From Planctomycetota bacterium (GTDB lineage Bacteria; Planctomycetota; Phycisphaerae; UBA1845; UTPLA1), in NCBI GenBank assembly GCA_003576905.1, contig QEVG01000015.1, positions 1 to 64,000 on the forward strand: 64,000 bases of DNA. Reading direction: 5' to 3'. The translations under genes were made by a program, and so were the position numbers. The notes beneath the pieces were generated by a model. The model was given only the letters and a program-made list of their open reading frames with translations, was not told the DNA's origin and did no database searches. This document shows positions 1 to 64,000 of this stretch, one piece after another. How positions within the stretch are numbered: the first letter of the stretch is position 1; the number at the start of each line of letters is the position of its first letter.

Positions 1-86
1 TAATTGACGGTTATCGTTCCGGCATGCGCGGCCGATGTCACGGCGACGACAGCCAGCGCACACATAAACGCGCGAACACTTCGCAT
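1..86 (-). CDS. Secreted protein, N-terminal fragment (cut by window edge)
   Basis: An ATG at 86 opens a reading frame that runs off the window after 28 codons. The peptide starts MRSVRAFMCALAVVAV and continues TSAAHAG, a classic Sec signal peptide: Arg in the n-region, a hydrophobic core, and an A-H-A cleavage site at about residue 22. A strong ribosome-binding site (GGGAGGAA) lies 6 to 8 bases upstream, directly after a perfect hairpin. Nothing of the mature protein is visible beyond about six residues, so function cannot be assigned. An exported protein of the PEP-CTERM type would fit the genome (compare 44866) but that is a guess. Confidence 0.6.
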   Translation of the reverse strand, partial: MRSVRAFMCALAVVAVTSAAHAGTITVN

Positions 87-99
87 GGTCGATTCCTCC

Positions 100-124
100 C
101 GCCGTGAATCGCCCATTCACGGCG
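100..124 (-). promoter_or_regulatory. Perfect hairpin directly upstream of a Shine-Dalgarno
   Basis: CGCCGTGAA and TTCACGGCG form a perfect 9-bp stem with a 7-nt loop. On the minus strand the stem ends immediately before the GGAGG of the secreted protein at 86. No T-run follows, so it is more likely an mRNA-stabilising or translation-modulating 5'UTR structure than a terminator. Further upstream a TATACT lies at about 150-155, but I find no matching -35. Confidence 0.5.
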
Positions 125-500
125 TTGCCTTTTATTTCGGCTTAATAAGTATAGGCTTGCAGTTATGCACTCGCCTGCGGAGACGGTGCATTCCCCCCAT
201 CCCCGGATCATTAAGATACACGACAACTCGTGGCAATGCCAATCTCGTGTCGGACTTTTTGCGTGTTCTTCAGCAACTTTTTCCTATGGGACCCAGTTCC
301 CCGCCGCGCGCGTTAATGTGCGGTGCGCGGCCGGTTTATTCCGGCGTCCGGACTCTCGCACCGGCGCTGAATTGGACCGCTCCGGTTCCTTTTCGGGGAA
401 AATCGTTCACCGGCACAGTCTGAATTTGAAGGGACGCAGCCCCGCGATCGATTATCAGTCGTGCGAGGCGATGACGTTTTCCCGGCGATTTCGTCCATGT

Positions 501-546
501 AGAAAGAAAAGCGGCGTCGTCTCGGATCCTCCGCGAAACGACGCCG
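501..546 (-). terminator. Intrinsic terminator after atpD
   Basis: On the minus strand, 37 bases past the atpD stop, CGGCGTCGT pairs perfectly with ACGACGCCG (9 bp, 17-nt loop that can fold further) and is followed by CTTTTCTTTCT. This marks the end of the ATP synthase operon. Confidence 0.75.
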
Positions 547-582
547 TTCTGATTTCTTCCCGCGAATGCCGGGAGCGATGGG

Positions 583-2043
<1,461 letters not shown>

Positions 2044-2062
2044 TTACGATACTCCCGGTGAA

Positions 2063-2962
2063 CTACTTCAATGCCTCGGCGCATCCGACGATATCCAGCA
2101 GCTCCATCGTGATCTGCGACTGGCGGGCGCGGTTGAACTGTCTCGAAAGCAGCTTGATCATCTCGCCCGCCGCGTCCGTGGCCGCCTTCATCGCCACCAT
2201 CCGCGCCACCTGCTCGCTCAGCGCCGCGTCCGTGAACGACTGGTACAGCCGCACCTTTACCGTCTGCGGCAACAGCACCTTCAGGAGCTGCTCCGGTTCG
2301 GGCGAGAAGTCATACTGCACGGTGCCCACTCCCGCCGCCGCGGCGGGCGGGGTTGCGGTCTTCTCGGCCGCCTGCGTCGTCTCGCCCGAAAGCGGCAGCA
2401 GCCGCATCACTTCCGGCACCTGCCTCCCGGCCGAGACGAAACGCATGTACACGACGCTTACATGGCGAAGCGCCCCCGCTTCGTAGCGCTTCATCAGTTC
2501 CGATGCGATCGGCTCGACCTGGTCAAACCGGGGGCGGTCGTCGATGTTCGTGATCGCGCGGTCCACGGCGCGGCGGATGAACCGGAAATAGGCGTTGCCC
2601 TTTTTTCCGACGACGTGCAGTTCAGTGGGGCGGTCCGCGTGCGACTCCAGGTGCGCGAGGGCCGTGCGCAGGACGCTCGCGTTGTACCCGCCGCACAGGC
2701 CGCGGTTTGACGTCAGGACGAGCAGCAGGTCGGAAGGCGCGTCGGGGTTTTCCCGGAGCAGGGGGTGATCGATCTGTCCTTGGGCGGCCGCGGAGAGCTC
2801 CTCGACGAGCTGCGTGATCTTGCACGTGTAGGGCTTGGTCGCCGTGGCGCGCTGGAAGGCCTGCTGATAGCGCGCCGTCGCGATCAACTGCATCGTCTTG
2901 GTGATCTTTCGGATGTTCGTCACCGCCTTGCGGCGCTTGACGATCTGTCGTGCCTTTGCCAT
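2063..2962 (-). CDS. atpG: ATP synthase F1, gamma subunit
   Basis: 299 residues. Central rotor shaft of F1, coupling c-ring rotation to catalysis. The N-terminus (MAKARQIVKRRKAVTNIRKI) and the C-terminal helix (MKAATDAAGEMIKLL, then FNRARQSQIT) are the two conserved coiled-coil segments of the family. The middle segment with TSNRGLCGGYN is also typical. It sits between atpA and atpD as usual. A short Ala/Pro-rich stretch (about residues 195-212) is a loop extension. Confidence 0.96.
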   Translation of the reverse strand: MAKARQIVKRRKAVTNIRKITKTMQLIATARYQQAFQRATATKPYTCKITQLVEELSAAAQGQIDHPLLRENPDAPSDLLLVLTSNRGLCGGYNASVLRTALAHLESHADRPTELHVVGKKGNAYFRFIRRAVDRAITNIDDRPRFDQVEPIASELMKRYEAGALRHVSVVYMRFVSAGRQVPEVMRLLPLSGETTQAAEKTATPPAAAAGVGTVQYDFSPEPEQLLKVLLPQTVKVRLYQSFTDAALSEQVARMVAMKAATDAAGEMIKLLSRQFNRARQSQITMELLDIVGCAEALK

Positions 2963-3034
2963 GGATGCTTCTTTGGCTGTGGTCTTGTCGTGTCCGTCCG
3001 CGGGCCCGCCGGCGCTTCCGCCGCCGGCCGGCGA

Positions 3035-4711
3035 TTACTTCGCCGCCGGCTTTGTTCCGGTCTGCTGCACGTACCGCCCCTTGAAGGCGCCGATGTACTC
3101 CTTCAGCTTCGCGTCGAGGGCGTCGGTCAGTTCGCCCTTGTCGGTCAGCTCCTTGACGATTTCCGGGTGCTCGTCGTGGAAGAACTTGAGCAGCTTGGTT
3201 TCAAAGTCCGCGACCTTCGAAATGGGCAGGTCGTCCAGGAAACCCTTCGAGCCGGCGAAAATGCTGATCACCTGGTCGATGACGTGGTAGGGGCGATACT
3301 GTCCCTGCTTGAGCAGTTCGACCATACGCGCGCCGCGGTCGAGCTGCCGCTGCGTGGCCGCGTCCAGCTCGGTGCCGAGCTGCGCAAATGCCTCCAACTC
3401 GCGATAGGCCGCGAGGTCGAGCCGCAGCGATCCGGCGATCTTCTTCATCGCCTTGATCTGCGCGTTGCCTCCCACGCGGCTTACTGAGATTCCCACGTTG
3501 ATCGCCGGCCGGACGCCCGCGAAGAACAGGTCGGGCTCAAGATAAATCTGTCCGTCGGTAATCGAAATCACGTTCGTCGGAATATACGCGGACACTTCGC
3601 CTTCCAGCGTTTCGATCACCGGCAGGGCCGTCAGCGACCCGCCCGAGGTCGAGTCGGTGACAACCTCGTGGCCCGGATGGTTTTTGAGATCATGCTGGGC
3701 TTCGTGCTTGCCGGGCACGCCGATGTAGGTCTTGCCGTTCGCGCCGCCGGGCCGGTAGGGCTGTCCCGCCGGCACGATGGCCCGGCGCTCGGCGAGCTTG
3801 CACGACCGCTCCAGCAGGCGGCTGTGGAGGTAGAACACGTCGCCGGGATAGGCTTCGCGTCCCGGCGGGCGGCGGAGCAGCAGCGAGAGCTGCCGATAGG
3901 CCTGGGCCTGCTTGGACAGGTCATCATAAATGCACAGGGTGTGCTTACCCTGCGTGTACATGAAGTACTCGGCCATCGCGCAGCCCGAGTAGGGAGCGAT
4001 GTATTGCAGCGGGGCGGCGTCGCTGGAGGCGGCCGAAACGACGATGGTGTAGTCCATCGCGCCGCTCTCGCGAAGTCGCTCGACCGTGGTCGCCACGGTC
4101 GATTCCTTCTGGCCGACGGCGACATACACGCAGATCACGCCGCTGCCCTTCTGATTGATGATCGTGTCGATGGCGATCGCCGTCTTGCCCGTCTTGCGGT
4201 CGCCGATGATCAGCTCTCGCTGCCCGCGGCCGATGGGGATCATGCTGTCGATCGCCTTAATGCCGGTCTGGAGCGGCTGGTTCACCGGCTGGCGCTCGGC
4301 GATGCCCGGGGCGGTGTATTCGAGCGGCCAGCGCTGATCGGTAACGATCTCGCCCTTGCCGTCGATGGCCCGACCGAGCGGATCGACGACGCGGCCGATC
4401 ATGGCGTTGCCGACGGGCACGGAGAGAAGGTTGCCCGTCCCGCGGACTTCTGAACCCTCTTTCACCTTGAGGTAATCGCCCAGCACGACCGCGCCGACCG
4501 AGTTTTCCTCGAGGTTCATGACCTGGCCGATGGCCCCGCTCTCGACGTACTCGATCATCTCGCCGGCCATGACGTTGGAAAGGCCGTAGATCTGGGTCAC
4601 GCCGTCACCGACACCGATCACCCGGCCCACCTGGGAGCGTTCCAGCTCCTCGCGGTAATGACCGATCTCCTGCTTGATGACCGAGGTAATCTCGTCAATC
4701 TGGATTCTCAT
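3035..4711 (-). CDS. atpA: ATP synthase F1, alpha subunit
   Basis: 558 residues, some 45 longer than E. coli AtpA. Non-catalytic nucleotide-binding subunit of F1. The P-loop GDRKTGKT is at 170-177, with [20 protein letters not shown] and [19 protein letters not shown] downstream. The extra length is a block at about residues 309-354 (3650-3787), between [10 protein letters not shown] and SGGSLTALP; most bacterial alpha subunits have only a few residues there. The frame is open throughout and the insert has normal codon use, so it is real protein. It starts 5 bases after the atpH stop. Confidence 0.96.
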
Positions 4712-4716
4712 TTCGT

Positions 4717-5319
4717 CTATCCTTCCGTCACGAAACGGGCGCTGCCCGCGAGCAGATGTTGTTCCATGGATGCCAGCAGCTCTCCGCGCAGCTTCCGCAG
4801 CCGCCGGCGAACCGAGGTGTCATACAGTTTGTCACCGATCTGAACGGTGATGCCGCCGAGCATTTCGGGATCCACCCTGGCGAACACTTCGGGCTCCCGG
4901 CCCGACAGCCGGCGGACCTCCGCCTTCAGTCGCGTCAGCCGCGGCTCGTCCAGCGGAACCGCGGTCGTTACGTGCACCGCCTGCCGCCCGAGCTGGTCGG
5001 ACAGCTTTCGGCGGTACGTGTCGCACACGACCGGCAGGGTGTACGCCCGGCGGCGGTCGTTCAAGACCAGCAGCATGTTGAGCGTCAGCGGCCGGACTTT
5101 TCCGGAGAAGATGCGTTTCAGGCTTTCGCGCCGGCTGTCGATGTCGATTGCCGCCGACCGCATCATCGCCGCGAATGCCGGCTCGCTCCGCCACAGCGCC
5201 GCCAGATCGGCGAGTTCCTGGCCGATCGCCTCCGCCTCGCCCGCCTCGTTCGCGAGCTCAAGGAGGCTTCCGGCGTAGATCGCCGCTGCCGCCTGGGAAA
5301 TGTCGAATTCGGATGCCAT
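4717..5319 (-). CDS. atpH: ATP synthase F1, delta subunit
   Basis: 200 residues. Stator subunit (OSCP type) joining the b-subunit stalk to the top of F1. Recognised by the N-terminal helical pattern with [20 protein letters not shown], the central [20 protein letters not shown] segment, and the C-terminal [20 protein letters not shown] signature. It lies between atpF (7-base gap) and atpA (5-base gap), consistent with translational coupling in the operon. Confidence 0.93.
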
Positions 5320-5326
5320 GGTGACT

Positions 5327-5977
5327 CTAGGTGTTCGAAGTCTGCGAAAGCTCGGCGAGCGACTCGTCGAGCAGTTTCTGGTGGTCGGTGACGGTCAGTT
5401 CCTTGCGGACGATCTTCGACGCGATGCTTGTGGCCAGCAGAATCGCCTGATCGTTGAGCTGCTTGATCGCGTCGTCCCGGGCGATCTGAATGTCGCGCCG
5501 TGCCCGGCTGAGGATGGCGTCGGCCTCGGCCTTCGCCTCGTTGTGAATCCGTTTCTTGACTTCTTCGGCGTCGCGGCGGCCCTCGTCGATGATCGAATGG
5601 GCCTCGTCACGGGCCGCCGCCAGTTTGGCGTTGTACTCAGCCAGCAGCTTCTCGCTTGCCTCCCGTTCGTGCCGCGCCCGCGCCAAAGATTCCGTGATGA
5701 AGTTCTCGCGCTGCTGAAGCCCCTTCAGCACGGGCTTCCACGCCGTGACGCGCAGAACCGTGAGGAGGATCAGGAACACGATGATGGACCACAGGGCCGT
5801 CCCCAGATCCCATTGGAGCAGGGCCGGCTTGTCGGCCGCGTGGGCGTCGTCTCCGTGGGCCGCGGCCGCGTGGGCGGCGTCGCCGTGCGCGGGAGGATCA
5901 CTCGCCGCGGCGCCCGCGACGCCGAGTGACAATGCGAGCGACATGCAGAGAAGCGTAAGCAGTGTTCGTGGTCGCAT
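5327..5977 (-). CDS. atpF: ATP synthase Fo, b subunit with exported N-terminal extension
   Basis: 216 residues from the ATG at 5977. I prefer it to an in-frame TTG at 5998 because AGGA lies 7 bases upstream. Peripheral stalk subunit of Fo. Order: a signal-peptide-like segment (TLLTLLCMSLALSLGVAGAA), an Ala/His-rich stretch with four His, the membrane helix (LWSIIVFLILLTVLRV), then a long charged coiled coil to residue about 200. Typical b subunits start at the membrane helix, so the N-terminal extension is notable; extensions of this type occur in some planctomycete-like lineages. Confidence 0.9.
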   Translation of the reverse strand: MRPRTLLTLLCMSLALSLGVAGAAASDPPAHGDAAHAAAAHGDDAHAADKPALLQWDLGTALWSIIVFLILLTVLRVTAWKPVLKGLQQRENFITESLARARHEREASEKLLAEYNAKLAAARDEAHSIIDEGRRDAEEVKKRIHNEAKAEADAILSRARRDIQIARDDAIKQLNDQAILLATSIASKIVRKELTVTDHQKLLDESLAELSQTSNT

Positions 5978-6012
5978 GATCGTGTCCTGATTCCTCAATT
6001 CATCCCGGCGTG

Positions 6013-6279
6013 TTAACCGATCTCGCCCATGATTCCGTTGCAGACCACCAGCGCGAAGAAGGTGAAACCTTCGATCAGCGCCGCCGCGATGATCAGCGAC
6101 GTAAAGATGCGTCCGCCGGCCTCCGGCTGCCGGGCGATGCCGCCCATCGCCTCGCCGGCGAGGTGGCCGATGCCCTTGGCCGCGCCGAGCGTCACGATGC
6201 CGGCGCCGAGGCCGGCGCCGAGGGCGATGAGACCCTTGTCACCCATGAGCTGGGTTCCCTGTGCAAGCAATTCGAGCAT
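6013..6279 (-). CDS. atpE: ATP synthase Fo, c subunit
   Basis: 88 residues, two transmembrane helices joined by the polar loop with GGIARQPEA. The ion-binding carboxylate is Glu70 in ALIEGFTFFALVV. Gly follows it, where sodium-type rings usually have Ser/Thr, so a proton-driven ring is the better reading (inference). About ten copies form the rotor. The ATG has a strong upstream AAGGAG. A 184-base gap with a palindrome separates it from atpB. Confidence 0.95.
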   Translation of the reverse strand: MLELLAQGTQLMGDKGLIALGAGLGAGIVTLGAAKGIGHLAGEAMGGIARQPEAGGRIFTSLIIAAALIEGFTFFALVVCNGIMGEIG

Positions 6280-6433
6280 GATGCAACTCCTTCTTAGTGC
6301 GGCCGTCGGCCGCGGATACCGGTTCAGTGCCGACGTGGTTCGATTAACGGCCAGGGCGTCGGCTGCCCCAACCTCAGTCTGATAATGCGGCGCCGGCCAT
6401 CAGCCCGTGCGACGCCTGATTCTGCTTTTGTGG

Positions 6434-6452
6434 CACCGGCGTTCCGCCGGTG
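6434..6452. repeat. Perfect palindrome between atpB and atpE
   Basis: CACCGGCG and CGCCGGTG form an 8-bp stem with a 3-nt loop, 12 bases beyond the atpB stop. No T-run follows on either strand, so it is not a textbook terminator. Its place between atpB and atpE fits an mRNA-processing or stability element that helps the c subunit outproduce subunit a. It also has the look of a dispersed REP-like palindrome. Confidence 0.45.
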
Positions 6453-6463
6453 ACATATCCCGG

Positions 6464-7561
6464 CTAGTGTTCCGGCGAGACCGACGCTCCGATGAACAGG
6501 GTCGTCAGGAAGGTGAACACGTAAGCCTGAAGGAAGCACACGAACAATTCGAGGCAGCTCAAGGCCGCGGCCCCGAGCGAGGCGACCACGCCCAGCCCGT
6601 AGTTGGCCGCAATCGAGCCCTTGAAGACAAAGATCAATCCAAGGATGGACGCCAGCACGACGTGCCCGGCGACCATGTTGGCGAAGAGACGAATAGCCAG
6701 GGCGAAGGGCTTGATGATCGCGCCGATCAGCTCAAGCGCCAGCAGGATGGCCCACATGACGACATCGAGCAGCCACAGGAGGATGTCGCCGAGGCCTCGC
6801 GTGTGCGCCGGTTTGAAAACGTGCGGGGCGAAGTTCCAGATGTAGAGAAGCGGCGCCAGGATCGCCGCCGCCGCGGGCGACATACCGGCCGCGTGATGGT
6901 GCCCGTGCCCGTGCGCATGCCCATGTTCGTGGTGTGTGTGGCCGTGTCCTGATTCCATCGCCGGGTCTTCGTCGTGATGATGGTGGCCGTAGGTGCCGTC
7001 GACGAGGCCGTGGAAAACCTCCTTCGCGCCGGAAAAGTGAATCATGAAGAAGGCGCAGAACGCCAGACCGGCGGTGATCATGATATTGGCGGTGGCCGTC
7101 CCGCCGATGTGCTGGAGCTTCTGTCCGCTGACGAGATAAACGATGGAGTCCAGCGGGATCATTCCCAGGAGATTGCACGTCAGAATGTAGAAGAACACGG
7201 TCCACAGGAAGGGCATGAACCGGTCGGTCTTGTCGGCCAGCACCGGCCGGGCCACATCGTTGCGGATAAACTGCATCATCGCTTCGAGCAGGTTTGAGAA
7301 CCCGCGCGGGACGGTCCGCTCCGGCCCCGCGGCGAGCATCGCCGCATAGCGCCGGCCGAGCATCGGAAAGACGAGCAGCAGAATCACCACCGCGACGAGC
7401 GTCATCAGCATCTGGTTGGTGAAATACGTGTCGTGCGGCTTGATCGTGAACAGGTTCAGCGGCGCAGAAAAGTCGATGTCCCAATGCTTGATCGGCTTGC
7501 CGAAGCGATGCGGCAGTACGTGGTCAAGAGCGTCGTGGGCGGCGAGAAGCAAGGGTGTCAC
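6464..7561 (-). CDS. atpB: ATP synthase Fo, a subunit with His-rich loop
   Basis: 365 residues, about 95 longer than E. coli subunit a. It forms the ion half-channels against the c ring. The conserved Arg motif reads KPFALAIRLFANMVAGH near residue 285, and the C-terminal LQAYVFTFLTTLFIG is typical. Residues about 192-223 form a loop with 15 His among Gly/Asp/Glu between transmembrane helices. It starts with GTG at 7561, overlapping the previous stop by 4 bases (GTGA), which indicates translational coupling. Confidence 0.95.
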   Translation of the reverse strand: MTPLLLAAHDALDHVLPHRFGKPIKHWDIDFSAPLNLFTIKPHDTYFTNQMLMTLVAVVILLLVFPMLGRRYAAMLAAGPERTVPRGFSNLLEAMMQFIRNDVARPVLADKTDRFMPFLWTVFFYILTCNLLGMIPLDSIVYLVSGQKLQHIGGTATANIMITAGLAFCAFFMIHFSGAKEVFHGLVDGTYGHHHHDEDPAMESGHGHTHHEHGHAHGHGHHHAAGMSPAAAAILAPLLYIWNFAPHVFKPAHTRGLGDILLWLLDVVMWAILLALELIGAIIKPFALAIRLFANMVAGHVVLASILGLIFVFKGSIAANYGLGVVASLGAAALSCLELFVCFLQAYVFTFLTTLFIGASVSPEH

Positions 7562-7974
7562 GCGGCGGTCTCCCGTCGGGCGGATGTCGGGCGGTAGTAT
7601 CGATTGACCAGGACAACTCCGAAGCCGGTCTCAACCGCGAGAAGGAGGCAGTAAAAGACCACGGCCCAGAACAGGAACGAACCCATCTGCGGGTCGAAAA
7701 GTGTCTGATAGATGCCCGCGCCGGCCATGGTCAACAGCAGCCGCAGAGCCGTGCCGCCCAGGGCCGCCTGTCCGATGTGGGCCGGCCAGCGGAGGGCCGT
7801 GATCGCGAGCGGAATCATGGCCACCAGCGCGGAAACGAGGCAGATCGCGGCGATGGCATTCATGCTGGTCACGCCGTCCGTGCCCCAGCGCGCGAGGGTG
7901 GGGCCACGTCCCGCGGCGGCGGCGCCGGCAGTGACGAGCATCAGCGTGATCATGCAGGAAACCACGATTCTCAT
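7558..7974 (-). CDS. Small membrane protein of the ATP synthase operon (AtpI-like)
   Basis: 138 residues with about four hydrophobic segments (residues 1-22, 38-60, 68-90 and 100-125). The first may be a signal peptide ending in an AAAAG stretch. It sits where many operons carry atpI/atpR, upstream of atpB and overlapping it by 4 bases. In other bacteria such proteins help c-ring assembly or ion import. The assignment rests on position and topology; I recognise no decisive motif. Confidence 0.6.
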   Translation of the reverse strand: MRIVVSCMITLMLVTAGAAAAGRGPTLARWGTDGVTSMNAIAAICLVSALVAMIPLAITALRWPAHIGQAALGGTALRLLLTMAGAGIYQTLFDPQMGSFLFWAVVFYCLLLAVETGFGVVLVNRYYRPTSARRETAA

Positions 7975-7993
7975 GAGGCGGGACGACTCCGCT

Positions 7994-8236
7994 CTACTTG
8001 CCTTCCAGCCGCGCCAACTGCCGGAGCATGGTCCAGGTTCCCAGACCCATGCCGATCAGGATTCCGGCAAGAACACCCCAGGGTGACGACCCGTACCGTT
8101 CGTCAACCTTGATGCCTAAGTATCCGAGGACGCCGAGCATGACCGCGAACTGCGTCGCCACGCTCATGTACCGCATCCCCCGCGCCAGAAACGTCATCTG
8201 GTTGTCGGGTTCGGGTTTCTGCGGCGACTCGCCCAT
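7994..8236 (-). CDS. atpZ: AtpZ/AtpI-family ATP synthase assembly protein
   Basis: 80 residues from the ATG at 8236; an in-frame TTG at 8251 would add five, and neither has a clear Shine-Dalgarno. Two transmembrane helices (residues about 27-45 and 54-74) are joined by the short charged segment KVDERYGSSP, followed by WGVLAGILIGMGLG. This is the pattern of the family found at the head of many F1Fo operons (ATPase_gene1), implicated in c-ring assembly and Mg2+ supply. First gene of the operon. Confidence 0.75.
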   Translation of the reverse strand: MGESPQKPEPDNQMTFLARGMRYMSVATQFAVMLGVLGYLGIKVDERYGSSPWGVLAGILIGMGLGTWTMLRQLARLEGK

Positions 8237-8271
8237 CGGACTTTGTGCCAAAATGGTACGAAGTCTGTGAC

Positions 8272-8298
8272 AAAAAAAGGCGAGAGTTGCCTTTCGCC
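8272..8298 (-). terminator. Terminator-like hairpin in the ATP synthase leader (possible attenuator)
   Basis: On the minus strand GGCGA (8298-8294) pairs with TCGCC (8283-8279) around a 10-nt loop, and seven T residues follow at 8278-8272. It lies between the promoter at 8339-8368 and the atpZ start at 8236, so it would act on the operon's own transcript. The stem is short (5 bp), so strength is uncertain. Confidence 0.4.
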
Positions 8299-8338
8299 CA
8301 TTGTCTGCCCGGAAGGTCTTCTCCCTGCCGGATCGGCG

Positions 8339-8368
8339 AGTCTAGCGACCCCCTCCGGAGCCTGTCAA
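8339..8368 (-). promoter_or_regulatory. Sigma-70-type promoter of the ATP synthase operon
   Basis: On the minus strand TTGACA (8368-8363) and TAGACT (8344-8339) are separated by 18 bases. The predicted start near 8332 gives a leader of about 95 nt before atpZ. Confidence 0.65.
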
Positions 8369-8718
8369 CAGCACTGAAATGGCCGTTTTCCGAGCCGCTT
8401 TCGGCCCGCCGCCCCCGCTCCCGGCTCTATCGCCTCGTGCCGGATGAAACGGACATTCCGCGCGCCGGTTGACCGGGCAGGACGGGATTCGCGCCAGGGA
8501 ATGAATGGCTCGCGCTTGCTCTCGCGCCGTAGCGCGGAGCAACAGGAAACGTTGTCCGCAGCCCTTGGGCGGACACTTGTGGGGCTGGTGTATGGGAGCA
8601 CGACAGAAGCCGGTTGTTCAGGCTGATTTCGGCGGATTGAGGCAAATTTGGCTTTTTTTTTGTTCGGCAAATAACTTCGCCGCTGTTGCGAGGGGGTGGC
8701 CGGGCCATACATATAGGA

Positions 8719-8739
8719 CCGCCTCGCGGATTTTTTTTT
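8719..8739 (+). terminator. Possible short terminator
   Basis: CCGC and GCGG enclose a CTC loop and are followed by A and nine T residues. The stem is only 4 bp. It would insulate the gene at 8760 from any transcription coming from upstream. Confidence 0.3.
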
Positions 8740-8747
8740 CGTAAGCG

Positions 8748-8753
8748 TACAAT
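8748..8753 (+). promoter_or_regulatory. -10-like element implying a near-leaderless transcript
   Basis: TACAAT ends 6 bases before the ATG at 8760, which would put the transcript start at or next to the start codon. There is no Shine-Dalgarno, which is consistent. No good -35 is visible. Confidence 0.35.
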
Positions 8754-8759
8754 TCTGGA

Positions 8760-9842
8760 ATGGAACCCGCCCTCGAATCCCTCGCCGACCGGCTCGCGAA
8801 GCTGGCTACCCACTTCGACATCACCGGCGAATGGCCCGCCCGATCGCTTGAGCACCTCACCCGCGCGGGGGCGTGGACCTGGGTCATCCCGGAGACCTTC
8901 GGCGGCATGGGGCTGGACCCGCTTCGTCAGACCGAGGCCTACGAGGCCGTCGCCATGGGCTGCATGTCGTGCCTGCTCATTCTGACCCAGCGCGACGCCG
9001 CCTGCGAACTTATCGCCGCCGGGGAGAACCAGCGCCTGGCCGAGTCGCTCCTGCCCCGGCTTGCCGGCCATGAAATCATGACCAGCGTCGGGATCAGCCA
9101 ACTCACGACCAGCCGCCAGGGCGGGCGTCCGGCCATGGCGGCCCGGCCCGACAGCGGCGGCTTCGTTCTGACGGGGTGCATGCCGTGGGTGACGGGCGCT
9201 CCGAAGTGCCAGATCGTCGTCACCGGCGCGGTCCTTCCCGACGGCATGCAGATTCTCGCCGTCGTGCCCATGGACCGCGCGGGCGTGATCATTGACACGC
9301 CGATGCAGCTTGCCGCCCTCCAGAGCGCGCAGACCTGCGAGATACACCTCAAGGGTGTGCGGATAGAAAAGGATCTGGTCCTCCGCGGCCCCATGCCCCA
9401 TGTTCTCAAGAGCCGGTCTCCGGTCAAGCCGCTTGTGGTCGCCACCGCGGGGATCGGCCTCGCCGGCGCGATTGTGCGGATCATGCGGCCGCTTGCCGAA
9501 AAGGCCGATGGCGAGCTGGGAGAATTGTTCGACGAACTCGCCGAGCGCTACGACGCCGTGCGCGAGCGCCTCTTTTCCCTTGCCGCCCGGCTGGGCGATC
9601 CGGACCAGGAGATTCCCAAGACCCAGGTCCGCGTCTCGGTGAATGATCTGCTCGTGCGGCTGGCCGCCGGACTGACGATCTTCGCCAAGGGGTCCGGCTT
9701 TGTACGCCAGATGGATGCCCAGCGCCTGGCACGCGAGGCCCTTTTTTTTCTGGTCTGGTCCGCCCCCGAGGACGTCCGCGCGGGCACTCTGTCGGCGCTG
9801 CTCGACCGCGAGCCGCCGGTGTCGCGCTCGATGGGCTACTAG
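8760..9842 (+). CDS. Acyl-CoA dehydrogenase-family protein
   Basis: 360 residues, on the short side for the family (about 380-400). Order: an N-terminal helical domain with IPETFGGMGLDPL, a middle beta domain, then a C-terminal helical bundle. The middle domain contains VGISQLTTSRQGGRPAM and GFVLTGCMPWVTGAPKCQIV, matching the FAD-binding region in which TG..PWVT follows the substrate loop. These flavoproteins oxidise acyl-CoA or related thioesters and pass electrons to ETF. I cannot place the catalytic Glu; the C-terminal domain is divergent, so the true substrate is open. It is flanked by unrelated genes. Confidence 0.8.
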   Translation: MEPALESLADRLAKLATHFDITGEWPARSLEHLTRAGAWTWVIPETFGGMGLDPLRQTEAYEAVAMGCMSCLLILTQRDAACELIAAGENQRLAESLLPRLAGHEIMTSVGISQLTTSRQGGRPAMAARPDSGGFVLTGCMPWVTGAPKCQIVVTGAVLPDGMQILAVVPMDRAGVIIDTPMQLAALQSAQTCEIHLKGVRIEKDLVLRGPMPHVLKSRSPVKPLVVATAGIGLAGAIVRIMRPLAEKADGELGELFDELAERYDAVRERLFSLAARLGDPDQEIPKTQVRVSVNDLLVRLAAGLTIFAKGSGFVRQMDAQRLAREALFFLVWSAPEDVRAGTLSALLDREPPVSRSMGY

Positions 9843-9867
9843 GGGCGTCCGCCTTCGCGGAGTGTCG

Positions 9868-11073
9868 TTATTGTGGCAATATCGGGGCGTCGACCTGCGC
9901 CAATTCCTGCCGCGCCGGCTTCGCGAAGCCCAGCCAGGGCACGACCACGCCCGGCAGCGACCACGCGATCTGTATCAGGCGAAACCCCAGCGTCAGCGCG
10001 AGCATCTGCGACCCCGTCGCCCAGCCGCCGTCGACAAGTACCTTGTAGAACACGGCTTCGAGAAGACCGAATCCCTGAATGCTGATCGGCACCGCCGCCA
10101 GCAGAAACCCCACGACGGCCGCCAGCAGCACCGCCCAGAACAGGTGGGTGTCAGTGTGAAGCGTCGAGTGGTAGATGCCCAGGCTCCGGGCGGTGAAATA
10201 CATCGACGCCACGATCAGAAAATGGCTCGCCATCGTCGTGATCAACGACAGGAACGCCGAGCCGCGATGAAACCGAAGTGAAAACGCCGTGTCGTCGATC
10301 CGCTTGAGCTTGTCGCCGAGCGGCAGCCGCGTAAGCAGGGCGTCATAGCGGATCCACTGGCGCACGCGGCGCGAGAAGAACAGGCCCGCCGCGAGGAAAA
10401 AGCTCAGCGTCAGATACCCGACCCAGCGGCCGTAAAACCCGATCAGGTCCGTCCGCCAGAACGCCAGGATCGTTCCCGCCGCAAGCAGAAGAAAGCTCAC
10501 CAGCCCGATCACCCGGTCGAGCAGAACGACCGTGATCCCTTCCGTCCGCTTGTGTGTGATGCGGGCGATGTGATATGCCTTGTAGATGTCGCCCCCGGTC
10601 GTGCCGGGCATGGCGAAGTTGAAGAAGTTGCCCGCGAAAGTCAGCAGCAGCGAGTCGCGGAAGCTGATGGCGATTTCCTGCGTGGCAAGGAGCAGTTGCA
10701 GCCGCCAGGCAAGGACAAATGTCGTCGGGCCGAGGAAGACAAACGCCAGCGCCGCCCAGTTCCAGTCGGCGGTCGTGGCCAGGTGGCGGATGCCGCGCTC
10801 GATGTCGCGTTGCCCTTTGCCGAGTTGTTCCCGGCGCGCCAGCTCGTTGCGCGGAACGGTGCGGGACTGCCCATCCGGCCCGTCCGAGACGACAAGCGTG
10901 GACGCCGTCTCGGACAACAGCCTCAGGGGCCGATCCGGGTCGCTGCCGAGCCGCACGTAGTCGTAATAGGTGACCTTGTCGCTCAGGTACCAGACCGCCG
11001 CGGCGCAGAACGCCAGCTTGAGAAGCAGCAATGCGATCTTTCGCAGTCGGGATGGCGGAGAGGGTGGGGTCAT
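9868..11073 (-). CDS. Flippase-like / lysylphosphatidylglycerol synthase-type membrane protein
   Basis: 401 residues from the ATG at 11073; in-frame ATGs at 11121 and 11208 would only add a basic, low-complexity leader. About eight membrane helices are present. The family signature is NFFNFAMPGTTGGDIYKAYH near residue 155, and a second is the ISIQGFGLLEAVFYKVL segment (PIS..G.GL.E) near residue 345. Members (UPF0104/AglD-like, MprF transmembrane domain) are thought to move lipids or lipid-linked sugars. A roughly 70-residue non-membrane stretch follows helix 1, an extra domain probably outside the membrane. It is divergent from the deaminase gene at 11269. Confidence 0.8.
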   Translation of the reverse strand: MTPPSPPSRLRKIALLLLKLAFCAAAVWYLSDKVTYYDYVRLGSDPDRPLRLLSETASTLVVSDGPDGQSRTVPRNELARREQLGKGQRDIERGIRHLATTADWNWAALAFVFLGPTTFVLAWRLQLLLATQEIAISFRDSLLLTFAGNFFNFAMPGTTGGDIYKAYHIARITHKRTEGITVVLLDRVIGLVSFLLLAAGTILAFWRTDLIGFYGRWVGYLTLSFFLAAGLFFSRRVRQWIRYDALLTRLPLGDKLKRIDDTAFSLRFHRGSAFLSLITTMASHFLIVASMYFTARSLGIYHSTLHTDTHLFWAVLLAAVVGFLLAAVPISIQGFGLLEAVFYKVLVDGGWATGSQMLALTLGFRLIQIAWSLPGVVVPWLGFAKPARQELAQVDAPILPQ

Positions 11074-11268
11074 TGCTCGCGGGCATAGATTAGCCGGGAA
11101 CGCGAGGGAACGCCAAAGCATGCCGCGGCGCGGCGCCCGGCGGCGCGCGAACCGACTGCGGGCCGCTGAGAGCGCGTGCGATTGACGCGCAGCCCGCGTG
11201 GGCTTCATATGATGGCGGTGGGCATGCCCGGTCGGGGCGACGGGCGTTCAATCGGCGAGGTGTTTGTG

Positions 11269-11706
11269 ATGGACGCGTTCATGGCGGCGGCGATTGACGA
11301 GGCGCGGAAGGGACTCTCGGAAGGGGGAATCCCGATCGGGTCCGTCCTGGTTATCGACGGCAAGATCGTCGGGCGCGGGCACAACCGGCGCGTCCAGCGA
11401 CAAAGCGCCATTCTGCACGCCGAGATGGACGCCCTGGAGAACGCCGGGCGGCTGACGGCGAAGGACTATCAGCGAGCCGTGCTGTACTCGACCCTCTCGC
11501 CGTGCGACATGTGCAGCGGTACCGCGCTTCTTTACAAGATTCCGCGAATCGTCATCGGCGAAAACCAGACGTTTCGCGGTCCCGAGGAGTATGTCCGAAG
11601 CCGCGGCGTCGAGTTGAACATCCTCAATGATCCCGAGTGCATCCGCCTGATGCGAGAGTTCATCGCCGCCCGGCCTGAACTCTGGAATGAAGACATAGGC
11701 GTCTGA
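11269..11706 (+). CDS. Cytosine deaminase, yeast (Fcy1)-like
   Basis: 145 residues from the ATG at 11269, preceded by GCGAGG. Zn-dependent CDA-fold enzyme. HAE at 50-52 and SPCDMC at 77-82 give the zinc ligands His50, Cys79 and Cys82 and the proton shuttle Glu52. Beyond the general fold it shares yeast cytosine deaminase features: LENAGRL after the HAE, IVIGENQTFRG, and the C-terminal WNEDIG whose Trp lines the cytosine pocket in the yeast enzyme. It likely converts cytosine to uracil for pyrimidine salvage, rather than acting on tRNA (TadA) or guanine. Known from the family: a homodimer. Confidence 0.85.
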   Translation: MDAFMAAAIDEARKGLSEGGIPIGSVLVIDGKIVGRGHNRRVQRQSAILHAEMDALENAGRLTAKDYQRAVLYSTLSPCDMCSGTALLYKIPRIVIGENQTFRGPEEYVRSRGVELNILNDPECIRLMREFIAARPELWNEDIGV

Positions 11707-12020
11707 TCGCGTCCATCGGTCCTTCGTACAGATTCCTGCGTCCGCAAACCGCGCCGGCGGGGTCGCGTGACCGCTCGGGGTCCGCGGTGTGCATGGGCGA
11801 ACGGTTCTTATGGGCACGTCTGTTTTCGGCCGTTTGGAATAGATCGTTGGCGTTTGTTGACTTAAAGCGGTGCGCCACCCTTTCCGATAGGGGGGCAGAC
11901 GTACCATCGCCGTTCAGCGATTGTGCGGAGGGAATCCGGGAGTTTCCCGATTGGGGCTCCGGAAGTATCCGCCTGATCCGGATAGCGTGGGATTCCGGAA
12001 GTGCACCGGAGGAGTGAAAG
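11707..12020. other. Intergenic region upstream of the pilin genes
   Basis: 314 bases, no gene. It presumably carries the promoter of the pilus locus. A TTGACT at about 11857 has no convincing -10, and CGGGA/TCCCG at about 11937-11950 form a small hairpin. I see no sigma-54 site. Confidence 0.4.
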
Positions 12021-12461
12021 ATGAAACGCACCGCATTCACACTGGTCGAACTTCTGATCGTGGTCATCATCCTGGGCATCCTTGCCGCCGTGGTCATTCC
12101 GCAGTTTTCGGATGCCAGCACGGACGCGCGCCTCAGCTCGCTGATGACCAACCTTCAGACGATCCGCGGGCAGCTCGATCTCTACAAGCTCCAGCACAAC
12201 GGCAACTATCCGTCACTGGCGAGCTTTGCCGACCAGATGACCAAGAAGACCAACGCCGACGGCACCGTGAACGCCGCCGGCAAGTACGGCCCGTACCTCC
12301 AGCGGATTCCGACGAATCCCTTCACCGTGGGCGGTACCGGCAACGACGTCACCAATACCGCGGCCGCCGCGAACAAGGCGTGGTATTACGACGAGACCAC
12401 AGGCGAGTTCAAGGCTAACAACGGTGGCACGACGAACGGCGTGGCGCACAGCTCGTTGTAA
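12021..12461 (+). CDS. GspG-like major pilin/pseudopilin, copy 1
   Basis: 146 residues. N-terminal class III signal MKRTA then FTLVELLIVVIILGILAA, cut by prepilin peptidase before Phe6; the residue before the cut is Ala instead of Gly. It then has the long pilin helix, an amphipathic region with HNGNYPS (GspG-like), and a C-terminal domain with NPFTVGGTGNDVTN and KAWYYDETTGEFKAN, as in the major pseudopilins of planctomycete pilus systems. A perfect GGAGG precedes the ATG. It is duplicated at 12546, from which it differs at about 26 positions. Confidence 0.9.
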   Translation: MKRTAFTLVELLIVVIILGILAAVVIPQFSDASTDARLSSLMTNLQTIRGQLDLYKLQHNGNYPSLASFADQMTKKTNADGTVNAAGKYGPYLQRIPTNPFTVGGTGNDVTNTAAAANKAWYYDETTGEFKANNGGTTNGVAHSSL

Positions 12462-12545
12462 CGAGTGGATTCCCGGGGCTGACGCCGGCGCGGATACCGC
12501 CGCGGAACTTAAAAGAACCTGGCACACGGAAAAAGGGGAACATGT

Positions 12546-12986
12546 ATGAAGAGAAAAGGGTTTACGCTTGTTGAACTGCTGATCGTCGTGATCATCCTGG
12601 GCATCCTCGCGGCGGTCGTCATACCGCAGTTCAGCGATGCCAGCACCGATACGCGCGTCAGCTCGCTTCAGTTCAATCTGCGCGAGGTTCGCAAGCAGAT
12701 TGACCTGTACCGCCATCACCACAACGGCAACTTCCCGGCGTTGGCCAGCTTTGTGGACCAGATGACGAAGAAGACCGACGCCGACGGCACCGTCAACGCC
12801 GCCGGGAAGTACGGTCCCTACATGCAGAAGGTCCCCAATAATCCGTTCACGGTCGGCGGCACCGGTAACGACGTCACCAACACCGCGGCCGCGGCCAACA
12901 AGGCCTGGAACTACAACGAGACCACCGGTGAGTTCAAGGCCAATGACGGCGGCACCACGAACGGCGTGGCCCACTCCAGCATGTAA
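12546..12986 (+). CDS. GspG-like major pilin/pseudopilin, copy 2
   Basis: 146 residues, same architecture as the gene at 12021, with the canonical cleavage motif MKRKG|FTLVE. The copies are nearly identical in the first 33 residues and the C-terminal third, and differ mostly at residues 36-65 (lower part of the helix) and a few surface positions. AGGGG precedes the start. A stable hairpin (13034-13076) follows, suggesting the two pilin genes form a highly expressed unit partly separated from the minor pseudopilin genes. Confidence 0.9.
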   Translation: MKRKGFTLVELLIVVIILGILAAVVIPQFSDASTDTRVSSLQFNLREVRKQIDLYRHHHNGNFPALASFVDQMTKKTDADGTVNAAGKYGPYMQKVPNNPFTVGGTGNDVTNTAAAANKAWNYNETTGEFKANDGGTTNGVAHSSM

Positions 12987-13033
12987 TTGCAGCGCCGCCT
13001 GAACGCCGACGGACCCGATATCCAAGAACTCCA

Positions 13034-13076
13034 AAGGACCGGAAGCGGTGGGCCCTGCCCGTCGTTTCCGGTCCTT
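13034..13076 (+). terminator. Hairpin after the pilin pair
   Basis: AAGGACCGGAA pairs perfectly with TTCCGGTCCTT (11 bp, GC-rich 21-nt loop) 48 bases after the second pilin stop. There is no T-run beyond CTT, so it may act as a 3' stabiliser or partial terminator that keeps pilin mRNA abundant over the downstream genes. Confidence 0.55.
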
Positions 13077-13194
13077 CTGGTTCCGCCGCTGAGTTATTCC
13101 TCCTCGCGGCGGATAATTCTTTGCGGCGTTCGGGCTCCGAATTGTATGGTTTGACCGACTCCTACAGCCGACGGCGCGAGGAGGGAATGCAAAC

Positions 13195-13722
13195 ATGGGG
13201 GCGAAGATACTCTACGACCGAACGAATTCACGCCGGGTTCGGCGCGGCGCATTTACGCTGGCCGAGGCGCTGCTCTCTGCCACCGTTCTCGCCGTCATCT
13301 CCGCGTCCGCCACGTTGCCCTTTGTCGCGGGCGTTCAGCAGAACCAGGAAGCCGCGCGCCTCGAACGCGCCGTGGCCATGGGCGAGGCAATGATGGAAGA
13401 AATCATGGGCCGCCCGTTCTTTACGCCGAGTGACCGGACGCCGTCGCCCGGCCCGGACGCGGGGAAAACGCGCGAAAATTTCGACAACATCGACGACTTC
13501 CACGGCTACGCGGAAAGCGCCGGCACCGCCCGCAATTTCAAGAACGTCGTTATCGCGGACTCCTCGACCGGCGGACTTTGGCGAAGCGCGTTGGTGGAAT
13601 ACGTGACGTTTCCGAATCAATCCGCCGGCGACACCAACAGCTTTGTCCGCGTCACCGTGCAGGTTTTCGACGGCACGACGCCGCTGGTGAGCTTTACCCG
13701 AATTGCATCGAGGGAGGATTGA
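13195..13722 (+). CDS. Minor pseudopilin (GspI/PilV-like)
   Basis: 175 residues with an unusually long basic leader (about 19 residues) before FTLAEALLSATVLAVISAS. Glu5 after the cut is present; the residue before Phe is Ala. The C-terminal domain is beta-rich (LVEYVTFPN, FVRVTVQVFDG). It is next to other minor pseudopilin genes in the order I-J-K typical of T2SS/T4P tip complexes. It ends one base before the next gene's ATG region, so translation is probably coupled. Confidence 0.8.
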   Translation: MGAKILYDRTNSRRVRRGAFTLAEALLSATVLAVISASATLPFVAGVQQNQEAARLERAVAMGEAMMEEIMGRPFFTPSDRTPSPGPDAGKTRENFDNIDDFHGYAESAGTARNFKNVVIADSSTGGLWRSALVEYVTFPNQSAGDTNSFVRVTVQVFDGTTPLVSFTRIASRED

Positions 13723-13723
13723 C

Positions 13724-14455
13724 ATGGCACGCCCGCGAAACGTGACAAAGCCCGACCGGTTTCGGCGGCGCGGTTTCACCATGACCGAGATGCTCATCGC
13801 TGCGTCCACTACAGCCCTCGTCGCCGCCGCGGCGGCAACGCTGACTTCCGCCGTGGCAAATGCGGCGACCGAGACGCGGGGCGTCCGAAGCACCCGCTCA
13901 GCCGGTCAGTACGCCATCAAGCGCGTCGGTCAGTCCATTCGCCAGGCGCGGGGCATCGGGCAGGTTACGGGCACCACCGTGACGCTTTGGCTGGAGGACG
14001 CAAACAACGACGACACGCTCAATCTCTACGAGGCGGGCATTATCCGCTACGACGCGGTCAATAAGCAGGTGGTATTCGAATACCTGGAGAGCTCGGGCGC
14101 GACGCCGACCACGACGCTTTCGGCCGCGACCTTCAAGGATGCGAGCGCCCTGACGACGCTGATGACCAACTCGGACAAGAAATCGGTCGTCTGGGCGGAG
14201 GACGTCGCCAGCCTGACCTTCACCGGATACCCGAACTACACCGAAACGCGGATCGTCGAGGCTGCGTTCACGATCGGGGTGGATGACGACGCGATGGACT
14301 TCCGCGTATCGGCGAGTCCCCGTGCCACCGCGGATTACCTTTTCGCGACCGATGCCAGCAGTCCGCCGCCGACCGGCTCGACGCGAAAAGCCCGCAAGAA
14401 AGTCTCAAAGTGGAACGGTATTCAGGCCTCGGAAATCACCGCAATGGAACTGTAG
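13724..14455 (+). CDS. Minor pseudopilin (GspJ/PilW-like)
   Basis: 243 residues from the ATG at 13724, preceded by GGGAGGATTGAC. The leader ends RRRG|FTMTEMLIAASTTALVA, so cleavage is canonical and Glu5 is present. The rest is a large beta-rich domain (VTLWLEDANNDDTLNLYEAG, RIVEAAFTIGVDDDAMDFRV) as in GspJ/PilW tip pilins. It starts 2 bases after the previous stop. The exact GspJ versus PilW label is by position and size. Confidence 0.8.
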   Translation: MARPRNVTKPDRFRRRGFTMTEMLIAASTTALVAAAAATLTSAVANAATETRGVRSTRSAGQYAIKRVGQSIRQARGIGQVTGTTVTLWLEDANNDDTLNLYEAGIIRYDAVNKQVVFEYLESSGATPTTTLSAATFKDASALTTLMTNSDKKSVVWAEDVASLTFTGYPNYTETRIVEAAFTIGVDDDAMDFRVSASPRATADYLFATDASSPPPTGSTRKARKKVSKWNGIQASEITAMEL

Positions 14456-14487
14456 TCCGGACCGACCGGGCGGAAGCAGGTTGGATG

Positions 14488-15672
14488 ATGCGAAAGAATC
14501 GTCGCGGGTACATTTTGATCGCCGTTCTGGGCCTGGCCACCATCGTCACGGCACTCGGGCTGTCGTTTCTCGATTCGCACAGCACGGCGATGCCGAGCGC
14601 GGTCAATTACCAGCGGGCTGTTCGCGCGCAGTACCTGGCGGAGTCGGGCGTCGCACTGGCATCTCACTTTCTCATGTATCCGCCCGCCAACGTGACTTTC
14701 AACGACTATTACCGCGGAGGATCGGGAATCGCCATCGATGCGACGAGCGACTATACGGATGTTACGGTCGCGCGGTCGGACACATGGGTTCCGGCGGGCA
14801 CCGACCCCAATCTCTATCGCATTACCGCCGTCGGGGTCGCTCGCGATCCGGATGGGACGGTGCGAGGCAAACGAAGCGTCACCACGGACGTCCTGGTTGC
14901 GCCCGCAAAATGGGAGATTCCATACGCCCTGTTCAACCGCAACTCGCTCACGGTCGTGTCGCCGGTTCGATTACTTGGAGACGTGCATGCGAACGGGCTC
15001 CTCACGGGGAACCTTGGTTCGTACTGCAATGGAAAGGTCACGGCGACGGGCACCGCCCTCTGGCTGGGGGGAGGACCGCCTTCGGCCGTGCTGTCGCTTC
15101 AGCCTTCGTACACGGGGCCGGTGGGCACCCTGTCCAAATACACGAACTACACCATTCAGGGGAAGAGCTACTCGGCCCACACCACCTACACTCGCAACGA
15201 GATTAACGCCAGTGATGCAGTGACCCTGAATGCCATTGATATGTCAGCGACGAATCCCGGACGGATAATCGTCTGCAAAAACGGAAACTTCAAACTACGC
15301 GTCAATGCGGACGTTAATGGGACGCTGCTCGTCAACGGCAACCTCGAAATCGATGACGCCGGCGCGCATATCGTCCGGGGCGTGGACGGCTTCCCGGCGA
15401 TCATCGTGACCGGAAACATCGATTATCTGGACGATGACGCGAGCCTCACGGTAACTGGTTCGATTATCTGCGGCGGCGCGATTGACTTGAATTTGGTACG
15501 TCGCGGCATCCTCAATGTGACGGGCTCGGTCATTGCCGCCAACGGAATCGTGGACGTAAGGGGAGACTCGACAATCCAATGCACCTGGAGCGCAAGCAGG
15601 TCAAGTTTCTGGGATGTCGAAAGTACGCCCACGCCCCAGCCGATTACGGTCCTGAGCTGGAAGGAAGACTGA
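14488..15672 (+). CDS. PilX/GspK-like pilus-associated protein
   Basis: 394 residues; two adjacent ATGs (14485, 14488) are possible, the second with better spacing from AGG. The N-terminus RKNRRGYILIAVLGLATIVTALGLSFL resembles PilX/GspK: a basic leader, Gly-Tyr in place of Gly-Phe, and no Glu at position 5, as is usual for GspK. The motif YLAESGVALASHF is the conserved QYLAESG element of this family. The C-terminal half has repeated beta-strand turns (VNGTLLVNGNLEIDD, GNIDYLDDDASLTVTGSI), a bactofilin-like or polymer-forming pattern. Likely a tip component. Confidence 0.75.
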   Translation: MRKNRRGYILIAVLGLATIVTALGLSFLDSHSTAMPSAVNYQRAVRAQYLAESGVALASHFLMYPPANVTFNDYYRGGSGIAIDATSDYTDVTVARSDTWVPAGTDPNLYRITAVGVARDPDGTVRGKRSVTTDVLVAPAKWEIPYALFNRNSLTVVSPVRLLGDVHANGLLTGNLGSYCNGKVTATGTALWLGGGPPSAVLSLQPSYTGPVGTLSKYTNYTIQGKSYSAHTTYTRNEINASDAVTLNAIDMSATNPGRIIVCKNGNFKLRVNADVNGTLLVNGNLEIDDAGAHIVRGVDGFPAIIVTGNIDYLDDDASLTVTGSIICGGAIDLNLVRRGILNVTGSVIAANGIVDVRGDSTIQCTWSASRSSFWDVESTPTPQPITVLSWKED

Positions 15673-15673
15673 C

Positions 15674-15979
15674 ATGCCGCCGACGAAAGTGGTCACGCTG
15701 GACCGATATACGCGCGGGATTCTTACCGCCCTTACGGTCCTGCTCGCCGTCATTGCGATTGAGTTATGGGCGGGCCGCCCGAGTGACCTACCCGCGGCAC
15801 AGGCCCAGATACCCGATACGGGGCTTCAGCGCAAGATCATTGCCGACGAAGCTCAACGGACCAACCAGTTACTGGAGCAGATTCTCGAACATCTGCAATC
15901 CAAGCCAATCCGTGTCCGCGTCGTCGCCGATGAATCATCCGGGACCAAGAGGTCCTCGTCGCGCGCCGCAGGCCGGTAA
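15674..15979 (+). CDS. Small single-pass membrane protein in the pilus locus
   Basis: 101 residues, with the ATG one base after the previous stop. One transmembrane helix (about residues 14-30, GILTALTVLLAVIAIELWAG) is followed by a short coiled-coil-like region (IIADEAQRTNQLLEQILEHL) and a basic tail. No family recognised. Position between minor pseudopilins and pilM suggests an accessory assembly factor; the length and topology resemble small GspM/GspL-type stubs, without any motif to confirm it. Confidence 0.6.
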   Translation: MPPTKVVTLDRYTRGILTALTVLLAVIAIELWAGRPSDLPAAQAQIPDTGLQRKIIADEAQRTNQLLEQILEHLQSKPIRVRVVADESSGTKRSSSRAAGR

Positions 15980-16005
15980 GGCCCCGCGCCGGAAAGGGGG
16001 GGTCC

Positions 16006-16602
16006 ATGCTCGTGCGTCCAGCGTACACATTCATCGAAGTGCTTATCGTGATGGTGGTCATTGCCGTCGCCACCGCGATTGCCTGGCCCGATGACGAGAC
16101 CGCCGCAAAGGAAGCCGGTCGCCTGGCCACCCTGAAGTTCGAAACCGATGTCGCCTACGCGCGGGGATACTCATTTGCCCGGCCCGATGACCCGGCATTA
16201 ATCAAGCTCGATCCCGCCAACAACCGGTACTGGATCGGGACGTCGAGCAGCCCCGATACGCCGATCAACCATCCCTTGTCCGGCGATCCGTATGTGGTTC
16301 AGTTCGGTCCAGGCGGACCGCGCGGGCTTGAGACAGTCACGATCTACGCCGGCGATTTTGGCGGCGACGAGATCATCAAGTTTGACGGCACGGGTTCCAT
16401 CGACCAGGACACGCAGGCGATTCTCCAATTCGACTCGAAGGGCACTCCCTATGAGATTGCCGTAAAGCCAACCTCGGGCGAATGTCTCGTCCGCGAGACC
16501 TACTCAATTGTCCTGGAGCCGTACGACACGACGATTGGGGGACTCTCCGAAGGTGGCGAGGCTCCCGTCAAAGGGATCCACGTGACGCAGCCTGCCAACT
16601 AG
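16006..16602 (+). CDS. Minor pseudopilin (GspH/FimT-like)
   Basis: 198 residues. Short leader MLVRPA before YTFIEVLIVMVVIAVATAIA: an Ala-Tyr junction instead of Gly-Phe, with Glu in the usual region. It then has a helix with LKFETDVAYARGYSFA and a beta domain. These are features of GspH/FimT minor pilins that prime pilus assembly. GGGGGG precedes the ATG. The noncanonical -1 residue means processing is likely but not certain. Confidence 0.75.
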   Translation: MLVRPAYTFIEVLIVMVVIAVATAIAWPDDETAAKEAGRLATLKFETDVAYARGYSFARPDDPALIKLDPANNRYWIGTSSSPDTPINHPLSGDPYVVQFGPGGPRGLETVTIYAGDFGGDEIIKFDGTGSIDQDTQAILQFDSKGTPYEIAVKPTSGECLVRETYSIVLEPYDTTIGGLSEGGEAPVKGIHVTQPAN

Positions 16603-16652
16603 GCAGTGATCGTCCACACGACAATCTGCGTGGGCCCCAGGAGGCCGACGTT

Positions 16653-17795
16653 TTGAAGCGACGCAGCAGACATGGCTATATTGGAGTCGACATCGGCGCC
16701 GCCGGTGTGCGCGTGCTTCAACTTGTCGATTGCGACGGCGAACCCGCCGTGCAGGCCGCCGCCCATTACGAGTTTCCGGCCGGGGCGGGGCCCGATGAGC
16801 GTTGCGAACTGGTGCCCGGTATTCTTCGCGAGGCCCTGTCGCGGCACGCGTTTTGCGGTCGCGAAGCGGTCGCCGCCCTGGGCATCGGCGAGTTCCAGAT
16901 GAAGAACATCCGGCTGCCCAAGATGCCGGCGGAGGAACTCGATACGGCGGTTCAGTTCGAGGCGCAGGATCGGTTCGAACTGGGCGGCATGCCGGCGCAG
17001 TTTCGATACCTTCCGGCCGGCGAAGTCCGGCACGGCAACGAGCTGAAGGAAGAAGTGATCGTATTCTCCGCCGTGGAGGAGAAGATCACCGAGCGCCTGG
17101 CCCTGCTGCACGCGGCGGGACTGCGTCCGGTGGCGATGGACATCACCCCCTGCGCGATTGCCCGCAGCTTCGTGCGCTTTCTGCGGCGCGGCGAGGATGT
17201 CAACGCGGTGAACATTTTCATCGACGTCGGCCGGACCGGCTCGACGATCGTCATTACTCGCGGCACCGATCTGTCATTTCTCAAGATCATCGATATCGGC
17301 GGCGATCACATGAATGCCGCCGTCGCAAAGGCGCTGAATCTCTCCCGGGAGGAGGCCGCGGACCTGCGCGTCCGGATCATGCACGAAGGCGACGGACGGC
17401 GGGCCACGGATCGACCGATCGTGGCCGACGAAATCCGCGCCCGGGTGCTCGATGCCGTTCGCCCGCAGGTCGAGCGGATCAGCCGCGACGTTCAGCTTTG
17501 CCTTCGGTACTTCGCCGTGACGTTTCGCGGCCAGCGCCCGGACAGCCTGACCTTTGTTGGCGGCGAAGCGCACGAGCCGGCGCTGCGGCAGATTTTCTCA
17601 AGTGCCATCGACATTCCCAGCATGATCGGACACCCCCTGCGGGGCGTCCGCCGCGCGGAGCTTACCGCCGCGCGAAACGAACGGACCCTTCAGCCCGCCT
17701 GGGCCGTCGCGACGGGCCTGGCCCTGCGCGGCTCGCCGTGGGTCCGGGTGTCACGGCAGACGCCGGCAATCGCCGCGTCCGCCCTGGCGACGTGA
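16653..17795 (+). CDS. pilM: PilM-family pilus assembly ATPase-like protein
   Basis: 380 residues from TTG at 16653, chosen because GGAGG lies 8 bases upstream and the first conserved strand follows. Actin-like fold: YIGVDIGAAGVRVLQL near residue 10 (phosphate 1), IFIDVGRTGSTIVITRG near 190 (phosphate 2), LTFVGGEAHEPAL near 300. It has the PilM-specific segment MKNIRLPKMPAEELDTAVQF. PilM is cytoplasmic, binds the PilN N-terminus and links the alignment complex to the motor ATPases. Here PilN/PilO genes follow directly. Confidence 0.9.
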   Translation: MKRRSRHGYIGVDIGAAGVRVLQLVDCDGEPAVQAAAHYEFPAGAGPDERCELVPGILREALSRHAFCGREAVAALGIGEFQMKNIRLPKMPAEELDTAVQFEAQDRFELGGMPAQFRYLPAGEVRHGNELKEEVIVFSAVEEKITERLALLHAAGLRPVAMDITPCAIARSFVRFLRRGEDVNAVNIFIDVGRTGSTIVITRGTDLSFLKIIDIGGDHMNAAVAKALNLSREEAADLRVRIMHEGDGRRATDRPIVADEIRARVLDAVRPQVERISRDVQLCLRYFAVTFRGQRPDSLTFVGGEAHEPALRQIFSSAIDIPSMIGHPLRGVRRAELTAARNERTLQPAWAVATGLALRGSPWVRVSRQTPAIAASALAT

Positions 17796-17816
17796 GGAGC
17801 GGAGGTTGACGATCGC

Positions 17817-18488
17817 GTGATCGAGTTCGATTTCATCCCGCCGAATTTTCATCAGGCGCAGTGCATGCGCACCGCGGTGCGCACGCGCGCCGGGCTGATC
17901 GGCACGATGATCGTGTTCATGGTCCTCTGGGTCGTCGCCAATCAGCGTGAAATCGCCACCGCCAGCGCCATGTTGACGGAGATCGAAAAACAGCAGGAGC
18001 AGGTCAGCATCCACCAGGAAAAGCGCGCCGCCATGGAGGCCGAGCAGGCGCGGCTCCAGCAGCATCACGAGCTTCTGCGCCGACTCGAGGATCATGCGAG
18101 CGTGGTGGTCCTGTTATCCGATCTCAGCCAGCGGATGGCCGATACGGTGCTCCTGACCAAGCTTCGGTTTGATTCCCCTTCCATCGCCCGTTACACGGTT
18201 TCCGAGGCCCCCGCGCCGGCTCCCAAGGCCAAGCCCGCGGGAACCGGGGCCGCAACTGCACCCGAGGAACCGAAGGAGCCACCCTATCCGAGGGGCAATC
18301 GGTTGATCCTGTCGGGCATGGCAACCGACACGACCGAGGTGATTGCCTTCGTAAAGCAACTCGAGGACTCACCGCTCGTCGGCGAGGTCCAGATGCGCCA
18401 GAAGGGGCCGATCACCTGGGCCGGTCGGCGCGGCCAGGGATTCGAACTGACCTGCGAGGTCCATGACCAGCTGCGAGGGAACCGATGA
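17817..18488 (+). CDS. pilN: PilN-like alignment complex protein
   Basis: 223 residues, GTG start with GGAGG 11 bases upstream. The short cytoplasmic N-terminus MIEFDFIPPNFHQA matches the PilM-binding INL(L)P-type tail in position, though not exactly in sequence. Then one membrane helix (residues about 30-47), a coiled coil (about 48-95), an Ala/Pro-rich linker (about 130-155) and a ferredoxin-like C-terminal domain (LILSGMATDTTEVIAFVKQL). Inner-membrane partner of PilO. Overlaps pilO by ATGA. Confidence 0.85.
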   Translation: MIEFDFIPPNFHQAQCMRTAVRTRAGLIGTMIVFMVLWVVANQREIATASAMLTEIEKQQEQVSIHQEKRAAMEAEQARLQQHHELLRRLEDHASVVVLLSDLSQRMADTVLLTKLRFDSPSIARYTVSEAPAPAPKAKPAGTGAATAPEEPKEPPYPRGNRLILSGMATDTTEVIAFVKQLEDSPLVGEVQMRQKGPITWAGRRGQGFELTCEVHDQLRGNR

Positions 18489-19054
18489 GCGCCGCAAGAA
18501 TGAATCTCGCCGTGACCGCGGTGGTCGTCGCGATCTCCGCCGCATTCGGACTCGGCGCGGTACGGCCCGGCCTGAAGGAACTCGAGGATCGCCGCGCCAA
18601 GTTGGACGCCGAGGCGATGAAAGTCCGCGAACAGCAGGCGGGCGTGGGGGATATCGGCCGGCTTTATGCGGCGATCGTCGACCTCGACCGCGCGATGCAG
18701 GACTTCCGCAGCCGATTGCCGGCCGATCGCCAGTTCGGCGAGTTCCTGAACGCAATCGCCGAGAACATCCGGTCGAGCGGCATCGAAGACTACATCGTGG
18801 AGCCGCAGTCGCCGCGCCGCATCGACGAATCGAAGCTTCCAGAGGATCTCGAGATCGTAAAGGGCACAACCGTATTGCCGGTGCGCGTTGCATTCGAATG
18901 CGGATTCGGGCCGGCCCTCGAATTTCTCGACCGAATGGAGAATCTCACGCGGCTCTCCCATGTGGAGTCGCTGCGCATGGTCAATCTGGAGGAACAACCC
19001 GGCAGGGTCCGCGTTGAAGTGACGCTGCACACCTACAGCAACGCGCGCGATTAA
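18485..19054 (+). CDS. pilO: PilO-like alignment complex protein
   Basis: 189 residues, starting inside the pilN stop (4-bp overlap). One N-terminal membrane helix (LAVTAVVVAISAAFGLGAV), a coiled coil with LEDRRAKLDAEAMKVREQQA, then the C-terminal PilO ferredoxin-like domain (FGEFLNAIAENIRSSGIEDY, FLDRMENLTRLSHVESLRMV). Forms PilN/PilO heterodimers in the periplasm between motor platform and secretin. Confidence 0.85.
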   Translation: MSAARMNLAVTAVVVAISAAFGLGAVRPGLKELEDRRAKLDAEAMKVREQQAGVGDIGRLYAAIVDLDRAMQDFRSRLPADRQFGEFLNAIAENIRSSGIEDYIVEPQSPRRIDESKLPEDLEIVKGTTVLPVRVAFECGFGPALEFLDRMENLTRLSHVESLRMVNLEEQPGRVRVEVTLHTYSNARD

Positions 19055-19093
19055 TACACAGGGGACAACCGGGCACCAAGTGTCAACGGGTGA

Positions 19094-19819
19094 ATGATGG
19101 CAGCCAGCGCCGGCGAAATCTGGAATCAGCTTCGTGCTCAGCTCGCGGCGGACAAAAAGAAGTCCGGCGTCCTCGCCGCGCTTCTGCTCGTCCTGCTCGT
19201 GGCTCTGGGCCGCCTCTGCCTCACGGGCGACGCACCCGTCGCGGTGGATGCCGCTACGCTGATCCCTCCCGCAACCGCGGCGCCCGCGCCGACGAGGCCG
19301 GCGCTGGTTCGTCCGACGCCCGAGCCGCTTGCGGCGACGGCATCTCCCTCCACGGCGGCTGTCGCGGGCGAGGCATCCGCAATGGAAGCCGCTTCAGCCC
19401 CAGCGTTCGATGCGGCTTCCAGGACGGCCCGCGTCGCGATCGATGGCCTTCCGCGGATGCCGAATCGCGATCTCTTCGTCACACCGGAATGGCATCGATT
19501 CTCGCCGGCAATCATTGCCGATGCCCCGATGGCGGGAGGAAAAATGGGCAAGCGCGACCCCGGCGGATTCTGGGCGTCCTTGAGCCGCCGAATCGCGGAA
19601 CATGAGCGCGAGCGGTCCAGGGAACTGCATGAAATCGAGCGGACGCTTGGCGAACTCGAGCTCCAGTCCACTCTTACCGGACCCGACGCCCTTGCACACA
19701 TTTCCGGACATCTCGTTCGACCGGGCGACCGGATTCGCGGTTTCCTGGTGGTCGAGATCGGCGATCGCCGCGTCACGCTGAGCAAATCGGGCGTGATCCG
19801 CCAGTTATCCATGCCTTGA
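19094..19819 (+). CDS. PilP/GspC-like periplasmic linker protein
   Basis: 241 residues (a second ATG directly follows the first). One membrane helix (residues about 25-42), an Ala/Pro/Thr-rich linker to about residue 110, then a C-terminal beta domain with ALAHISGHLVRPGDRIRGFL and RRVTLSKSGVIRQLSM. That ending matches the homology-region domain of PilP/GspC, which contacts the N0 domain of the secretin. It sits exactly between PilO and the secretin, as pilP does. Confidence 0.7.
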   Translation: MMAASAGEIWNQLRAQLAADKKKSGVLAALLLVLLVALGRLCLTGDAPVAVDAATLIPPATAAPAPTRPALVRPTPEPLAATASPSTAAVAGEASAMEAASAPAFDAASRTARVAIDGLPRMPNRDLFVTPEWHRFSPAIIADAPMAGGKMGKRDPGGFWASLSRRIAEHERERSRELHEIERTLGELELQSTLTGPDALAHISGHLVRPGDRIRGFLVVEIGDRRVTLSKSGVIRQLSMP

Positions 19820-19907
19820 AACACAACTCACTGGGTCCGACAACCGATGGGTAGGCGAGGACTCGCCGCGCTCCGGCGGCTGCGTCCGCGTCGATAGGGA
19901 GATCGTC

Positions 19908-21932
19908 TTGAAGCATCGGGCGAGGGAACGCTTTGTGACTGCCAGATATGCCGGCCGGCATACGGGCCCCGGTCGAGGCGCGGAGGCCGCCGCAAGGTTT
20001 CGGACGCGCCTGTTCGGCTGCGTCGTGGCGCTGGTCGGTCTGGCGCTGGCGGGCGGGCTGATCGACGGCGGGGCGATGGCGCTGGCCGACGAGCCCGAGC
20101 ACGCTTCCGATGTGCCGGCATCCACGGAGACGTCGGCGCCGGCGACTGAGCCGAAGGAGCAGATAGTCCGCGTGGGACTCGACGATCGGGTAACGATGCA
20201 CGTTTCCAACCTGCCCCTCGCGGATGCGCTGCGCATGCTCACGGAGCCCACGAAACGGAACATCGTGATGTCGAACGGCGCGGAGGGCACCGTCAGCGCG
20301 AGTCTCTACAACGTTACATTCGATGAGGCCCTTCAGGCGGTGTTGGTTTCGAACGGGCTTGGTTTCCGCCGCGAGGGCGATCTGATTTTTGTTCATCCCG
20401 TCGAAGATCTCGCGCGGATGTCGCAGTCGGAGCGCCGCATGGATACGCGCGTATTCCGACTGACCTACATGAACGCCGCGGCCGCCAAGCCTCTGATCGA
20501 GCCGATGCTGAGCGAGAAGGGGAGAATCGCCACGACGCCGGCTTCCAAGGTCGGGCTGGGCGGGTCAACGGGCATCGAAGACACCGAGGGCGACTCGCTG
20601 GCATCGAGTGATGCGCTCGTCGTCACCGATTACGAGGAAGTTCTCGACAAGATCGCGGAGGTCATCCGCGACCTGGACGCCCGGCCCAAGCAGGTATTGA
20701 TCGAGGCAACGATCCTGCGCGCCACGCTGAACGAAGACAACATGCTGGGCATCGACTTCACGACGGTCGGCGGAATCGACTTCACCACGCTGTCGTCAGT
20801 GAGCCCGGCGGCGCAGTCGATCACGACGGGCAACATTCCCGGCCCGGACCTGAACAACACGAACTTCACGGCGCGAACCGATTTCAACGGGGCCCTTCCG
20901 GACGGCGGATTCACCTTTGGAATACTGAAGGACCAGATCGGGATCTTTGTCCGCGCGCTCGAGCAGATCACTGACACGGACATTCTGGCCAATCCGAAGG
21001 TGCTGGCGCTGAACAAGCAGGTGGGCCAGGTCATCGTGGGCCGCCGCGACGGCTACCTCACGACGACCATCACCGAGACGACCGCGATCCAGACCGTGGA
21101 GTTCCTCGAGACCGGCACGGTGCTGACCTTCCGCCCGTTCATCGGCGACGACGGCATGGTGCGGATGGAGATTCACCCGAAGGACTCGACCGGCGGACTG
21201 ACCGACGCGAACCTGCCCTTCGAGCAGACGACCGAAGTCACGACCAACATCCTCGTCCAGGACGGCCGGACCATTCTCATCGGCGGCCTGTTCCGGGAAG
21301 TGGGCACGGCGACGCGCGGGCAGGTACCGCTCCTGGGGAACATTCCCATCGCCGGCGCACTGTTTCGTCGAACGCGCGACGCCACAGTCCGCGAAGAGGT
21401 AATCATCCTGCTGACGGTGCACGTTCTGAAGCCGGAGTCGGACGAGATCGCCAGCGCCGACGTGGCGCAGGATATCGAGCGTTACCGGGTCGGTTCGCGC
21501 GAGGGGATGCAGTGGTTCGGGCGCGAGCGGCTGAGCCAGGCGCATTACAAGTGGGCGATGGAGCATCTGGCCAACGGCGATGTGGAGAAGGCGCTGTGGG
21601 ACGCCCAACTCGCGATTCACAACAATCCGCGGCATCTGCACGCGATCAAGCTGCGCGAGGAACTTCTCGGCAAGCGGGCATGGGATACGGACTCGTCCGC
21701 GGTGCGCACGTTCGTGCGCGATCGGATCGAATCGGAATCGGGCGAAGTCACGCCGGCGTACGGCAGGCCGGGTCCGCCGTTCACGCTGCCGGAAGGACTC
21801 GAGGGACCGAGCGGGTTCGAGGATCACGGCATGGAGGCGGTTGATCCGCCGCCGGCGAGCCCGCCGTCCGAGCCGCGAAAACCCGACACGCCCGCGGCGA
21901 CCCCGGAAACGAAGATGAAGAGAGTGCAATGA
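19908..21932 (+). CDS. Secretin (PilQ/GspD family) with C-terminal extension
   Basis: 674 residues from TTG at 19908 (GGGAGA upstream). Basic leader and signal peptide ending near AMALADEP. N0/STN-type domain (MHVSNLPLADALRMLTE to DLIFVHP), then N1 (RVFRLTYMNAAAAKPLIEPM), KVEATI-like LIEATILRATLNEDNMLG, and the secretin core with ILVQDGRTILIGGLFRE, VPLLGNIPIAGALFRRT and EVIILLTVHVLKPE. Outer-membrane gate for the pilus or secreted proteins. About 170 residues follow the core: a helical TPR-like segment, then a Pro/Glu-rich tail. The downstream TPR gene overlaps by ATGA. Confidence 0.92.
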   Translation: MKHRARERFVTARYAGRHTGPGRGAEAAARFRTRLFGCVVALVGLALAGGLIDGGAMALADEPEHASDVPASTETSAPATEPKEQIVRVGLDDRVTMHVSNLPLADALRMLTEPTKRNIVMSNGAEGTVSASLYNVTFDEALQAVLVSNGLGFRREGDLIFVHPVEDLARMSQSERRMDTRVFRLTYMNAAAAKPLIEPMLSEKGRIATTPASKVGLGGSTGIEDTEGDSLASSDALVVTDYEEVLDKIAEVIRDLDARPKQVLIEATILRATLNEDNMLGIDFTTVGGIDFTTLSSVSPAAQSITTGNIPGPDLNNTNFTARTDFNGALPDGGFTFGILKDQIGIFVRALEQITDTDILANPKVLALNKQVGQVIVGRRDGYLTTTITETTAIQTVEFLETGTVLTFRPFIGDDGMVRMEIHPKDSTGGLTDANLPFEQTTEVTTNILVQDGRTILIGGLFREVGTATRGQVPLLGNIPIAGALFRRTRDATVREEVIILLTVHVLKPESDEIASADVAQDIERYRVGSREGMQWFGRERLSQAHYKWAMEHLANGDVEKALWDAQLAIHNNPRHLHAIKLREELLGKRAWDTDSSAVRTFVRDRIESESGEVTPAYGRPGPPFTLPEGLEGPSGFEDHGMEAVDPPPASPPSEPRKPDTPAATPETKMKRVQ

Positions 21933-23362
21933 AAGATCGCACGATCCCGACAAGTTGTCTTGTAAGGCCTCGCGGAAGGGCTGCCGGCATGGCGGGACCC
22001 GTCCGGCGCGATCGCGCGGCCCGGTCGGCCCGGCGCGCGGCTGTCACGCTTGTCGGTGTCGCAATAATGACACTACCGGGCGGATGCCAGCTTCCGAGCA
22101 GTTCCCTGCTCGACGTGCACATGAAAGACGACCAGCGCGCCGCCGCGAAGGGCCGGTGGGACGCCGTTCGCGGGAGCGTAAAGCTCCAGCTTGCCGAGGA
22201 GCATTTCAAGGCCGAGAGGCTCGACGAGGCGGAGAAGTCGCTGAAGGAGGCCATGGCGCTGGCTCCGCACGACTCCCAGGCCCAGGTTCTGTTGGCGCGT
22301 ATCCGGCTCGAGCAGGGCCGGCTCGGGGAAGCCCGCGAGGCGATCGACCTTGCAACGATGATGCGGCCCGACGACGCCCAGGCGCAGTTCCTGGCCGGAA
22401 TGGTCGCTCAGCGCTACGGCGAATTGCCGACTGCCTACGAGCATTACACTCATGCGGCGAGTATTGCCCCCCATGAATCTTCGTATCTGCTCGCGCAGGC
22501 CGAAGTCCTTGTCGCACTTGATAAGCCCACTGACGCGCTTGAGCTGATCGAACCGCGCCTCGCCGACTTCGATCGCGACGTCGCGCTGCGGCTGCTCGCG
22601 GCGCGGATCACCCGGCTCCTCGGGCTTCGCGAGCCCTGCATTGGCTATGTGCGCGAGGCAGTGCGCCTGTCTGACAATGATCCGGCCATTGCCACCGAAC
22701 TCGGCCTGACGCTGGTATGGGCCGGGCGGCTTGCCGAGGCGGTGGATGTGCTCGCGCCGATCGTCGACCGCGCGAAGCGCGTGGAGATTATTCGCGATGA
22801 GGACGCGGACGCGAAGCGTCGCAATAAGAAGAAGGACGCCACCGTCGCACCGAGTACGGTTCATGCTCTCGCGCGCGCGTACATGAAGACCGACCGAAAC
22901 GCCGAGGCAATGAAGGTCCTGCGGAGAGCCATGCACGACTGCCCGGAGGATCCGATCGCGTGGCGGCTTTACGCGCACGCGGCGGTTTCGGCGGGTGACC
23001 TTGAGCGCGCATCCGAGGCGCTTCAGGTGTTGCGCGGCCGCGCCGCAATGACGTCTGAGACCTGGCTGCTTGCCGGATACGTCGCACTGCGGCGCGGGGA
23101 TGTGCCCGGCGCGCGGGACGCCGCCCGAAAGGCGGTGGCGCTTGAGGACGGCCTGGCGGAGGCCCATTTCCTGCTTGGCGAGGCGTCGGAGGCGCTGGGG
23201 CAGGTCTCCGCGGCGCGGACGGCGTATGAGAACGCGCTCAGGCGAGATCCGGACCTAACGGTTGCCGAGCGCCGCCTCGCGGCCCTGTCGATGGGAGCAA
23301 GCCTGCTCGGAACTGATTCAAACACGGGGTGTGACGATCGAACGGGTGACGTGGAGCCATGA
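21929..23362 (+). CDS. TPR lipoprotein, secretin partner
   Basis: 477 residues, overlapping the secretin stop by 4 bases; a second in-frame ATG at 21989 would give a shorter, better-looking signal sequence. A hydrophobic stretch ends in TLPGGC, an imperfect lipobox (Cys53). It then has ten or more TPR-like repeats (AEEHFKAERLDEAEKSLKEA, AQVLLARIRLEQGRLGEA and so on). In T4P systems PilF/PilW-type TPR lipoproteins assemble the secretin; the coupling here supports that role (inference). It also overlaps the histidine kinase start by 4 bases. Confidence 0.8.
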   Translation: MKDRTIPTSCLVRPRGRAAGMAGPVRRDRAARSARRAAVTLVGVAIMTLPGGCQLPSSSLLDVHMKDDQRAAAKGRWDAVRGSVKLQLAEEHFKAERLDEAEKSLKEAMALAPHDSQAQVLLARIRLEQGRLGEAREAIDLATMMRPDDAQAQFLAGMVAQRYGELPTAYEHYTHAASIAPHESSYLLAQAEVLVALDKPTDALELIEPRLADFDRDVALRLLAARITRLLGLREPCIGYVREAVRLSDNDPAIATELGLTLVWAGRLAEAVDVLAPIVDRAKRVEIIRDEDADAKRRNKKKDATVAPSTVHALARAYMKTDRNAEAMKVLRRAMHDCPEDPIAWRLYAHAAVSAGDLERASEALQVLRGRAAMTSETWLLAGYVALRRGDVPGARDAARKAVALEDGLAEAHFLLGEASEALGQVSAARTAYENALRRDPDLTVAERRLAALSMGASLLGTDSNTGCDDRTGDVEP

Positions 23363-24957
23363 ACCAGAGCCAGATTCAACTCAAGCCCTGGTCCCAGACC
23401 GAGGACGATGCCGCGGAGACTTTCGCTTCGGCGGAGCCGGCGCTGAGCGCGCCAACGTCGGTGATGCCCGCGCCGGTCGGAAAGACCGTTCGAACTTTCT
23501 CGGGGACAAGCTGGCCGGGTCTCGACAGGATTCGATCGATACACGCGCTCGTCCCAACGGCGGCGGCGCTTGTCTGGGTCGTGGGTGCGGCGGTGTTGCC
23601 GACGAATCAGCCCGGACTGCCTCCGATCCAAGCGCTTGGCGTGGCATGCCTCCTTGCCTGTGCGGCGGCAATCGTGGTGACGGCCTGGCGCACGCGGCGC
23701 CGTGCGATGGCCGCGCTGGAACTGTCGATCGCTTCGACGTCGCGGCGCGCCGCGGGCAAATGGGGCGCAGCGGCGCTGGGTGCCGAGATTCAGCCGCTCT
23801 GGGAGGCGGTGGAGCGTCAGACGGCGGAGGTTACCCGGCAGATCGAACAGTTGCTGGAGGAGCGCAAGGAGCTTGGCCTTGAGCTGAGCCTGATTGCGGT
23901 CCAGAAGCGGCAGGCCGAGGCGATCATCCGGTCGATGTCGGATCCGGTCCTGGTTACAGATTCATACGACCAGCTCGTGCTGGCCAATCCGGCCGCGGAA
24001 GAGCTATTCGGCTTCAAGTGTCCGGATGCACTTCGTCAGCCGCTGACCGTCCTTGTCGCGGATGAAAAACTCGTCGCGCTGATTCGACAGGCCCGGGAGG
24101 CCGACACGCGCGTGGCGCGCCGCCGGACGGAGCACGAGATCGGCGAGCAGGTCTTCGCGCTAACGATGTCGCCGGTTGCTTCGGGCCAGAGCGAGGACGA
24201 AGTCGGGGTCGAGCATCACGGCGTGGTCGTGCTGCTGCGCGACATCACCAAGGAGCGCAAGGCGGCGCGGCTCAAGAGCGAGTTCGTGGCCCAGGTGGCG
24301 CACGAGCTGCGCACGCCGCTCTCGTCGATTCGGGCGTACGTGGAAATGCTCGTCGACGGCGAGGCCGCCGACGAGAAGACGCGCTCGGAATACTTCGAGA
24401 TCATCCAGACCTCCGCCGACGGGCTGGGCCGCCTGATCGACAACATGCTCAACATCAGCCGCATCGAGGCCGGGACCGTGCGGATCAACAAGGAACCGAT
24501 CGCCGTGTCCATGGTCGCGAAGGAGGCGGCCGACATGATGCGGCCCGCGGCCGAGCAGAAGGGAATCTCGCTTTCGGAGGAACTGACACCGGTCATGTAT
24601 CGGGTCCTCGCGGATCGCGACCTGCTCTACCAGGCGGTTCTGAACCTGCTTTCCAACGCGGTGAAGTACACGCCCGAGGGCGGGCGCATTCATCTGAGAG
24701 TCATTCCGCAGGAGGAGAGCAAGACGATCCGCGTCGAGGTGAGCGACAGCGGGGTGGGCATTCCGAAGGAAGACCTGCCGCGCATGTTTCAGAAATTCTT
24801 CCGCGTTGAAAAGAACAAGGAAATGGCCAAGGGAACGGGCCTGGGGCTGAACCTGGTCAAGCAGATCGTAGAGACCGTCCACGGGGGCGAACTGACGCTC
24901 AGCAGCGAAGTCGGAAAGGGCAGCACCTTCGGCATGATTCTGCCGCTGACACAATAG
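23359..24957 (+). CDS. Membrane sensor histidine kinase with PAS domain
   Basis: 532 residues. Two membrane helices (residues about 67-82 and 93-112), a coiled coil with a Glu-rich segment, a PAS domain (about 185-300; MSDPVLVTDSYDQLVLANPA), then HisKA with VAHELRTPLSSIRAY (phospho-His at about 315). The ATPase domain has the N box NLLSNAVKYTPEGGR, G1 VSDSGVGIP and G2 GTGLGLNLVKQI. All catalytic motifs are intact. It starts within the stop of the TPR gene (ATGA), so it is translationally coupled to the secretin module. The regulator at 25012 follows 54 bases later and is the likely partner. Confidence 0.9.
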   Translation: MNQSQIQLKPWSQTEDDAAETFASAEPALSAPTSVMPAPVGKTVRTFSGTSWPGLDRIRSIHALVPTAAALVWVVGAAVLPTNQPGLPPIQALGVACLLACAAAIVVTAWRTRRRAMAALELSIASTSRRAAGKWGAAALGAEIQPLWEAVERQTAEVTRQIEQLLEERKELGLELSLIAVQKRQAEAIIRSMSDPVLVTDSYDQLVLANPAAEELFGFKCPDALRQPLTVLVADEKLVALIRQAREADTRVARRRTEHEIGEQVFALTMSPVASGQSEDEVGVEHHGVVVLLRDITKERKAARLKSEFVAQVAHELRTPLSSIRAYVEMLVDGEAADEKTRSEYFEIIQTSADGLGRLIDNMLNISRIEAGTVRINKEPIAVSMVAKEAADMMRPAAEQKGISLSEELTPVMYRVLADRDLLYQAVLNLLSNAVKYTPEGGRIHLRVIPQEESKTIRVEVSDSGVGIPKEDLPRMFQKFFRVEKNKEMAKGTGLGLNLVKQIVETVHGGELTLSSEVGKGSTFGMILPLTQ

Positions 24958-25011
24958 GGCATGACCAGAACGGGTCGGACGGCACACCGGCCCGATTACG
25001 GGGGATACACG

Positions 25012-25425
25012 ATGACAGCGTACAAGATCCTTGTTTGTGACGACGAGCCGCACATCCTTCACGTGGTGTCGGCCAAGCTCCGCAACAACGGCTTCGACGT
25101 TCTCACGGCCGCCGACGGCGCGGAGGGCTACGAGCTGGCGCGCGCCGAACAGCCGCATCTTGTCTTCACGGATTACCAAATGCCGCTGCTGTCCGGTCTT
25201 GAGCTTTGTGCCAAGCTGCGCGGCGATGCCCGGACCGCCCACATTCCGGCCGTCATGCTGACTGCCCGGGGGTTTTCGCTCAGCGAGGCCGACCTGAGCC
25301 ACACCAACATACGCAAGGTGCTGGTCAAGCCGTTCAGCCCGCGCGAAGTGCTGGCTACGGCGCGCCAGATACTGGACGTTTCAGACGCTCCCACCCTGAT
25401 CGCGGCGACGGACATCGGCAACTGA
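25012..25425 (+). CDS. Single-domain response regulator
   Basis: 137 residues from the ATG at 25012, preceded by GGGGGATA. A receiver domain only: acidic pocket D10-D11, phospho-acceptor D54 in LVFTDYQMP, T84, and K106 in VLVKPFSP. No output domain. Such CheY-like proteins act by protein contacts. Placed between the kinase and the HD-GYP protein, it may pass the signal to the c-di-GMP phosphodiesterase or directly to the pilus motor. Confidence 0.9.
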   Translation: MTAYKILVCDDEPHILHVVSAKLRNNGFDVLTAADGAEGYELARAEQPHLVFTDYQMPLLSGLELCAKLRGDARTAHIPAVMLTARGFSLSEADLSHTNIRKVLVKPFSPREVLATARQILDVSDAPTLIAATDIGN

Positions 25426-25462
25426 GGTTCGGTACCGGTCCCTGGACATAGGAGGTAGACCC

Positions 25463-27262
25463 GTGGCATCGCCAACTCATACGGGATCGCTGACGACGAC
25501 GCTCGAATCGCAGGGTCGGATCCCGCTGCCGAAGATCGCCTGGCCGATCGGCCGCGAGCGCTTCGCCGCGCTGGCCCGGCGCTGGCGCGCCGCGGGCTTC
25601 TGGCTCTCGCTTTGGAACCGCGACGGCCAGGCCGTGCTCTGGGACGAGGAAGGTCCGCGGCTGTGGAGCACGCTGTGGTCGCGGCGGGGCGCGTTTGCCC
25701 GGTCGCTTTCGGAATACGTGCGCGCCTCCGCCGAGAAGTCTTCTTTGGCGACTCATCTCGGCGAGGCGGTGGCGGTCGAGCCAGGGCCTTGGCACCCGGA
25801 CATCGGATTTCTTGCCATTCCGATTCGCCGGCGAACCCGTATGGTCGGAATGGTCCTGGCGGGCTACACCTGCTCCGATCTGCGGGGCGAAGCATTCGTC
25901 CGGATGTCCGGCGCGTGCGGTCTCGATCATCAGTACCTGGTTGACCTGGGTGCGGATGTTCCGCGCATCGCGCCGGAGTCGATCCCGACCATGCTGGGTC
26001 TGCTGAGCCTGACCGTGGAACAGGCCCGCGATCTCGACGTGGGTAGCGAGGAAGTCGGCGTCCTGACGCAGAATCTCGAGAACACCTACGAAGAACTGAG
26101 CCTGATCTACCGCATCAGCGCCCAGATGGGTCTGCCACAAAAGCCCCAGGAGCTGCTGCTGAAAGTCGGAAACCAGGTGACCGAGGTATCGCGCGCCGCC
26201 ACGATCGCCTTCGTTTTGAGCGAGACGGCGGTCAGCGCGGCGCATGCCCTGCCCGGCGACGCGAATCCCCAGTCGGTCCGGGATCGCGTCGTTTCGGTCG
26301 GGGTGGACGTTGCCGGTCCGATCGATCTCGTCCGCCTGGCCGAACAGCTTCTCTCCGATCCGTCGAAGGCGCCGAGTCATCTGCTGGTGAACAACGCGGC
26401 GCAGCGTCCGGAGTTCGGGTTTGCCCACCCGTGGCTGGAGCATGTCGTCGCGCTGCCCCTTTGGCACAAGCAGCGGCTGCTCGGCGTGATGATGGCCATC
26501 AACTGCCGGGATGGCGGAGACTTCACCTCGGTCGACGTTCAGCTTGTCCGGGCCGTGGCTGACCGCGTCGCCGCCTTTCTCGAGAATCAGCGTCTCTACG
26601 ACGATCTCACGGACCTGCTGATGGGCCTGCTGCACGCGGTCGTCAACAGCGTGGATGCCAAGGATCCCTACACGTACGGCCATTCCGAGCGCGTGGCGTT
26701 TCTCAGCCGTGCCCTGGCGCGGGCGGCGAATCTCTCGCCGACCGAGTGCGAACGCATTTACCTGGCCGGGCTGCTCCACGACGTCGGCAAGATCGGCGTT
26801 CCGGACGCAATTCTCTGCAAACCCGGCAAGCTCACCGTCGAAGAATTCGACACGCTGAAGAAACATCCCGAGATCGGCGTGAAGATTTTGTCGCCGGTTC
26901 GGCAGATGCGGGACCTGCTGCCTGGCGTACTGTATCACCACGAGCGCGTCGACGGCCGCGGATACCCGGAGGGGCTGTCAGGCAATTCAATCCCCATGCT
27001 GGGCCGGATCATCTGCCTGGCGGACTGTTTTGACGCAATGACCACGAATCGTACGTACCGCGCCGCGCTTCCGCTGGCCACGGCGATCTCCGAGGTCCGC
27101 CGGTGCGCGGGGACCCAGTTCGACCCCTCCCTGGCCGAGCTGTTTCTCGGTCTGGACCTCGAACAGCTGTTTCAGGAGGCCCGGGCATGTGAGGGATGCG
27201 ACGCGACCATGTCGCACCTGGGCGCGCTGCACGCCGTGCTTGGCGACCGGGTCACCCACTAG
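25463..27262 (+). CDS. GAF/HD-GYP domain protein, probable c-di-GMP phosphodiesterase
   Basis: 599 residues, GTG start with a perfect AGGAGG 7 bases upstream. Residues 1-190 form a sensor-like region I cannot name; about 200-375 is a GAF domain (YEELSLIYRISAQMG to FLENQRLYDDL). About 405-570 is HD-GYP: HSERVAFLSRALARA, LLHDVGKIGVPD, HHERVDGRGYPEGL, DCFDAMTTNRTYR. HD, metal-binding His and GYP residues are all present, so it should hydrolyse c-di-GMP. The c-di-GMP level commonly controls pilus extension versus retraction; its place within the pilus operon suggests direct local control. Confidence 0.9.
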   Translation: MASPTHTGSLTTTLESQGRIPLPKIAWPIGRERFAALARRWRAAGFWLSLWNRDGQAVLWDEEGPRLWSTLWSRRGAFARSLSEYVRASAEKSSLATHLGEAVAVEPGPWHPDIGFLAIPIRRRTRMVGMVLAGYTCSDLRGEAFVRMSGACGLDHQYLVDLGADVPRIAPESIPTMLGLLSLTVEQARDLDVGSEEVGVLTQNLENTYEELSLIYRISAQMGLPQKPQELLLKVGNQVTEVSRAATIAFVLSETAVSAAHALPGDANPQSVRDRVVSVGVDVAGPIDLVRLAEQLLSDPSKAPSHLLVNNAAQRPEFGFAHPWLEHVVALPLWHKQRLLGVMMAINCRDGGDFTSVDVQLVRAVADRVAAFLENQRLYDDLTDLLMGLLHAVVNSVDAKDPYTYGHSERVAFLSRALARAANLSPTECERIYLAGLLHDVGKIGVPDAILCKPGKLTVEEFDTLKKHPEIGVKILSPVRQMRDLLPGVLYHHERVDGRGYPEGLSGNSIPMLGRIICLADCFDAMTTNRTYRAALPLATAISEVRRCAGTQFDPSLAELFLGLDLEQLFQEARACEGCDATMSHLGALHAVLGDRVTH

Positions 27263-27271
27263 GAGACGGCC

Positions 27272-27607
27272 ATGTCGGTCAAGGTTGAGAAGTACGGAAA
27301 TGTCGCTGTCTTGACACCCAAGGAGGACCTCGCGGGAGACATTGCGGATGTCTTCACGGACAAGGCGAAGCAGGTCAACGCCGAGGGCCGCTTCGAAGTT
27401 GTGATCGACTGTTCGGAGATCGATGCCTTCGACAGCCTTGGGCTGGAGGCCCTACTCGACCTTCAGGCGCGTTGCGAGGAGGACTTCGGGGCGGTCAAGC
27501 TCTGCGGCCTGAGCCCGACGTGCGCGAAGATTCTTGAGATCACGCGGCTCGCGCGGCGCTTTGAGACCTATGCCGACCTCGAGGGCGCGGTGCGGAGCTT
27601 TGCATGA
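27272..27607 (+). CDS. STAS-domain protein (anti-sigma-factor-antagonist type)
   Basis: 111 residues, a single STAS domain. The phosphorylatable Ser lies in IDAFDSLGLEALLDLQ; the DS.GLE motif is as in SpoIIAA/RsbV. No cognate anti-sigma kinase or Rsb phosphatase is in the window. Starts 9 bases after the HD-GYP stop with GGAG upstream. In some myxobacterial and planctomycete loci STAS proteins sit with polarity or motility modules; that role is inferred from context only. Confidence 0.85.
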   Translation: MSVKVEKYGNVAVLTPKEDLAGDIADVFTDKAKQVNAEGRFEVVIDCSEIDAFDSLGLEALLDLQARCEEDFGAVKLCGLSPTCAKILEITRLARRFETYADLEGAVRSFA

Positions 27608-27665
27608 CCGGCCCGACGGAGCGCAGTGCTCCATCGGTCAGCCGGCGGGACGGAGACGTTCGGCC

Positions 27666-29381
27666 ATGACAGCGTCAGTGGCGACCGCCAACAAGAAGCA
27701 ACTGGGGCAGATACTCCTGAGCCGGGGGGTCCTGTCGCAGGAACAGCTTGACCGCGCCATCGAGGAGCAGCAGGCCAGCCGGCACAGCAAGCTCTTGGGC
27801 GAAGTGCTGGTGGAGCTTGGGCTGGCCACCGAGGACCAGGTCGTCGAGGCCCTCGCCGAGGCGTACAACGTTCCCTATGCCAAGCTGACGCCGCGACATG
27901 TCGATCCCAAGGTCATCGACCTCGTTCCTCGTGATTTTCTTGAGAAGCACGGCGTACTGCCACTCTTTCGCGTCAAGGGCGTTCTGACCGTCGCGATGAG
28001 CGAACCGGCCAACGTCTTTCTCATCGAGGAGATCGCCCGGATCACGTCCTGCACCGTGCAGGTGGTGGCTGTATCCGGAGCGGACATCCATGCCATTCTC
28101 GCGCAGTACGTCAAGAGCGCGAACGTATTCGTCATCGACGACATCATCGAGGACGTGTCGGCCGAGACCTTCGAGCTGATCGAGTCCAAGGTGGACGACA
28201 TCACCAATCTCGAGGGCATGGCGGGTGATTCGCCGGTCATCAAGCTGGTGAATTACCTGATCTATTCCGCGGTAAAGGAGGGCGCGAGCGACATTCACAT
28301 CGAGCCGGACGAGACCAGCCTTCGCGTGCGATACCGCGTGGACGGCGTGCTCTACGAGAAGCTCAATCCGCCGGCACAGATGATGGCACCCGTCGTGTCG
28401 CGCATCAAAATCATGGCGGGCCTCGACATCGCTGAGCGGCGGCTGCCGCAGGACGGCGGCATCCACGTCATGATGGAGGGTCGGCCGATCGACCTGCGCG
28501 TGTCGACCCTGCCGAACACGCAGGGCGAAAAGGTCGTAATCCGAATCATCGACAACTCGCGCGTCCTCGTGAATCTTGAGACCCTCGGTTTCTCGATTGA
28601 GATGCTCAAGGGCTTCCGAACGCAGCTCCAGCACCCGCACGGGCTCGTTCTCGTGACGGGACCGACCGGGAGCGGAAAGAGCACGACGCTGTACGCGGCG
28701 CTCGCGGAGATCAACTCGCCGCAGCGCAACGTGTGCACGGTTGAGGACCCGATCGAATACAACCTGCGGAAGATCAACCAGTTTCAGGTGAACGAGAAGA
28801 TCGGACTGAAGTTCGCCACGGTTCTCCGCGCGCTGCTGCGCCAGGACCCGGACGTCATCATGGTCGGCGAGGTCCGAGACGAGGACACGGCGCGCACCGC
28901 CGTGCAGGCCGCCCTCACGGGGCACATGGTGCTCTCGACCCTGCACACAAACGACGCCATTTCCGCAGTGACGCGTTTGCACAACATCGGCGTCGAGAGC
29001 TACCTCATCAGCGCCGCGCTGGACGCGGTGCTTGCCCAGCGGCTGGTCCGCAAGATATGCCCGCACTGCAAGGAGCCGGTCGAGCCGACCCCGGCGATCC
29101 GGCATGCGCTTCAGCGGGCCGGCCTGGAGGCCGCGGAGCTGATGGCCGGCCAGGGTTGCGCCAAATGTCATGGCACCGGCTACAGCGGGCGCATCGGCAT
29201 CTACGAGCTGTTCGTCCCGGATGACGAATTCCGGCAGGCGATTACGGATGGCGCGACGCTTCAGGATCTGCGCCGCCTGTCGGCTGAAAGGAAGATTCCC
29301 ACGCTTTATGACGACGGCATGGCCAAGGCCAAGGCGGGCATAACCACCGTCGAGGAGGTGTTCCGTGTTTGCGCCGCATGA
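27666..29381 (+). CDS. pilB: Pilus extension / secretion ATPase (PilB/GspE)
   Basis: 571 residues from the ATG at 27666; a longer frame exists but the conserved N-terminus KQLGQILLSRGVLSQEQLDR begins here. Two MshEN-like halves (residues about 1-150, a fold that can bind c-di-GMP) precede the ATPase. Walker A GPTGSGKST at about 332-340, Asp box TVEDPIEYNL, His box LSTLHTNDAISAVTRL, and a four-Cys zinc site (CPHC and CAKC). The MshEN region together with the HD-GYP gene upstream suggests c-di-GMP-gated polymerisation (inference). Confidence 0.93.
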   Translation: MTASVATANKKQLGQILLSRGVLSQEQLDRAIEEQQASRHSKLLGEVLVELGLATEDQVVEALAEAYNVPYAKLTPRHVDPKVIDLVPRDFLEKHGVLPLFRVKGVLTVAMSEPANVFLIEEIARITSCTVQVVAVSGADIHAILAQYVKSANVFVIDDIIEDVSAETFELIESKVDDITNLEGMAGDSPVIKLVNYLIYSAVKEGASDIHIEPDETSLRVRYRVDGVLYEKLNPPAQMMAPVVSRIKIMAGLDIAERRLPQDGGIHVMMEGRPIDLRVSTLPNTQGEKVVIRIIDNSRVLVNLETLGFSIEMLKGFRTQLQHPHGLVLVTGPTGSGKSTTLYAALAEINSPQRNVCTVEDPIEYNLRKINQFQVNEKIGLKFATVLRALLRQDPDVIMVGEVRDEDTARTAVQAALTGHMVLSTLHTNDAISAVTRLHNIGVESYLISAALDAVLAQRLVRKICPHCKEPVEPTPAIRHALQRAGLEAAELMAGQGCAKCHGTGYSGRIGIYELFVPDDEFRQAITDGATLQDLRRLSAERKIPTLYDDGMAKAKAGITTVEEVFRVCAA

Positions 29382-30618
29382 GCATGCACATTTTCCGGCA
29401 AGCGGGTCCCACGCGGGGGCGGACGTCGCGCCGGCGGCGATTATTCATACGCATATCGGCCCGGCGGACGGCACGCTGGTGTCCGGTCTGCTTAAGAAGT
29501 CGGCGGCCGAGAAGGCCAGCGACCTGCTTCTTGTGGCCGGCTCGCCGCCGACGTATTTCGCCGGCGGCCGTTGGCGGTCGCTCGGTGAGGCGCCCATGGA
29601 CCGGGACGTCCTGCGGCAGAGCCTGGTGAGCCTGCTCAGTGAGGAACAGAAGGTCCGTCTCGACGAACACCGCGATCTGGATTTCGCGCTGGATATTGCG
29701 GAGTGCGGCCGCTTTCGCGTGAACCTGCACTTTCAGCGGGGGACGCTTGCGGCGGCGTTTCGGGCCATTCCCACGAACATTCCGAGCTTCGAGTCGCTCA
29801 ACCTGCCGCCGCAGGTGCTTTCCTTCGCGGACTTTCCGAACGGGCTCGTGCTCGTCACAGGCGGGACAGGGCAGGGCAAGAGCACGACCATGGCGACGAT
29901 GATCGACCACATCAACCGCACGCGGGCGGCGCACATCATCACGATTGAGGACCCGGTCGAGTTTGCCCTGACGAGCCGAAAGAGCCTGATCGAGCAGCGC
30001 GAAATCGGCGAGGACAGCCCGTCGTTCGCGTCTGCGCTGCGCCACGTGCTGCGCCAGCGGCCGGACGTGATCGTGGTCGGCGAGTTGCGCGACCTGGAGA
30101 CGATTTCCACGGCGATCACGGCGGCCGAGACGGGACACCTGGTCATCGGCAGCCTTCATACTTCCAGCGCGGCGCAGACGCTGGCCCGCGTGATCGATGT
30201 CTTCCCGCCGGTGCAGCAGCCACAGATACGCGTGCAGCTTGCGGCATCGCTCCGAGCAATCGTCTGCCAGACGCTGGTGCGCGATGCCGCGAACGAGACA
30301 CTTACGCCCGCGACGGAAATCCTGGTCGCGACGTCGGCGGTGCGCCGCGCCCTGCGGGAGAACGAGACGCACCTGATCTACTCGATGATTGAGACGGGCC
30401 GCAACCTCGGCATGCACACGCTGGAACAGTCCTTGGCGGAACTGGTCCGCGCCGGGCGGATCGACACCGACGAGGCCCTGGCGGCGACGACCGATCGTCC
30501 GCGCCTTGCCCGGCTGCTCGGCGTACAGGATCGCATCGACGACTCCCTGACGTCGGCACTTATTCGCGGGGGCGATACGCCGGTCGATATTCCGTGGGCC
30601 GATTCGCCGCGGAAGTAA
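29365..30618 (+). CDS. pilT: Pilus retraction ATPase (PilT-like)
   Basis: 417 residues, GTG start at 29365 inside the pilB reading frame (17-base overlap) with GAGGAGG upstream. Walker A reads GGTGQGKST at about 166-174 (Gln-Gly instead of Ser-Gly), then ITIEDPVEFAL, VIVVGELRDLETISTA (Walker B) and GSLHTSSAAQTLARVIDVFP. N-terminal extension of about 40 residues, His/Ala-rich. It would power pilus disassembly, marking this locus as a retractile type IV pilus rather than a pure type II secretion system. Confidence 0.9.
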   Translation: MFAPHEHAHFPASGSHAGADVAPAAIIHTHIGPADGTLVSGLLKKSAAEKASDLLLVAGSPPTYFAGGRWRSLGEAPMDRDVLRQSLVSLLSEEQKVRLDEHRDLDFALDIAECGRFRVNLHFQRGTLAAAFRAIPTNIPSFESLNLPPQVLSFADFPNGLVLVTGGTGQGKSTTMATMIDHINRTRAAHIITIEDPVEFALTSRKSLIEQREIGEDSPSFASALRHVLRQRPDVIVVGELRDLETISTAITAAETGHLVIGSLHTSSAAQTLARVIDVFPPVQQPQIRVQLAASLRAIVCQTLVRDAANETLTPATEILVATSAVRRALRENETHLIYSMIETGRNLGMHTLEQSLAELVRAGRIDTDEALAATTDRPRLARLLGVQDRIDDSLTSALIRGGDTPVDIPWADSPRK

Positions 30619-30677
30619 AGGTCGCGTTCAGCCGTGCGGATGCTCGATGACCCGCGCCGGATTCGAAAGGGTATGTC

Positions 30678-31925
30678 ATGGCCGCGTTTACGTATGTCGC
30701 GCGCGATCACTCGGGTAAGCTCGTCGAGGGCGACGTCACCGCCGCCTCGCCGGCCGACGCCGCGCGAATGATCCGTAATGAAGGGCGGTTCGTGGTCAGG
30801 ATCGCGCCGAAGGGCCGCGCGGGCGCGAAGGCCGCCGCAAAGTCCCCGGCCGGGCCGGCGGCAGCGAAGGCATCACCGGGCACAAGCAAGAAGTACCGCT
30901 CCGACGATGTCATTTTCTTCACCAACCAGCTTGCCGTCATGATTGAGACGGGCGTTTCGATGTCTGAGGCACTGGAGGCCTGCCGGCACGATGGGAACTC
31001 GCCGAGATTCGCCGAGGCTCTTGATGACATTATTCAGCGGGTAGAGGGCGGTTCGGAGTTTTCGGCCGCCCTTGCCGAGCATCCCAAGGTCTTTCCCGTG
31101 CTTTATGTCAGCCTGATCCGGGCGTCCGAAGCCTCGGGCATGATGGCGCCGATCCTCCGTCGTCTGGCCGAGCATCTGACCGCCCAGCGCGACATGAAGA
31201 AGAAGATCAAGGGCGCGGTGACCTATCCCATCGTGATGTTTGTCTTCGCAATCGGCGTGACCATCTTCCTGCTCACGTTCGTGCTGCCGAAGTTCACAGC
31301 CATCTACGCCGGTCGCGAGGACAAGCTGCCCGTGGCGACGCGCACGCTGCTGGGCTTCACCGATCTCCTCATGGCGTACGGGCTCTATGTGCTGGGCGTG
31401 CTGCTTGCCGGATTGGGGGGGCTTTTCTATTACCTGCGCACGCCGCAGGGACGCTTGGTGTTTGAAAACATCAAGCTGAAGACTCCGCTTCTGGGCCGGA
31501 TGTATCACAAGGCGTACCTGGCCCGCAGTCTGCGCACGCTCGGGACGATGATTCAGTCCGGCGTCTCCATGCTCGACAGCGTGCGGCTTACCTCCGGAGT
31601 CTGCGGAAGTCGGCAGTATGAGGCGATGTGGACACAGGTGGGGGAGCGCCTGGAAACGGGAAAGCAGTTATCCGAGGCCCTGTCCGACTATCCCTGCGTG
31701 CCGCGTGCGGTAAACAAGATGCTCTCAGCCGGAGAACGAAGCGGCCAGCTTGGTCCGGTCATGGAGCGGGTGGCGATCTTCTGCGAGACGGAATTGAACA
31801 CGGCGATCAAAACGCTGACGAGCCTCATCGAGCCCGCGATCGTGATGTTTCTCGGCGTGGTGGTGGGTGGCCTGGTGCTGGCCCTCCTGCTGCCGATCTT
31901 CACGATCTCGAAAGCGATGCATTAG
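30678..31925 (+). CDS. pilC: Inner-membrane platform protein (PilC/GspF)
   Basis: 415 residues. Begins MAAFTYVARDHSGKLVEGDV, the GspF N-terminal motif. An Ala/Lys/Pro-rich linker at about 40-75 is followed by the two repeated cytoplasmic GspF domains (FFTNQLAVMIETGVSMSEAL; LARSLRTLGTMIQSGVSMLD) and three membrane helices. It holds PilB/PilT and feeds pilins. Last gene of the plus-strand locus; no prepilin peptidase (PilD) gene is present in the window. Confidence 0.94.
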   Translation: MAAFTYVARDHSGKLVEGDVTAASPADAARMIRNEGRFVVRIAPKGRAGAKAAAKSPAGPAAAKASPGTSKKYRSDDVIFFTNQLAVMIETGVSMSEALEACRHDGNSPRFAEALDDIIQRVEGGSEFSAALAEHPKVFPVLYVSLIRASEASGMMAPILRRLAEHLTAQRDMKKKIKGAVTYPIVMFVFAIGVTIFLLTFVLPKFTAIYAGREDKLPVATRTLLGFTDLLMAYGLYVLGVLLAGLGGLFYYLRTPQGRLVFENIKLKTPLLGRMYHKAYLARSLRTLGTMIQSGVSMLDSVRLTSGVCGSRQYEAMWTQVGERLETGKQLSEALSDYPCVPRAVNKMLSAGERSGQLGPVMERVAIFCETELNTAIKTLTSLIEPAIVMFLGVVVGGLVLALLLPIFTISKAMH

Positions 31926-31970
31926 CACGGGTCTAATCGGCCGCGTCGCTTCGGCCGGACAATCCGCCGG

Positions 31971-34517
31971 CTACTGAAACATTGCCTCGACGAAGGCTGC
32001 GACGTCACCTTCCAGTGTGCCGGTTTCGAAGTCGGCGCACACGGGCTCCTCGTCGAGCGACACGCTCAGCTCGTCCATGCCCAGTTTCGCGCGCACAAAC
32101 CCGGCGATGTCCAGCCCGTCGACGATGCCGTCTTTGTTGACGTCTCCGAGCAGCAGACATGCCCGGGCGTCGATCGTGTAGATTCCGCGGCCGTGCGTCG
32201 CGGCGAGAAGCGTCTCCGACCCGTGCATGAAGACGAGCTCATCGACGCTGACGGCGGAGGGTCCGGTGTGGGTCGTGGTCCAGGCGACATCGGCTCCGCC
32301 GGCCGCACGGGCGTTTTCCGTGGCAAAGATGCCGACCTCGGTGCCCACGTACAGCCAGGCCGGCTTTTTCGGATGACGGGCGATCCCGCGGATGGGGGCG
32401 CTCGGCAGGCCGGTCGCCCCGGCGCCGGTCACATCCTGCCACGTCGCGCCGCCGTCGGTGGTTCGCCAGAGGTTGTTTCCGGCGAAGCCCCCGAGCGCGA
32501 CATAAACGACGTTCGCGTCGTCGCGATCGATCACGATCCGGGTGACGTAGCGATTGGGCAGAGGGTTCGCCGAGCCGTTGTCGTCGACGGCAATCCAGGA
32601 AGGCGAGACGGCGAGCCCGTTCTCGGTGCGATGAATCTCGCCGTTGTTCTGGGCGATCCAGATGACGTCGGAGTTGCCCTCGGCGACGGCGATGGCGCTG
32701 ATGTAGTCGGTACCGGTTGGGCGAATCTGCTGCCAGGTGAGCAATACGACGCCGGCGCGGGCATTGGGGCAGCGCCAGAGCCGCGCGCCGCCGGCCAGCA
32801 TGCGCTGCGGGTTATTCGGATCGAGAATGAACGGCGCGATGAAGTTGGCGCTCACGCCGGCGTCGGCGAGCCCGTTCGTGATGTACGAGGCCGACGCTCC
32901 GCCGTTGGAAGAGCGGTGGATGTTGAGTGTGATGTATTCGCCATAGGTGTAATTCGGGTTGAGCCAGTCAATGGCGCAGAAACCGCCGTCGCCGCCGAAG
33001 GTGAGGTTGGCCGTGTCCGATCCGGCCACCAGGCGGAGCGTTCCGTTGTCTTGTGTCCCGCCGATGATCTTGCCGGTTGGGCCGTCACCGGCCGCTCCGT
33101 AGAACTGCGTCGTGCGGTACTCGGTGTCAAGGTTTTGCCACCCGCCTGACGTGGATGCCGCGTAGATGTCGTCCGTCTTCCAGACGCCTCCGTCGGTGCA
33201 GACATAGACGCGCCGATTGCCGGACCCGTCGAAGCCGGGGTCGCCGACGATCGCGTGAAGATCGACGTGCGGCTGAACGGTCATGATGTAGCCGTCGGAA
33301 ATCTGGGTGAATGTCTGCCCGCCGTCGAGGGATCGGACGAAGTTGTATCCTCCGGTCACGAGCAGGTCGGGGTTGGTCGGATCGACCCACAACGGGTTTG
33401 CGTACCAGCTCACGCCGGTGTGAAAACTCCCGGCTGTCTGAATCGCGTAGCTCTGTCCGCCGTCGATGGATTTCCAGATCTTGCCGTCACCCGCATTGGA
33501 GGCGTACACGATGTTCGGGCTGCTCGGGGCGTAGGCCAGCTCGAGCCGCGCGCCGAATCCCTGGACGCCGGAGAGTCCGGTGGACACGGTCCAGCTGAAT
33601 CCGCTGCTTTGCGAGTACACGGCGCGGTGGACCCAATCGCCGACACCGCCGTCCCAGTCCAGAACGTGGGCCACGGCCCTGGTTCCGTCGGTCGGGTCGA
33701 AGGCCACGTAGAAAGAGCCCTGTGCGGGCCGTCTCTGGAGCCAGCTTCCTCCACCGTTCGTCGAGCGATAGATGCCGCCGTACCGGCGTGCCGCAAGAAT
33801 GAGGTTCGAGTCGACCGGCGACACCGCGATCCGGCAAACGTTGTCCCACGATGCCGTCGACGAAAGCTGCGTCCAGGTGTAACCGTTGTCGACGGACTTG
33901 AAGATTCCATCCCCCTCAATGGCGTCGCCGTTGAAGAATCCCTCGCCCGTACCTGCATAGATGGTTGTCGGTACCTGTGGATCGCGCGTCAGGCAGCAGA
34001 TGGCGAGGTTCTTCATGTCGTCGGCCGCGGGGGTCCAGGTGGCGCCGCCGTCGGTGGAGCGCCAGATGCCGCCGCTGACCGCCCCGGCAAGGAGATGATT
34101 CGGGTCGTTGGGGTCGATGAGGATGGACCGGGAACGCCCGCCGACGTTGCGCGGCCCGCGTTCAATCCACTCGGCCGGGTCGAGGCCGGCGAAGCGGGTC
34201 GCTCCGCGCTGCGCGACCTGGCCGAGGATCTCGAGCCGCTGCGCCATCGCAGCACGCAGAGAGCCGGGCTTGATCTCGCCGTTCTCGTCGGCCCAGGTCT
34301 TTCGGCGCCAGCGGCGTGCCTCATCCGGGTTTACCGCTCGGGGCAGCGCGACGGGCTTGTTTCGAACCGCGGCGTCCAGCGAGGATGTCTCTCCATGTGG
34401 ACGGATGTCGGAGCGCGAAAGGCCCGCCGGGTGAGCCAGCCAGACGACACTCCAACCCATCGCCACCAGGGCCACGGCCGAAAGGAGACGATTCAAGGGA
34501 AACTCCCACCCCGCCAT
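31971..34517 (-). CDS. Secreted beta-propeller protein with dockerin-type C-terminus
   Basis: 848 residues. N-terminal signal or membrane anchor (residues about 9-30). From about 110 to 760 there are repeated propeller blades with the BNR/sortilin pattern: GGIWRSTDGGATWTP, GIFKSVDNGYTWTQL, GIYRSTNGGGSW, LWRTTDGGATWQDV. The C-terminus has LLGDVNKDGIVDGLDIAGFV, a Ca2+-binding dockerin repeat, and a degenerate second one (CADFETGTLEGDVAAFVEAM). In planctomycetes such tails are common on secreted proteins and their partners are largely unknown. Function of the propeller (binding or glycosidase-like) is not determined; no sialidase catalytic set was recognised. Confidence 0.8.
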   Translation of the reverse strand: MAGWEFPLNRLLSAVALVAMGWSVVWLAHPAGLSRSDIRPHGETSSLDAAVRNKPVALPRAVNPDEARRWRRKTWADENGEIKPGSLRAAMAQRLEILGQVAQRGATRFAGLDPAEWIERGPRNVGGRSRSILIDPNDPNHLLAGAVSGGIWRSTDGGATWTPAADDMKNLAICCLTRDPQVPTTIYAGTGEGFFNGDAIEGDGIFKSVDNGYTWTQLSSTASWDNVCRIAVSPVDSNLILAARRYGGIYRSTNGGGSWLQRRPAQGSFYVAFDPTDGTRAVAHVLDWDGGVGDWVHRAVYSQSSGFSWTVSTGLSGVQGFGARLELAYAPSSPNIVYASNAGDGKIWKSIDGGQSYAIQTAGSFHTGVSWYANPLWVDPTNPDLLVTGGYNFVRSLDGGQTFTQISDGYIMTVQPHVDLHAIVGDPGFDGSGNRRVYVCTDGGVWKTDDIYAASTSGGWQNLDTEYRTTQFYGAAGDGPTGKIIGGTQDNGTLRLVAGSDTANLTFGGDGGFCAIDWLNPNYTYGEYITLNIHRSSNGGASASYITNGLADAGVSANFIAPFILDPNNPQRMLAGGARLWRCPNARAGVVLLTWQQIRPTGTDYISAIAVAEGNSDVIWIAQNNGEIHRTENGLAVSPSWIAVDDNGSANPLPNRYVTRIVIDRDDANVVYVALGGFAGNNLWRTTDGGATWQDVTGAGATGLPSAPIRGIARHPKKPAWLYVGTEVGIFATENARAAGGADVAWTTTHTGPSAVSVDELVFMHGSETLLAATHGRGIYTIDARACLLLGDVNKDGIVDGLDIAGFVRAKLGMDELSVSLDEEPVCADFETGTLEGDVAAFVEAMFQ

Positions 34518-34543
34518 CGCGCGGAAAAAAAGGCTCTCGCGAT

Positions 34544-34552
34544 ATTATATCA
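34544..34552 (-). promoter_or_regulatory. Extended -10 promoter for the propeller gene
   Basis: On the minus strand TGATATAAT (TG-n-TATAAT) is a perfect extended -10, giving a start about 20 bases before the ATG at 34517. No strong -35 is present, as expected for this promoter class. Confidence 0.6.
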
Positions 34553-34607
34553 GATCGATGCCTCGGAGTGTCTTCGGTCGCACCAACGCGAAGGCCCGCG
34601 AACGCCG

Positions 34608-35567
34608 TTACGGGCGGACCGCCGCCCCGCCGCCCCGTGCCATCTGGTCCCGGAAGTACTCCACCGTATGGGCAAAACCGTCACGCCAGGGTGTCGTCGG
34701 GTTCCAGCCGAGGAGCGTTCGCGCCCGGGTCAGATCGGGCCGGCGGCGCTCGGGATCGTTGACGGGGCGGTCCACGAAGACAATTTCGCTCTTCGAGCCG
34801 ATCAGGCGGATGACCTCGCGGGCGGCATCGAGGACGGTGATTTCGTCGTCGTTGCCGATGTTGATCGGCTCATGAAAGTCGCTGTCCGCGGTGCGCAGAA
34901 TCGCCTCGACGAGATCGTCGACGTAACAGAAGGAACGCGTCTGGGAGCCATCGCCGTGTATAGTGATCGGCGCGCCCGACAGGGCCTGATTGATGAAGTT
35001 GGGAAGCGCGCGTCCGTCATTGGCCCTCATGCGCGGGCCGTACGTATTGAAGATGCGCACGATCCGCGTCGCGACTCCGAAGTTCCGATGATAGGCGCTG
35101 GTCATGGCCTCGGCGAAACGCTTGCCCTCGTCGTATGGCGCGCGGGGACCGATCGGATTGACGTTTCCGCGATAGGTCTCCTTCTGCGGGTGCTCCAGCG
35201 GATCGCCGTAGCATTCGCTGGTCGATGCCTGAAGGTAAAGTGCGCTCTTGTCGCGGGCCAGGTCGAGCAGGTTCTTCACGCCGACGCTGCACGTCAGCAT
35301 GATTTCGATCGCCTTCTCGTGAAAATCCACGGGAGATGCCGGGCAGGCCATGTTGAAAATGCGGTCGATCGGGCCGTCAATTGTCAGCGGATGCGCGATG
35401 TCCTGGCGGAGGAGCGTCAGGCGGGGGTTTCGCGAAAGGTCGGTGGCGTTGGCCTCGCTGCCGGTGACAAGGCTGTCGACGGCAATGACCTCGTGGCCGG
35501 CGTCGAGCAGGCGTGTGCAGAGGTGATAGCCGATGAAGCCGGCGCCGCCGGGCACGAGGATACGCAT
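34608..35567 (-). CDS. NAD-dependent sugar epimerase/decarboxylase (UDP-xylose synthase-like)
   Basis: 319 residues, extended SDR family. Rossmann motif GGAGFIG at 7-13, catalytic Tyr/Lys in PYDEGKR, and the diagnostic ASTSECYGDPLEHPQKETYR and NTYGPRMRANDGRALPNF segments seen in UDP-glucuronate decarboxylases. It would make UDP-xylose for surface glycans. Plausibly cotranscribed with the FliN-like gene upstream (46-base gap). A dTDP-glucose dehydratase role is less likely because the DPLEHPQ signature is UXS-type. Confidence 0.87.
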   Translation of the reverse strand: MRILVPGGAGFIGYHLCTRLLDAGHEVIAVDSLVTGSEANATDLSRNPRLTLLRQDIAHPLTIDGPIDRIFNMACPASPVDFHEKAIEIMLTCSVGVKNLLDLARDKSALYLQASTSECYGDPLEHPQKETYRGNVNPIGPRAPYDEGKRFAEAMTSAYHRNFGVATRIVRIFNTYGPRMRANDGRALPNFINQALSGAPITIHGDGSQTRSFCYVDDLVEAILRTADSDFHEPINIGNDDEITVLDAAREVIRLIGSKSEIVFVDRPVNDPERRRPDLTRARTLLGWNPTTPWRDGFAHTVEYFRDQMARGGGAAVRP

Positions 35568-35613
35568 TTGGTCATTGCTCAGTGGGGGGCCCCTTGTTGC
35601 GATTAGGGGCCGC

Positions 35614-36057
35614 CTAGCCCATGATCGACTCGATCCGTGCCCGCACGTCTCGCAGCCGGGTGACGCGCAGGCCGAAATGGTCGTTGGCTCGTACCGCGAC
35701 GCCTTCGCCGATCTGGCGGTTTCCGACCATCAAATCGAGATCGGAGTCCACGGTACGCTCGAACTCCAGAATCGTACCCGGGCATATCTTGAGAATCTCG
35801 TTCAGGCGCATGGGACGCTCCGCGAGACGCACGTGGACCGGGACCTTGAGCATCAAGACGCGCTGAAGTCGCTCGGGGACCGCGTTCGACACCGGCCCGG
35901 CGCTGCGGGCTTGTGAAGGAGGGCCGACTGGGGCCGCCGTCATGGTCGCGGCCGAGGCGGAGTCCATTGTCCTGAACCGTCCGACATCCGAGGCAAGCGA
36001 GGACACGGCGTCCTGGGCCTCGTTGATGACGGCGTCGATTTCTTCCTTTGAGAACAT
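35614..36057 (-). CDS. Orphan FliN-like (SpoA domain) protein with FliM-type N-terminal peptide
   Basis: 147 residues. The N-terminus MFSKEEIDAVINEA resembles the LSQ-EID-LL peptide by which FliM and FliY bind phospho-CheY. A Ser/Ala/Pro linker follows, then a SpoA domain (RVLMLKVPVHVRLAERPMRL, EFERTVDSDLDLMVGNRQIG, RANDHFGLRVTRL) as in FliN/HrcQ. Flagellar motor-switch and type III secretion C-ring proteins carry this domain. No flagellar or T3SS gene is visible nearby, so it is either a displaced switch part or a repurposed scaffold, possibly for the response regulator at 25012 (speculative). Confidence 0.85.
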   Translation of the reverse strand: MFSKEEIDAVINEAQDAVSSLASDVGRFRTMDSASAATMTAAPVGPPSQARSAGPVSNAVPERLQRVLMLKVPVHVRLAERPMRLNEILKICPGTILEFERTVDSDLDLMVGNRQIGEGVAVRANDHFGLRVTRLRDVRARIESIMG

Positions 36058-36192
36058 ATCGCGTGGTCAGTTTGCTTTCTTCGCCGGCCTGCCCGCGCCG
36101 TCCGGGCATCGCGGCGCGCAGCATAAGCCTGTGCATCATATCGGCCCCCGGTGGGTCAAACTTGAAGTTACAAGCATTTGCCGGACGGACAA

Positions 36193-37437
36193 TTACGGCA
36201 GTTTGCCGACCACGATGCAGGCATTGTGGCCGCCGAACCCGAAGGAATTGCTGATAGCCATGTTGACCTTGGCGTCCTGGGGCACCAGGGGGGTGTAGTT
36301 CAAGTCGCACCCCTCGCCGGGGTTTTCGAGGTTGATCGTCGGTGAGATCACGCCGCCGCGGATGGCCATAACGGTCGCGATCAACTCCACGCCGCCGCTC
36401 GCGCCGAGGAGATGCCCGATGGAGCTCTTCGTGCTGCTGACGCGGAGCTTTCGCGCGTGATCTCCGAAGACGGACTTGATCGCCATGGTCTCGGCCACGT
36501 CACCGAGCGGCGTGCCGGTGCCGTGCGCGTTGACGTAGTCGATCTGGTCCGGCGAGATGCCGGCGTCCCGAAGGGCATACGTCATTGCGGCCGCACCGCC
36601 CCGGCCGCATTCGTCGGGTTGGGTGATGTGGTTGGCGTCGGCGCTCATGCCAAAGCCGAGCACCTCGCAGTAGATCCGTGCGCCGCGTTTGCGGGCGTGC
36701 TCAAGCTCTTCGAAGACGAACATGCCCGCGCCCTCGCCCATGACGAAGCCGTCGCGGTCGCGGTCAAAGGGGCGGGACGCCCGGGCCGGCTCGTCGTTGC
36801 GCTCGGACAGGGCCTTCATGGAGGCAAAGGCGGCCAGTCCGAGGGGTGTCAGCGCCGCCTCGGCGCCGCCGGTGATCATGATGTCGGCTTCGCCGCGGCG
36901 GATGGAGTGCAGTGCATCGCCCATGGCATTAGTGGCCGAGGCGCAGGCCGTCGCGACCGCCGTGTTCGGGCCCTTGGCGCCGAACAGGATGGAGACGTTT
37001 CCACTCGCTGCGTTGACCATCAGCTTGGGGATGGTGAAGGCGGAGACCTTGGAAGGGCCTTTTTCGAGCAGGCGGAGATGCTGTTCCTCCAGCTCGGTCA
37101 GGCCGCCGATGCCGGAGCCGGTGATGACGCCGAGCTTGATCGGGTCAAATTTTCCGATCTCGAGTCCGCTGTCCTTGAACGCGAAGGTTGCCGAGACGAC
37201 CGCCATCTGGGTGAAGCGGTCCATCCGCTTGATTTCCTTGCGGTCGATGAACTGGGCGGGGTCGAATTCGCGGCACTCTCCGCCGAACCGCACGTCGAAT
37301 TGCGTCGCGTCGAAGCGCTGGATGGGCGCCACGCCGCTCTCCGCGGCGAGAAGACGCTCCCAAAATTGATCAACGGAGTTCCCCAGGGGGCTAACGAGCC
37401 CCATTCCGGTGATGACGACGCGGCGGCGGCTGGACAT
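36193..37437 (-). CDS. fabF: Beta-ketoacyl-ACP synthase II
   Basis: 414 residues from the ATG at 37437, preceded by TGAGG. Elongating condensing enzyme of type II fatty acid synthesis. Cys-His-His triad in ATACASATNAMGDAL, NAHGTGTPLGDVAET and KSSIGHLLGASGG; the C-terminal FGFGGHNACIVV is the family end. Last gene of the fab cluster, after acpP. Confidence 0.96.
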   Translation of the reverse strand: MSSRRRVVITGMGLVSPLGNSVDQFWERLLAAESGVAPIQRFDATQFDVRFGGECREFDPAQFIDRKEIKRMDRFTQMAVVSATFAFKDSGLEIGKFDPIKLGVITGSGIGGLTELEEQHLRLLEKGPSKVSAFTIPKLMVNAASGNVSILFGAKGPNTAVATACASATNAMGDALHSIRRGEADIMITGGAEAALTPLGLAAFASMKALSERNDEPARASRPFDRDRDGFVMGEGAGMFVFEELEHARKRGARIYCEVLGFGMSADANHITQPDECGRGGAAAMTYALRDAGISPDQIDYVNAHGTGTPLGDVAETMAIKSVFGDHARKLRVSSTKSSIGHLLGASGGVELIATVMAIRGGVISPTINLENPGEGCDLNYTPLVPQDAKVNMAISNSFGFGGHNACIVVGKLP

Positions 37438-37488
37438 CGTTTCAGACCTCATCTGGCGGGATTCGGACCGGTCCTCGCGGAACCGTGG

Positions 37489-37752
37489 TCATTCCTTCTT
37501 CTGTCCCTGGGCCTTGACGATATAGTCAACCGCGTGGCCGACGGTCTGAATTTTTTCGGCTTCCTCATCGGGGATGGAAAGCTCGAATTCATCTTCGAAC
37601 TCCATCACCAGTTCGACCGTGTCCAGCGAGTCGGCGTTCAGGTCGTTGACGAACGAGGTCTCCATGTTGATCTCGGCCTTGTCAACGCCCATCTGCTCAC
37701 TGACGATCTTGACTACCTTTTCCTTGACTTCTTCGGGGGATATCGCCACCAC
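37489..37752 (-). CDS. acpP: Acyl carrier protein
   Basis: 87 residues. The 4'-phosphopantetheine attachment Ser is in [13 protein letters not shown]. Strongly acidic, four-helix ACP profile. Starts with GTG (two GTGs in a row) behind TAGGAGAG. Its 151-base leader after fabG contains a stable UUCG tetraloop hairpin (37774-37789), which may allow separate, higher expression. Confidence 0.96.
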
Positions 37753-37773
37753 AGTGCTCTCCTACAACAATCC

Positions 37774-37789
37774 CGGCATCGAAATGCCG
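37774..37789 (-). promoter_or_regulatory. UUCG tetraloop hairpin in the acpP leader
   Basis: On the minus strand CGGCAT-TTCG-ATGCCG forms a perfect 6-bp stem with a UUCG loop, 22 bases before the acpP start. UUCG loops are exceptionally stable; placed between fabG and acpP this could block 5'-3' or 3'-5' decay and uncouple ACP levels from the other Fab enzymes. There is no T-run, so it is not an intrinsic terminator. Confidence 0.5.
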
Positions 37790-37903
37790 TCATTCCAGTT
37801 CAAACTTCTTCAAACGTCCTCAGACCCGCCGCTCGCCCCGGCCTTTCCACAGGTGCCGGCGGACCGTCGGGTCGCCATTGCCCGTGCCGGCTCCGGGCCC
37901 GGC

Positions 37904-38653
37904 CTACATGTGAAGCCCGCCGTCGACCACGATCACCTGCCCGGTGATGTACGAGGAGGCCGGCGAGGATAGAAACGCAATCGCCGCCGCCACCTCGTCG
38001 GGCTCGCCGAATCGCTGCAGCGGGATGAGCGGGCGAACCTGCTCCTTGACCTTCTCCGACAGGACGTTGGTCATGTCGGTGTTGATGAACCCGGGCGCGA
38101 CGGCGTTGCACGTGACCCCGCGCCGGGACAGTTCCTTGGCAACGGACTTGGTGAGACCGATTACGCCGGCCTTGCTGGCCGAATAGTTCGCCTGGCCCGC
38201 GTTGCCCATGATACCGGAGATGCTGGTGAGGTTCACGATCCGCCCCCATCGGGCGCGAACCATGTACTTGGACACGGCGCGGGTCATCTGAAAGACGCCG
38301 CGGAGATTCGTCGCGATCACCTCGTCGAACTGCTCGTCGGACATGTTCATGACGAGCCCGTCCCGGGTGATGCCGGCGTTGTTCACGAGGATGTCGATCC
38401 GGCCGAAGTCGGTGGCGATGTCGTCCACCCACTTTTCGATCTTGGTCGAATCGGTCACGTCCAACGTCCGCGTCACGATCTTGCCGATCGATCGCTGATC
38501 CGACGCCTCAGCCGACAGACTGCTGAGCCGCTCGGCGTTTCTCGCGCAGGCGATCACGGTAGCGCCGGCGCGCGCCAGCGCCAGGCTCGTCGCCCGGCCT
38601 ATGCCTCGCGAACCGCCCGTTACGATCGCCACTCGATCGACAAGATCCGCCAT
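37904..38653 (-). CDS. fabG: 3-oxoacyl-ACP reductase
   Basis: 249 residues from the ATG at 38653; the preceding ATG (38671) overlaps the Shine-Dalgarno GGAAGG, which decides the start. SDR enzyme using [17 protein letters not shown] cofactor motif, [12 protein letters not shown], catalytic Ser in [10 protein letters not shown], Tyr/Lys in NYSASKAG. Reduces 3-oxoacyl-ACP in the elongation cycle. Between fabD and acpP. Confidence 0.95.
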
Positions 38654-38719
38654 GCTGCCTTCCAATCTCATTTCTTGACGGCCGGCTCCGGCCGGCGCGA
38701 TGCTGGACGTACCACCGAT

Positions 38720-39652
38720 TCAGGCCGACACGCGCTCCATTGACGCGGCCGATGAATAATTCGTTGCCGTGACCGAGCGGTTGATCTTCCGCATGAGGCC
38801 GGTCAACACCCGTCCCGGGCCGACTTCCGCAAAGCGGTCGTAGCCGTCGGCAATGAGGCGCTCGATGGACGCCTGCCAGCGGATGGGCTTGGCCACCTGC
38901 TCGCGCAGCGATACCCGAACGCTCTCCGGGCCGTCATAATAGCCAGCAGACACGTTTGCGACTACTGGAATCTGGCCGGGGGTGATTTTAGTGTTTTGGA
39001 GGGTTTTCCACAGGCCCTCGACAGCCGGTCCCATAAGCGCCGAATGAAAGGCCCCCGCCACGTTCAGCGGCACCGCCCTTGCCCCGTGGTTTTCGGCGAC
39101 TTTCAAGGCCCTTTCGCAGGCCGATTTCGAGCCTGAAATAACAATCTGGCCGGGGCAGTTGAAGTTTGCCGGTGCAAGCGTTTCCCCCTGTGCCGCGTCG
39201 GCGCAGATGCGGTTGGTCGTTTCCTCGTCGGCCCCCATGATCGACACCATTCCACCGACGGACGCTTCGGCCGCGGCCTGCATGAGCCGACCTCGCTCCG
39301 CGACGAGGCGCAGGCCGTCGTCGAAAGAGATCCATCCCGCCAGATGCAGAGCGGTGTATTCCCCGAGGGAAAGCCCGGCCATGGCGCCCGCGGAGAGTTC
39401 GTCGGCGATACCGGCGGCCTTCAATGCATGCCAGACGGCAACGGACGTCACGAAGATCGCGGGCTGGGACCATTGAGTGGTGTCCAGCTTCTCGGCCGGC
39501 CCGTTCAGCACCATGTTCGCCAGGTCGGCACCGAGAATGTCGTTGGCCCTGGCGAACACTTCGCGCGCGGCCTCCGACGTTTCGTATACATCCTTGCACA
39601 TGCCCACCTGCTGGGCGCCTTGTCCGGGAAAGATGATTGCGTTCTTGCTCAC
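38720..39652 (-). CDS. fabD: Malonyl-CoA-ACP transacylase
   Basis: 310 residues. FPGQGAQQVGMCKDVY at the N-terminus, the active-site Ser in AGLSLGEYTAL, Arg/His partners in VAERGRLMQAAAE and VAGAFHSALMGPA. Supplies malonyl-ACP to FabH/FabF. Between fabH and fabG. Confidence 0.95.
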   Translation of the reverse strand: MSKNAIIFPGQGAQQVGMCKDVYETSEAAREVFARANDILGADLANMVLNGPAEKLDTTQWSQPAIFVTSVAVWHALKAAGIADELSAGAMAGLSLGEYTALHLAGWISFDDGLRLVAERGRLMQAAAEASVGGMVSIMGADEETTNRICADAAQGETLAPANFNCPGQIVISGSKSACERALKVAENHGARAVPLNVAGAFHSALMGPAVEGLWKTLQNTKITPGQIPVVANVSAGYYDGPESVRVSLREQVAKPIRWQASIERLIADGYDRFAEVGPGRVLTGLMRKINRSVTATNYSSAASMERVSA

Positions 39653-39714
39653 GACTTTCTACCTGGTGATCCTTTGGCCGTAACGGGTTTCTTGTCTTGG
39701 GGCGTCCGGAGGAA

Positions 39715-40710
39715 TCAGACGCGGATCAGGGCGGAGCCCCATGTGAGCCCCGCGCCGAACGCGACGAGGAGCACGAGATCTCCCGGCTTGATGCGGCCGG
39801 ACTCACGGCATTCGTCGAGGCCGATCGGTATCGATGCCGCGGAGGTGTTTCCATAACGCTGGATATTCGTAAAGACACGGTCCTGGGGCAGGCCGAGCCG
39901 CTGCCGCGCGGACTCAATGATCCGCAGATTCGACTGGTGCGGGATGACCAGGGCGATGTCATCGGGCTTGACACCCGCCTCGGCCAGAGTCGTGTCGATC
40001 AGCTCAAGGTTTCGCTTGACGGCCAGCTTGTAGACCTCGCGGCCCTGCATCTTGACGTAGTGCAGACGTTCGTCGAGGGTCATCTTCGAGGCGGGCAGGC
40101 GCGACCCTCCGGCGGGCACGGCCAGCATGGACAGACCCGAGCCTTCGGCCTGCATGCAATGATGCAGGAGGGCGGGCCCGTTCGCGTCCGACACGGCCGA
40201 GAGAATCGTCGCCGCGGCGCCGTCGCCGAAGAGGATGCAGGTGCTCCGGTCCTCGTAATCGGTGATGCGGGACATTGTCTCCGCGCCGATAAGCAGGATG
40301 TTGCGATAAGGGCTATTCTGGAGAAGGTAGGACGAGAGAATTAAGCCGTAGATGAAGCCGCTGCACGCGGCGGCGACATCGAACGCGGGCACCGGCGGTC
40401 CGCCCAGGGCCTGCTGCACGAAGCAGGCGGTCGATGGGAACTGGCACTCCGGTGTGATGGTTGAAACGATGATCAGGTCGATGTCGGCGGGCGTCAGCTT
40501 CGCGTCGGCCAGGGCCTTGCGCGCCGCCTGTGTGGCGAGCGTGGCCGTTGATTCTCCGTCGGAGGCGACCCGGCGCTCGAGAATACCCGTTCGCTCGCGA
40601 ATCCAGTCGTCGGTGGTATCGAGCCGGTCGACGAACCACTGGTTCGGCACCACCTTTTCAGGCAGCGCTCGGCCGGTCCCGGCGATCCGGATTCCGAGCG
40701 GATCAGGCAT
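39715..40710 (-). CDS. fabH: Beta-ketoacyl-ACP synthase III
   Basis: 331 residues. Initiating condensing enzyme (acetyl-CoA plus malonyl-ACP). Catalytic Cys in DVAAACSGFIYGL, His in VIPHQSNLRIIE, Asn in YGNTSAASIPI; the C-terminal GAGLTWGSALIR is typical. Its ATG overlaps the end of plsX by 8 bases, the usual plsX-fabH coupling. Confidence 0.96.
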   Translation of the reverse strand: MPDPLGIRIAGTGRALPEKVVPNQWFVDRLDTTDDWIRERTGILERRVASDGESTATLATQAARKALADAKLTPADIDLIIVSTITPECQFPSTACFVQQALGGPPVPAFDVAAACSGFIYGLILSSYLLQNSPYRNILLIGAETMSRITDYEDRSTCILFGDGAAATILSAVSDANGPALLHHCMQAEGSGLSMLAVPAGGSRLPASKMTLDERLHYVKMQGREVYKLAVKRNLELIDTTLAEAGVKPDDIALVIPHQSNLRIIESARQRLGLPQDRVFTNIQRYGNTSAASIPIGLDECRESGRIKPGDLVLLVAFGAGLTWGSALIRV

Positions 40711-41710
40711 TCGCCGGCTCCTCCTCGGTGAGTCGATCGCAGAAGACTCGGTTCAGATTCTCCTTGGCGTACTGGATGGTGATCCGCACTGCGTTCTTGA
40801 TCGCTCGTGCGTCGCTGCTTCCGTGACAGATGATGCAGATTCCGTCGACGCCCAGCAGCGGCGCTCCGCCGTGTTCGCTGTAGTCGTGCTTGGCCCAGAT
40901 TTTCTTGACCACGGGCTCGAAGCGCTTGGCGAGCTCGGGGCTTTCGTCGGCGATCTCGCGGGAAATCGTCTTGAAGATGCCGTCCGAGAGACCTTCGGTG
41001 AGCTTGAGGACGACATTGCCCACGAACCCGTCGCAAACCGCCACTTCGCAGACGCCGGAGAAAAGATCGCGGCCCTCCACGTTTCCGACGAAGTTAACGG
41101 TTGGGTCGCGCTTGAGCAGTTCGTGCGTCAGCTTGACGAGGGGGCTGCCCTTTACTTCCTCGCTGCCGATCGAGAGCAGTCCGACGCGCGGGTTTTGAAT
41201 CTTGAGCACGTGCTCCGAATAGGCCGAGGCCATCTGTGCGTATTGAAGCAGGTGATGCGGCTTGGGGGCCACGTTCGCTCCGACGTCGCACACCGTCAAT
41301 GGGCCGTGAAACGAGGGCAGGACCACGGCGATTCCGGGGCGCTGAACCCGGCCGAGCGTTCGCATTTTCAGCTGTGCCGCGGCGACGCACGCCCCCGTGT
41401 TGCCCGCGCTGATGACCGCGTCGACCAGCCGCTCCGAGGCCAGCTTGACCATGATCATGATCGACGAGTTCTTTTTCTGGCGGAGGGCTTCGACCGGGGA
41501 GTCATCCATCGCGATGACGTCGGGGCAGTGATGCACCCTGATCTGCCGGTGCGAGGCGAATTCGGGCGGAAGGTGAGCGCGAATTGCATCTTCCTGGCCC
41601 AGAAGAAGCAGCTCGTCGTCGGCCGAGAGGAACTGGAGGCCTTCGACCGCGCCGCGCACGATCTGGGCGGGCGCGTAATCGCCTCCCATGGCGTCGATCG
41701 CTATCCGCAT
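40703..41710 (-). CDS. plsX: Phosphate acyltransferase
   Basis: 335 residues. MRIAIDAMGGDYAP is the PlsX start; SAGNTGACVAAAQLKM, VGLLSIGSEEVKG and VCDGFVGNVVLKLTEG are family motifs. Converts acyl-ACP to acyl-phosphate for phospholipid synthesis. Between rpmF (7-base gap) and fabH. Confidence 0.96.
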   Translation of the reverse strand: MRIAIDAMGGDYAPAQIVRGAVEGLQFLSADDELLLLGQEDAIRAHLPPEFASHRQIRVHHCPDVIAMDDSPVEALRQKKNSSIMIMVKLASERLVDAVISAGNTGACVAAAQLKMRTLGRVQRPGIAVVLPSFHGPLTVCDVGANVAPKPHHLLQYAQMASAYSEHVLKIQNPRVGLLSIGSEEVKGSPLVKLTHELLKRDPTVNFVGNVEGRDLFSGVCEVAVCDGFVGNVVLKLTEGLSDGIFKTISREIADESPELAKRFEPVVKKIWAKHDYSEHGGAPLLGVDGICIICHGSSDARAIKNAVRITIQYAKENLNRVFCDRLTEEEPANA

Positions 41711-41717
41711 GGCGGTA

Positions 41718-41903
41718 TTACGACTCCTCGGTTTCGATCTTGAGGGATACCTTTGAGTTGTGGTATCCGCAGTTTGAGCATGCCCGGTGGGGCAGCTTGG
41801 CCTGGCCGCACTTGAGGCAGGCGGCGATGTTCATGGGGCGCAGCGCATGATGCGACCGGCGCTTTCGTTTCATGGACTTGCTGGACCGTCTGGCCGGAAC
41901 CAT
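41718..41903 (-). CDS. rpmF: Ribosomal protein bL32
   Basis: 61 residues from the ATG at 41903 with AGG upstream. Basic N-terminus PARRSSKSMKRKRRSHHAL and a zinc ribbon with two Cys pairs (CLKCG and CSNCG) followed by a short tail. First gene of the rpmF-plsX-fab operon, a widespread arrangement coupling ribosome and membrane synthesis. Confidence 0.93.
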   Translation of the reverse strand: MVPARRSSKSMKRKRRSHHALRPMNIAACLKCGQAKLPHRACSNCGYHNSKVSLKIETEES

Positions 41904-42011
41904 ATCAACACCTGAAAAAGCGAAAATCCGCGCTGAGGCTGCGATGGAACCCGCTTCCAGCCAGCCCGACACTTCTGAGCGACTCACTCTCGTCTGAATG
42001 CCAAGCCCAGC

Positions 42012-42040
42012 ACTCTAAGCGGACCGCCCCGTGCTGTCAA
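42012..42040 (-). promoter_or_regulatory. Sigma-70 promoter of the rpmF-plsX-fab operon
   Basis: On the minus strand TTGACA (42040-42035) and TAGAGT (42017-42012) with a 17-base spacer, a near-consensus housekeeping promoter. Predicted start near 42005, giving a leader of about 100 nt before rpmF. Confidence 0.8.
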
Positions 42041-42066
42041 GACCGGCGGTCGCCGGCAACTCGTTG

Positions 42067-42090
42067 CCGCATCGAATGTTGACGATGCGG
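42067..42090 (-). terminator. Hairpin after uvrB
   Basis: CCGCATCG and CGATGCGG pair perfectly (8 bp, 8-nt loop) 11 bases beyond the uvrB stop. A second small inverted repeat (CGGCAAC/GTTGCCG) follows. No T-run, so termination strength is uncertain; it separates uvrB from the rpmF promoter. Confidence 0.45.
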
Positions 42091-42100
42091 GGTCTGCGTA

Positions 42101-44167
<2,067 letters not shown>

Positions 44168-44401
44168 GTTGCTTGGCCGCCGGATCGTGGCCAGACACAC
44201 AGCGGCGGGGCGCCATGTATCTTGCATGCGGCAGCGAGACCATAGTGCGCCGAATCGCGGATGAGAAGCGTCGCTCAGCCAGCAAATGAGGAAACGGCGA
44301 CCATGCGCTTCCTCCCACGGGAAACAGGTCGCAAGATACGATATGTTTGGCCTGGCGGTTCGAGAATCGTCGGGGCATCGTTGAAAAGCGGGCCTGGCGG
44401 G

Positions 44402-44416
44402 TGGCACAGTTATTGC
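44402..44416 (+). promoter_or_regulatory. Consensus sigma-54 (RpoN) promoter
   Basis: TGGCAC-AGTTA-TTGC: the -24 GG and -12 GC are separated by exactly 10 bases, as RpoN requires. Predicted start near 44428 on the plus strand. It needs an enhancer-binding activator. No other full match was noticed elsewhere in the window. Confidence 0.7.
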
Positions 44417-44427
44417 GACATAAAACT

Positions 44428-44517
44428 TTTCTAAATATAGAGTTACGAATGCTGAGAGCGTGCGTTGGTCCGAGAAATCTGCGTCCTGATGTGTTGAAAA
44501 AATCTTCAACTTTTTTT
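44428..44517 (+). ncRNA. Candidate short transcript between the sigma-54 site and a terminator
   Basis: If the sigma-54 promoter fires, transcription would run only about 90 nt before the terminator at 44493-44517. The segment is AT-rich and has no good reading frame or Shine-Dalgarno. It could be a small RNA, or the terminator could be read through so that the sigma-54 promoter also drives the PEP-CTERM gene. Prediction only. Confidence 0.3.
44493..44517 (+). terminator. Intrinsic terminator between two promoters
   Basis: GTTGAA pairs with TTCAAC (6 bp, 6-nt loop), followed directly by seven T residues. The stem is AU-rich but the T-run is excellent. Confidence 0.5.
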
Positions 44518-44536
44518 AATCCACCCGGCCCAACGC

Positions 44537-44566
44537 TTGACTCGCAATGTCGGTTTCTGGTACAAA
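44537..44566 (+). promoter_or_regulatory. Sigma-70-like promoter of the PEP-CTERM gene
   Basis: TTGACT (44537-44542) and TACAAA (44561-44566) with an 18-base spacer. Predicted start near 44573, leaving a leader of about 290 nt before the ATG at 44866. Confidence 0.55.
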
Positions 44567-44572
44567 TGGTCA

Positions 44573-44740
44573 TTGTGTAGGAGGGCATATCTAAGCAGGC
44601 TCGCGTATGGAGCCGGGTGCCCGAAGCCAGATTGATTGCAGAGCGAGGGATCTCGAGGAAGAAGCAGGCGCTCGATCCGGGGTGGTGCCAGCACGCAAGA
44701 AGTGAAGAGCCTCGATAAGCTCCGCAAAGGCTTATTTTTT
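44573..44740 (+). promoter_or_regulatory. Structured leader with an internal terminator (candidate riboswitch or attenuator)
   Basis: The leader has several hairpins, including GGCTC/GAGCC at 44598-44614 and GAGCG/CGCTC further on. It ends in a terminator: ATAAGC (44715-44720) pairs with GCTTAT (44730-44735), with six T residues to 44740. The gene begins 125 bases later, so this terminator would stop its transcript unless refolded. I do not recognise a known riboswitch class. Confidence 0.4.
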
Positions 44741-44865
44741 GGTGTTCTGAAGCGAAGTCCGCATTTTTAGGATTTCAGTCCTGCTCATCGCCAAGTGGTC
44801 GCCGGATGACCGGGCAGTGAAACAGGTGAATCCGGAATGCAAGAAAAGGAACAGGAGGATTGGTT

Positions 44866-45681
44866 ATGAAGAAGGTATTGGTAGCTGCTCTGCTGGCTGC
44901 GCTCGTGGCGACGCCCGCAATGGCCGGTCTGGCTCCGCCCAGCCCGACGAACCCGACGCGGGTTGGTGCGTTCACTCCGTACAACCTGAACGGTGATGTG
45001 ACTCCGCGCGGGTTCCCGTACGACTCGAACGACCCGAACGACGTCTATGACAACGGTCTGTTCATTGGCGGCTTTTCGAACGGCCCGTCGACGTTCTACG
45101 CCGGCGGTATCATCGACCTGCCCGCTGGCGCGTTCCTCTGCGACGACATCACCCTCAAGCCCGGAACCACCGCGATCGGCAGCGCCGGCACGGGTTCGGG
45201 CGGTATTGACTGGGTTTACAACAACTATTACGCCGGTTCGGGCTCGCACAACGTGACCCTCGCCTTCCTGAACAATCCGGGCGGCAATGACACGAGCCTC
45301 GGCTCCACGATCGCCGCCTTCACCTTCGGCGGTGGCGCTCCGAACGGCTACTACCTGCTTTCGGCCGGTCTCCCGCAGTTTGCGGTCGGCGTCACGGACA
45401 TCTGGCTGTGCATCGCACACTCGGTCCCGACCCGCCACTTCTTCTCGGGCAACCCGGTTGATGGCACCCCCGGCACGGCGAATCCCGCCGCCCTCTATGA
45501 CGGCAGCAGCGACAACCTGCTCGTCGTCTTCGGTGGCGGTGCGACCGGCGCCTTCTCGGGTTCCGGCGCGGCTCTTGCCAACGCCAACTGGGCCCTCCAG
45601 GGCTCGATCATTCCTGAGCCTTCCGTCGCCGGCCTCCTGGCCATCGGCGGTCTGCTCGCTCTCCGCCGCCGCAAGGCCTAA
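44866..45681 (+). CDS. PEP-CTERM sorted extracellular protein
   Basis: 271 residues from the ATG at 44866 with AGGAGG 7 bases upstream. Signal peptide KKVLVAALLAALVATPAMAG. The mature part is Gly/Asn/Ser/Pro-rich, low in Lys and Cys, with beta-sandwich-like strands. The C-terminus has IIPEPSVAGLLAIGGLLAL and then RRRKA: the PEP motif, a hydrophobic helix and an Arg cluster, the exosortase recognition tail. It would be processed and released or anchored at the surface, often as glycoprotein of the matrix. No exosortase gene is in the window. Followed by a very strong terminator, so it is monocistronic. Confidence 0.9.
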   Translation: MKKVLVAALLAALVATPAMAGLAPPSPTNPTRVGAFTPYNLNGDVTPRGFPYDSNDPNDVYDNGLFIGGFSNGPSTFYAGGIIDLPAGAFLCDDITLKPGTTAIGSAGTGSGGIDWVYNNYYAGSGSHNVTLAFLNNPGGNDTSLGSTIAAFTFGGGAPNGYYLLSAGLPQFAVGVTDIWLCIAHSVPTRHFFSGNPVDGTPGTANPAALYDGSSDNLLVVFGGGATGAFSGSGAALANANWALQGSIIPEPSVAGLLAIGGLLALRRRKA

Positions 45682-45725
45682 TTTCGGCCTAAAGCGGGCT
45701 CGTGAGAGTCAAGCTTAGATCTTCC

Positions 45726-45765
45726 GGCCGCCCTGAAGCTTCGGTTTCAGGGCGGCCTGCTTTTT
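45726..45765 (+). terminator. Strong intrinsic terminator after the PEP-CTERM gene
   Basis: GGCCGCCCTGAA pairs perfectly with TTCAGGGCGGCC (12 bp) around GCTTCGGT, followed by TGCTTTTT. This is the clearest terminator in the window and suggests a highly expressed gene upstream. Confidence 0.9.
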
Positions 45766-46064
45766 ACCATTTCGTATATAGGATAAGTCGCGACTCGCGT
45801 TCCCTTTCCAGTCCGACTGTGTCAGATCACATCGATCAGTCCGATGCTCTCCTGCTCGCTCAAAAAGCAACCGAGGACTCCGCTTGTTTAACAGGTCCAG
45901 AGCGACCCTTCCAAGTGCGGATCGTCGCCCCGGCCTACCCCGTGGTCGGTTTGATTCTGGGTCTGGCCACTGCGCCGGTGTGGACCAATCTCCGGAAATG
46001 CCCTAAATTGTGAGTTGTCCTGCGAGCTGTCCGCACGTTTCGCCTGCAAACTCGTACCTTAATC

Positions 46065-46086
46065 ATGTAAACCTCACGGGTTACAT
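46065..46086. promoter_or_regulatory. Inverted repeat, possible operator
   Basis: ATGTAA and TTACAT flank a 10-base centre that is itself partly symmetric (ACC..GGG). It lies about 90 bases before the start at 46174. Size and symmetry suit a dimeric regulator; the protein is unknown. Confidence 0.35.
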
Positions 46087-46173
46087 TGGTCGATTCCTGC
46101 TGGTCCGGCGTGCCGGCCTCGTGGCCTCGTTGTCCGAGAATGTCTGAGTTTGGGTTTCCCAAGGAGCCTTCTG

Positions 46174-48660
46174 ATGGATCCGACCGTTGAGTCGGCTGCA
46201 CCAATAACGCCGCCACGAAAAGGGCGGGCCTGGTGGCAGTGGGTAATCGGTATCGGCCTGATCGGTTATGCGGTGTTCTCCCTGGCTTTGCGGGGTGTGG
46301 CCAAATACCGGCCGGAATGGCTCGCCGCCGAGCCCGTCTTCGACCCCATTCCGCTTGAGGTTCCACCGGGGATGAAGGACGGCGATGTCGTGCCCGCGGC
46401 CCCAGGGGCGTACGCGGGGCACAATGTCCTGCTGGTTACACTCGACACGACGCGAGCCGACCGCATCGGCTGCTACGGCAACAAGGCCATCAAGACGCCG
46501 GTGATGGACCGGCTCGCCGCCGAGGGCATTCTGTTTTCGCAGGCCTATGCCCCGAATCCCACGACGCTGCCGTCGCACGCCTCGATCCTTACCGGGCTGT
46601 ATCCGATCCGCCATGGAGCGCGGGCCAACGGCATCTATCGGCTTTCCGACGAAAGCGTGACCCTCGCCGAGCTGTTCGGGCAGAAGGGCTACACGACCGG
46701 CGCTGCCGTGTCGGCGTTTGTGCTGGACGCGCGGTACGGCCTTCGTCAGGGGTTCGCGGATTACGACGACAACGTGCGGGCGTTCGCCGATCCGTCGCGA
46801 TTGCACGATCCGGAGCGACGAGGCGGTGACACCACCGATGTCGCGCTGAAGTGGCTCGAGAAGAACGCCGGCGAGAAGCCGTTCTTCTACTGGATTCACT
46901 ACTTCGATCCGCATCAGCCGTATGAACCCATCGAGCAGTTCGCCATCGACTATGCCCAGATGCCGTACGACGGCGAGATCGCCTATGTCGACAAGCAGAT
47001 CGGCCGGCTGCTGGAGCTCATCGAGAAAAAGGGGCTCCGGGAAAAGACCCTCGTCGTCGTCGTGGGCGACCACGGCCAGGGGCTCGGGCAGCATGAGGAA
47101 GCCACGCACGGCTTCATGGTGTATGACTCGACCCTTCAGGTCCCGTTCATCATGGCGTGCGGAAAGAGTCTCGGTGGCGGGCTGCACGTTCGGCGGCCCG
47201 TCAGTTCCGCGGATATCTTCCCGACGGTTCTCACGCTTTGCGGGATCGAGAAGCCCGAGGGTTTGGACGCCGTGGACCTGACCGTCGCGCCCCAAGGCCC
47301 GCGGAAGCTGTGGTTTGACGCACTCGAAGGATTCCTCGGCTACGGCATGGCCCCGCTGCTATCGGTTCGCGTGGGCGATCTGAAGTACATCTGGGGACCG
47401 GACCCGGAACTCTACGACCTTTCGAAGGACCCCAACGAGTTGCAGGATCTCGCCGACACGAAGCCCGACGCGGTGGCGTCGCTGGAGAAGGAATTGAAGT
47501 CTTACTTCGGCGGCGACCTCGCGAAGGCCGCCATGGTCGATGCCTCCTTCGCCATGACCGAGGAGGAGCAGAATCAGCTCCGGGCGCTGGGATACATCAG
47601 CGATGGAATCAGCTCCGCGCCGCAATCCGGCGAACTGCCCGACCCGAAATCCATGATGCACATCGTGCGCCGCGCGGAGGCCGCCCTGATCGGACTTTCG
47701 ATGGGGGACGTCCAGCGGTCCATTGATGCGTTGAACCAGATCGTGGACGACTACCCGGACTTCTACATCGGGCACAAGTGGCTTGCGGACTGTTACCTGC
47801 GGCTGAAGGATCTGAACAGCATGCGGGATACGCTCAAGAACTGTATTGAGGTACATCCCAATGTTCCGTATCCCTACCTCGTCCTCGCCCGAATTGCCAT
47901 CACCAACAAGGACTATGAAGAAGCGATCTTCTGGTATGAGCAGACCCTGAAGATCGCGGAAGATCACTATACGGCTCTCTCGGAGCTGGGCGGTCTGCTG
48001 CTCGAAATGGACCGCGACCATGCCCGGGCGGCGGACCTGCTTTCGCGGGCCTTCGCGATCCGGCCGGATGATCAGAGCGTCGTCGAGCATATGGCCAACG
48101 CGATGATGCGGGTCGGGCGGGGCGAAGAGCTGATCGACAATCTTCTGGCGCAGATCAAGGCGAAGCCGCAACTGGCGGCGACGCGGAACGCCGCGGCGAG
48201 ACTTCTCCTTCGCTCCAAGAGGTGTCCCGAGGCGATTGCCACGCTGCGCGAGGGATACACGCTCAACCCCGACCAGGACGAACTCGCCAACAATCTCGCG
48301 TATTGCATCATGCAGTGCACGAAGCCGGGCAGCCTTCCGCCCCTGGAGGCCGTCGTCATAGCGGAGAAGCTCTGCCGCAAGACCGGTTACAAGGTTCCCG
48401 AGTACATGCGAACGCTGGCCACGGTGTACGGCGGCTTCGGGCGCTTCGACGAGGCGATCGTCGTTTCGCGACAGGCCGCCCAGGTCGCGCGAGATCAGTC
48501 GAAAACGGCACTGGCGCAGCTGCTCGATAATCTCGCGGTCGAGTATGAGCGGCTGAAGGTGGAGCGCCAGACGCCGACGTCGGCGCCATCCAGCGCCCCG
48601 GCCGCCCGGGGCAACGTCGAAAGTCCCTCGGCGGCGGCAGGGGTCGGACCAAACGGATGA
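46174..48660 (+). CDS. Membrane-anchored alkaline-phosphatase-fold (sulfatase-like) TPR protein, 1
   Basis: 828 residues from the ATG at 46174 (AAGGAG upstream). N-terminal membrane helix after WWQWVIG (about residues 20-42). Catalytic domain about 90-420: LLVTLDTTRADRIGCYG (metal Asp), PTTLPSHASILTG (Thr131 at the nucleophile position), HYFDPHQPYEP, VVGDHGQGLGQHEEATHG (metal Asp/His). From about 500 to the end there are TPR repeats. True sulfatases need Cys/Ser-x-Pro-x-Arg for formylglycine; here it is Thr-Leu-Pro-Ser-His, so a phosphoryl-type chemistry is more likely. Periplasmic. Paralogue at 51777. Confidence 0.85.
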   Translation: MDPTVESAAPITPPRKGRAWWQWVIGIGLIGYAVFSLALRGVAKYRPEWLAAEPVFDPIPLEVPPGMKDGDVVPAAPGAYAGHNVLLVTLDTTRADRIGCYGNKAIKTPVMDRLAAEGILFSQAYAPNPTTLPSHASILTGLYPIRHGARANGIYRLSDESVTLAELFGQKGYTTGAAVSAFVLDARYGLRQGFADYDDNVRAFADPSRLHDPERRGGDTTDVALKWLEKNAGEKPFFYWIHYFDPHQPYEPIEQFAIDYAQMPYDGEIAYVDKQIGRLLELIEKKGLREKTLVVVVGDHGQGLGQHEEATHGFMVYDSTLQVPFIMACGKSLGGGLHVRRPVSSADIFPTVLTLCGIEKPEGLDAVDLTVAPQGPRKLWFDALEGFLGYGMAPLLSVRVGDLKYIWGPDPELYDLSKDPNELQDLADTKPDAVASLEKELKSYFGGDLAKAAMVDASFAMTEEEQNQLRALGYISDGISSAPQSGELPDPKSMMHIVRRAEAALIGLSMGDVQRSIDALNQIVDDYPDFYIGHKWLADCYLRLKDLNSMRDTLKNCIEVHPNVPYPYLVLARIAITNKDYEEAIFWYEQTLKIAEDHYTALSELGGLLLEMDRDHARAADLLSRAFAIRPDDQSVVEHMANAMMRVGRGEELIDNLLAQIKAKPQLAATRNAAARLLLRSKRCPEAIATLREGYTLNPDQDELANNLAYCIMQCTKPGSLPPLEAVVIAEKLCRKTGYKVPEYMRTLATVYGGFGRFDEAIVVSRQAAQVARDQSKTALAQLLDNLAVEYERLKVERQTPTSAPSSAPAARGNVESPSAAAGVGPNG

Positions 48661-48740
48661 TCGTACGCCGGCGGGGGGCGTTCCTGGCTGATTAAGCGGG
48701 CGGAGCGGCAATCCGCGAGGGGGCTGTGAAGGTGCCCTTG

Positions 48741-51605
48741 ATGCCTATGAACATGCGAAAAACCGTGGTGGCTCTGCTGGCCCTGTTCCTCGGTGTGGGG
48801 TTCTGGGCGGCGGGGTGCAGGAAGTCCGAAGGAGAGTCGGAATCGCGCCCGAAAGGGCAGAAAGACGATCTTTCGGACAGCTCGCTCGCCCGAGTTGTCG
48901 GCACGAAGGGGATGAACGTGCTGTATGTCTCGGTGGACACGACGCGAGCCGACCACCTGGGCTGCTACGGGCACCCGCTGTCCAAGACGCCCCATATCGA
49001 CCGATTCGCGTCGGAGGGGGCGCGATTCGCGCAGTGCATTTCGTCCGCGCCGCTGACGCTTGTGTCACACTCGACAATGATGACGGGGTCCTACCAGTTC
49101 GTTCACGGAGCGCGGGACAATACGGCGTTCAAGCTCGCGCCGGAAAATACGACCCTGGCGGAGATTTTTCTTGAAGCGGGATACACGACGCACGCCGAGG
49201 TGGCCACGATCATCCTCGACCCCCAGTTCGGCCTGAATCAGGGATTCGAGGTATACAACGGCGTTCCTCCGGTACAGGAGCCGGGCGTCGCGGGCGGCAA
49301 GCGCGTTATCGACGCGGAAGACAGTGCGCCGGAGACGGATCCGGTCGACGAGCAGCTCGGGCAGCTCAAGACGGATCGGCTGGCGGTGAGCATCACCGAC
49401 GCGGCCATTGAGAAACTGCGCACACTGAAGACCTCGGACAAGCCGTTCTTCATGTTTCTCCACTACTACGATCCGCACTGGCCGCAGGAAGCGCCGGAGG
49501 AGTTCGCCAAGCAGTTCGTCGATCCCTATCTCGCCGAGATCGCCTACTTCGATTTTCACTTCGGCCGGCTGATCGACGAGGTCGACCACCTCGGGCTCGC
49601 GGAGAAGACGCTGATAATCCTTGTCTCCGATCATGGCGAGGGCAAGGGCGAGCACGGAGAGCGAACGCATTCGTGTTTCATTTACGATTCCACGCTCCAC
49701 GTCCCGTGCATCATGCGCTGCCGGGGCGTTGTCCCCGCGGGCCTCGTCGTCAAGCCGCAGGTTCGATTGATCGACATGGCGCCGACCATCCTCGAATTCG
49801 TCGGCATGGAGTCGTTGAAGACGCCGCAGATGCAGGGCGCGAGCCTCCTGCCGCTGCTCGCCAACCCGGGATTGACGCCCGGCCTTCAGGCATACGCTGA
49901 TTCCATCGTGCCACAGATGATGTTCGGGTATTCGCCGCTGCGCGCCCTTCGGACGGACGAACACAAGTACATCCACGCGCCGGCGCCGGAGCTCTATGAT
50001 CTGACGCAGGATCCGCTCGAGGTTTTCAATCGCGCGCCGGGCGACGAGGCCCTGACGCGGGAAATGCGACAGTTGCTTTACGATCTGATCGCGAATTCGC
50101 CCGCGCCGCCGGGGTCGCGCGCGACAGTGTCGGCGTCCGACGAGGAAACGCTGGAGAAGCTTCGGGCCCTGGGCTACATCGGCACCGACGACTCGCTGGA
50201 GGGAATGTCGCAGGGATCGGAACTGGATCAGTTCGAGCCGGTCGGGGACAACCCGCGCGACCACATCGAAGAAATCGAACTCCTGACGGGCGGAATGGGG
50301 GCGGTACGGATCGCGGACTTCGAAAAGGCCGAGATCGGGCTGCGCCGCCTTGTTGAGCTGCGTCCGGATCACAAGCTGGCAGTGGGCACGCTGGCGACGG
50401 CGCTGTGGGGCCAGAAGAAGTACGAGGAGGCGGAAATCTGGTTTCGAAAGGCGATCGAGCTTGATCCGAAGGAGTGCCGGCTGCGGCGCCAGCTCGGCGT
50501 CGTCCTCCGAAATCTTAAGAAATACGGCGAGGCGGAAAAGGCGTTTCGCGACGGCCTGGCGTGTTCCAACAAGGACGCCGCGAACTGGAGCGACCTTGCC
50601 GGGATTCTCTATGAACAGAGGCGATACGAGGAGTGCATCGAGGCGATCAACGAGGCAGACAGGCTTAGCCCGGGTTCGCCGTTGAACCATACGCAGCGCG
50701 CGCTGGCCCGGTGCCGGCTGAAACAGTTCGACAAGGCCGTGGAAGATATTGATCGTGCGATCCGGATCGAGCCGTCGATGCCGCGGGCCCACTCGACCAA
50801 GGCGATCATTCTTTCGGAGATGGGCAAGCCGGAAGAAGCGATCAGCTATCTGAAGGGACACCTGGAGAAGTATCCCGACGATGCGATGTCCCGAAATCAG
50901 CTTGCGAGCTTCTATCTCGCCCGCCGCGATGTGGACGCCGCCGCGCGCGAACTCGCAACGATCGTGGAAAAGGACGAGAAGGCGATCGATGCGAGGCTTC
51001 TGCTCGCCGGAATCCAGTCGTCACGCGGGCAGAAGGCGGAGGCGATCACTCTGTGCAGGAAGGCCGTTGAGCTGGATCCTGACTCCCGCGCGGCCCACGT
51101 CCACCTTGCGGCGGCCCTCGTGCAGAATGACGAATTCGCCGAAGCGATGGACGTATATCGAAACATGCTTGAAAAATGGCCTCTGCCGCAGTTGTATCGC
51201 GACGTCGCCAACTTTGCCGCGATGCGCCTCAAGCAGGAATCGGTCGCCATCGACCTGCTTCGGAAATGCATTCAGGAATTTCCCGAGGACGCGGCCTCGT
51301 ACAACGACCTCGCCTGGAGGCTCGCGACGACGCCCGACGATCAGCTCCGCGACGGCAAGCAGGCTCTCGAACTCGCGAAGCGGGCGAACGGTTTCGCCGA
51401 GAGCGACAACCCATTCTTCCTCGATACCCTTGCCGCCGCCCTGGCCGAGACGGGCGACTTCAAGCAGGCGGCGGACATTGCCCGCCGGGCGAAGGCGCTG
51501 GCCCTGGACATGAAGGCGGAGGCGGTCGCGAATGAGATCGCAGGGAGGATTGAGCTTTACGAGAAGCAGAAGCCCTACCGCGAAAAGCCGCCCGCGACGA
51601 AATGA
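48741..51605 (+). CDS. Alkaline-phosphatase-fold (sulfatase-like) TPR lipoprotein, 2
   Basis: 954 residues from the ATG at 48741 (AAGGTG upstream; GTG 48726 and ATGs at 48747 and 48753 also possible). Lipoprotein signal with the lipobox WAAGC. Catalytic domain with VSVDTTRADHLGCYG, PLTLVSHSTMMTG (Thr106 at the nucleophile site), HYYDPHWPQEAP and VSDHGEGKGEHGERTHS. About 500-950 holds at least ten TPR repeats (WFRKAIELDPKECRLRRQLG, AVEDIDRAIRIEPSMPRAHS and so on). Same fold and order as its neighbours but anchored by lipid instead of a membrane helix. Probably outer-membrane or periplasmic. Confidence 0.85.
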   Translation: MPMNMRKTVVALLALFLGVGFWAAGCRKSEGESESRPKGQKDDLSDSSLARVVGTKGMNVLYVSVDTTRADHLGCYGHPLSKTPHIDRFASEGARFAQCISSAPLTLVSHSTMMTGSYQFVHGARDNTAFKLAPENTTLAEIFLEAGYTTHAEVATIILDPQFGLNQGFEVYNGVPPVQEPGVAGGKRVIDAEDSAPETDPVDEQLGQLKTDRLAVSITDAAIEKLRTLKTSDKPFFMFLHYYDPHWPQEAPEEFAKQFVDPYLAEIAYFDFHFGRLIDEVDHLGLAEKTLIILVSDHGEGKGEHGERTHSCFIYDSTLHVPCIMRCRGVVPAGLVVKPQVRLIDMAPTILEFVGMESLKTPQMQGASLLPLLANPGLTPGLQAYADSIVPQMMFGYSPLRALRTDEHKYIHAPAPELYDLTQDPLEVFNRAPGDEALTREMRQLLYDLIANSPAPPGSRATVSASDEETLEKLRALGYIGTDDSLEGMSQGSELDQFEPVGDNPRDHIEEIELLTGGMGAVRIADFEKAEIGLRRLVELRPDHKLAVGTLATALWGQKKYEEAEIWFRKAIELDPKECRLRRQLGVVLRNLKKYGEAEKAFRDGLACSNKDAANWSDLAGILYEQRRYEECIEAINEADRLSPGSPLNHTQRALARCRLKQFDKAVEDIDRAIRIEPSMPRAHSTKAIILSEMGKPEEAISYLKGHLEKYPDDAMSRNQLASFYLARRDVDAAARELATIVEKDEKAIDARLLLAGIQSSRGQKAEAITLCRKAVELDPDSRAAHVHLAAALVQNDEFAEAMDVYRNMLEKWPLPQLYRDVANFAAMRLKQESVAIDLLRKCIQEFPEDAASYNDLAWRLATTPDDQLRDGKQALELAKRANGFAESDNPFFLDTLAAALAETGDFKQAADIARRAKALALDMKAEAVANEIAGRIELYEKQKPYREKPPATK

Positions 51606-51776
51606 CCGCCGCCTGCCGAGGCGGAGTCATGCCCGATTCCTCACGCGACAAGACGGGCGATCGGCAATTAGAATCTCGACCAATCGGCGATCGGTGGATC
51701 GTGAGCCGCGATTCGCGGGGTATGCCCGACGGTGCGCGTGCACAAGCCTGTACCTTGTTTCAGGGAGCGTGGGACA

Positions 51777-54194
51777 TTGGATAGCGGGGAATCAGCCTTG
51801 CCCGACGCGCCGGACGCATCGGCCCGGCCGGCGACGAAAAAATCCGGTCGCCCCTGGTGGCAGTGGGTCATCGGCTGCGGGCTGATCCTGACCGGCGTGG
51901 CGTCCTATGTTCTGCGCTGGGCGGAGCGAAACCAGCCCGACTGGTATCTGCGGTGGGCGGCGGTGGACACGGTGCCGTTTAACCCCCCCGACGGAACAAA
52001 GACGGTCGATCATGTTCCCGTCACGCCCGGCGCGCTGGCGGACTACAACCTGCTGCTCATCACGCTGGACACCACGCGTGCGGACCGGCTCGGGTACTAC
52101 GGTCATAGGGAGATCGAGACGCCGGTGCTGGACGGTCTGGCCCGCGAGGGGCTGTTCTTTTCTAGAGCCATCACGACGGCACCGACGACGCTTCCTTCGC
52201 ACGCTTCCATATTGACGGGGCAGTGGCCCTATCATCACGGCGCGCGGCTGAACGGCTCGACGCTGCTGGCCGACGACAAGCTGACGCTCGCCGAGATTCT
52301 TCGAGAAAAGGGCTATTCCACTGCGGCGATGGTCTCCGCCTACGTGCTCGATCACACGTTCGGAGTGGCGCAGGGCTTCGAGGTCTATGACGACAAGGTC
52401 ACGCATTTCGACGACGCTCCGGTGCATCGCGAGGCGGAGCGCCGCGGCGATTTGACGACGGACCAGGCCATTGCATGGCTCAAGTCGCCGGCCGCGGCGC
52501 GAAAGTTCTTCCTGTGGGTGCACTACTATGACGCGCACGGCCCGTATGAGCCGCCGGGCGATCTCGCGGAAAAGTACGAAACGATGAAATACGACGGCGA
52601 GATCGTTTTCATCGACCGCCAGATCGCGCGGCTGCTGGAGCAGCTCCGGCTGTCCAACCTGCGCGACAAGACGCTGATCGCCGTCGTGGGGGATCACGGC
52701 GAGGGCCTGGGCCAGCATCGCGAATGGACCCACGGCCTGATGCTTTACGAGCCAACGGTGCATGTCCCGTTCATTCTGAACTGTCCCGGCCGGATCCCGG
52801 GCGGGTTGCACGTGGCCCGAGAGGTATCGGTCGTGGATGTGATGCCCACGCTCCTCGGCATGATCGGCGTGGAAGCGCCGGCGTGCGACGGCGTGACATT
52901 GCTGGCGCCGTGGGCGGCCGAACGGCGCATCTACATGGAGACGAGCGAGGGATTCAATCAGTATGGGTTGTCACCGCTCCTGGCGGTACGCGACGGGCGG
53001 CGTAAGTACATTTACGGGCCGTCGCCGGAGCTCTACGACATCCCGGCCGATCCGGACGAGGGCCGCGATCTGGCCGCCGCGGAGAAAACGGAAGCCGAGC
53101 GAATGAAAACCGATCTGGAGCGGCTCTTCGGCGCGGATCTGGCCAAGGCGATGAACGTGGAGGTGGCACAGAATCTCGGCACGGCGGAGCGTGACAAACT
53201 GGCGGCACTCGGCTACATCTCCTCGGGCCTGACGGCGATTCCCAAAGGCGCGGAACTGCCGGATCCCAAGTCGGTCATGCCGATTGTGAACCGCCTGGAG
53301 CGGATTCTGGCGATTCCCGTCGACGGCACCCGTGCGGAGGCGATCAGGAAGCTCGAAGAGCTTCGGGACGATCACCCGGACTTTTACGCCGTATATAAGC
53401 ACCTGGCGATATTGTACTTCGAGGAAAAGGAGTATTACCTGGCGGCGGCAGCGCTGGAGCAGGCGCTCGACATCTACCCCGACGTGGCGAGCAATCTGCT
53501 GCTTCTTGCACGGGCCCAGGTCCTGATGCGGGAATATCGCCACGCGGTCGAGAACTATCGCCGGGCGATCGAGGTATCCTCGGACAAGTTCACGCCGCTG
53601 GCGGAACTTGGCCGGCTGCTGCTGGAATCGCAGCAGTTCGACCGGGCGGCGACGGAACTGGAGGCCGCGCTGGCGATCAACCCGGAGGACGCGCTGACGC
53701 TGGAGGCGATGGCTTTCGCGTCGCAGAAGCTCGGCCGGAAGGATGCCTGGGTCGCGACACTGCGCGGGCGGATCGCGGAGCGTCCCGAGCTTCCGGAGAC
53801 GCGCTGCGCGCTTGCATTTCTGCTGGCGGCGGATGACCGACACCGGGAAGCGCTGGAGCTTCTGGTGGAGGGAAGCCGCGTGGCGGGCGACCGCCCCGAA
53901 TTCGCCAACGCGACGGCGCGGATCATCCTCGACGCCCCGGACCGCAATCGGTTCGACGCGGCCCGTGTGGTGGCGATGGCGGAGGCGGCCTGCAAGGCGA
54001 CGGACAGCGCCAACGCGCGCTACCTGCATACGCTCATGCTGGCCTATGCCTACGCCGGGCGGATCGCAGAGGCCGTGCGAGCCGGCGAAGCCGCGCTGGC
54101 GATTGCCGACCGCAACCGGATGACGCGCCTGGCGAGTGACATTACAAAGGCACTTGACCGCCTGCGGGCTGCGCCCGTTTCCCCCGCCTCATGA
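51777..54194 (+). CDS. Membrane-anchored alkaline-phosphatase-fold (sulfatase-like) TPR protein, 3
   Basis: 805 residues from TTG at 51777 (GGGAG upstream), chosen because the resulting N-terminus LDSGESALP parallels that of the gene at 46174; GTG at 51732 is an alternative. Membrane helix after PWWQWVIGCGLILTG. Catalytic domain with LLITLDTTRADRLGYYG, PTTLPSHASILTG (Thr138), HYYDAHGPYEPPGD and VVGDHGEGLGQHREWTHG; TPR repeats from about 500. Clearly the closest relative of the gene at 46174, so the triplet arose partly by duplication. The three genes run head to tail and are probably cotranscribed. Confidence 0.85.
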   Translation: MDSGESALPDAPDASARPATKKSGRPWWQWVIGCGLILTGVASYVLRWAERNQPDWYLRWAAVDTVPFNPPDGTKTVDHVPVTPGALADYNLLLITLDTTRADRLGYYGHREIETPVLDGLAREGLFFSRAITTAPTTLPSHASILTGQWPYHHGARLNGSTLLADDKLTLAEILREKGYSTAAMVSAYVLDHTFGVAQGFEVYDDKVTHFDDAPVHREAERRGDLTTDQAIAWLKSPAAARKFFLWVHYYDAHGPYEPPGDLAEKYETMKYDGEIVFIDRQIARLLEQLRLSNLRDKTLIAVVGDHGEGLGQHREWTHGLMLYEPTVHVPFILNCPGRIPGGLHVAREVSVVDVMPTLLGMIGVEAPACDGVTLLAPWAAERRIYMETSEGFNQYGLSPLLAVRDGRRKYIYGPSPELYDIPADPDEGRDLAAAEKTEAERMKTDLERLFGADLAKAMNVEVAQNLGTAERDKLAALGYISSGLTAIPKGAELPDPKSVMPIVNRLERILAIPVDGTRAEAIRKLEELRDDHPDFYAVYKHLAILYFEEKEYYLAAAALEQALDIYPDVASNLLLLARAQVLMREYRHAVENYRRAIEVSSDKFTPLAELGRLLLESQQFDRAATELEAALAINPEDALTLEAMAFASQKLGRKDAWVATLRGRIAERPELPETRCALAFLLAADDRHREALELLVEGSRVAGDRPEFANATARIILDAPDRNRFDAARVVAMAEAACKATDSANARYLHTLMLAYAYAGRIAEAVRAGEAALAIADRNRMTRLASDITKALDRLRAAPVSPAS

Positions 54195-54418
54195 CGCGCC
54201 GCGCCGGCCCGGTCGCGGCGAACGGTGGTGGGCGAATCGTAACTTGTTATAAGGCAATAGATTGCAGGTATCTCTCGGCGTTCCGGACCGGCCGGCCGAC
54301 TGCATCGACAGCCGCGCGTGCCGGCCTTATCGTGTCGCCGCCGTACGCGGCGCGCGCGAGCGGTTGTGAAATCCCGCGCGAGCGCCACGCTTCAGTTTCA
54401 TCGAGCCCCGACGCGCCA

Positions 54419-55498
54419 ATGGCCAGAAAGCGAACACCGCCGCCCGCAGACCTGACCTACAAGTCCGCCGGCGTCGACATCACCGCGAACGATCGCATGG
54501 TTGAGAAGATCCGCCATGCGCTGCGGCGGACGTATGATCCGCGCGTGCTCTCGCGGCATGGGGCGTTTGCCGGGCTGATGCGGATCGACTACAGCGAGGC
54601 GCTATTGCGCCGGAATTTCCGCGAGCCGATCCTGGTATCGGGGGCCGACGGTGTCGGATCAAAGCTGCTGGTTGGGATGGAGCACGGACGTGTTCGCGAC
54701 CTCGGGATCGACCTGGTCGCCATGAATGTCAATGACGTCCTGACGACCGGGGCTGAGCCGCTTTTTTTTCTGGATTACGTCGCCTGTCATCGGCTCGATC
54801 CGGACGAGATCGCCGAGATCGTAACCGGCATCTCCGAGGGGTGTACGCGTGCGCGCTGCGCGCTGCTCGGAGGCGAGACGGCGGAACTGCCCGACCTCTA
54901 CCGGAAGGGGCATTTCGACCTGGCGGGTTTCTGCGTCGGAGTTGTCGATCGCCCGCGGATTATCGATGGTCCGAAGCTGGTGGAGCCGGGTGACGTGGTG
55001 CTTGGGCTGGCCTCCAGCGGGCTGCATTCGAACGGGTACGCCCTTGCCCGGAAGGCCCTGGCACGCTTTCCCAAGTCCGCCAGACTGCCGGTCGAACTGG
55101 GGGAGCCGCTGGTGGACGCGGTGCTGCGGCCGACGCGGATTTACGTGAAGTCAATCCTGGCGGTTCTTCAAAAGTACCGGCGGAAACGGGTGATCCGGGC
55201 GATGGCGCACATCACCGGCGGGGGGCTGGAGGGGAACATCCCGCGGGTGATACCCAGGGACTGCGACGTCGCCCTTAAGAGAGGGAGTTGGCCGATCCCC
55301 CCGATCTTCCAGCTCGTTCAGTCGGCCGGCGTGGACGAGGCGGAGATGTACCGCGTGTTCAACATGGGCATCGGGTACGTCGTCATCGTTCGACCGCTGT
55401 TTGCCAACAGCGTCATGCATCTTCTGACGAAGCAGGGGGAAAAGGTCTATCGAATTGGCGTGATCCGCAGGGGCGGCGGACGGCTCGTCTGGCGTTGA
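54419..55498 (+). CDS. purM: Phosphoribosylformylglycinamidine cyclo-ligase (AIR synthetase)
   Basis: 359 residues from the ATG at 54419, where conservation begins (LTYKSAGVDITANDRMVEKI). ATP-dependent step 5 of purine synthesis. Motifs: VSGADGVGSKLLVGMEHGR, MNVNDVLTTGAEPLFFLDY, LLGGETAELPDLY, GLASSGLHSNGYALARK, HITGGGLEGNIPRVIP, FNMGIGYVVIV. No strong Shine-Dalgarno. A 224-base gap separates it from the triplet upstream. Confidence 0.95.
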   Translation: MARKRTPPPADLTYKSAGVDITANDRMVEKIRHALRRTYDPRVLSRHGAFAGLMRIDYSEALLRRNFREPILVSGADGVGSKLLVGMEHGRVRDLGIDLVAMNVNDVLTTGAEPLFFLDYVACHRLDPDEIAEIVTGISEGCTRARCALLGGETAELPDLYRKGHFDLAGFCVGVVDRPRIIDGPKLVEPGDVVLGLASSGLHSNGYALARKALARFPKSARLPVELGEPLVDAVLRPTRIYVKSILAVLQKYRRKRVIRAMAHITGGGLEGNIPRVIPRDCDVALKRGSWPIPPIFQLVQSAGVDEAEMYRVFNMGIGYVVIVRPLFANSVMHLLTKQGEKVYRIGVIRRGGGRLVWR

Positions 55499-55558
55499 GC
55501 TTGCCCGATTCCCGCCGCATAATTCCACCGGCAAGAGTGAAAGGAATCCAATAAGCCC

Positions 55559-56803
55559 ATGGGCCTGATCGTACAGAAGTTCGGCGGCACGAGCCTTGCA
55601 AACGCGGAGAAGATCCACCGCGCGGCGCGGCGGGCGATCCGCGCCAAGCTGGACAACAACCAGGTGATTGTGGTCGTTTCGGCGATGGACCAGTCAACGG
55701 ATGAACTGGTCGACCTTGCGTACCAGATCACTGATCGGCCGAGCCGGCGGGAGATGGACCAGCTTCTGGCCACCGGCGAGCAGGTTTCGATCGCGCTGAT
55801 GGCCATGGCGATTCACCACGCCGGGCACGACGCCATCAGCTTCACCGGCGGGCAGATCGGCCTGAAGACCGATCGCACCTACGGCCGGGCGCGCATCCGG
55901 GACATCACGGAGCGCGGGCGCATCGTGTCGCTTCTCAAGCAGGGGAGCATCGTCATCGTGGCGGGCTTTCAGGGCGTCGATGAGTCGTTCAACATCACGA
56001 CGCTGGGGCGCGGCGGGTCGGACACGACGGCGGTGGCGCTGGCGGCGGCGTTCAAGGCCGACGTGTGCGAGATCTACACGGATGTCGACGGGATCTACTC
56101 TGCCGATCCGCGCCTGGTGCCGGAGGCGCGCAAGCTGGATCACATATTTTACGACGAGATGCTCGAGCTGGCATCGCTCGGAGCGCAGGTGATGCACTCG
56201 CGGAGCATCGAGCTGGGCAAGAACTATAACGTGCGGATTCACGTCCGCAGCAGCTACACCGACGCGAAGGGGACGGACATCGTGAACGTGGCAGGCGATC
56301 TTGAGCAGGTCATCGTGCGCGGGGCGGCGCTGAAGAAAAATCTCGCCCGCGTGGAACTGGGACGGGTGCCGAACCGGCCGGGCATCGCGAGCGAAATCTT
56401 CCGCCGGGTGGCCGAGCGGGAGATCATCGTGGACGACATCATCCAGGTCATCCACGAGGGCGGGACCACCGCCGACATCAGCTTCACGATCGAGGGCGGT
56501 GACATCGAGGCGGCACGAAACATCGGGCACGAGTTGTCCGCCGAGATGCCGGGCATGAAGGTGCAGGTGCGCGACAAGATGGCCAAGGTGTCGGTGGTGG
56601 GCGTCGGGATGCGCACGCACACCGGCGTGGCCAGCCGGATGTTCGAGGCTCTGCGGCAGGCAAACGTCAACATCGAGAACATCAGCACCAGCGAGATCGT
56701 CATCAGCTGCGTCATCAACCAGGACGACGGCGATAAGGCCCTGCGGGCGGTGCATGCCGCCTTCGAGCTCGACCAGGGCCCGAGAAACGGCGATTCGAAG
56801 TAA
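55559..56803 (+). CDS. lysC: Aspartate kinase
   Basis: 414 residues, monofunctional type. Kinase domain with VQKFGGTSLANAEKIH, FTGGQIGLKTDRTYGRARI, TTLGRGGSDTTAVALAAAF and DVDGIYSADPRLVPEARKL. Two C-terminal ACT domains follow (RVPNRPGIASEIFRRVAERE; VGVGMRTHTGVASRMFEALR, NIENISTSEIVISCVI), which give feedback control by lysine/threonine. First step of Lys/Thr/Met synthesis. Confidence 0.97.
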   Translation: MGLIVQKFGGTSLANAEKIHRAARRAIRAKLDNNQVIVVVSAMDQSTDELVDLAYQITDRPSRREMDQLLATGEQVSIALMAMAIHHAGHDAISFTGGQIGLKTDRTYGRARIRDITERGRIVSLLKQGSIVIVAGFQGVDESFNITTLGRGGSDTTAVALAAAFKADVCEIYTDVDGIYSADPRLVPEARKLDHIFYDEMLELASLGAQVMHSRSIELGKNYNVRIHVRSSYTDAKGTDIVNVAGDLEQVIVRGAALKKNLARVELGRVPNRPGIASEIFRRVAEREIIVDDIIQVIHEGGTTADISFTIEGGDIEAARNIGHELSAEMPGMKVQVRDKMAKVSVVGVGMRTHTGVASRMFEALRQANVNIENISTSEIVISCVINQDDGDKALRAVHAAFELDQGPRNGDSK

Positions 56804-56904
56804 CGCACGCGGTGCGGCAATGAGTTACCGCCGCACCGGCGCTCGCTTTTGATACATCTCGTCAACACAGGTCGTTAGGCTTTCTTTGTCAAGCGGAGCC
56901 CTGA

Positions 56905-57435
56905 ATGGCCCGGGTTCATCGCCGCCGCCGCATGATGTGGGTGCTGATGGCCGGCTTTGCCGCGCTGTCGATCCTCGACCATGCCGGCGTCTTTGGCTAT
57001 CGGCCGGGCGATCGCCGCCGATATGACGGGGCGAGGGCGACCGTCCGTTCGGTGATTGACGGGCGGACGATCGAGGTCGACCTGCCGGACGGGCGAAGCC
57101 CCATCACGCGGCTGCGGCTTCGCGGTCTGGCCGCGCCGGACGCGGAGCACGATGCCGCGGCGGAGTACCTGCGGATACATCTGGCCGACCGGAACGTGCG
57201 CATACTTCTGGACCCAAACCGCGGGCCCCGCGCGCCCTCGGGCGAACTGCTCGCCTACATCGTCGCTGATGAAGGAGACGACACGGTCAACGCGAGGCTC
57301 ATCGCCCTGGGCCTCGCGCGGGCGGAGACCGGCGAGGAACATGTCTTCGCGCTGGCCTTCGCGCAGAGGGAGCAGACGGCGCGGCGGCAGAAACGGGGTC
57401 TGTGGGCCGTCGACATGGTGCGTGGCATGCCGTGA
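56905..57435 (+). CDS. Staphylococcal-nuclease-fold protein, probably inactive, membrane-anchored
   Basis: 176 residues. N-terminal anchor (MWVLMAGFAALSILDHAGVF), then an SNase-type OB fold: ATVRSVIDGRTIEVDLPDG, RLRLRGLAAPDAEHD, LLAYIVADEGDDTVNARLIA, GLARAETGEE. Aligned with staphylococcal nuclease, Arg35 is kept (Arg71) but the Ca2+ ligands and catalytic residues are changed: Asp21 to Arg54, Asp40 to Ala76, Glu43 to Asp79, Arg87 to Glu114. Catalysis is therefore doubtful and a binding role more likely. Between lysC and valS. Confidence 0.75.
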   Translation: MARVHRRRRMMWVLMAGFAALSILDHAGVFGYRPGDRRRYDGARATVRSVIDGRTIEVDLPDGRSPITRLRLRGLAAPDAEHDAAAEYLRIHLADRNVRILLDPNRGPRAPSGELLAYIVADEGDDTVNARLIALGLARAETGEEHVFALAFAQREQTARRQKRGLWAVDMVRGMP

Positions 57436-57622
57436 GCGTCAGCCGCTCGTCCCGATTGCGAGCGGGTTTCGTCTGAAGCACGCGTTCGATTCGCTCCAGG
57501 TCGTCAGCCAACTGGCATTCCAGGAGTGCCGAATCATCGTGCGATGAGCGAGCTTGCGCGGTTGCTTGCTGGCCCCGTGCGTTGGCCGGATAATGCCCGG
57601 CTTTGAAAGAAGCGAACCATCC

Positions 57623-60600
57623 ATGGCCAAGACCGAATCGAAATCGTACACGCCCTCGGAGCATGAGCCGCGCATTTTCGAAATGTGGGTGAAGGGCGGC
57701 TTTTTTCACCCCTCGCCCGATGACCGCCCGGCGGGCCAGCGCTTCAGCATGGTCATCCCTCCGCCAAACGTGACCGGCGCGCTGCACCTGGGCCACGCCC
57801 TGAACAACACGCTTCAGGACATCCTCATCCGCCACAAGCGGATGCAGGGGTGCAACACCTTCTGGCTGGTGGGGACGGATCACGCCGGCATCGCCACGCA
57901 GGCGACGGTGGAGAAGACCATCCGCAAGGAGGAGGGCAAGAGCCGCCACGACCTGGGCCGCGAGGAACTGGTCAAGCGCATCTGGCAGTGGAAGGAAAAG
58001 TTCGGCGGGCGGATCGTCGAGCAACTCAAGCTGATGGGCTGCTCCTGCGACTACGAGCGCGAGCGGTTCACGCTGGACGAAGGCTGCGCCAAAGCCGTCC
58101 GCGAGACGTTCTTCAAGATGTTCCGCGACGGGCTGATCTACCGCGGCAAGCGGCTGGTGAACTGGGACACGCAGCTTCAGACCGCCGTGGCGGACGACGA
58201 GGTGTATCACGAGACGGTGAAGGGGCACTTCTACCACTTCAAGTATCCGATCAAAGATGCCAAGCCCGGTGAGCCGACGCACGTGCACATCGCCACGACG
58301 CGGCCGGAGACGATGCTGGCGGATACGGCGGTGGCGGTGCACCCGGAACCGGACGCGGCGCTGGAGGTGGCGGAGACACAGCTTCAAGTGAAACTCCGCG
58401 AGGCGAGCGAAAAGGAAAAGCCCGCGATCCAGTCGCAGCTTGAGGACATCGCCGAGCGGAAGACATCGCTCCTGCCGACCCTGCTCAAACTGCGCGACAT
58501 GGCGAAGGCCGGGCGGATGATTCTGCTGCCGCTAGTGAACCGGGAGATTCCGCTGATCTGCGACGAGTGGGCCGACCCGGCACTGGGGACGGGCTGCGTG
58601 AAGATCACACCGGGGCACGACTTCAACGACTACGAGGTCGGCAAGCGGCACGACCTGCCGGTCATCAACATGATGACGCCCGACGGCCGCGTGAATGAAA
58701 ACGGCGGGCCGTACAAGGACATGAAGCTCGCCGACGCGAGGAAGAAGGTGGTGGAGGATCTGGAGTCCCTCGGCCTCGTGGAGAAGATCGAGGATCGCCA
58801 GATCGACCTCGCCCACTCGGATCGCAGCAACACGCCGATCGAGCCATACCTGTCGGACCAGTGGTTCGTGAAGATGGGCGACCTGGAGCCGCAGCACGCG
58901 GCGAAGATCGAGGGGCTGCATGGCGCGCCGGGCTTGGCGCAGATGGCTATCGACGCGGTGAAGAGCGGACTGGTGAAATTCCACCCCGATCGCTACGCAA
59001 AGACGTACATCGACTGGCTGAGCGAAAAACGAGACTGGTGCATTAGTCGCCAACTCTGGTGGGGACATCGAATCCCGGTGTGGCACGTGAACCTGAAAAT
59101 GCAGGCTGTGCATAGCAGCAGTGAGGCGGTTCATGAGCAGAATGGGCTCGTCGGTGAACTGCGTACCGCACTTGATGAGCTTGAGCAAGTAGCCTCATGC
59201 CAAGGCTCGTACTGTCTATGGGCTGATCCAGAGTCTCCTCCGAATTCATGTTTCATCGCCACGCGGTCGCCCTTGGCGGATCAAATTCTTCGTAGGTGGC
59301 TCGATGAAATTGGCTCAGGACTTGATCCGGTCAGTCAATATCATGCAGCGTTCCAGTCTTTGCGAGCGTGCATTCGCAAGCTTGATCAAGACTCCGACGT
59401 CCTCGACACATGGTTCAGTTCCGCCCTCTGGCCGCATTCGACGTTGGGTTGGCCGAATGGGGAGTGCAAAGCTCCAGCTTTGCACTCCGGGGAAAGCAAA
59501 GCTGGAGCTTTGCGCTCCCCGGGCGACCTGCTGAGCTACTACTACCCCACATCCGTTCTCTCCACCGCGCGCGAGATCATCACTCTCTGGGTCGCCCGAA
59601 TGGTCATCACCGGGCTTTACAACGTAGGCGAAGTGCCCTTCAAGGATGTCGTGATCCACCCGGTCATTCAAGATGGCCAGGGCCGCAAGATGTCCAAGAC
59701 GCTGGGCAACGGCGTCGATCCCGTGGACATCATCGAGGAGTACGGCGCCGACGCCCTGCGCTATACGCTCGCGGAACTCGCCACTGAGACGCAGGACATC
59801 CGCCTTCCGGTGAAGCCCAAGAAACTGCCCGACGGGCGGACCATCAATGTCAGCGAGAAGTTCGAAAAGGGCCGCAACTTCTGCAACAAGCTCTGGCAGG
59901 CGTCGACCGGCTTCGTCCTCGCGAATCTGGAGGGGTATTCGCCACAGCCGCTCGACCCGAAGGAGATCGGGCTGGTAGATCGCTGGATACTCTCGCGGCT
60001 GACGGCCTGCCAGCAGGAGGTGGACCGCGCGCTGGAGAAGTTCCGCTTCAGCGAGGCGGTGGGTGCGATGTATCGCTTCATGTGGGACGAGTACTGCTCC
60101 TGGTACATCGAGATGACCAAGCCGAGGCTCAGCGATCAGGCCCCGGTATTTGTTCAGAATGACGGCGCGGCGAGCCTGGCACAATCTTCACCGACCGGCT
60201 CACTGTCGCGGCGGGCCTCGGCGCAGCAGACGTTGGTCTACGTCCTCGACCAGCTCCTGCGGATGCTGCACCCGGTCATTCCGTTCGTGACCGAGGCGAT
60301 CTGGGCCGAGTTGAACAAGGCCGCGCCGCGGCGCGGCCTGCGCGAACTGCGCGAGGCGGAGGCGCATCTTGTGGCGGCCGCATGGCCGAAGGCGGACGCC
60401 GCCTTGCGCGACGAAGCGCTGGAAGCGCAGATGGCGGACGTGCAGGACGTCATCCGCAGCGTGCGGGACATCCGCACGGTCGTGAACGATTATCGCGGCC
60501 GCGCCAAACAGCCCTCGGTACGCGCGCTGCCAAGCGTGACGGTCCGCGCGACGCCGCAAATCTGCGAGGTGCTCACGCGTTTTTCGGATTTCCTCCGGCC

Positions 60601-60913
60601 GCTCGCGGGGTGCGATGCGCTGGTCGTCGCGCCCGACGCGGCGAAGCCGGCCGCGGCGATGAGCAGGTTATGCGGCGGCGTGCAGGTCTACGCGCCGGTA
60701 GGGGACCTGGTGGACCTGGCGGAGGTTCGTCGGACGGACGAAGCCCGGCTGGAGGAGCTGCGCGGGGTGCTTTCGCGCGAAAGTGCGCGATTGTCGAATG
60801 AGGATTTCGTGCGCCGCGCGGATCCGGGCATCGTGGAAGCGGCGCGTGCCCGGGCGGCCGAGCTTTCTGAGCAGATACGGCTGCTGGAATCGCATTTGTC
60901 CGAGGCGGGCTGA
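57623..60913 (+). CDS. valS: Valyl-tRNA synthetase with three insertions
   Basis: 1096 residues from the ATG at 57623, long for the family (about 880-950). HIGH motif in GALHLGHALNNT, KMSKS-type GRKMSKTLGNGVDPVD, editing domain with TRPETMLADTAVAVHPE and TGCVKITPGHDFNDYEVGKR, DVLDTWFSSALWP, a tRNA-binding domain and a C-terminal coiled coil. Extra pieces: (1) a charged coiled-coil block of about 50 residues in the editing domain (near 58355-58500); (2) a block at 59089-59395 with lower GC; (3) a 60-bp double palindrome at 59461-59520, translated in frame. All lie in loops between conserved motifs, so the enzyme is probably functional. Confidence 0.93.
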   Translation: MAKTESKSYTPSEHEPRIFEMWVKGGFFHPSPDDRPAGQRFSMVIPPPNVTGALHLGHALNNTLQDILIRHKRMQGCNTFWLVGTDHAGIATQATVEKTIRKEEGKSRHDLGREELVKRIWQWKEKFGGRIVEQLKLMGCSCDYERERFTLDEGCAKAVRETFFKMFRDGLIYRGKRLVNWDTQLQTAVADDEVYHETVKGHFYHFKYPIKDAKPGEPTHVHIATTRPETMLADTAVAVHPEPDAALEVAETQLQVKLREASEKEKPAIQSQLEDIAERKTSLLPTLLKLRDMAKAGRMILLPLVNREIPLICDEWADPALGTGCVKITPGHDFNDYEVGKRHDLPVINMMTPDGRVNENGGPYKDMKLADARKKVVEDLESLGLVEKIEDRQIDLAHSDRSNTPIEPYLSDQWFVKMGDLEPQHAAKIEGLHGAPGLAQMAIDAVKSGLVKFHPDRYAKTYIDWLSEKRDWCISRQLWWGHRIPVWHVNLKMQAVHSSSEAVHEQNGLVGELRTALDELEQVASCQGSYCLWADPESPPNSCFIATRSPLADQILRRWLDEIGSGLDPVSQYHAAFQSLRACIRKLDQDSDVLDTWFSSALWPHSTLGWPNGECKAPALHSGESKAGALRSPGDLLSYYYPTSVLSTAREIITLWVARMVITGLYNVGEVPFKDVVIHPVIQDGQGRKMSKTLGNGVDPVDIIEEYGADALRYTLAELATETQDIRLPVKPKKLPDGRTINVSEKFEKGRNFCNKLWQASTGFVLANLEGYSPQPLDPKEIGLVDRWILSRLTACQQEVDRALEKFRFSEAVGAMYRFMWDEYCSWYIEMTKPRLSDQAPVFVQNDGAASLAQSSPTGSLSRRASAQQTLVYVLDQLLRMLHPVIPFVTEAIWAELNKAAPRRGLRELREAEAHLVAAAWPKADAALRDEALEAQMADVQDVIRSVRDIRTVVNDYRGRAKQPSVRALPSVTVRATPQICEVLTRFSDFLRPLAGCDALVVAPDAAKPAAAMSRLCGGVQVYAPVGDLVDLAEVRRTDEARLEELRGVLSRESARLSNEDFVRRADPGIVEAARARAAELSEQIRLLESHLSEAG
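59461..59520. repeat. Double palindromic element inserted in frame in valS
   Basis: Two abutting palindromes fill exactly 60 bp. First: GGAGTGCAAAGCT and its perfect complement AGCTTTGCACTCC around CC (59461-59488). Second: GGGGAAAGCAAAGCT and AGCTTTGCGCTCCCC around GG, two mismatches (59489-59520). They share the core GCAAAGCT/AGCTTTGC. The 20 added codons lie between the ValS motifs ending TLGWP and beginning YYYPTSVL. Confidence 0.8.
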
Positions 60914-60915
60914 TA

Positions 60916-60944
60916 CAAATCGCGCGGCGGCCGCGCGCGATTTG
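60916..60944 (+). terminator. Hairpin after valS
   Basis: CAAATCGCGC pairs perfectly with GCGCGATTTG (10 bp, GC-rich 9-nt loop), 2 bases after the valS stop. GGGAAAA follows rather than a T-run, so it is a 3' stabiliser or weak terminator. Confidence 0.5.
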
Positions 60945-61195
60945 GGAAAACGACGATTATGGGTGCGTAATTTTGCGCGAAAGCGCGCCGTTAAAGGCCA
61001 AGTGAGGCGATGTGCGGAGGATGCGTGCGCGTTGTCAAGGGCAAAATCCGTATTTCGGGGGGCGTGGGGAGCTGCGCGGCGGCGTGGCATGGCGCCGTGA
61101 CACGAATCGGGGCGGAGCGGGCGCGCGGGTGTGGTTGCGAAAACCCGGAGAATTGGATAGGCTCGGGGACCGGTCAGGTTGGAGGTGCCGCCGCC

Positions 61196-61594
61196 ATGGA
61201 ATTGCGCATGGATCTGTCCCGAATCGTGATTCACGATTCGAGCGAGCAGCAGATCATCTTCCTGCGTGAGCGCGGCGGGCACCGCGAGTTCCCCATCGTG
61301 ATCGGCGACGCGGAAGCGTGCGCAATCGACCGCCGCCTGAAGGGATATAAGCGGGCGCGGCCGATGACGCACGACCTGATGTCGGACATCATCGAGGGCC
61401 TGCACGGGGAGCTCGAAAAAATTGTCATCAATGACTTGAAGAACCATACGTTCTACGCCAAACTTGTCGTTCGTTGCCGCGGCGAGGTGATCGAGATAGA
61501 CTCTCGCCCCTCGGATGCCATCGCCCTGGGCGTGGCGAACGAGACGCCGATATTCGTAAGCGAACACGTTCTGCGTGAAGTGTGCCAATCCTAG
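61196..61594 (+). CDS. Bifunctional nuclease-family protein (DUF151)
   Basis: 132 residues from the ATG at 61196, with GGAGG 10 bases upstream. Recognised by LREFPIVIG-type LRERGGHREFPIVIGDAEAC, RPMTHDLMSDIIEGL, VINDLKNHTFYAKLVV and the closing IDSRPSDAIALGVANETPIF, the DUF151/BFN signature in which the SRPSDA loop carries the conserved acidic residue. Members have been reported with RNase and DNase activity or to act in stress signalling. About 60 upstream codons in frame are Cys/Gly-rich and unconserved, so I exclude them. Confidence 0.9.
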   Translation: MELRMDLSRIVIHDSSEQQIIFLRERGGHREFPIVIGDAEACAIDRRLKGYKRARPMTHDLMSDIIEGLHGELEKIVINDLKNHTFYAKLVVRCRGEVIEIDSRPSDAIALGVANETPIFVSEHVLREVCQS

Positions 61595-61642
61595 CGATGG
61601 GTGTCACTCCGCGGGCTGAAATCTTCTGACAAGCAAGTGTCC

Positions 61643-63082
61643 ATGATTCAATCCACAGACTGCTGTGCGTCGTCGCCTCGGTTTCGGACGCATTTCCAGA
61701 CCGCCGCGACCGAACATCCGCGCGTGGGAGATCGCGCCGCCGTGAGCCGGGCGCCCGCCGTTGTCGACGTGATGGGCGGCATCTGCGAAGAGGGCGGCTC
61801 GCTGGTGCTCACGGCCACGCTGGGCATCGCCGTGCGCATCGGCTGCTGGCAGACCCAGGGACGAGAACTGACGATCCGTTTCCACGGGCCCTCCGATGAC
61901 GGAACGCCGCGCACTTTCGCGATGCCGATGGCGTCGCTGGGAGCGGGCGAGCCGATCGGCGGGGCGGTTCTGGCGGCCTGCACGCGCGCGAACGCCGCGT
62001 GGGCAGCGCCGATCTGCCTGGCCGTGCATCGGGCGATTCACGAGGAAGCGATTCCGCGGCCGGCGGGCGGGCTGATGGTGCTCGTCCACTCGGACTTCCC
62101 GGCGGGCTCGGACCTGGGTTCGCCCTGCGCGACGGCCGCGGCGGTGATTGACGCCCTGGCCAGGCTCTTCGGGGTCGAGATCGACCGGTTTCGGCGTGCG
62201 GCGATCGCGGCGCACAGCGTGTCGGTGATCACCGGCATGCCGCGGTTGCGCATCGCGATGACCTCGCTGTGCGGCGCTCCGGACGGCTCACTGCTTCAGC
62301 TCCGGTTCCTGCCGCAGTTTTCGTGTGAGCCGCTGGCGCTGCCGGCGGGAGTGACCATTTCCGCCGTCCGCACGACCCTGGCGCGGCCGACGACGATCGA
62401 GCGTATCCAGGAGACGCGGCTCTGCGCCGAGATGGGCACGCGGATGATTCACGAGCTTCGCCGGAAGGAAGCGGCCGCCGCCGACGCGCGAACCGCGCAT
62501 CTCGCGGCGATCACTCCGGCGGAATACGTCGAGCGGTACAGGGACCAGTTGCCGAGCAAGATCACGGCGCAGGCGTTCGTCGCGAGGTTCGGCGAGGTGC
62601 GCGGGCTGGACCCCGCAACGAATCCCAGGGAAGTGTACAAGGTCCGTTCGCGGGCCGAGCATCATATCTACGAGAACCGGCGCGTACACGATTTCGTCAC
62701 GAACATCGTGCGGGCCCGGCGGACGCCCTCCCCCGAATCGCTGATTCAGGCGGGCGAGCTGATGTACGCGTCGCACTGGAGCCACAGCCAGCGCTGCGGC
62801 ATCGGCGGCGTGGAATCGGACAAGCTGGTGCATTTCATCCGCCAGCGCGGGGCCAAGGACGGGCTGTTCGGCGCGAAGGTGACCGGCGGCGGCGAGGGCG
62901 GGGAGATCGTCGTGCTGATGCGCGACGACGATGCCTCTCGTGCGGCACTCGCGGCGGCGGTCGAGGACGCCGGGGCGGCCTGCGGCCGGCCGATCGAGGT
63001 TTTTCACGGCTCTCTCGCCGGGCTGGAATACTTCGAGCCGACCGAAATGGCCGACCTGCTTGGCGCGCCGGCCGCGGTCTGA
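61643..63082 (+). CDS. GHMP-family sugar kinase, L-arabinokinase-like
   Basis: 479 residues from the ATG at 61643 (a GTG at 61601 is an alternative; neither has a clear Shine-Dalgarno). GHMP motif 1 SRAPAVVDVMGGICEEGGSL resembles the substrate loop of plant-type arabinokinase/galactokinase (APGR-DVMGG). Motif 2 is FPAGSDLGSPCATAAAVIDA with Ser/Asp changes from P-GSGLGSSAA; motif 3 is GLFGAKVTGGGEGGEIVVLM. ATP-dependent sugar 1-phosphorylation is likely. The Asp in the Gly-rich loop is unusual and may affect ATP binding. Next to the epimerase on the other strand. Confidence 0.75.
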   Translation: MIQSTDCCASSPRFRTHFQTAATEHPRVGDRAAVSRAPAVVDVMGGICEEGGSLVLTATLGIAVRIGCWQTQGRELTIRFHGPSDDGTPRTFAMPMASLGAGEPIGGAVLAACTRANAAWAAPICLAVHRAIHEEAIPRPAGGLMVLVHSDFPAGSDLGSPCATAAAVIDALARLFGVEIDRFRRAAIAAHSVSVITGMPRLRIAMTSLCGAPDGSLLQLRFLPQFSCEPLALPAGVTISAVRTTLARPTTIERIQETRLCAEMGTRMIHELRRKEAAAADARTAHLAAITPAEYVERYRDQLPSKITAQAFVARFGEVRGLDPATNPREVYKVRSRAEHHIYENRRVHDFVTNIVRARRTPSPESLIQAGELMYASHWSHSQRCGIGGVESDKLVHFIRQRGAKDGLFGAKVTGGGEGGEIVVLMRDDDASRAALAAAVEDAGAACGRPIEVFHGSLAGLEYFEPTEMADLLGAPAAV

Positions 63083-63152
63083 AGCGTTCCCTGCACGTCT
63101 TCGTCGTCCTGCTGTCGTGAGACCGCGCCCGACGATTCCCATCGAAGAAATG

Positions 63153-64000
63153 TCATACGTGCGACAACGGCCATTTCTTGCGCAGAAGCACGGCCGGACC
63201 GGGCAGCCCGCGCAGCGCGTCCACGATGCGCCGAGCCGCGCCGCCGTCGCCCCAGGGGTTCACCAGGCTTGAGAGGCCGTCGCGGAAGGCCGGCTCGAGG
63301 GCCGTCTTCAGGGCGGAGGCGATCCGCGAACGATCGGCCGGGACATCGAGCACATTGGCCGCCCGTACGCGGCCGGCCTGGCGGTCGCCGATGTTGATGA
63401 CCGGAATCCGGAACGATGCGGACTCGATGATGCCCGCGCTGGAGTTTCCGACGAGGACCGCGGCGGAAGCGAGCAGGCTCCAGAAGTCGCGCTGGGAAAG
63501 GCTGGAGACGACGGCGAGGCGCGGCCGGGAGGCGGCGAGGGCGCGCCACGCGGCGGCGATGGCCTCGCGCCCGGCGTCGGCATTTGGATCGACGACGAGC
63601 AGGTTCAGGTCGAGCGGGGCGAGGGCGGCGGCGATCTCGCCGACCTGTGCGGCGGGGTGCGTGTCAGTGAGCGTTTCAGGGTGATAGACGACGACGGCTG
63701 TCGGGCGCGCGGGATCCAGCCCGAAGCGCGGGAGAAGCTCGCCGGGAGGCTCTGCGATGAATGCGGAGAGGGCGTCGAGGGCCAGCGCGCCGACGGCGTG
63801 AGTGCGCCAGGGTTCCTCGCCCATGCACGCGATGCGCTCGGCGTGGCCGGGAAGGGCGGGGAAATGCACGTGGGCCAGCTTGGTGATGGCATGGCGGCAT
63901 TGCTCGTCGTAAGCGCCCTCGGTGGCGTCGCCGCCGTGCAGGTGTGCGATGGGGGTCTTGTGGATCAGCGCGGCCAGGGCGGCGGCCAGCATTTCGGTGC
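63153..64000 (-). CDS. UDP-GlcNAc 2-epimerase (NeuC-like), truncated at window edge
   Basis: Frame open to the window end; the first complete codons read TEMLAAALAALIHKTPIAHL, so the N-terminal third is missing. Visible: HLHGGDATEGAYDEQCRHAI, the NeuC/WecB active-site region; LVVDPNADAGREAI; and VGNSSAGIIESASFRIPVIN with IGDRQAGRVRAANVLD, the nucleotide-sugar binding block. Hydrolysing 2-epimerases of the NeuC/LegG type make ManNAc or derivatives for sialic or legionaminic acids and other surface glycans. Convergent with the GHMP kinase (70-base gap). Confidence 0.85.
   Translation of the reverse strand, partial: TEMLAAALAALIHKTPIAHLHGGDATEGAYDEQCRHAITKLAHVHFPALPGHAERIACMGEEPWRTHAVGALALDALSAFIAEPPGELLPRFGLDPARPTAVVVYHPETLTDTHPAAQVGEIAAALAPLDLNLLVVDPNADAGREAIAAAWRALAASRPRLAVVSSLSQRDFWSLLASAAVLVGNSSAGIIESASFRIPVINIGDRQAGRVRAANVLDVPADRSRIASALKTALEPAFRDGLSSLVNPWGDGGAARRIVDALRGLPGPAVLLRKKWPLSHV

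Follow-up and report, generated by a model that had tools for sequence, protein, structure and literature searches.

Upstream of a gene for a PEP-CTERM surface protein in the window (the whole 64,000-nucleotide stretch of planctomycete DNA analysed), a promoter and the start of the sequence behind it are conserved among related genomes. This presumptive message start, which is untranslated, is kept far better than the protein that follows, a difference that points to a so far uncharacterised control element within the message. Our preferred reading, which we judge to be right rather than wrong if only by a little, is that a lineage-specific 5' leader acts post-transcriptionally behind one conserved promoter of the extended -10, sigma-70 type. 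The analysis was computational, and drew on assembled genomes of largely uncultured bacteria and on four leader sequences. An RpoN/PrsR element of PEP-CTERM genes has been reported in Proteobacteria only, and many PEP-CTERM genes have long upstream regions without it (Haft 2006, PMC1569441); the present locus is a concrete candidate for PEP-CTERM control outside the Proteobacteria. A preliminary description of this DNA had seen a layered control region made up of a sigma-54 core, two hairpins, a TTGACT/TACAAA promoter and a PEP-CTERM open reading frame. All these motifs are present at the positions it gave. Comparison with relatives leaves a sigma-70-type promoter with a long, probably regulatory leader, and the other layers are lost. 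The gene and its neighbours are as follows.

42101-44167, minus strand: uvrB, the divergent neighbour of the PEP-CTERM gene in all four genomes.
44866-45681, plus strand: PEP-CTERM sorting-signal protein gene (ATG at 44866; 271 aa, with signal peptide; TIGR02595 above cut-off).
45726-45757, plus strand: strong intrinsic terminator of the PEP-CTERM gene (-28.4 kcal/mol).
46177-48660, plus strand: sulfatase-TPR protein gene, the first of a downstream series, syntenic in all four genomes.

The source genome (G000) is 4.7 Mb in size and has about 50 PEP-CTERM genes. The C-terminal sorting signal and the one exosortase encoded in the genome (PF09721, 179 bits) assign the gene to the PEP-CTERM/exosortase system; a fold prediction of its product was unusable (pLDDT 31). 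The gene is plausibly a single-gene transcription unit, as had been proposed, because the strong terminator follows the open reading frame. Further downstream, three fused sulfatase-TPR protein genes follow in succession (46177-54194) and are syntenic with the PEP-CTERM gene in the four genomes.

Orthologues of the PEP-CTERM gene were found in two genomes of the same genus (G001 and G002) and in one from another genus of the same family (G010). All four share the gene order uvrB (divergent), PEP-CTERM gene, sulfatase-TPR genes. In this four-genome comparison the PEP-CTERM proteins are about 31-38% identical, the sulfatase-TPR proteins 40-51% and UvrB 82-85%; from these sequences the exosortase-sorted surface protein appears to be a fast-evolving one, flanked by a better-kept leader. 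The slot divergent from uvrB is mostly occupied by something else in other genomes. A PEP-CTERM gene is also divergent from uvrB in G014 (L150) and in the more distant G038 (L171), each with a different leader. In G010 a second, related PEP-CTERM gene (L103) lies about 16 kb from the first and lacks the conserved leader.

The promoter is the following.

44537-44566, plus strand: conserved sigma-70-type promoter (-35 TTGACT at 44537-44542; 18-nt spacer ending in TGG; -10 TACAAA at 44561-44566).

It stands where the preliminary description had put a sigma-70 promoter, and is kept in G001, G002 and G010. The layout TTGAC[TA]-N18-TA[CG]AA[AC], with TTCTGGTA, is common to all four syntenic orthologues, the spacer being 18 nt in each, and TTCTGG precedes the -10 hexamer in every case. 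The TGG (44558-44560), absent from the earlier account, forms an extended -10; with a TTGAC-like -35, a TGn before a TAnnnn -10 and conserved spacing, the element is predicted to be an extended -10 promoter of the sigma-70 type. A consensus promoter scan of the window missed it. That this predicted promoter is real is strongly supported by the conservation of its sequence and spacing in four genomes.

Conservation extends from the promoter into the region behind it, which comprises these features.

44573-44865, plus strand: predicted 5' untranslated leader, about 293 nt, its 5' end placed from the position of the -10.
44573-44682, plus strand: conserved leader block, with 72-74% nucleotide identity within the genus (gaps counted) and no Rfam family.
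44641-44669, plus strand: purine-rich stretch, GAGCGAGGGA...CGAGGAAGAAGCAGGC, conserved in sequence but with no conserved fold predicted.
44847-44859, plus strand: conserved ribosome-binding region, AGGAACAGGAGGA.

Among the members of the genus, identity over the leader's first ~120 nt is 0.72-0.74, against a mean of 0.52 and a maximum of 0.65 in shuffles. The mature coding part reaches 0.55-0.57, and the 200 bp that precede the promoter, the sigma-54-like site discussed below included, stand at 0.49-0.51, which is shuffle level. The conservation profile stands at 0.62 at the promoter compared with ~0.15-0.41 upstream, remains high until about 44682 and then drops, to reappear at a small hairpin (44797-44811) and at the ribosome-binding site. 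G010 keeps only islands, namely a 5' AGGAGGG.CA, the outer stem of a hairpin described below, GCGAGGGA, GATCCGG, CCGGATG and the ribosome-binding site, and its overall leader identity (0.55-0.58) lies inside the shuffle range.

The leader is confined to this lineage in the searches that we made. Of the 397 genomes available for the class, these four and no others contain the promoter-plus-leader pattern TTCTGGTANAAN{10,18}AGGAGGGN{0,1}CA, and the control gave no hits. The strong matches to a covariance model of the leader are the genus leaders only; three order-level matches scored 21-23 bits and look like chance. A strict leader pattern gave ten matches in about 85,000 genomes, nine in unrelated contexts and the tenth in G002. 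No copy of the leader was found before the other PEP-CTERM genes of G000, where it is single-copy, and none of the Rfam families matched it above the gathering score, even E<=5 giving chance matches only.

Since the conservation starts at the -35 and lies mostly in primary sequence and not in pairing, it might reflect control at the DNA level, through a transcription factor or effects of the initially transcribed region, instead of an RNA element. We regard this as unlikely: protein-DNA sites do not usually extend over about 110 bp past the start, with further islands at the ribosome-binding site, and the hairpin stems stay in register. We infer that the leader is transcribed and that selection acts on the RNA. 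The elements that might then matter for its structure are listed here.

44583-44622, plus strand: 5' hairpin, with outer stem GGGCAU/GUGCCC (44583-44588 with 44617-44622) and inner stem GGCUC/GAGCC (44598-44602 with 44610-44614).
44675-44680, plus strand: AUCCGG, invariant in four genomes and complementary to an invariant CCGGAU at 44802-44807.
44797-44811, plus strand: small hairpin GGUC-GCCGGAU-GACC, with the loop CCGGAU invariant and one compensatory change in the stem in G001.

The 5' hairpin (6 bp outer, 5 bp inner) forms in all three members of the genus, with one compensatory change; the inner stem is missing in G010, and 168 of 500 shuffles reach the same level, which makes this a weak signal. 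A long-range pairing of AUCCGG (44675-44680) with CCGGAU (44802-44807) is possible. The consensus fold contains it, but invariance cannot test a pairing and CCGG is self-complementary. The small hairpin on its own is not the minimum-energy fold. Several points count against the favoured reading of a post-transcriptionally acting leader: the leader block folds no better than its shuffles (z of +1.1, +0.5, 0.05 and -1.75, the last a mild excess in G010), covariation is minimal (one compensatory pair among only 3-4 sequences), G010 retains islands only, and DNA might be the level at which the conservation acts.

These structural data bear also on the proposal that the leader is a ligand-sensing riboswitch or belongs to some other class of structured RNA not yet described. 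Its position between promoter and ribosome-binding site, the 5' hairpin, the invariant AUCCGG/CCGGAU, the conserved purine-rich core and the lack of an Rfam match would all be in keeping with such an RNA; its restriction to one gene in four genomes, the absence of excess folding stability and the very slight covariation speak against it, and we consider it improbable. Orphan cis-regulatory RNA motifs from comparative genomics (e.g. PMC2864571) are likewise conserved non-coding leaders without an Rfam match, but here there is one gene in four genomes and the structural evidence is far weaker. A bolder version of the favoured reading sees in the leader a cis-regulatory RNA class that is new and belongs to one planctomycete family; contact between its 5' domain and the ribosome-binding region, by way of AUCCGG/CCGGAU, would control a fast-evolving, exosortase-sorted surface protein. 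We hold this version to be possible but doubtful.

In the favoured reading itself, the extended -10 promoter at 44537-44566 would transcribe the PEP-CTERM gene, and the ~293-nt leader would be a lineage-specific cis-acting RNA element that works after transcription start. Its 5' end would consist of the hairpin at 44583-44622 and the purine-rich stretch at 44641-44669, with the ribosome-binding region perhaps joined to this 5' block by the AUCCGG/CCGGAU pairing. That a leader is more conserved than its protein implies control of the message, and the leader would most likely set the stability or the translation of the surface-protein mRNA, either through RNA structure or through a putative protein or small RNA acting on the purine-rich stretch. 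Primary sequence in that stretch gives the strongest signal, which fits binding of a protein or small RNA. A possible parallel is the mRNA-stabilising 5'-terminal stem-loop (Emory 1992), which PMC8056022 cites for S-layer mRNAs. The stabilising 5' hairpins of abundant surface-protein genes resemble the present case in having a hairpin near the (here predicted) start and a long leader on a surface-protein mRNA; the present case differs in that ~10 unpaired nt precede the hairpin and a long purine-rich stretch is conserved as well.

Other candidate functions for the leader were rejected. It has many GGA motifs and a hairpin with GGA in the loop, as might suit CsrA, but PF02599 is absent from the genome, which is 97% complete. 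A leader peptide is contradicted by reading frames interrupted by stops and by indels that are not multiples of three. The purine-rich block is not a recognisable copy of the ribosome-binding region, their alignment being no better than that of shuffles (243 of 1000).

Attenuation was another layer of the earlier proposal, which placed terminators at 44493-44517 and 44715-44740, the second inside the leader. The two hairpins are these.

44493-44517, plus strand: weak A/T-rich hairpin followed by T7 (GTTGAA-AAAATC-TTCAAC-T7; 6 bp, -3.6 kcal/mol), not conserved.
44714-44740, plus strand: hairpin with U tract (-5.9 kcal/mol), not conserved.

Both fell below the criteria of a terminator scan (0 found, 0.7 expected in shuffles). 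The first belongs to the stretch before the promoter, which is unconserved, and none of G001, G002 and G010 retains the second hairpin with its U tract. A stable, conserved terminator hairpin with a U tract, the mark of an attenuator, was not found in the leader, and the attenuated leader is thus unsupported. That the 44714-44740 hairpin and its U tract exist in G000 is the one point in favour of attenuation at this site, which we consider very improbable given that the relatives lack it and that it scores too low as a terminator.

The remaining layer is a sigma-54-like site.

44402-44416, plus strand: sigma-54-like -24/-12 core, TGGCACAGTTATTGC (TGGCAC-N5-TTGC), not conserved in the orthologous intergenic regions.

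According to the alternative built on it, a sigma-54 promoter at 44402 is a second, conditional input, with a small RNA that ends at the 44493-44517 terminator. The core is exact, has the GG of -24 and the GC of -12 at the correct spacing, and is intergenic; RpoN (PF04552, 180.1 bits) and several NtrC-type regulators are encoded in the genome, and two other, mutually similar PEP-CTERM genes of G000 have strong -24/-12 sites. Against this, the core was not found in the 1200 bp upstream of any of the three syntenic orthologues, a lack of conservation that the preliminary description itself had named as speaking against its proposal, and the whole region upstream of the sigma-70-type promoter is unconserved; the hairpin that would end the small RNA is weak, and the other strong sites in G000 lie ~265-274 nt from the ATG in different surroundings. 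Exact cores number 25 in the whole genome compared with 11 for a reversed control pattern, only about twice the control, so that meeting an exact core within 64 kb is nothing unusual; perhaps about half of such genomic cores are real. Allowing at most one mismatch gives 6 cores in the window, against an expected 4.25. A good-looking sigma-54 core is by itself weak evidence. By eye, the -12 half (TTGCGA) and a TATAGA 17 nt downstream (44412-44440) can also be read as a weak sigma-70 site.

Convergence of RpoN and PrsK/PrsR on this gene, the system that the preliminary description had invoked, fares no better. In Proteobacteria the PEP-CTERM element has a 17-nt box ending in TTTACA that lies 32-92 nt upstream of the -24/-12 (Haft 2006, PMC1569441); the -24/-12 motif itself has its end 23-221 nt ahead of the start codon, and PrsK/PrsR accompany the element (PMC1569441). 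At 44402 no such box was found at that distance, as judged by the TTTACA end only, and the site is 449 nt from the ATG, outside the published range. The preliminary description had suggested looking in this genome for prsK/prsR and exosortase genes; the exosortase is there, as noted above, but the best genome matches to PrsR (TIGR02915, 414.1 bits, cut-off 502.6) and PrsK (TIGR02916, 101.8 bits, cut-off 300) are not over the cut-offs. The locus does share with RpoN/PrsR-controlled PEP-CTERM promoters (PMC1569441; Aquincola pepA, PMC9850573) a transcription unit of its own after a long non-coding region, a -24/-12-like core, and an RpoN and an exosortase encoded in the genome. It differs from them in the missing box end, the lack of PrsK/PrsR above cut-off, the distance, a core not found in the orthologues, a planctomycete host and a conserved promoter that is sigma-70-like. 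Taken together, we think the sigma-54 input with its small RNA quite improbable.

When some 54 PEP-CTERM upstream regions were scanned with an approximate sigma-54 matrix, only the 44402 site and those of L092 and L097 scored above 13. The latter two (L097 on contig C41 of G000 at ~43.2 kb, L092 on contig C58 at ~42.5 kb) are the mutually similar PEP-CTERM genes mentioned above. Their sites read TGGCATGA[CT]AATTGC[CT]TG, lie 274 nt (L097) and 265 nt (L092) ahead of the start, and appear to argue for RpoN control of PEP-CTERM genes more convincingly than the 44402 site does in G000. An inverted repeat, TGTCA...TGACG, lies just upstream of both.
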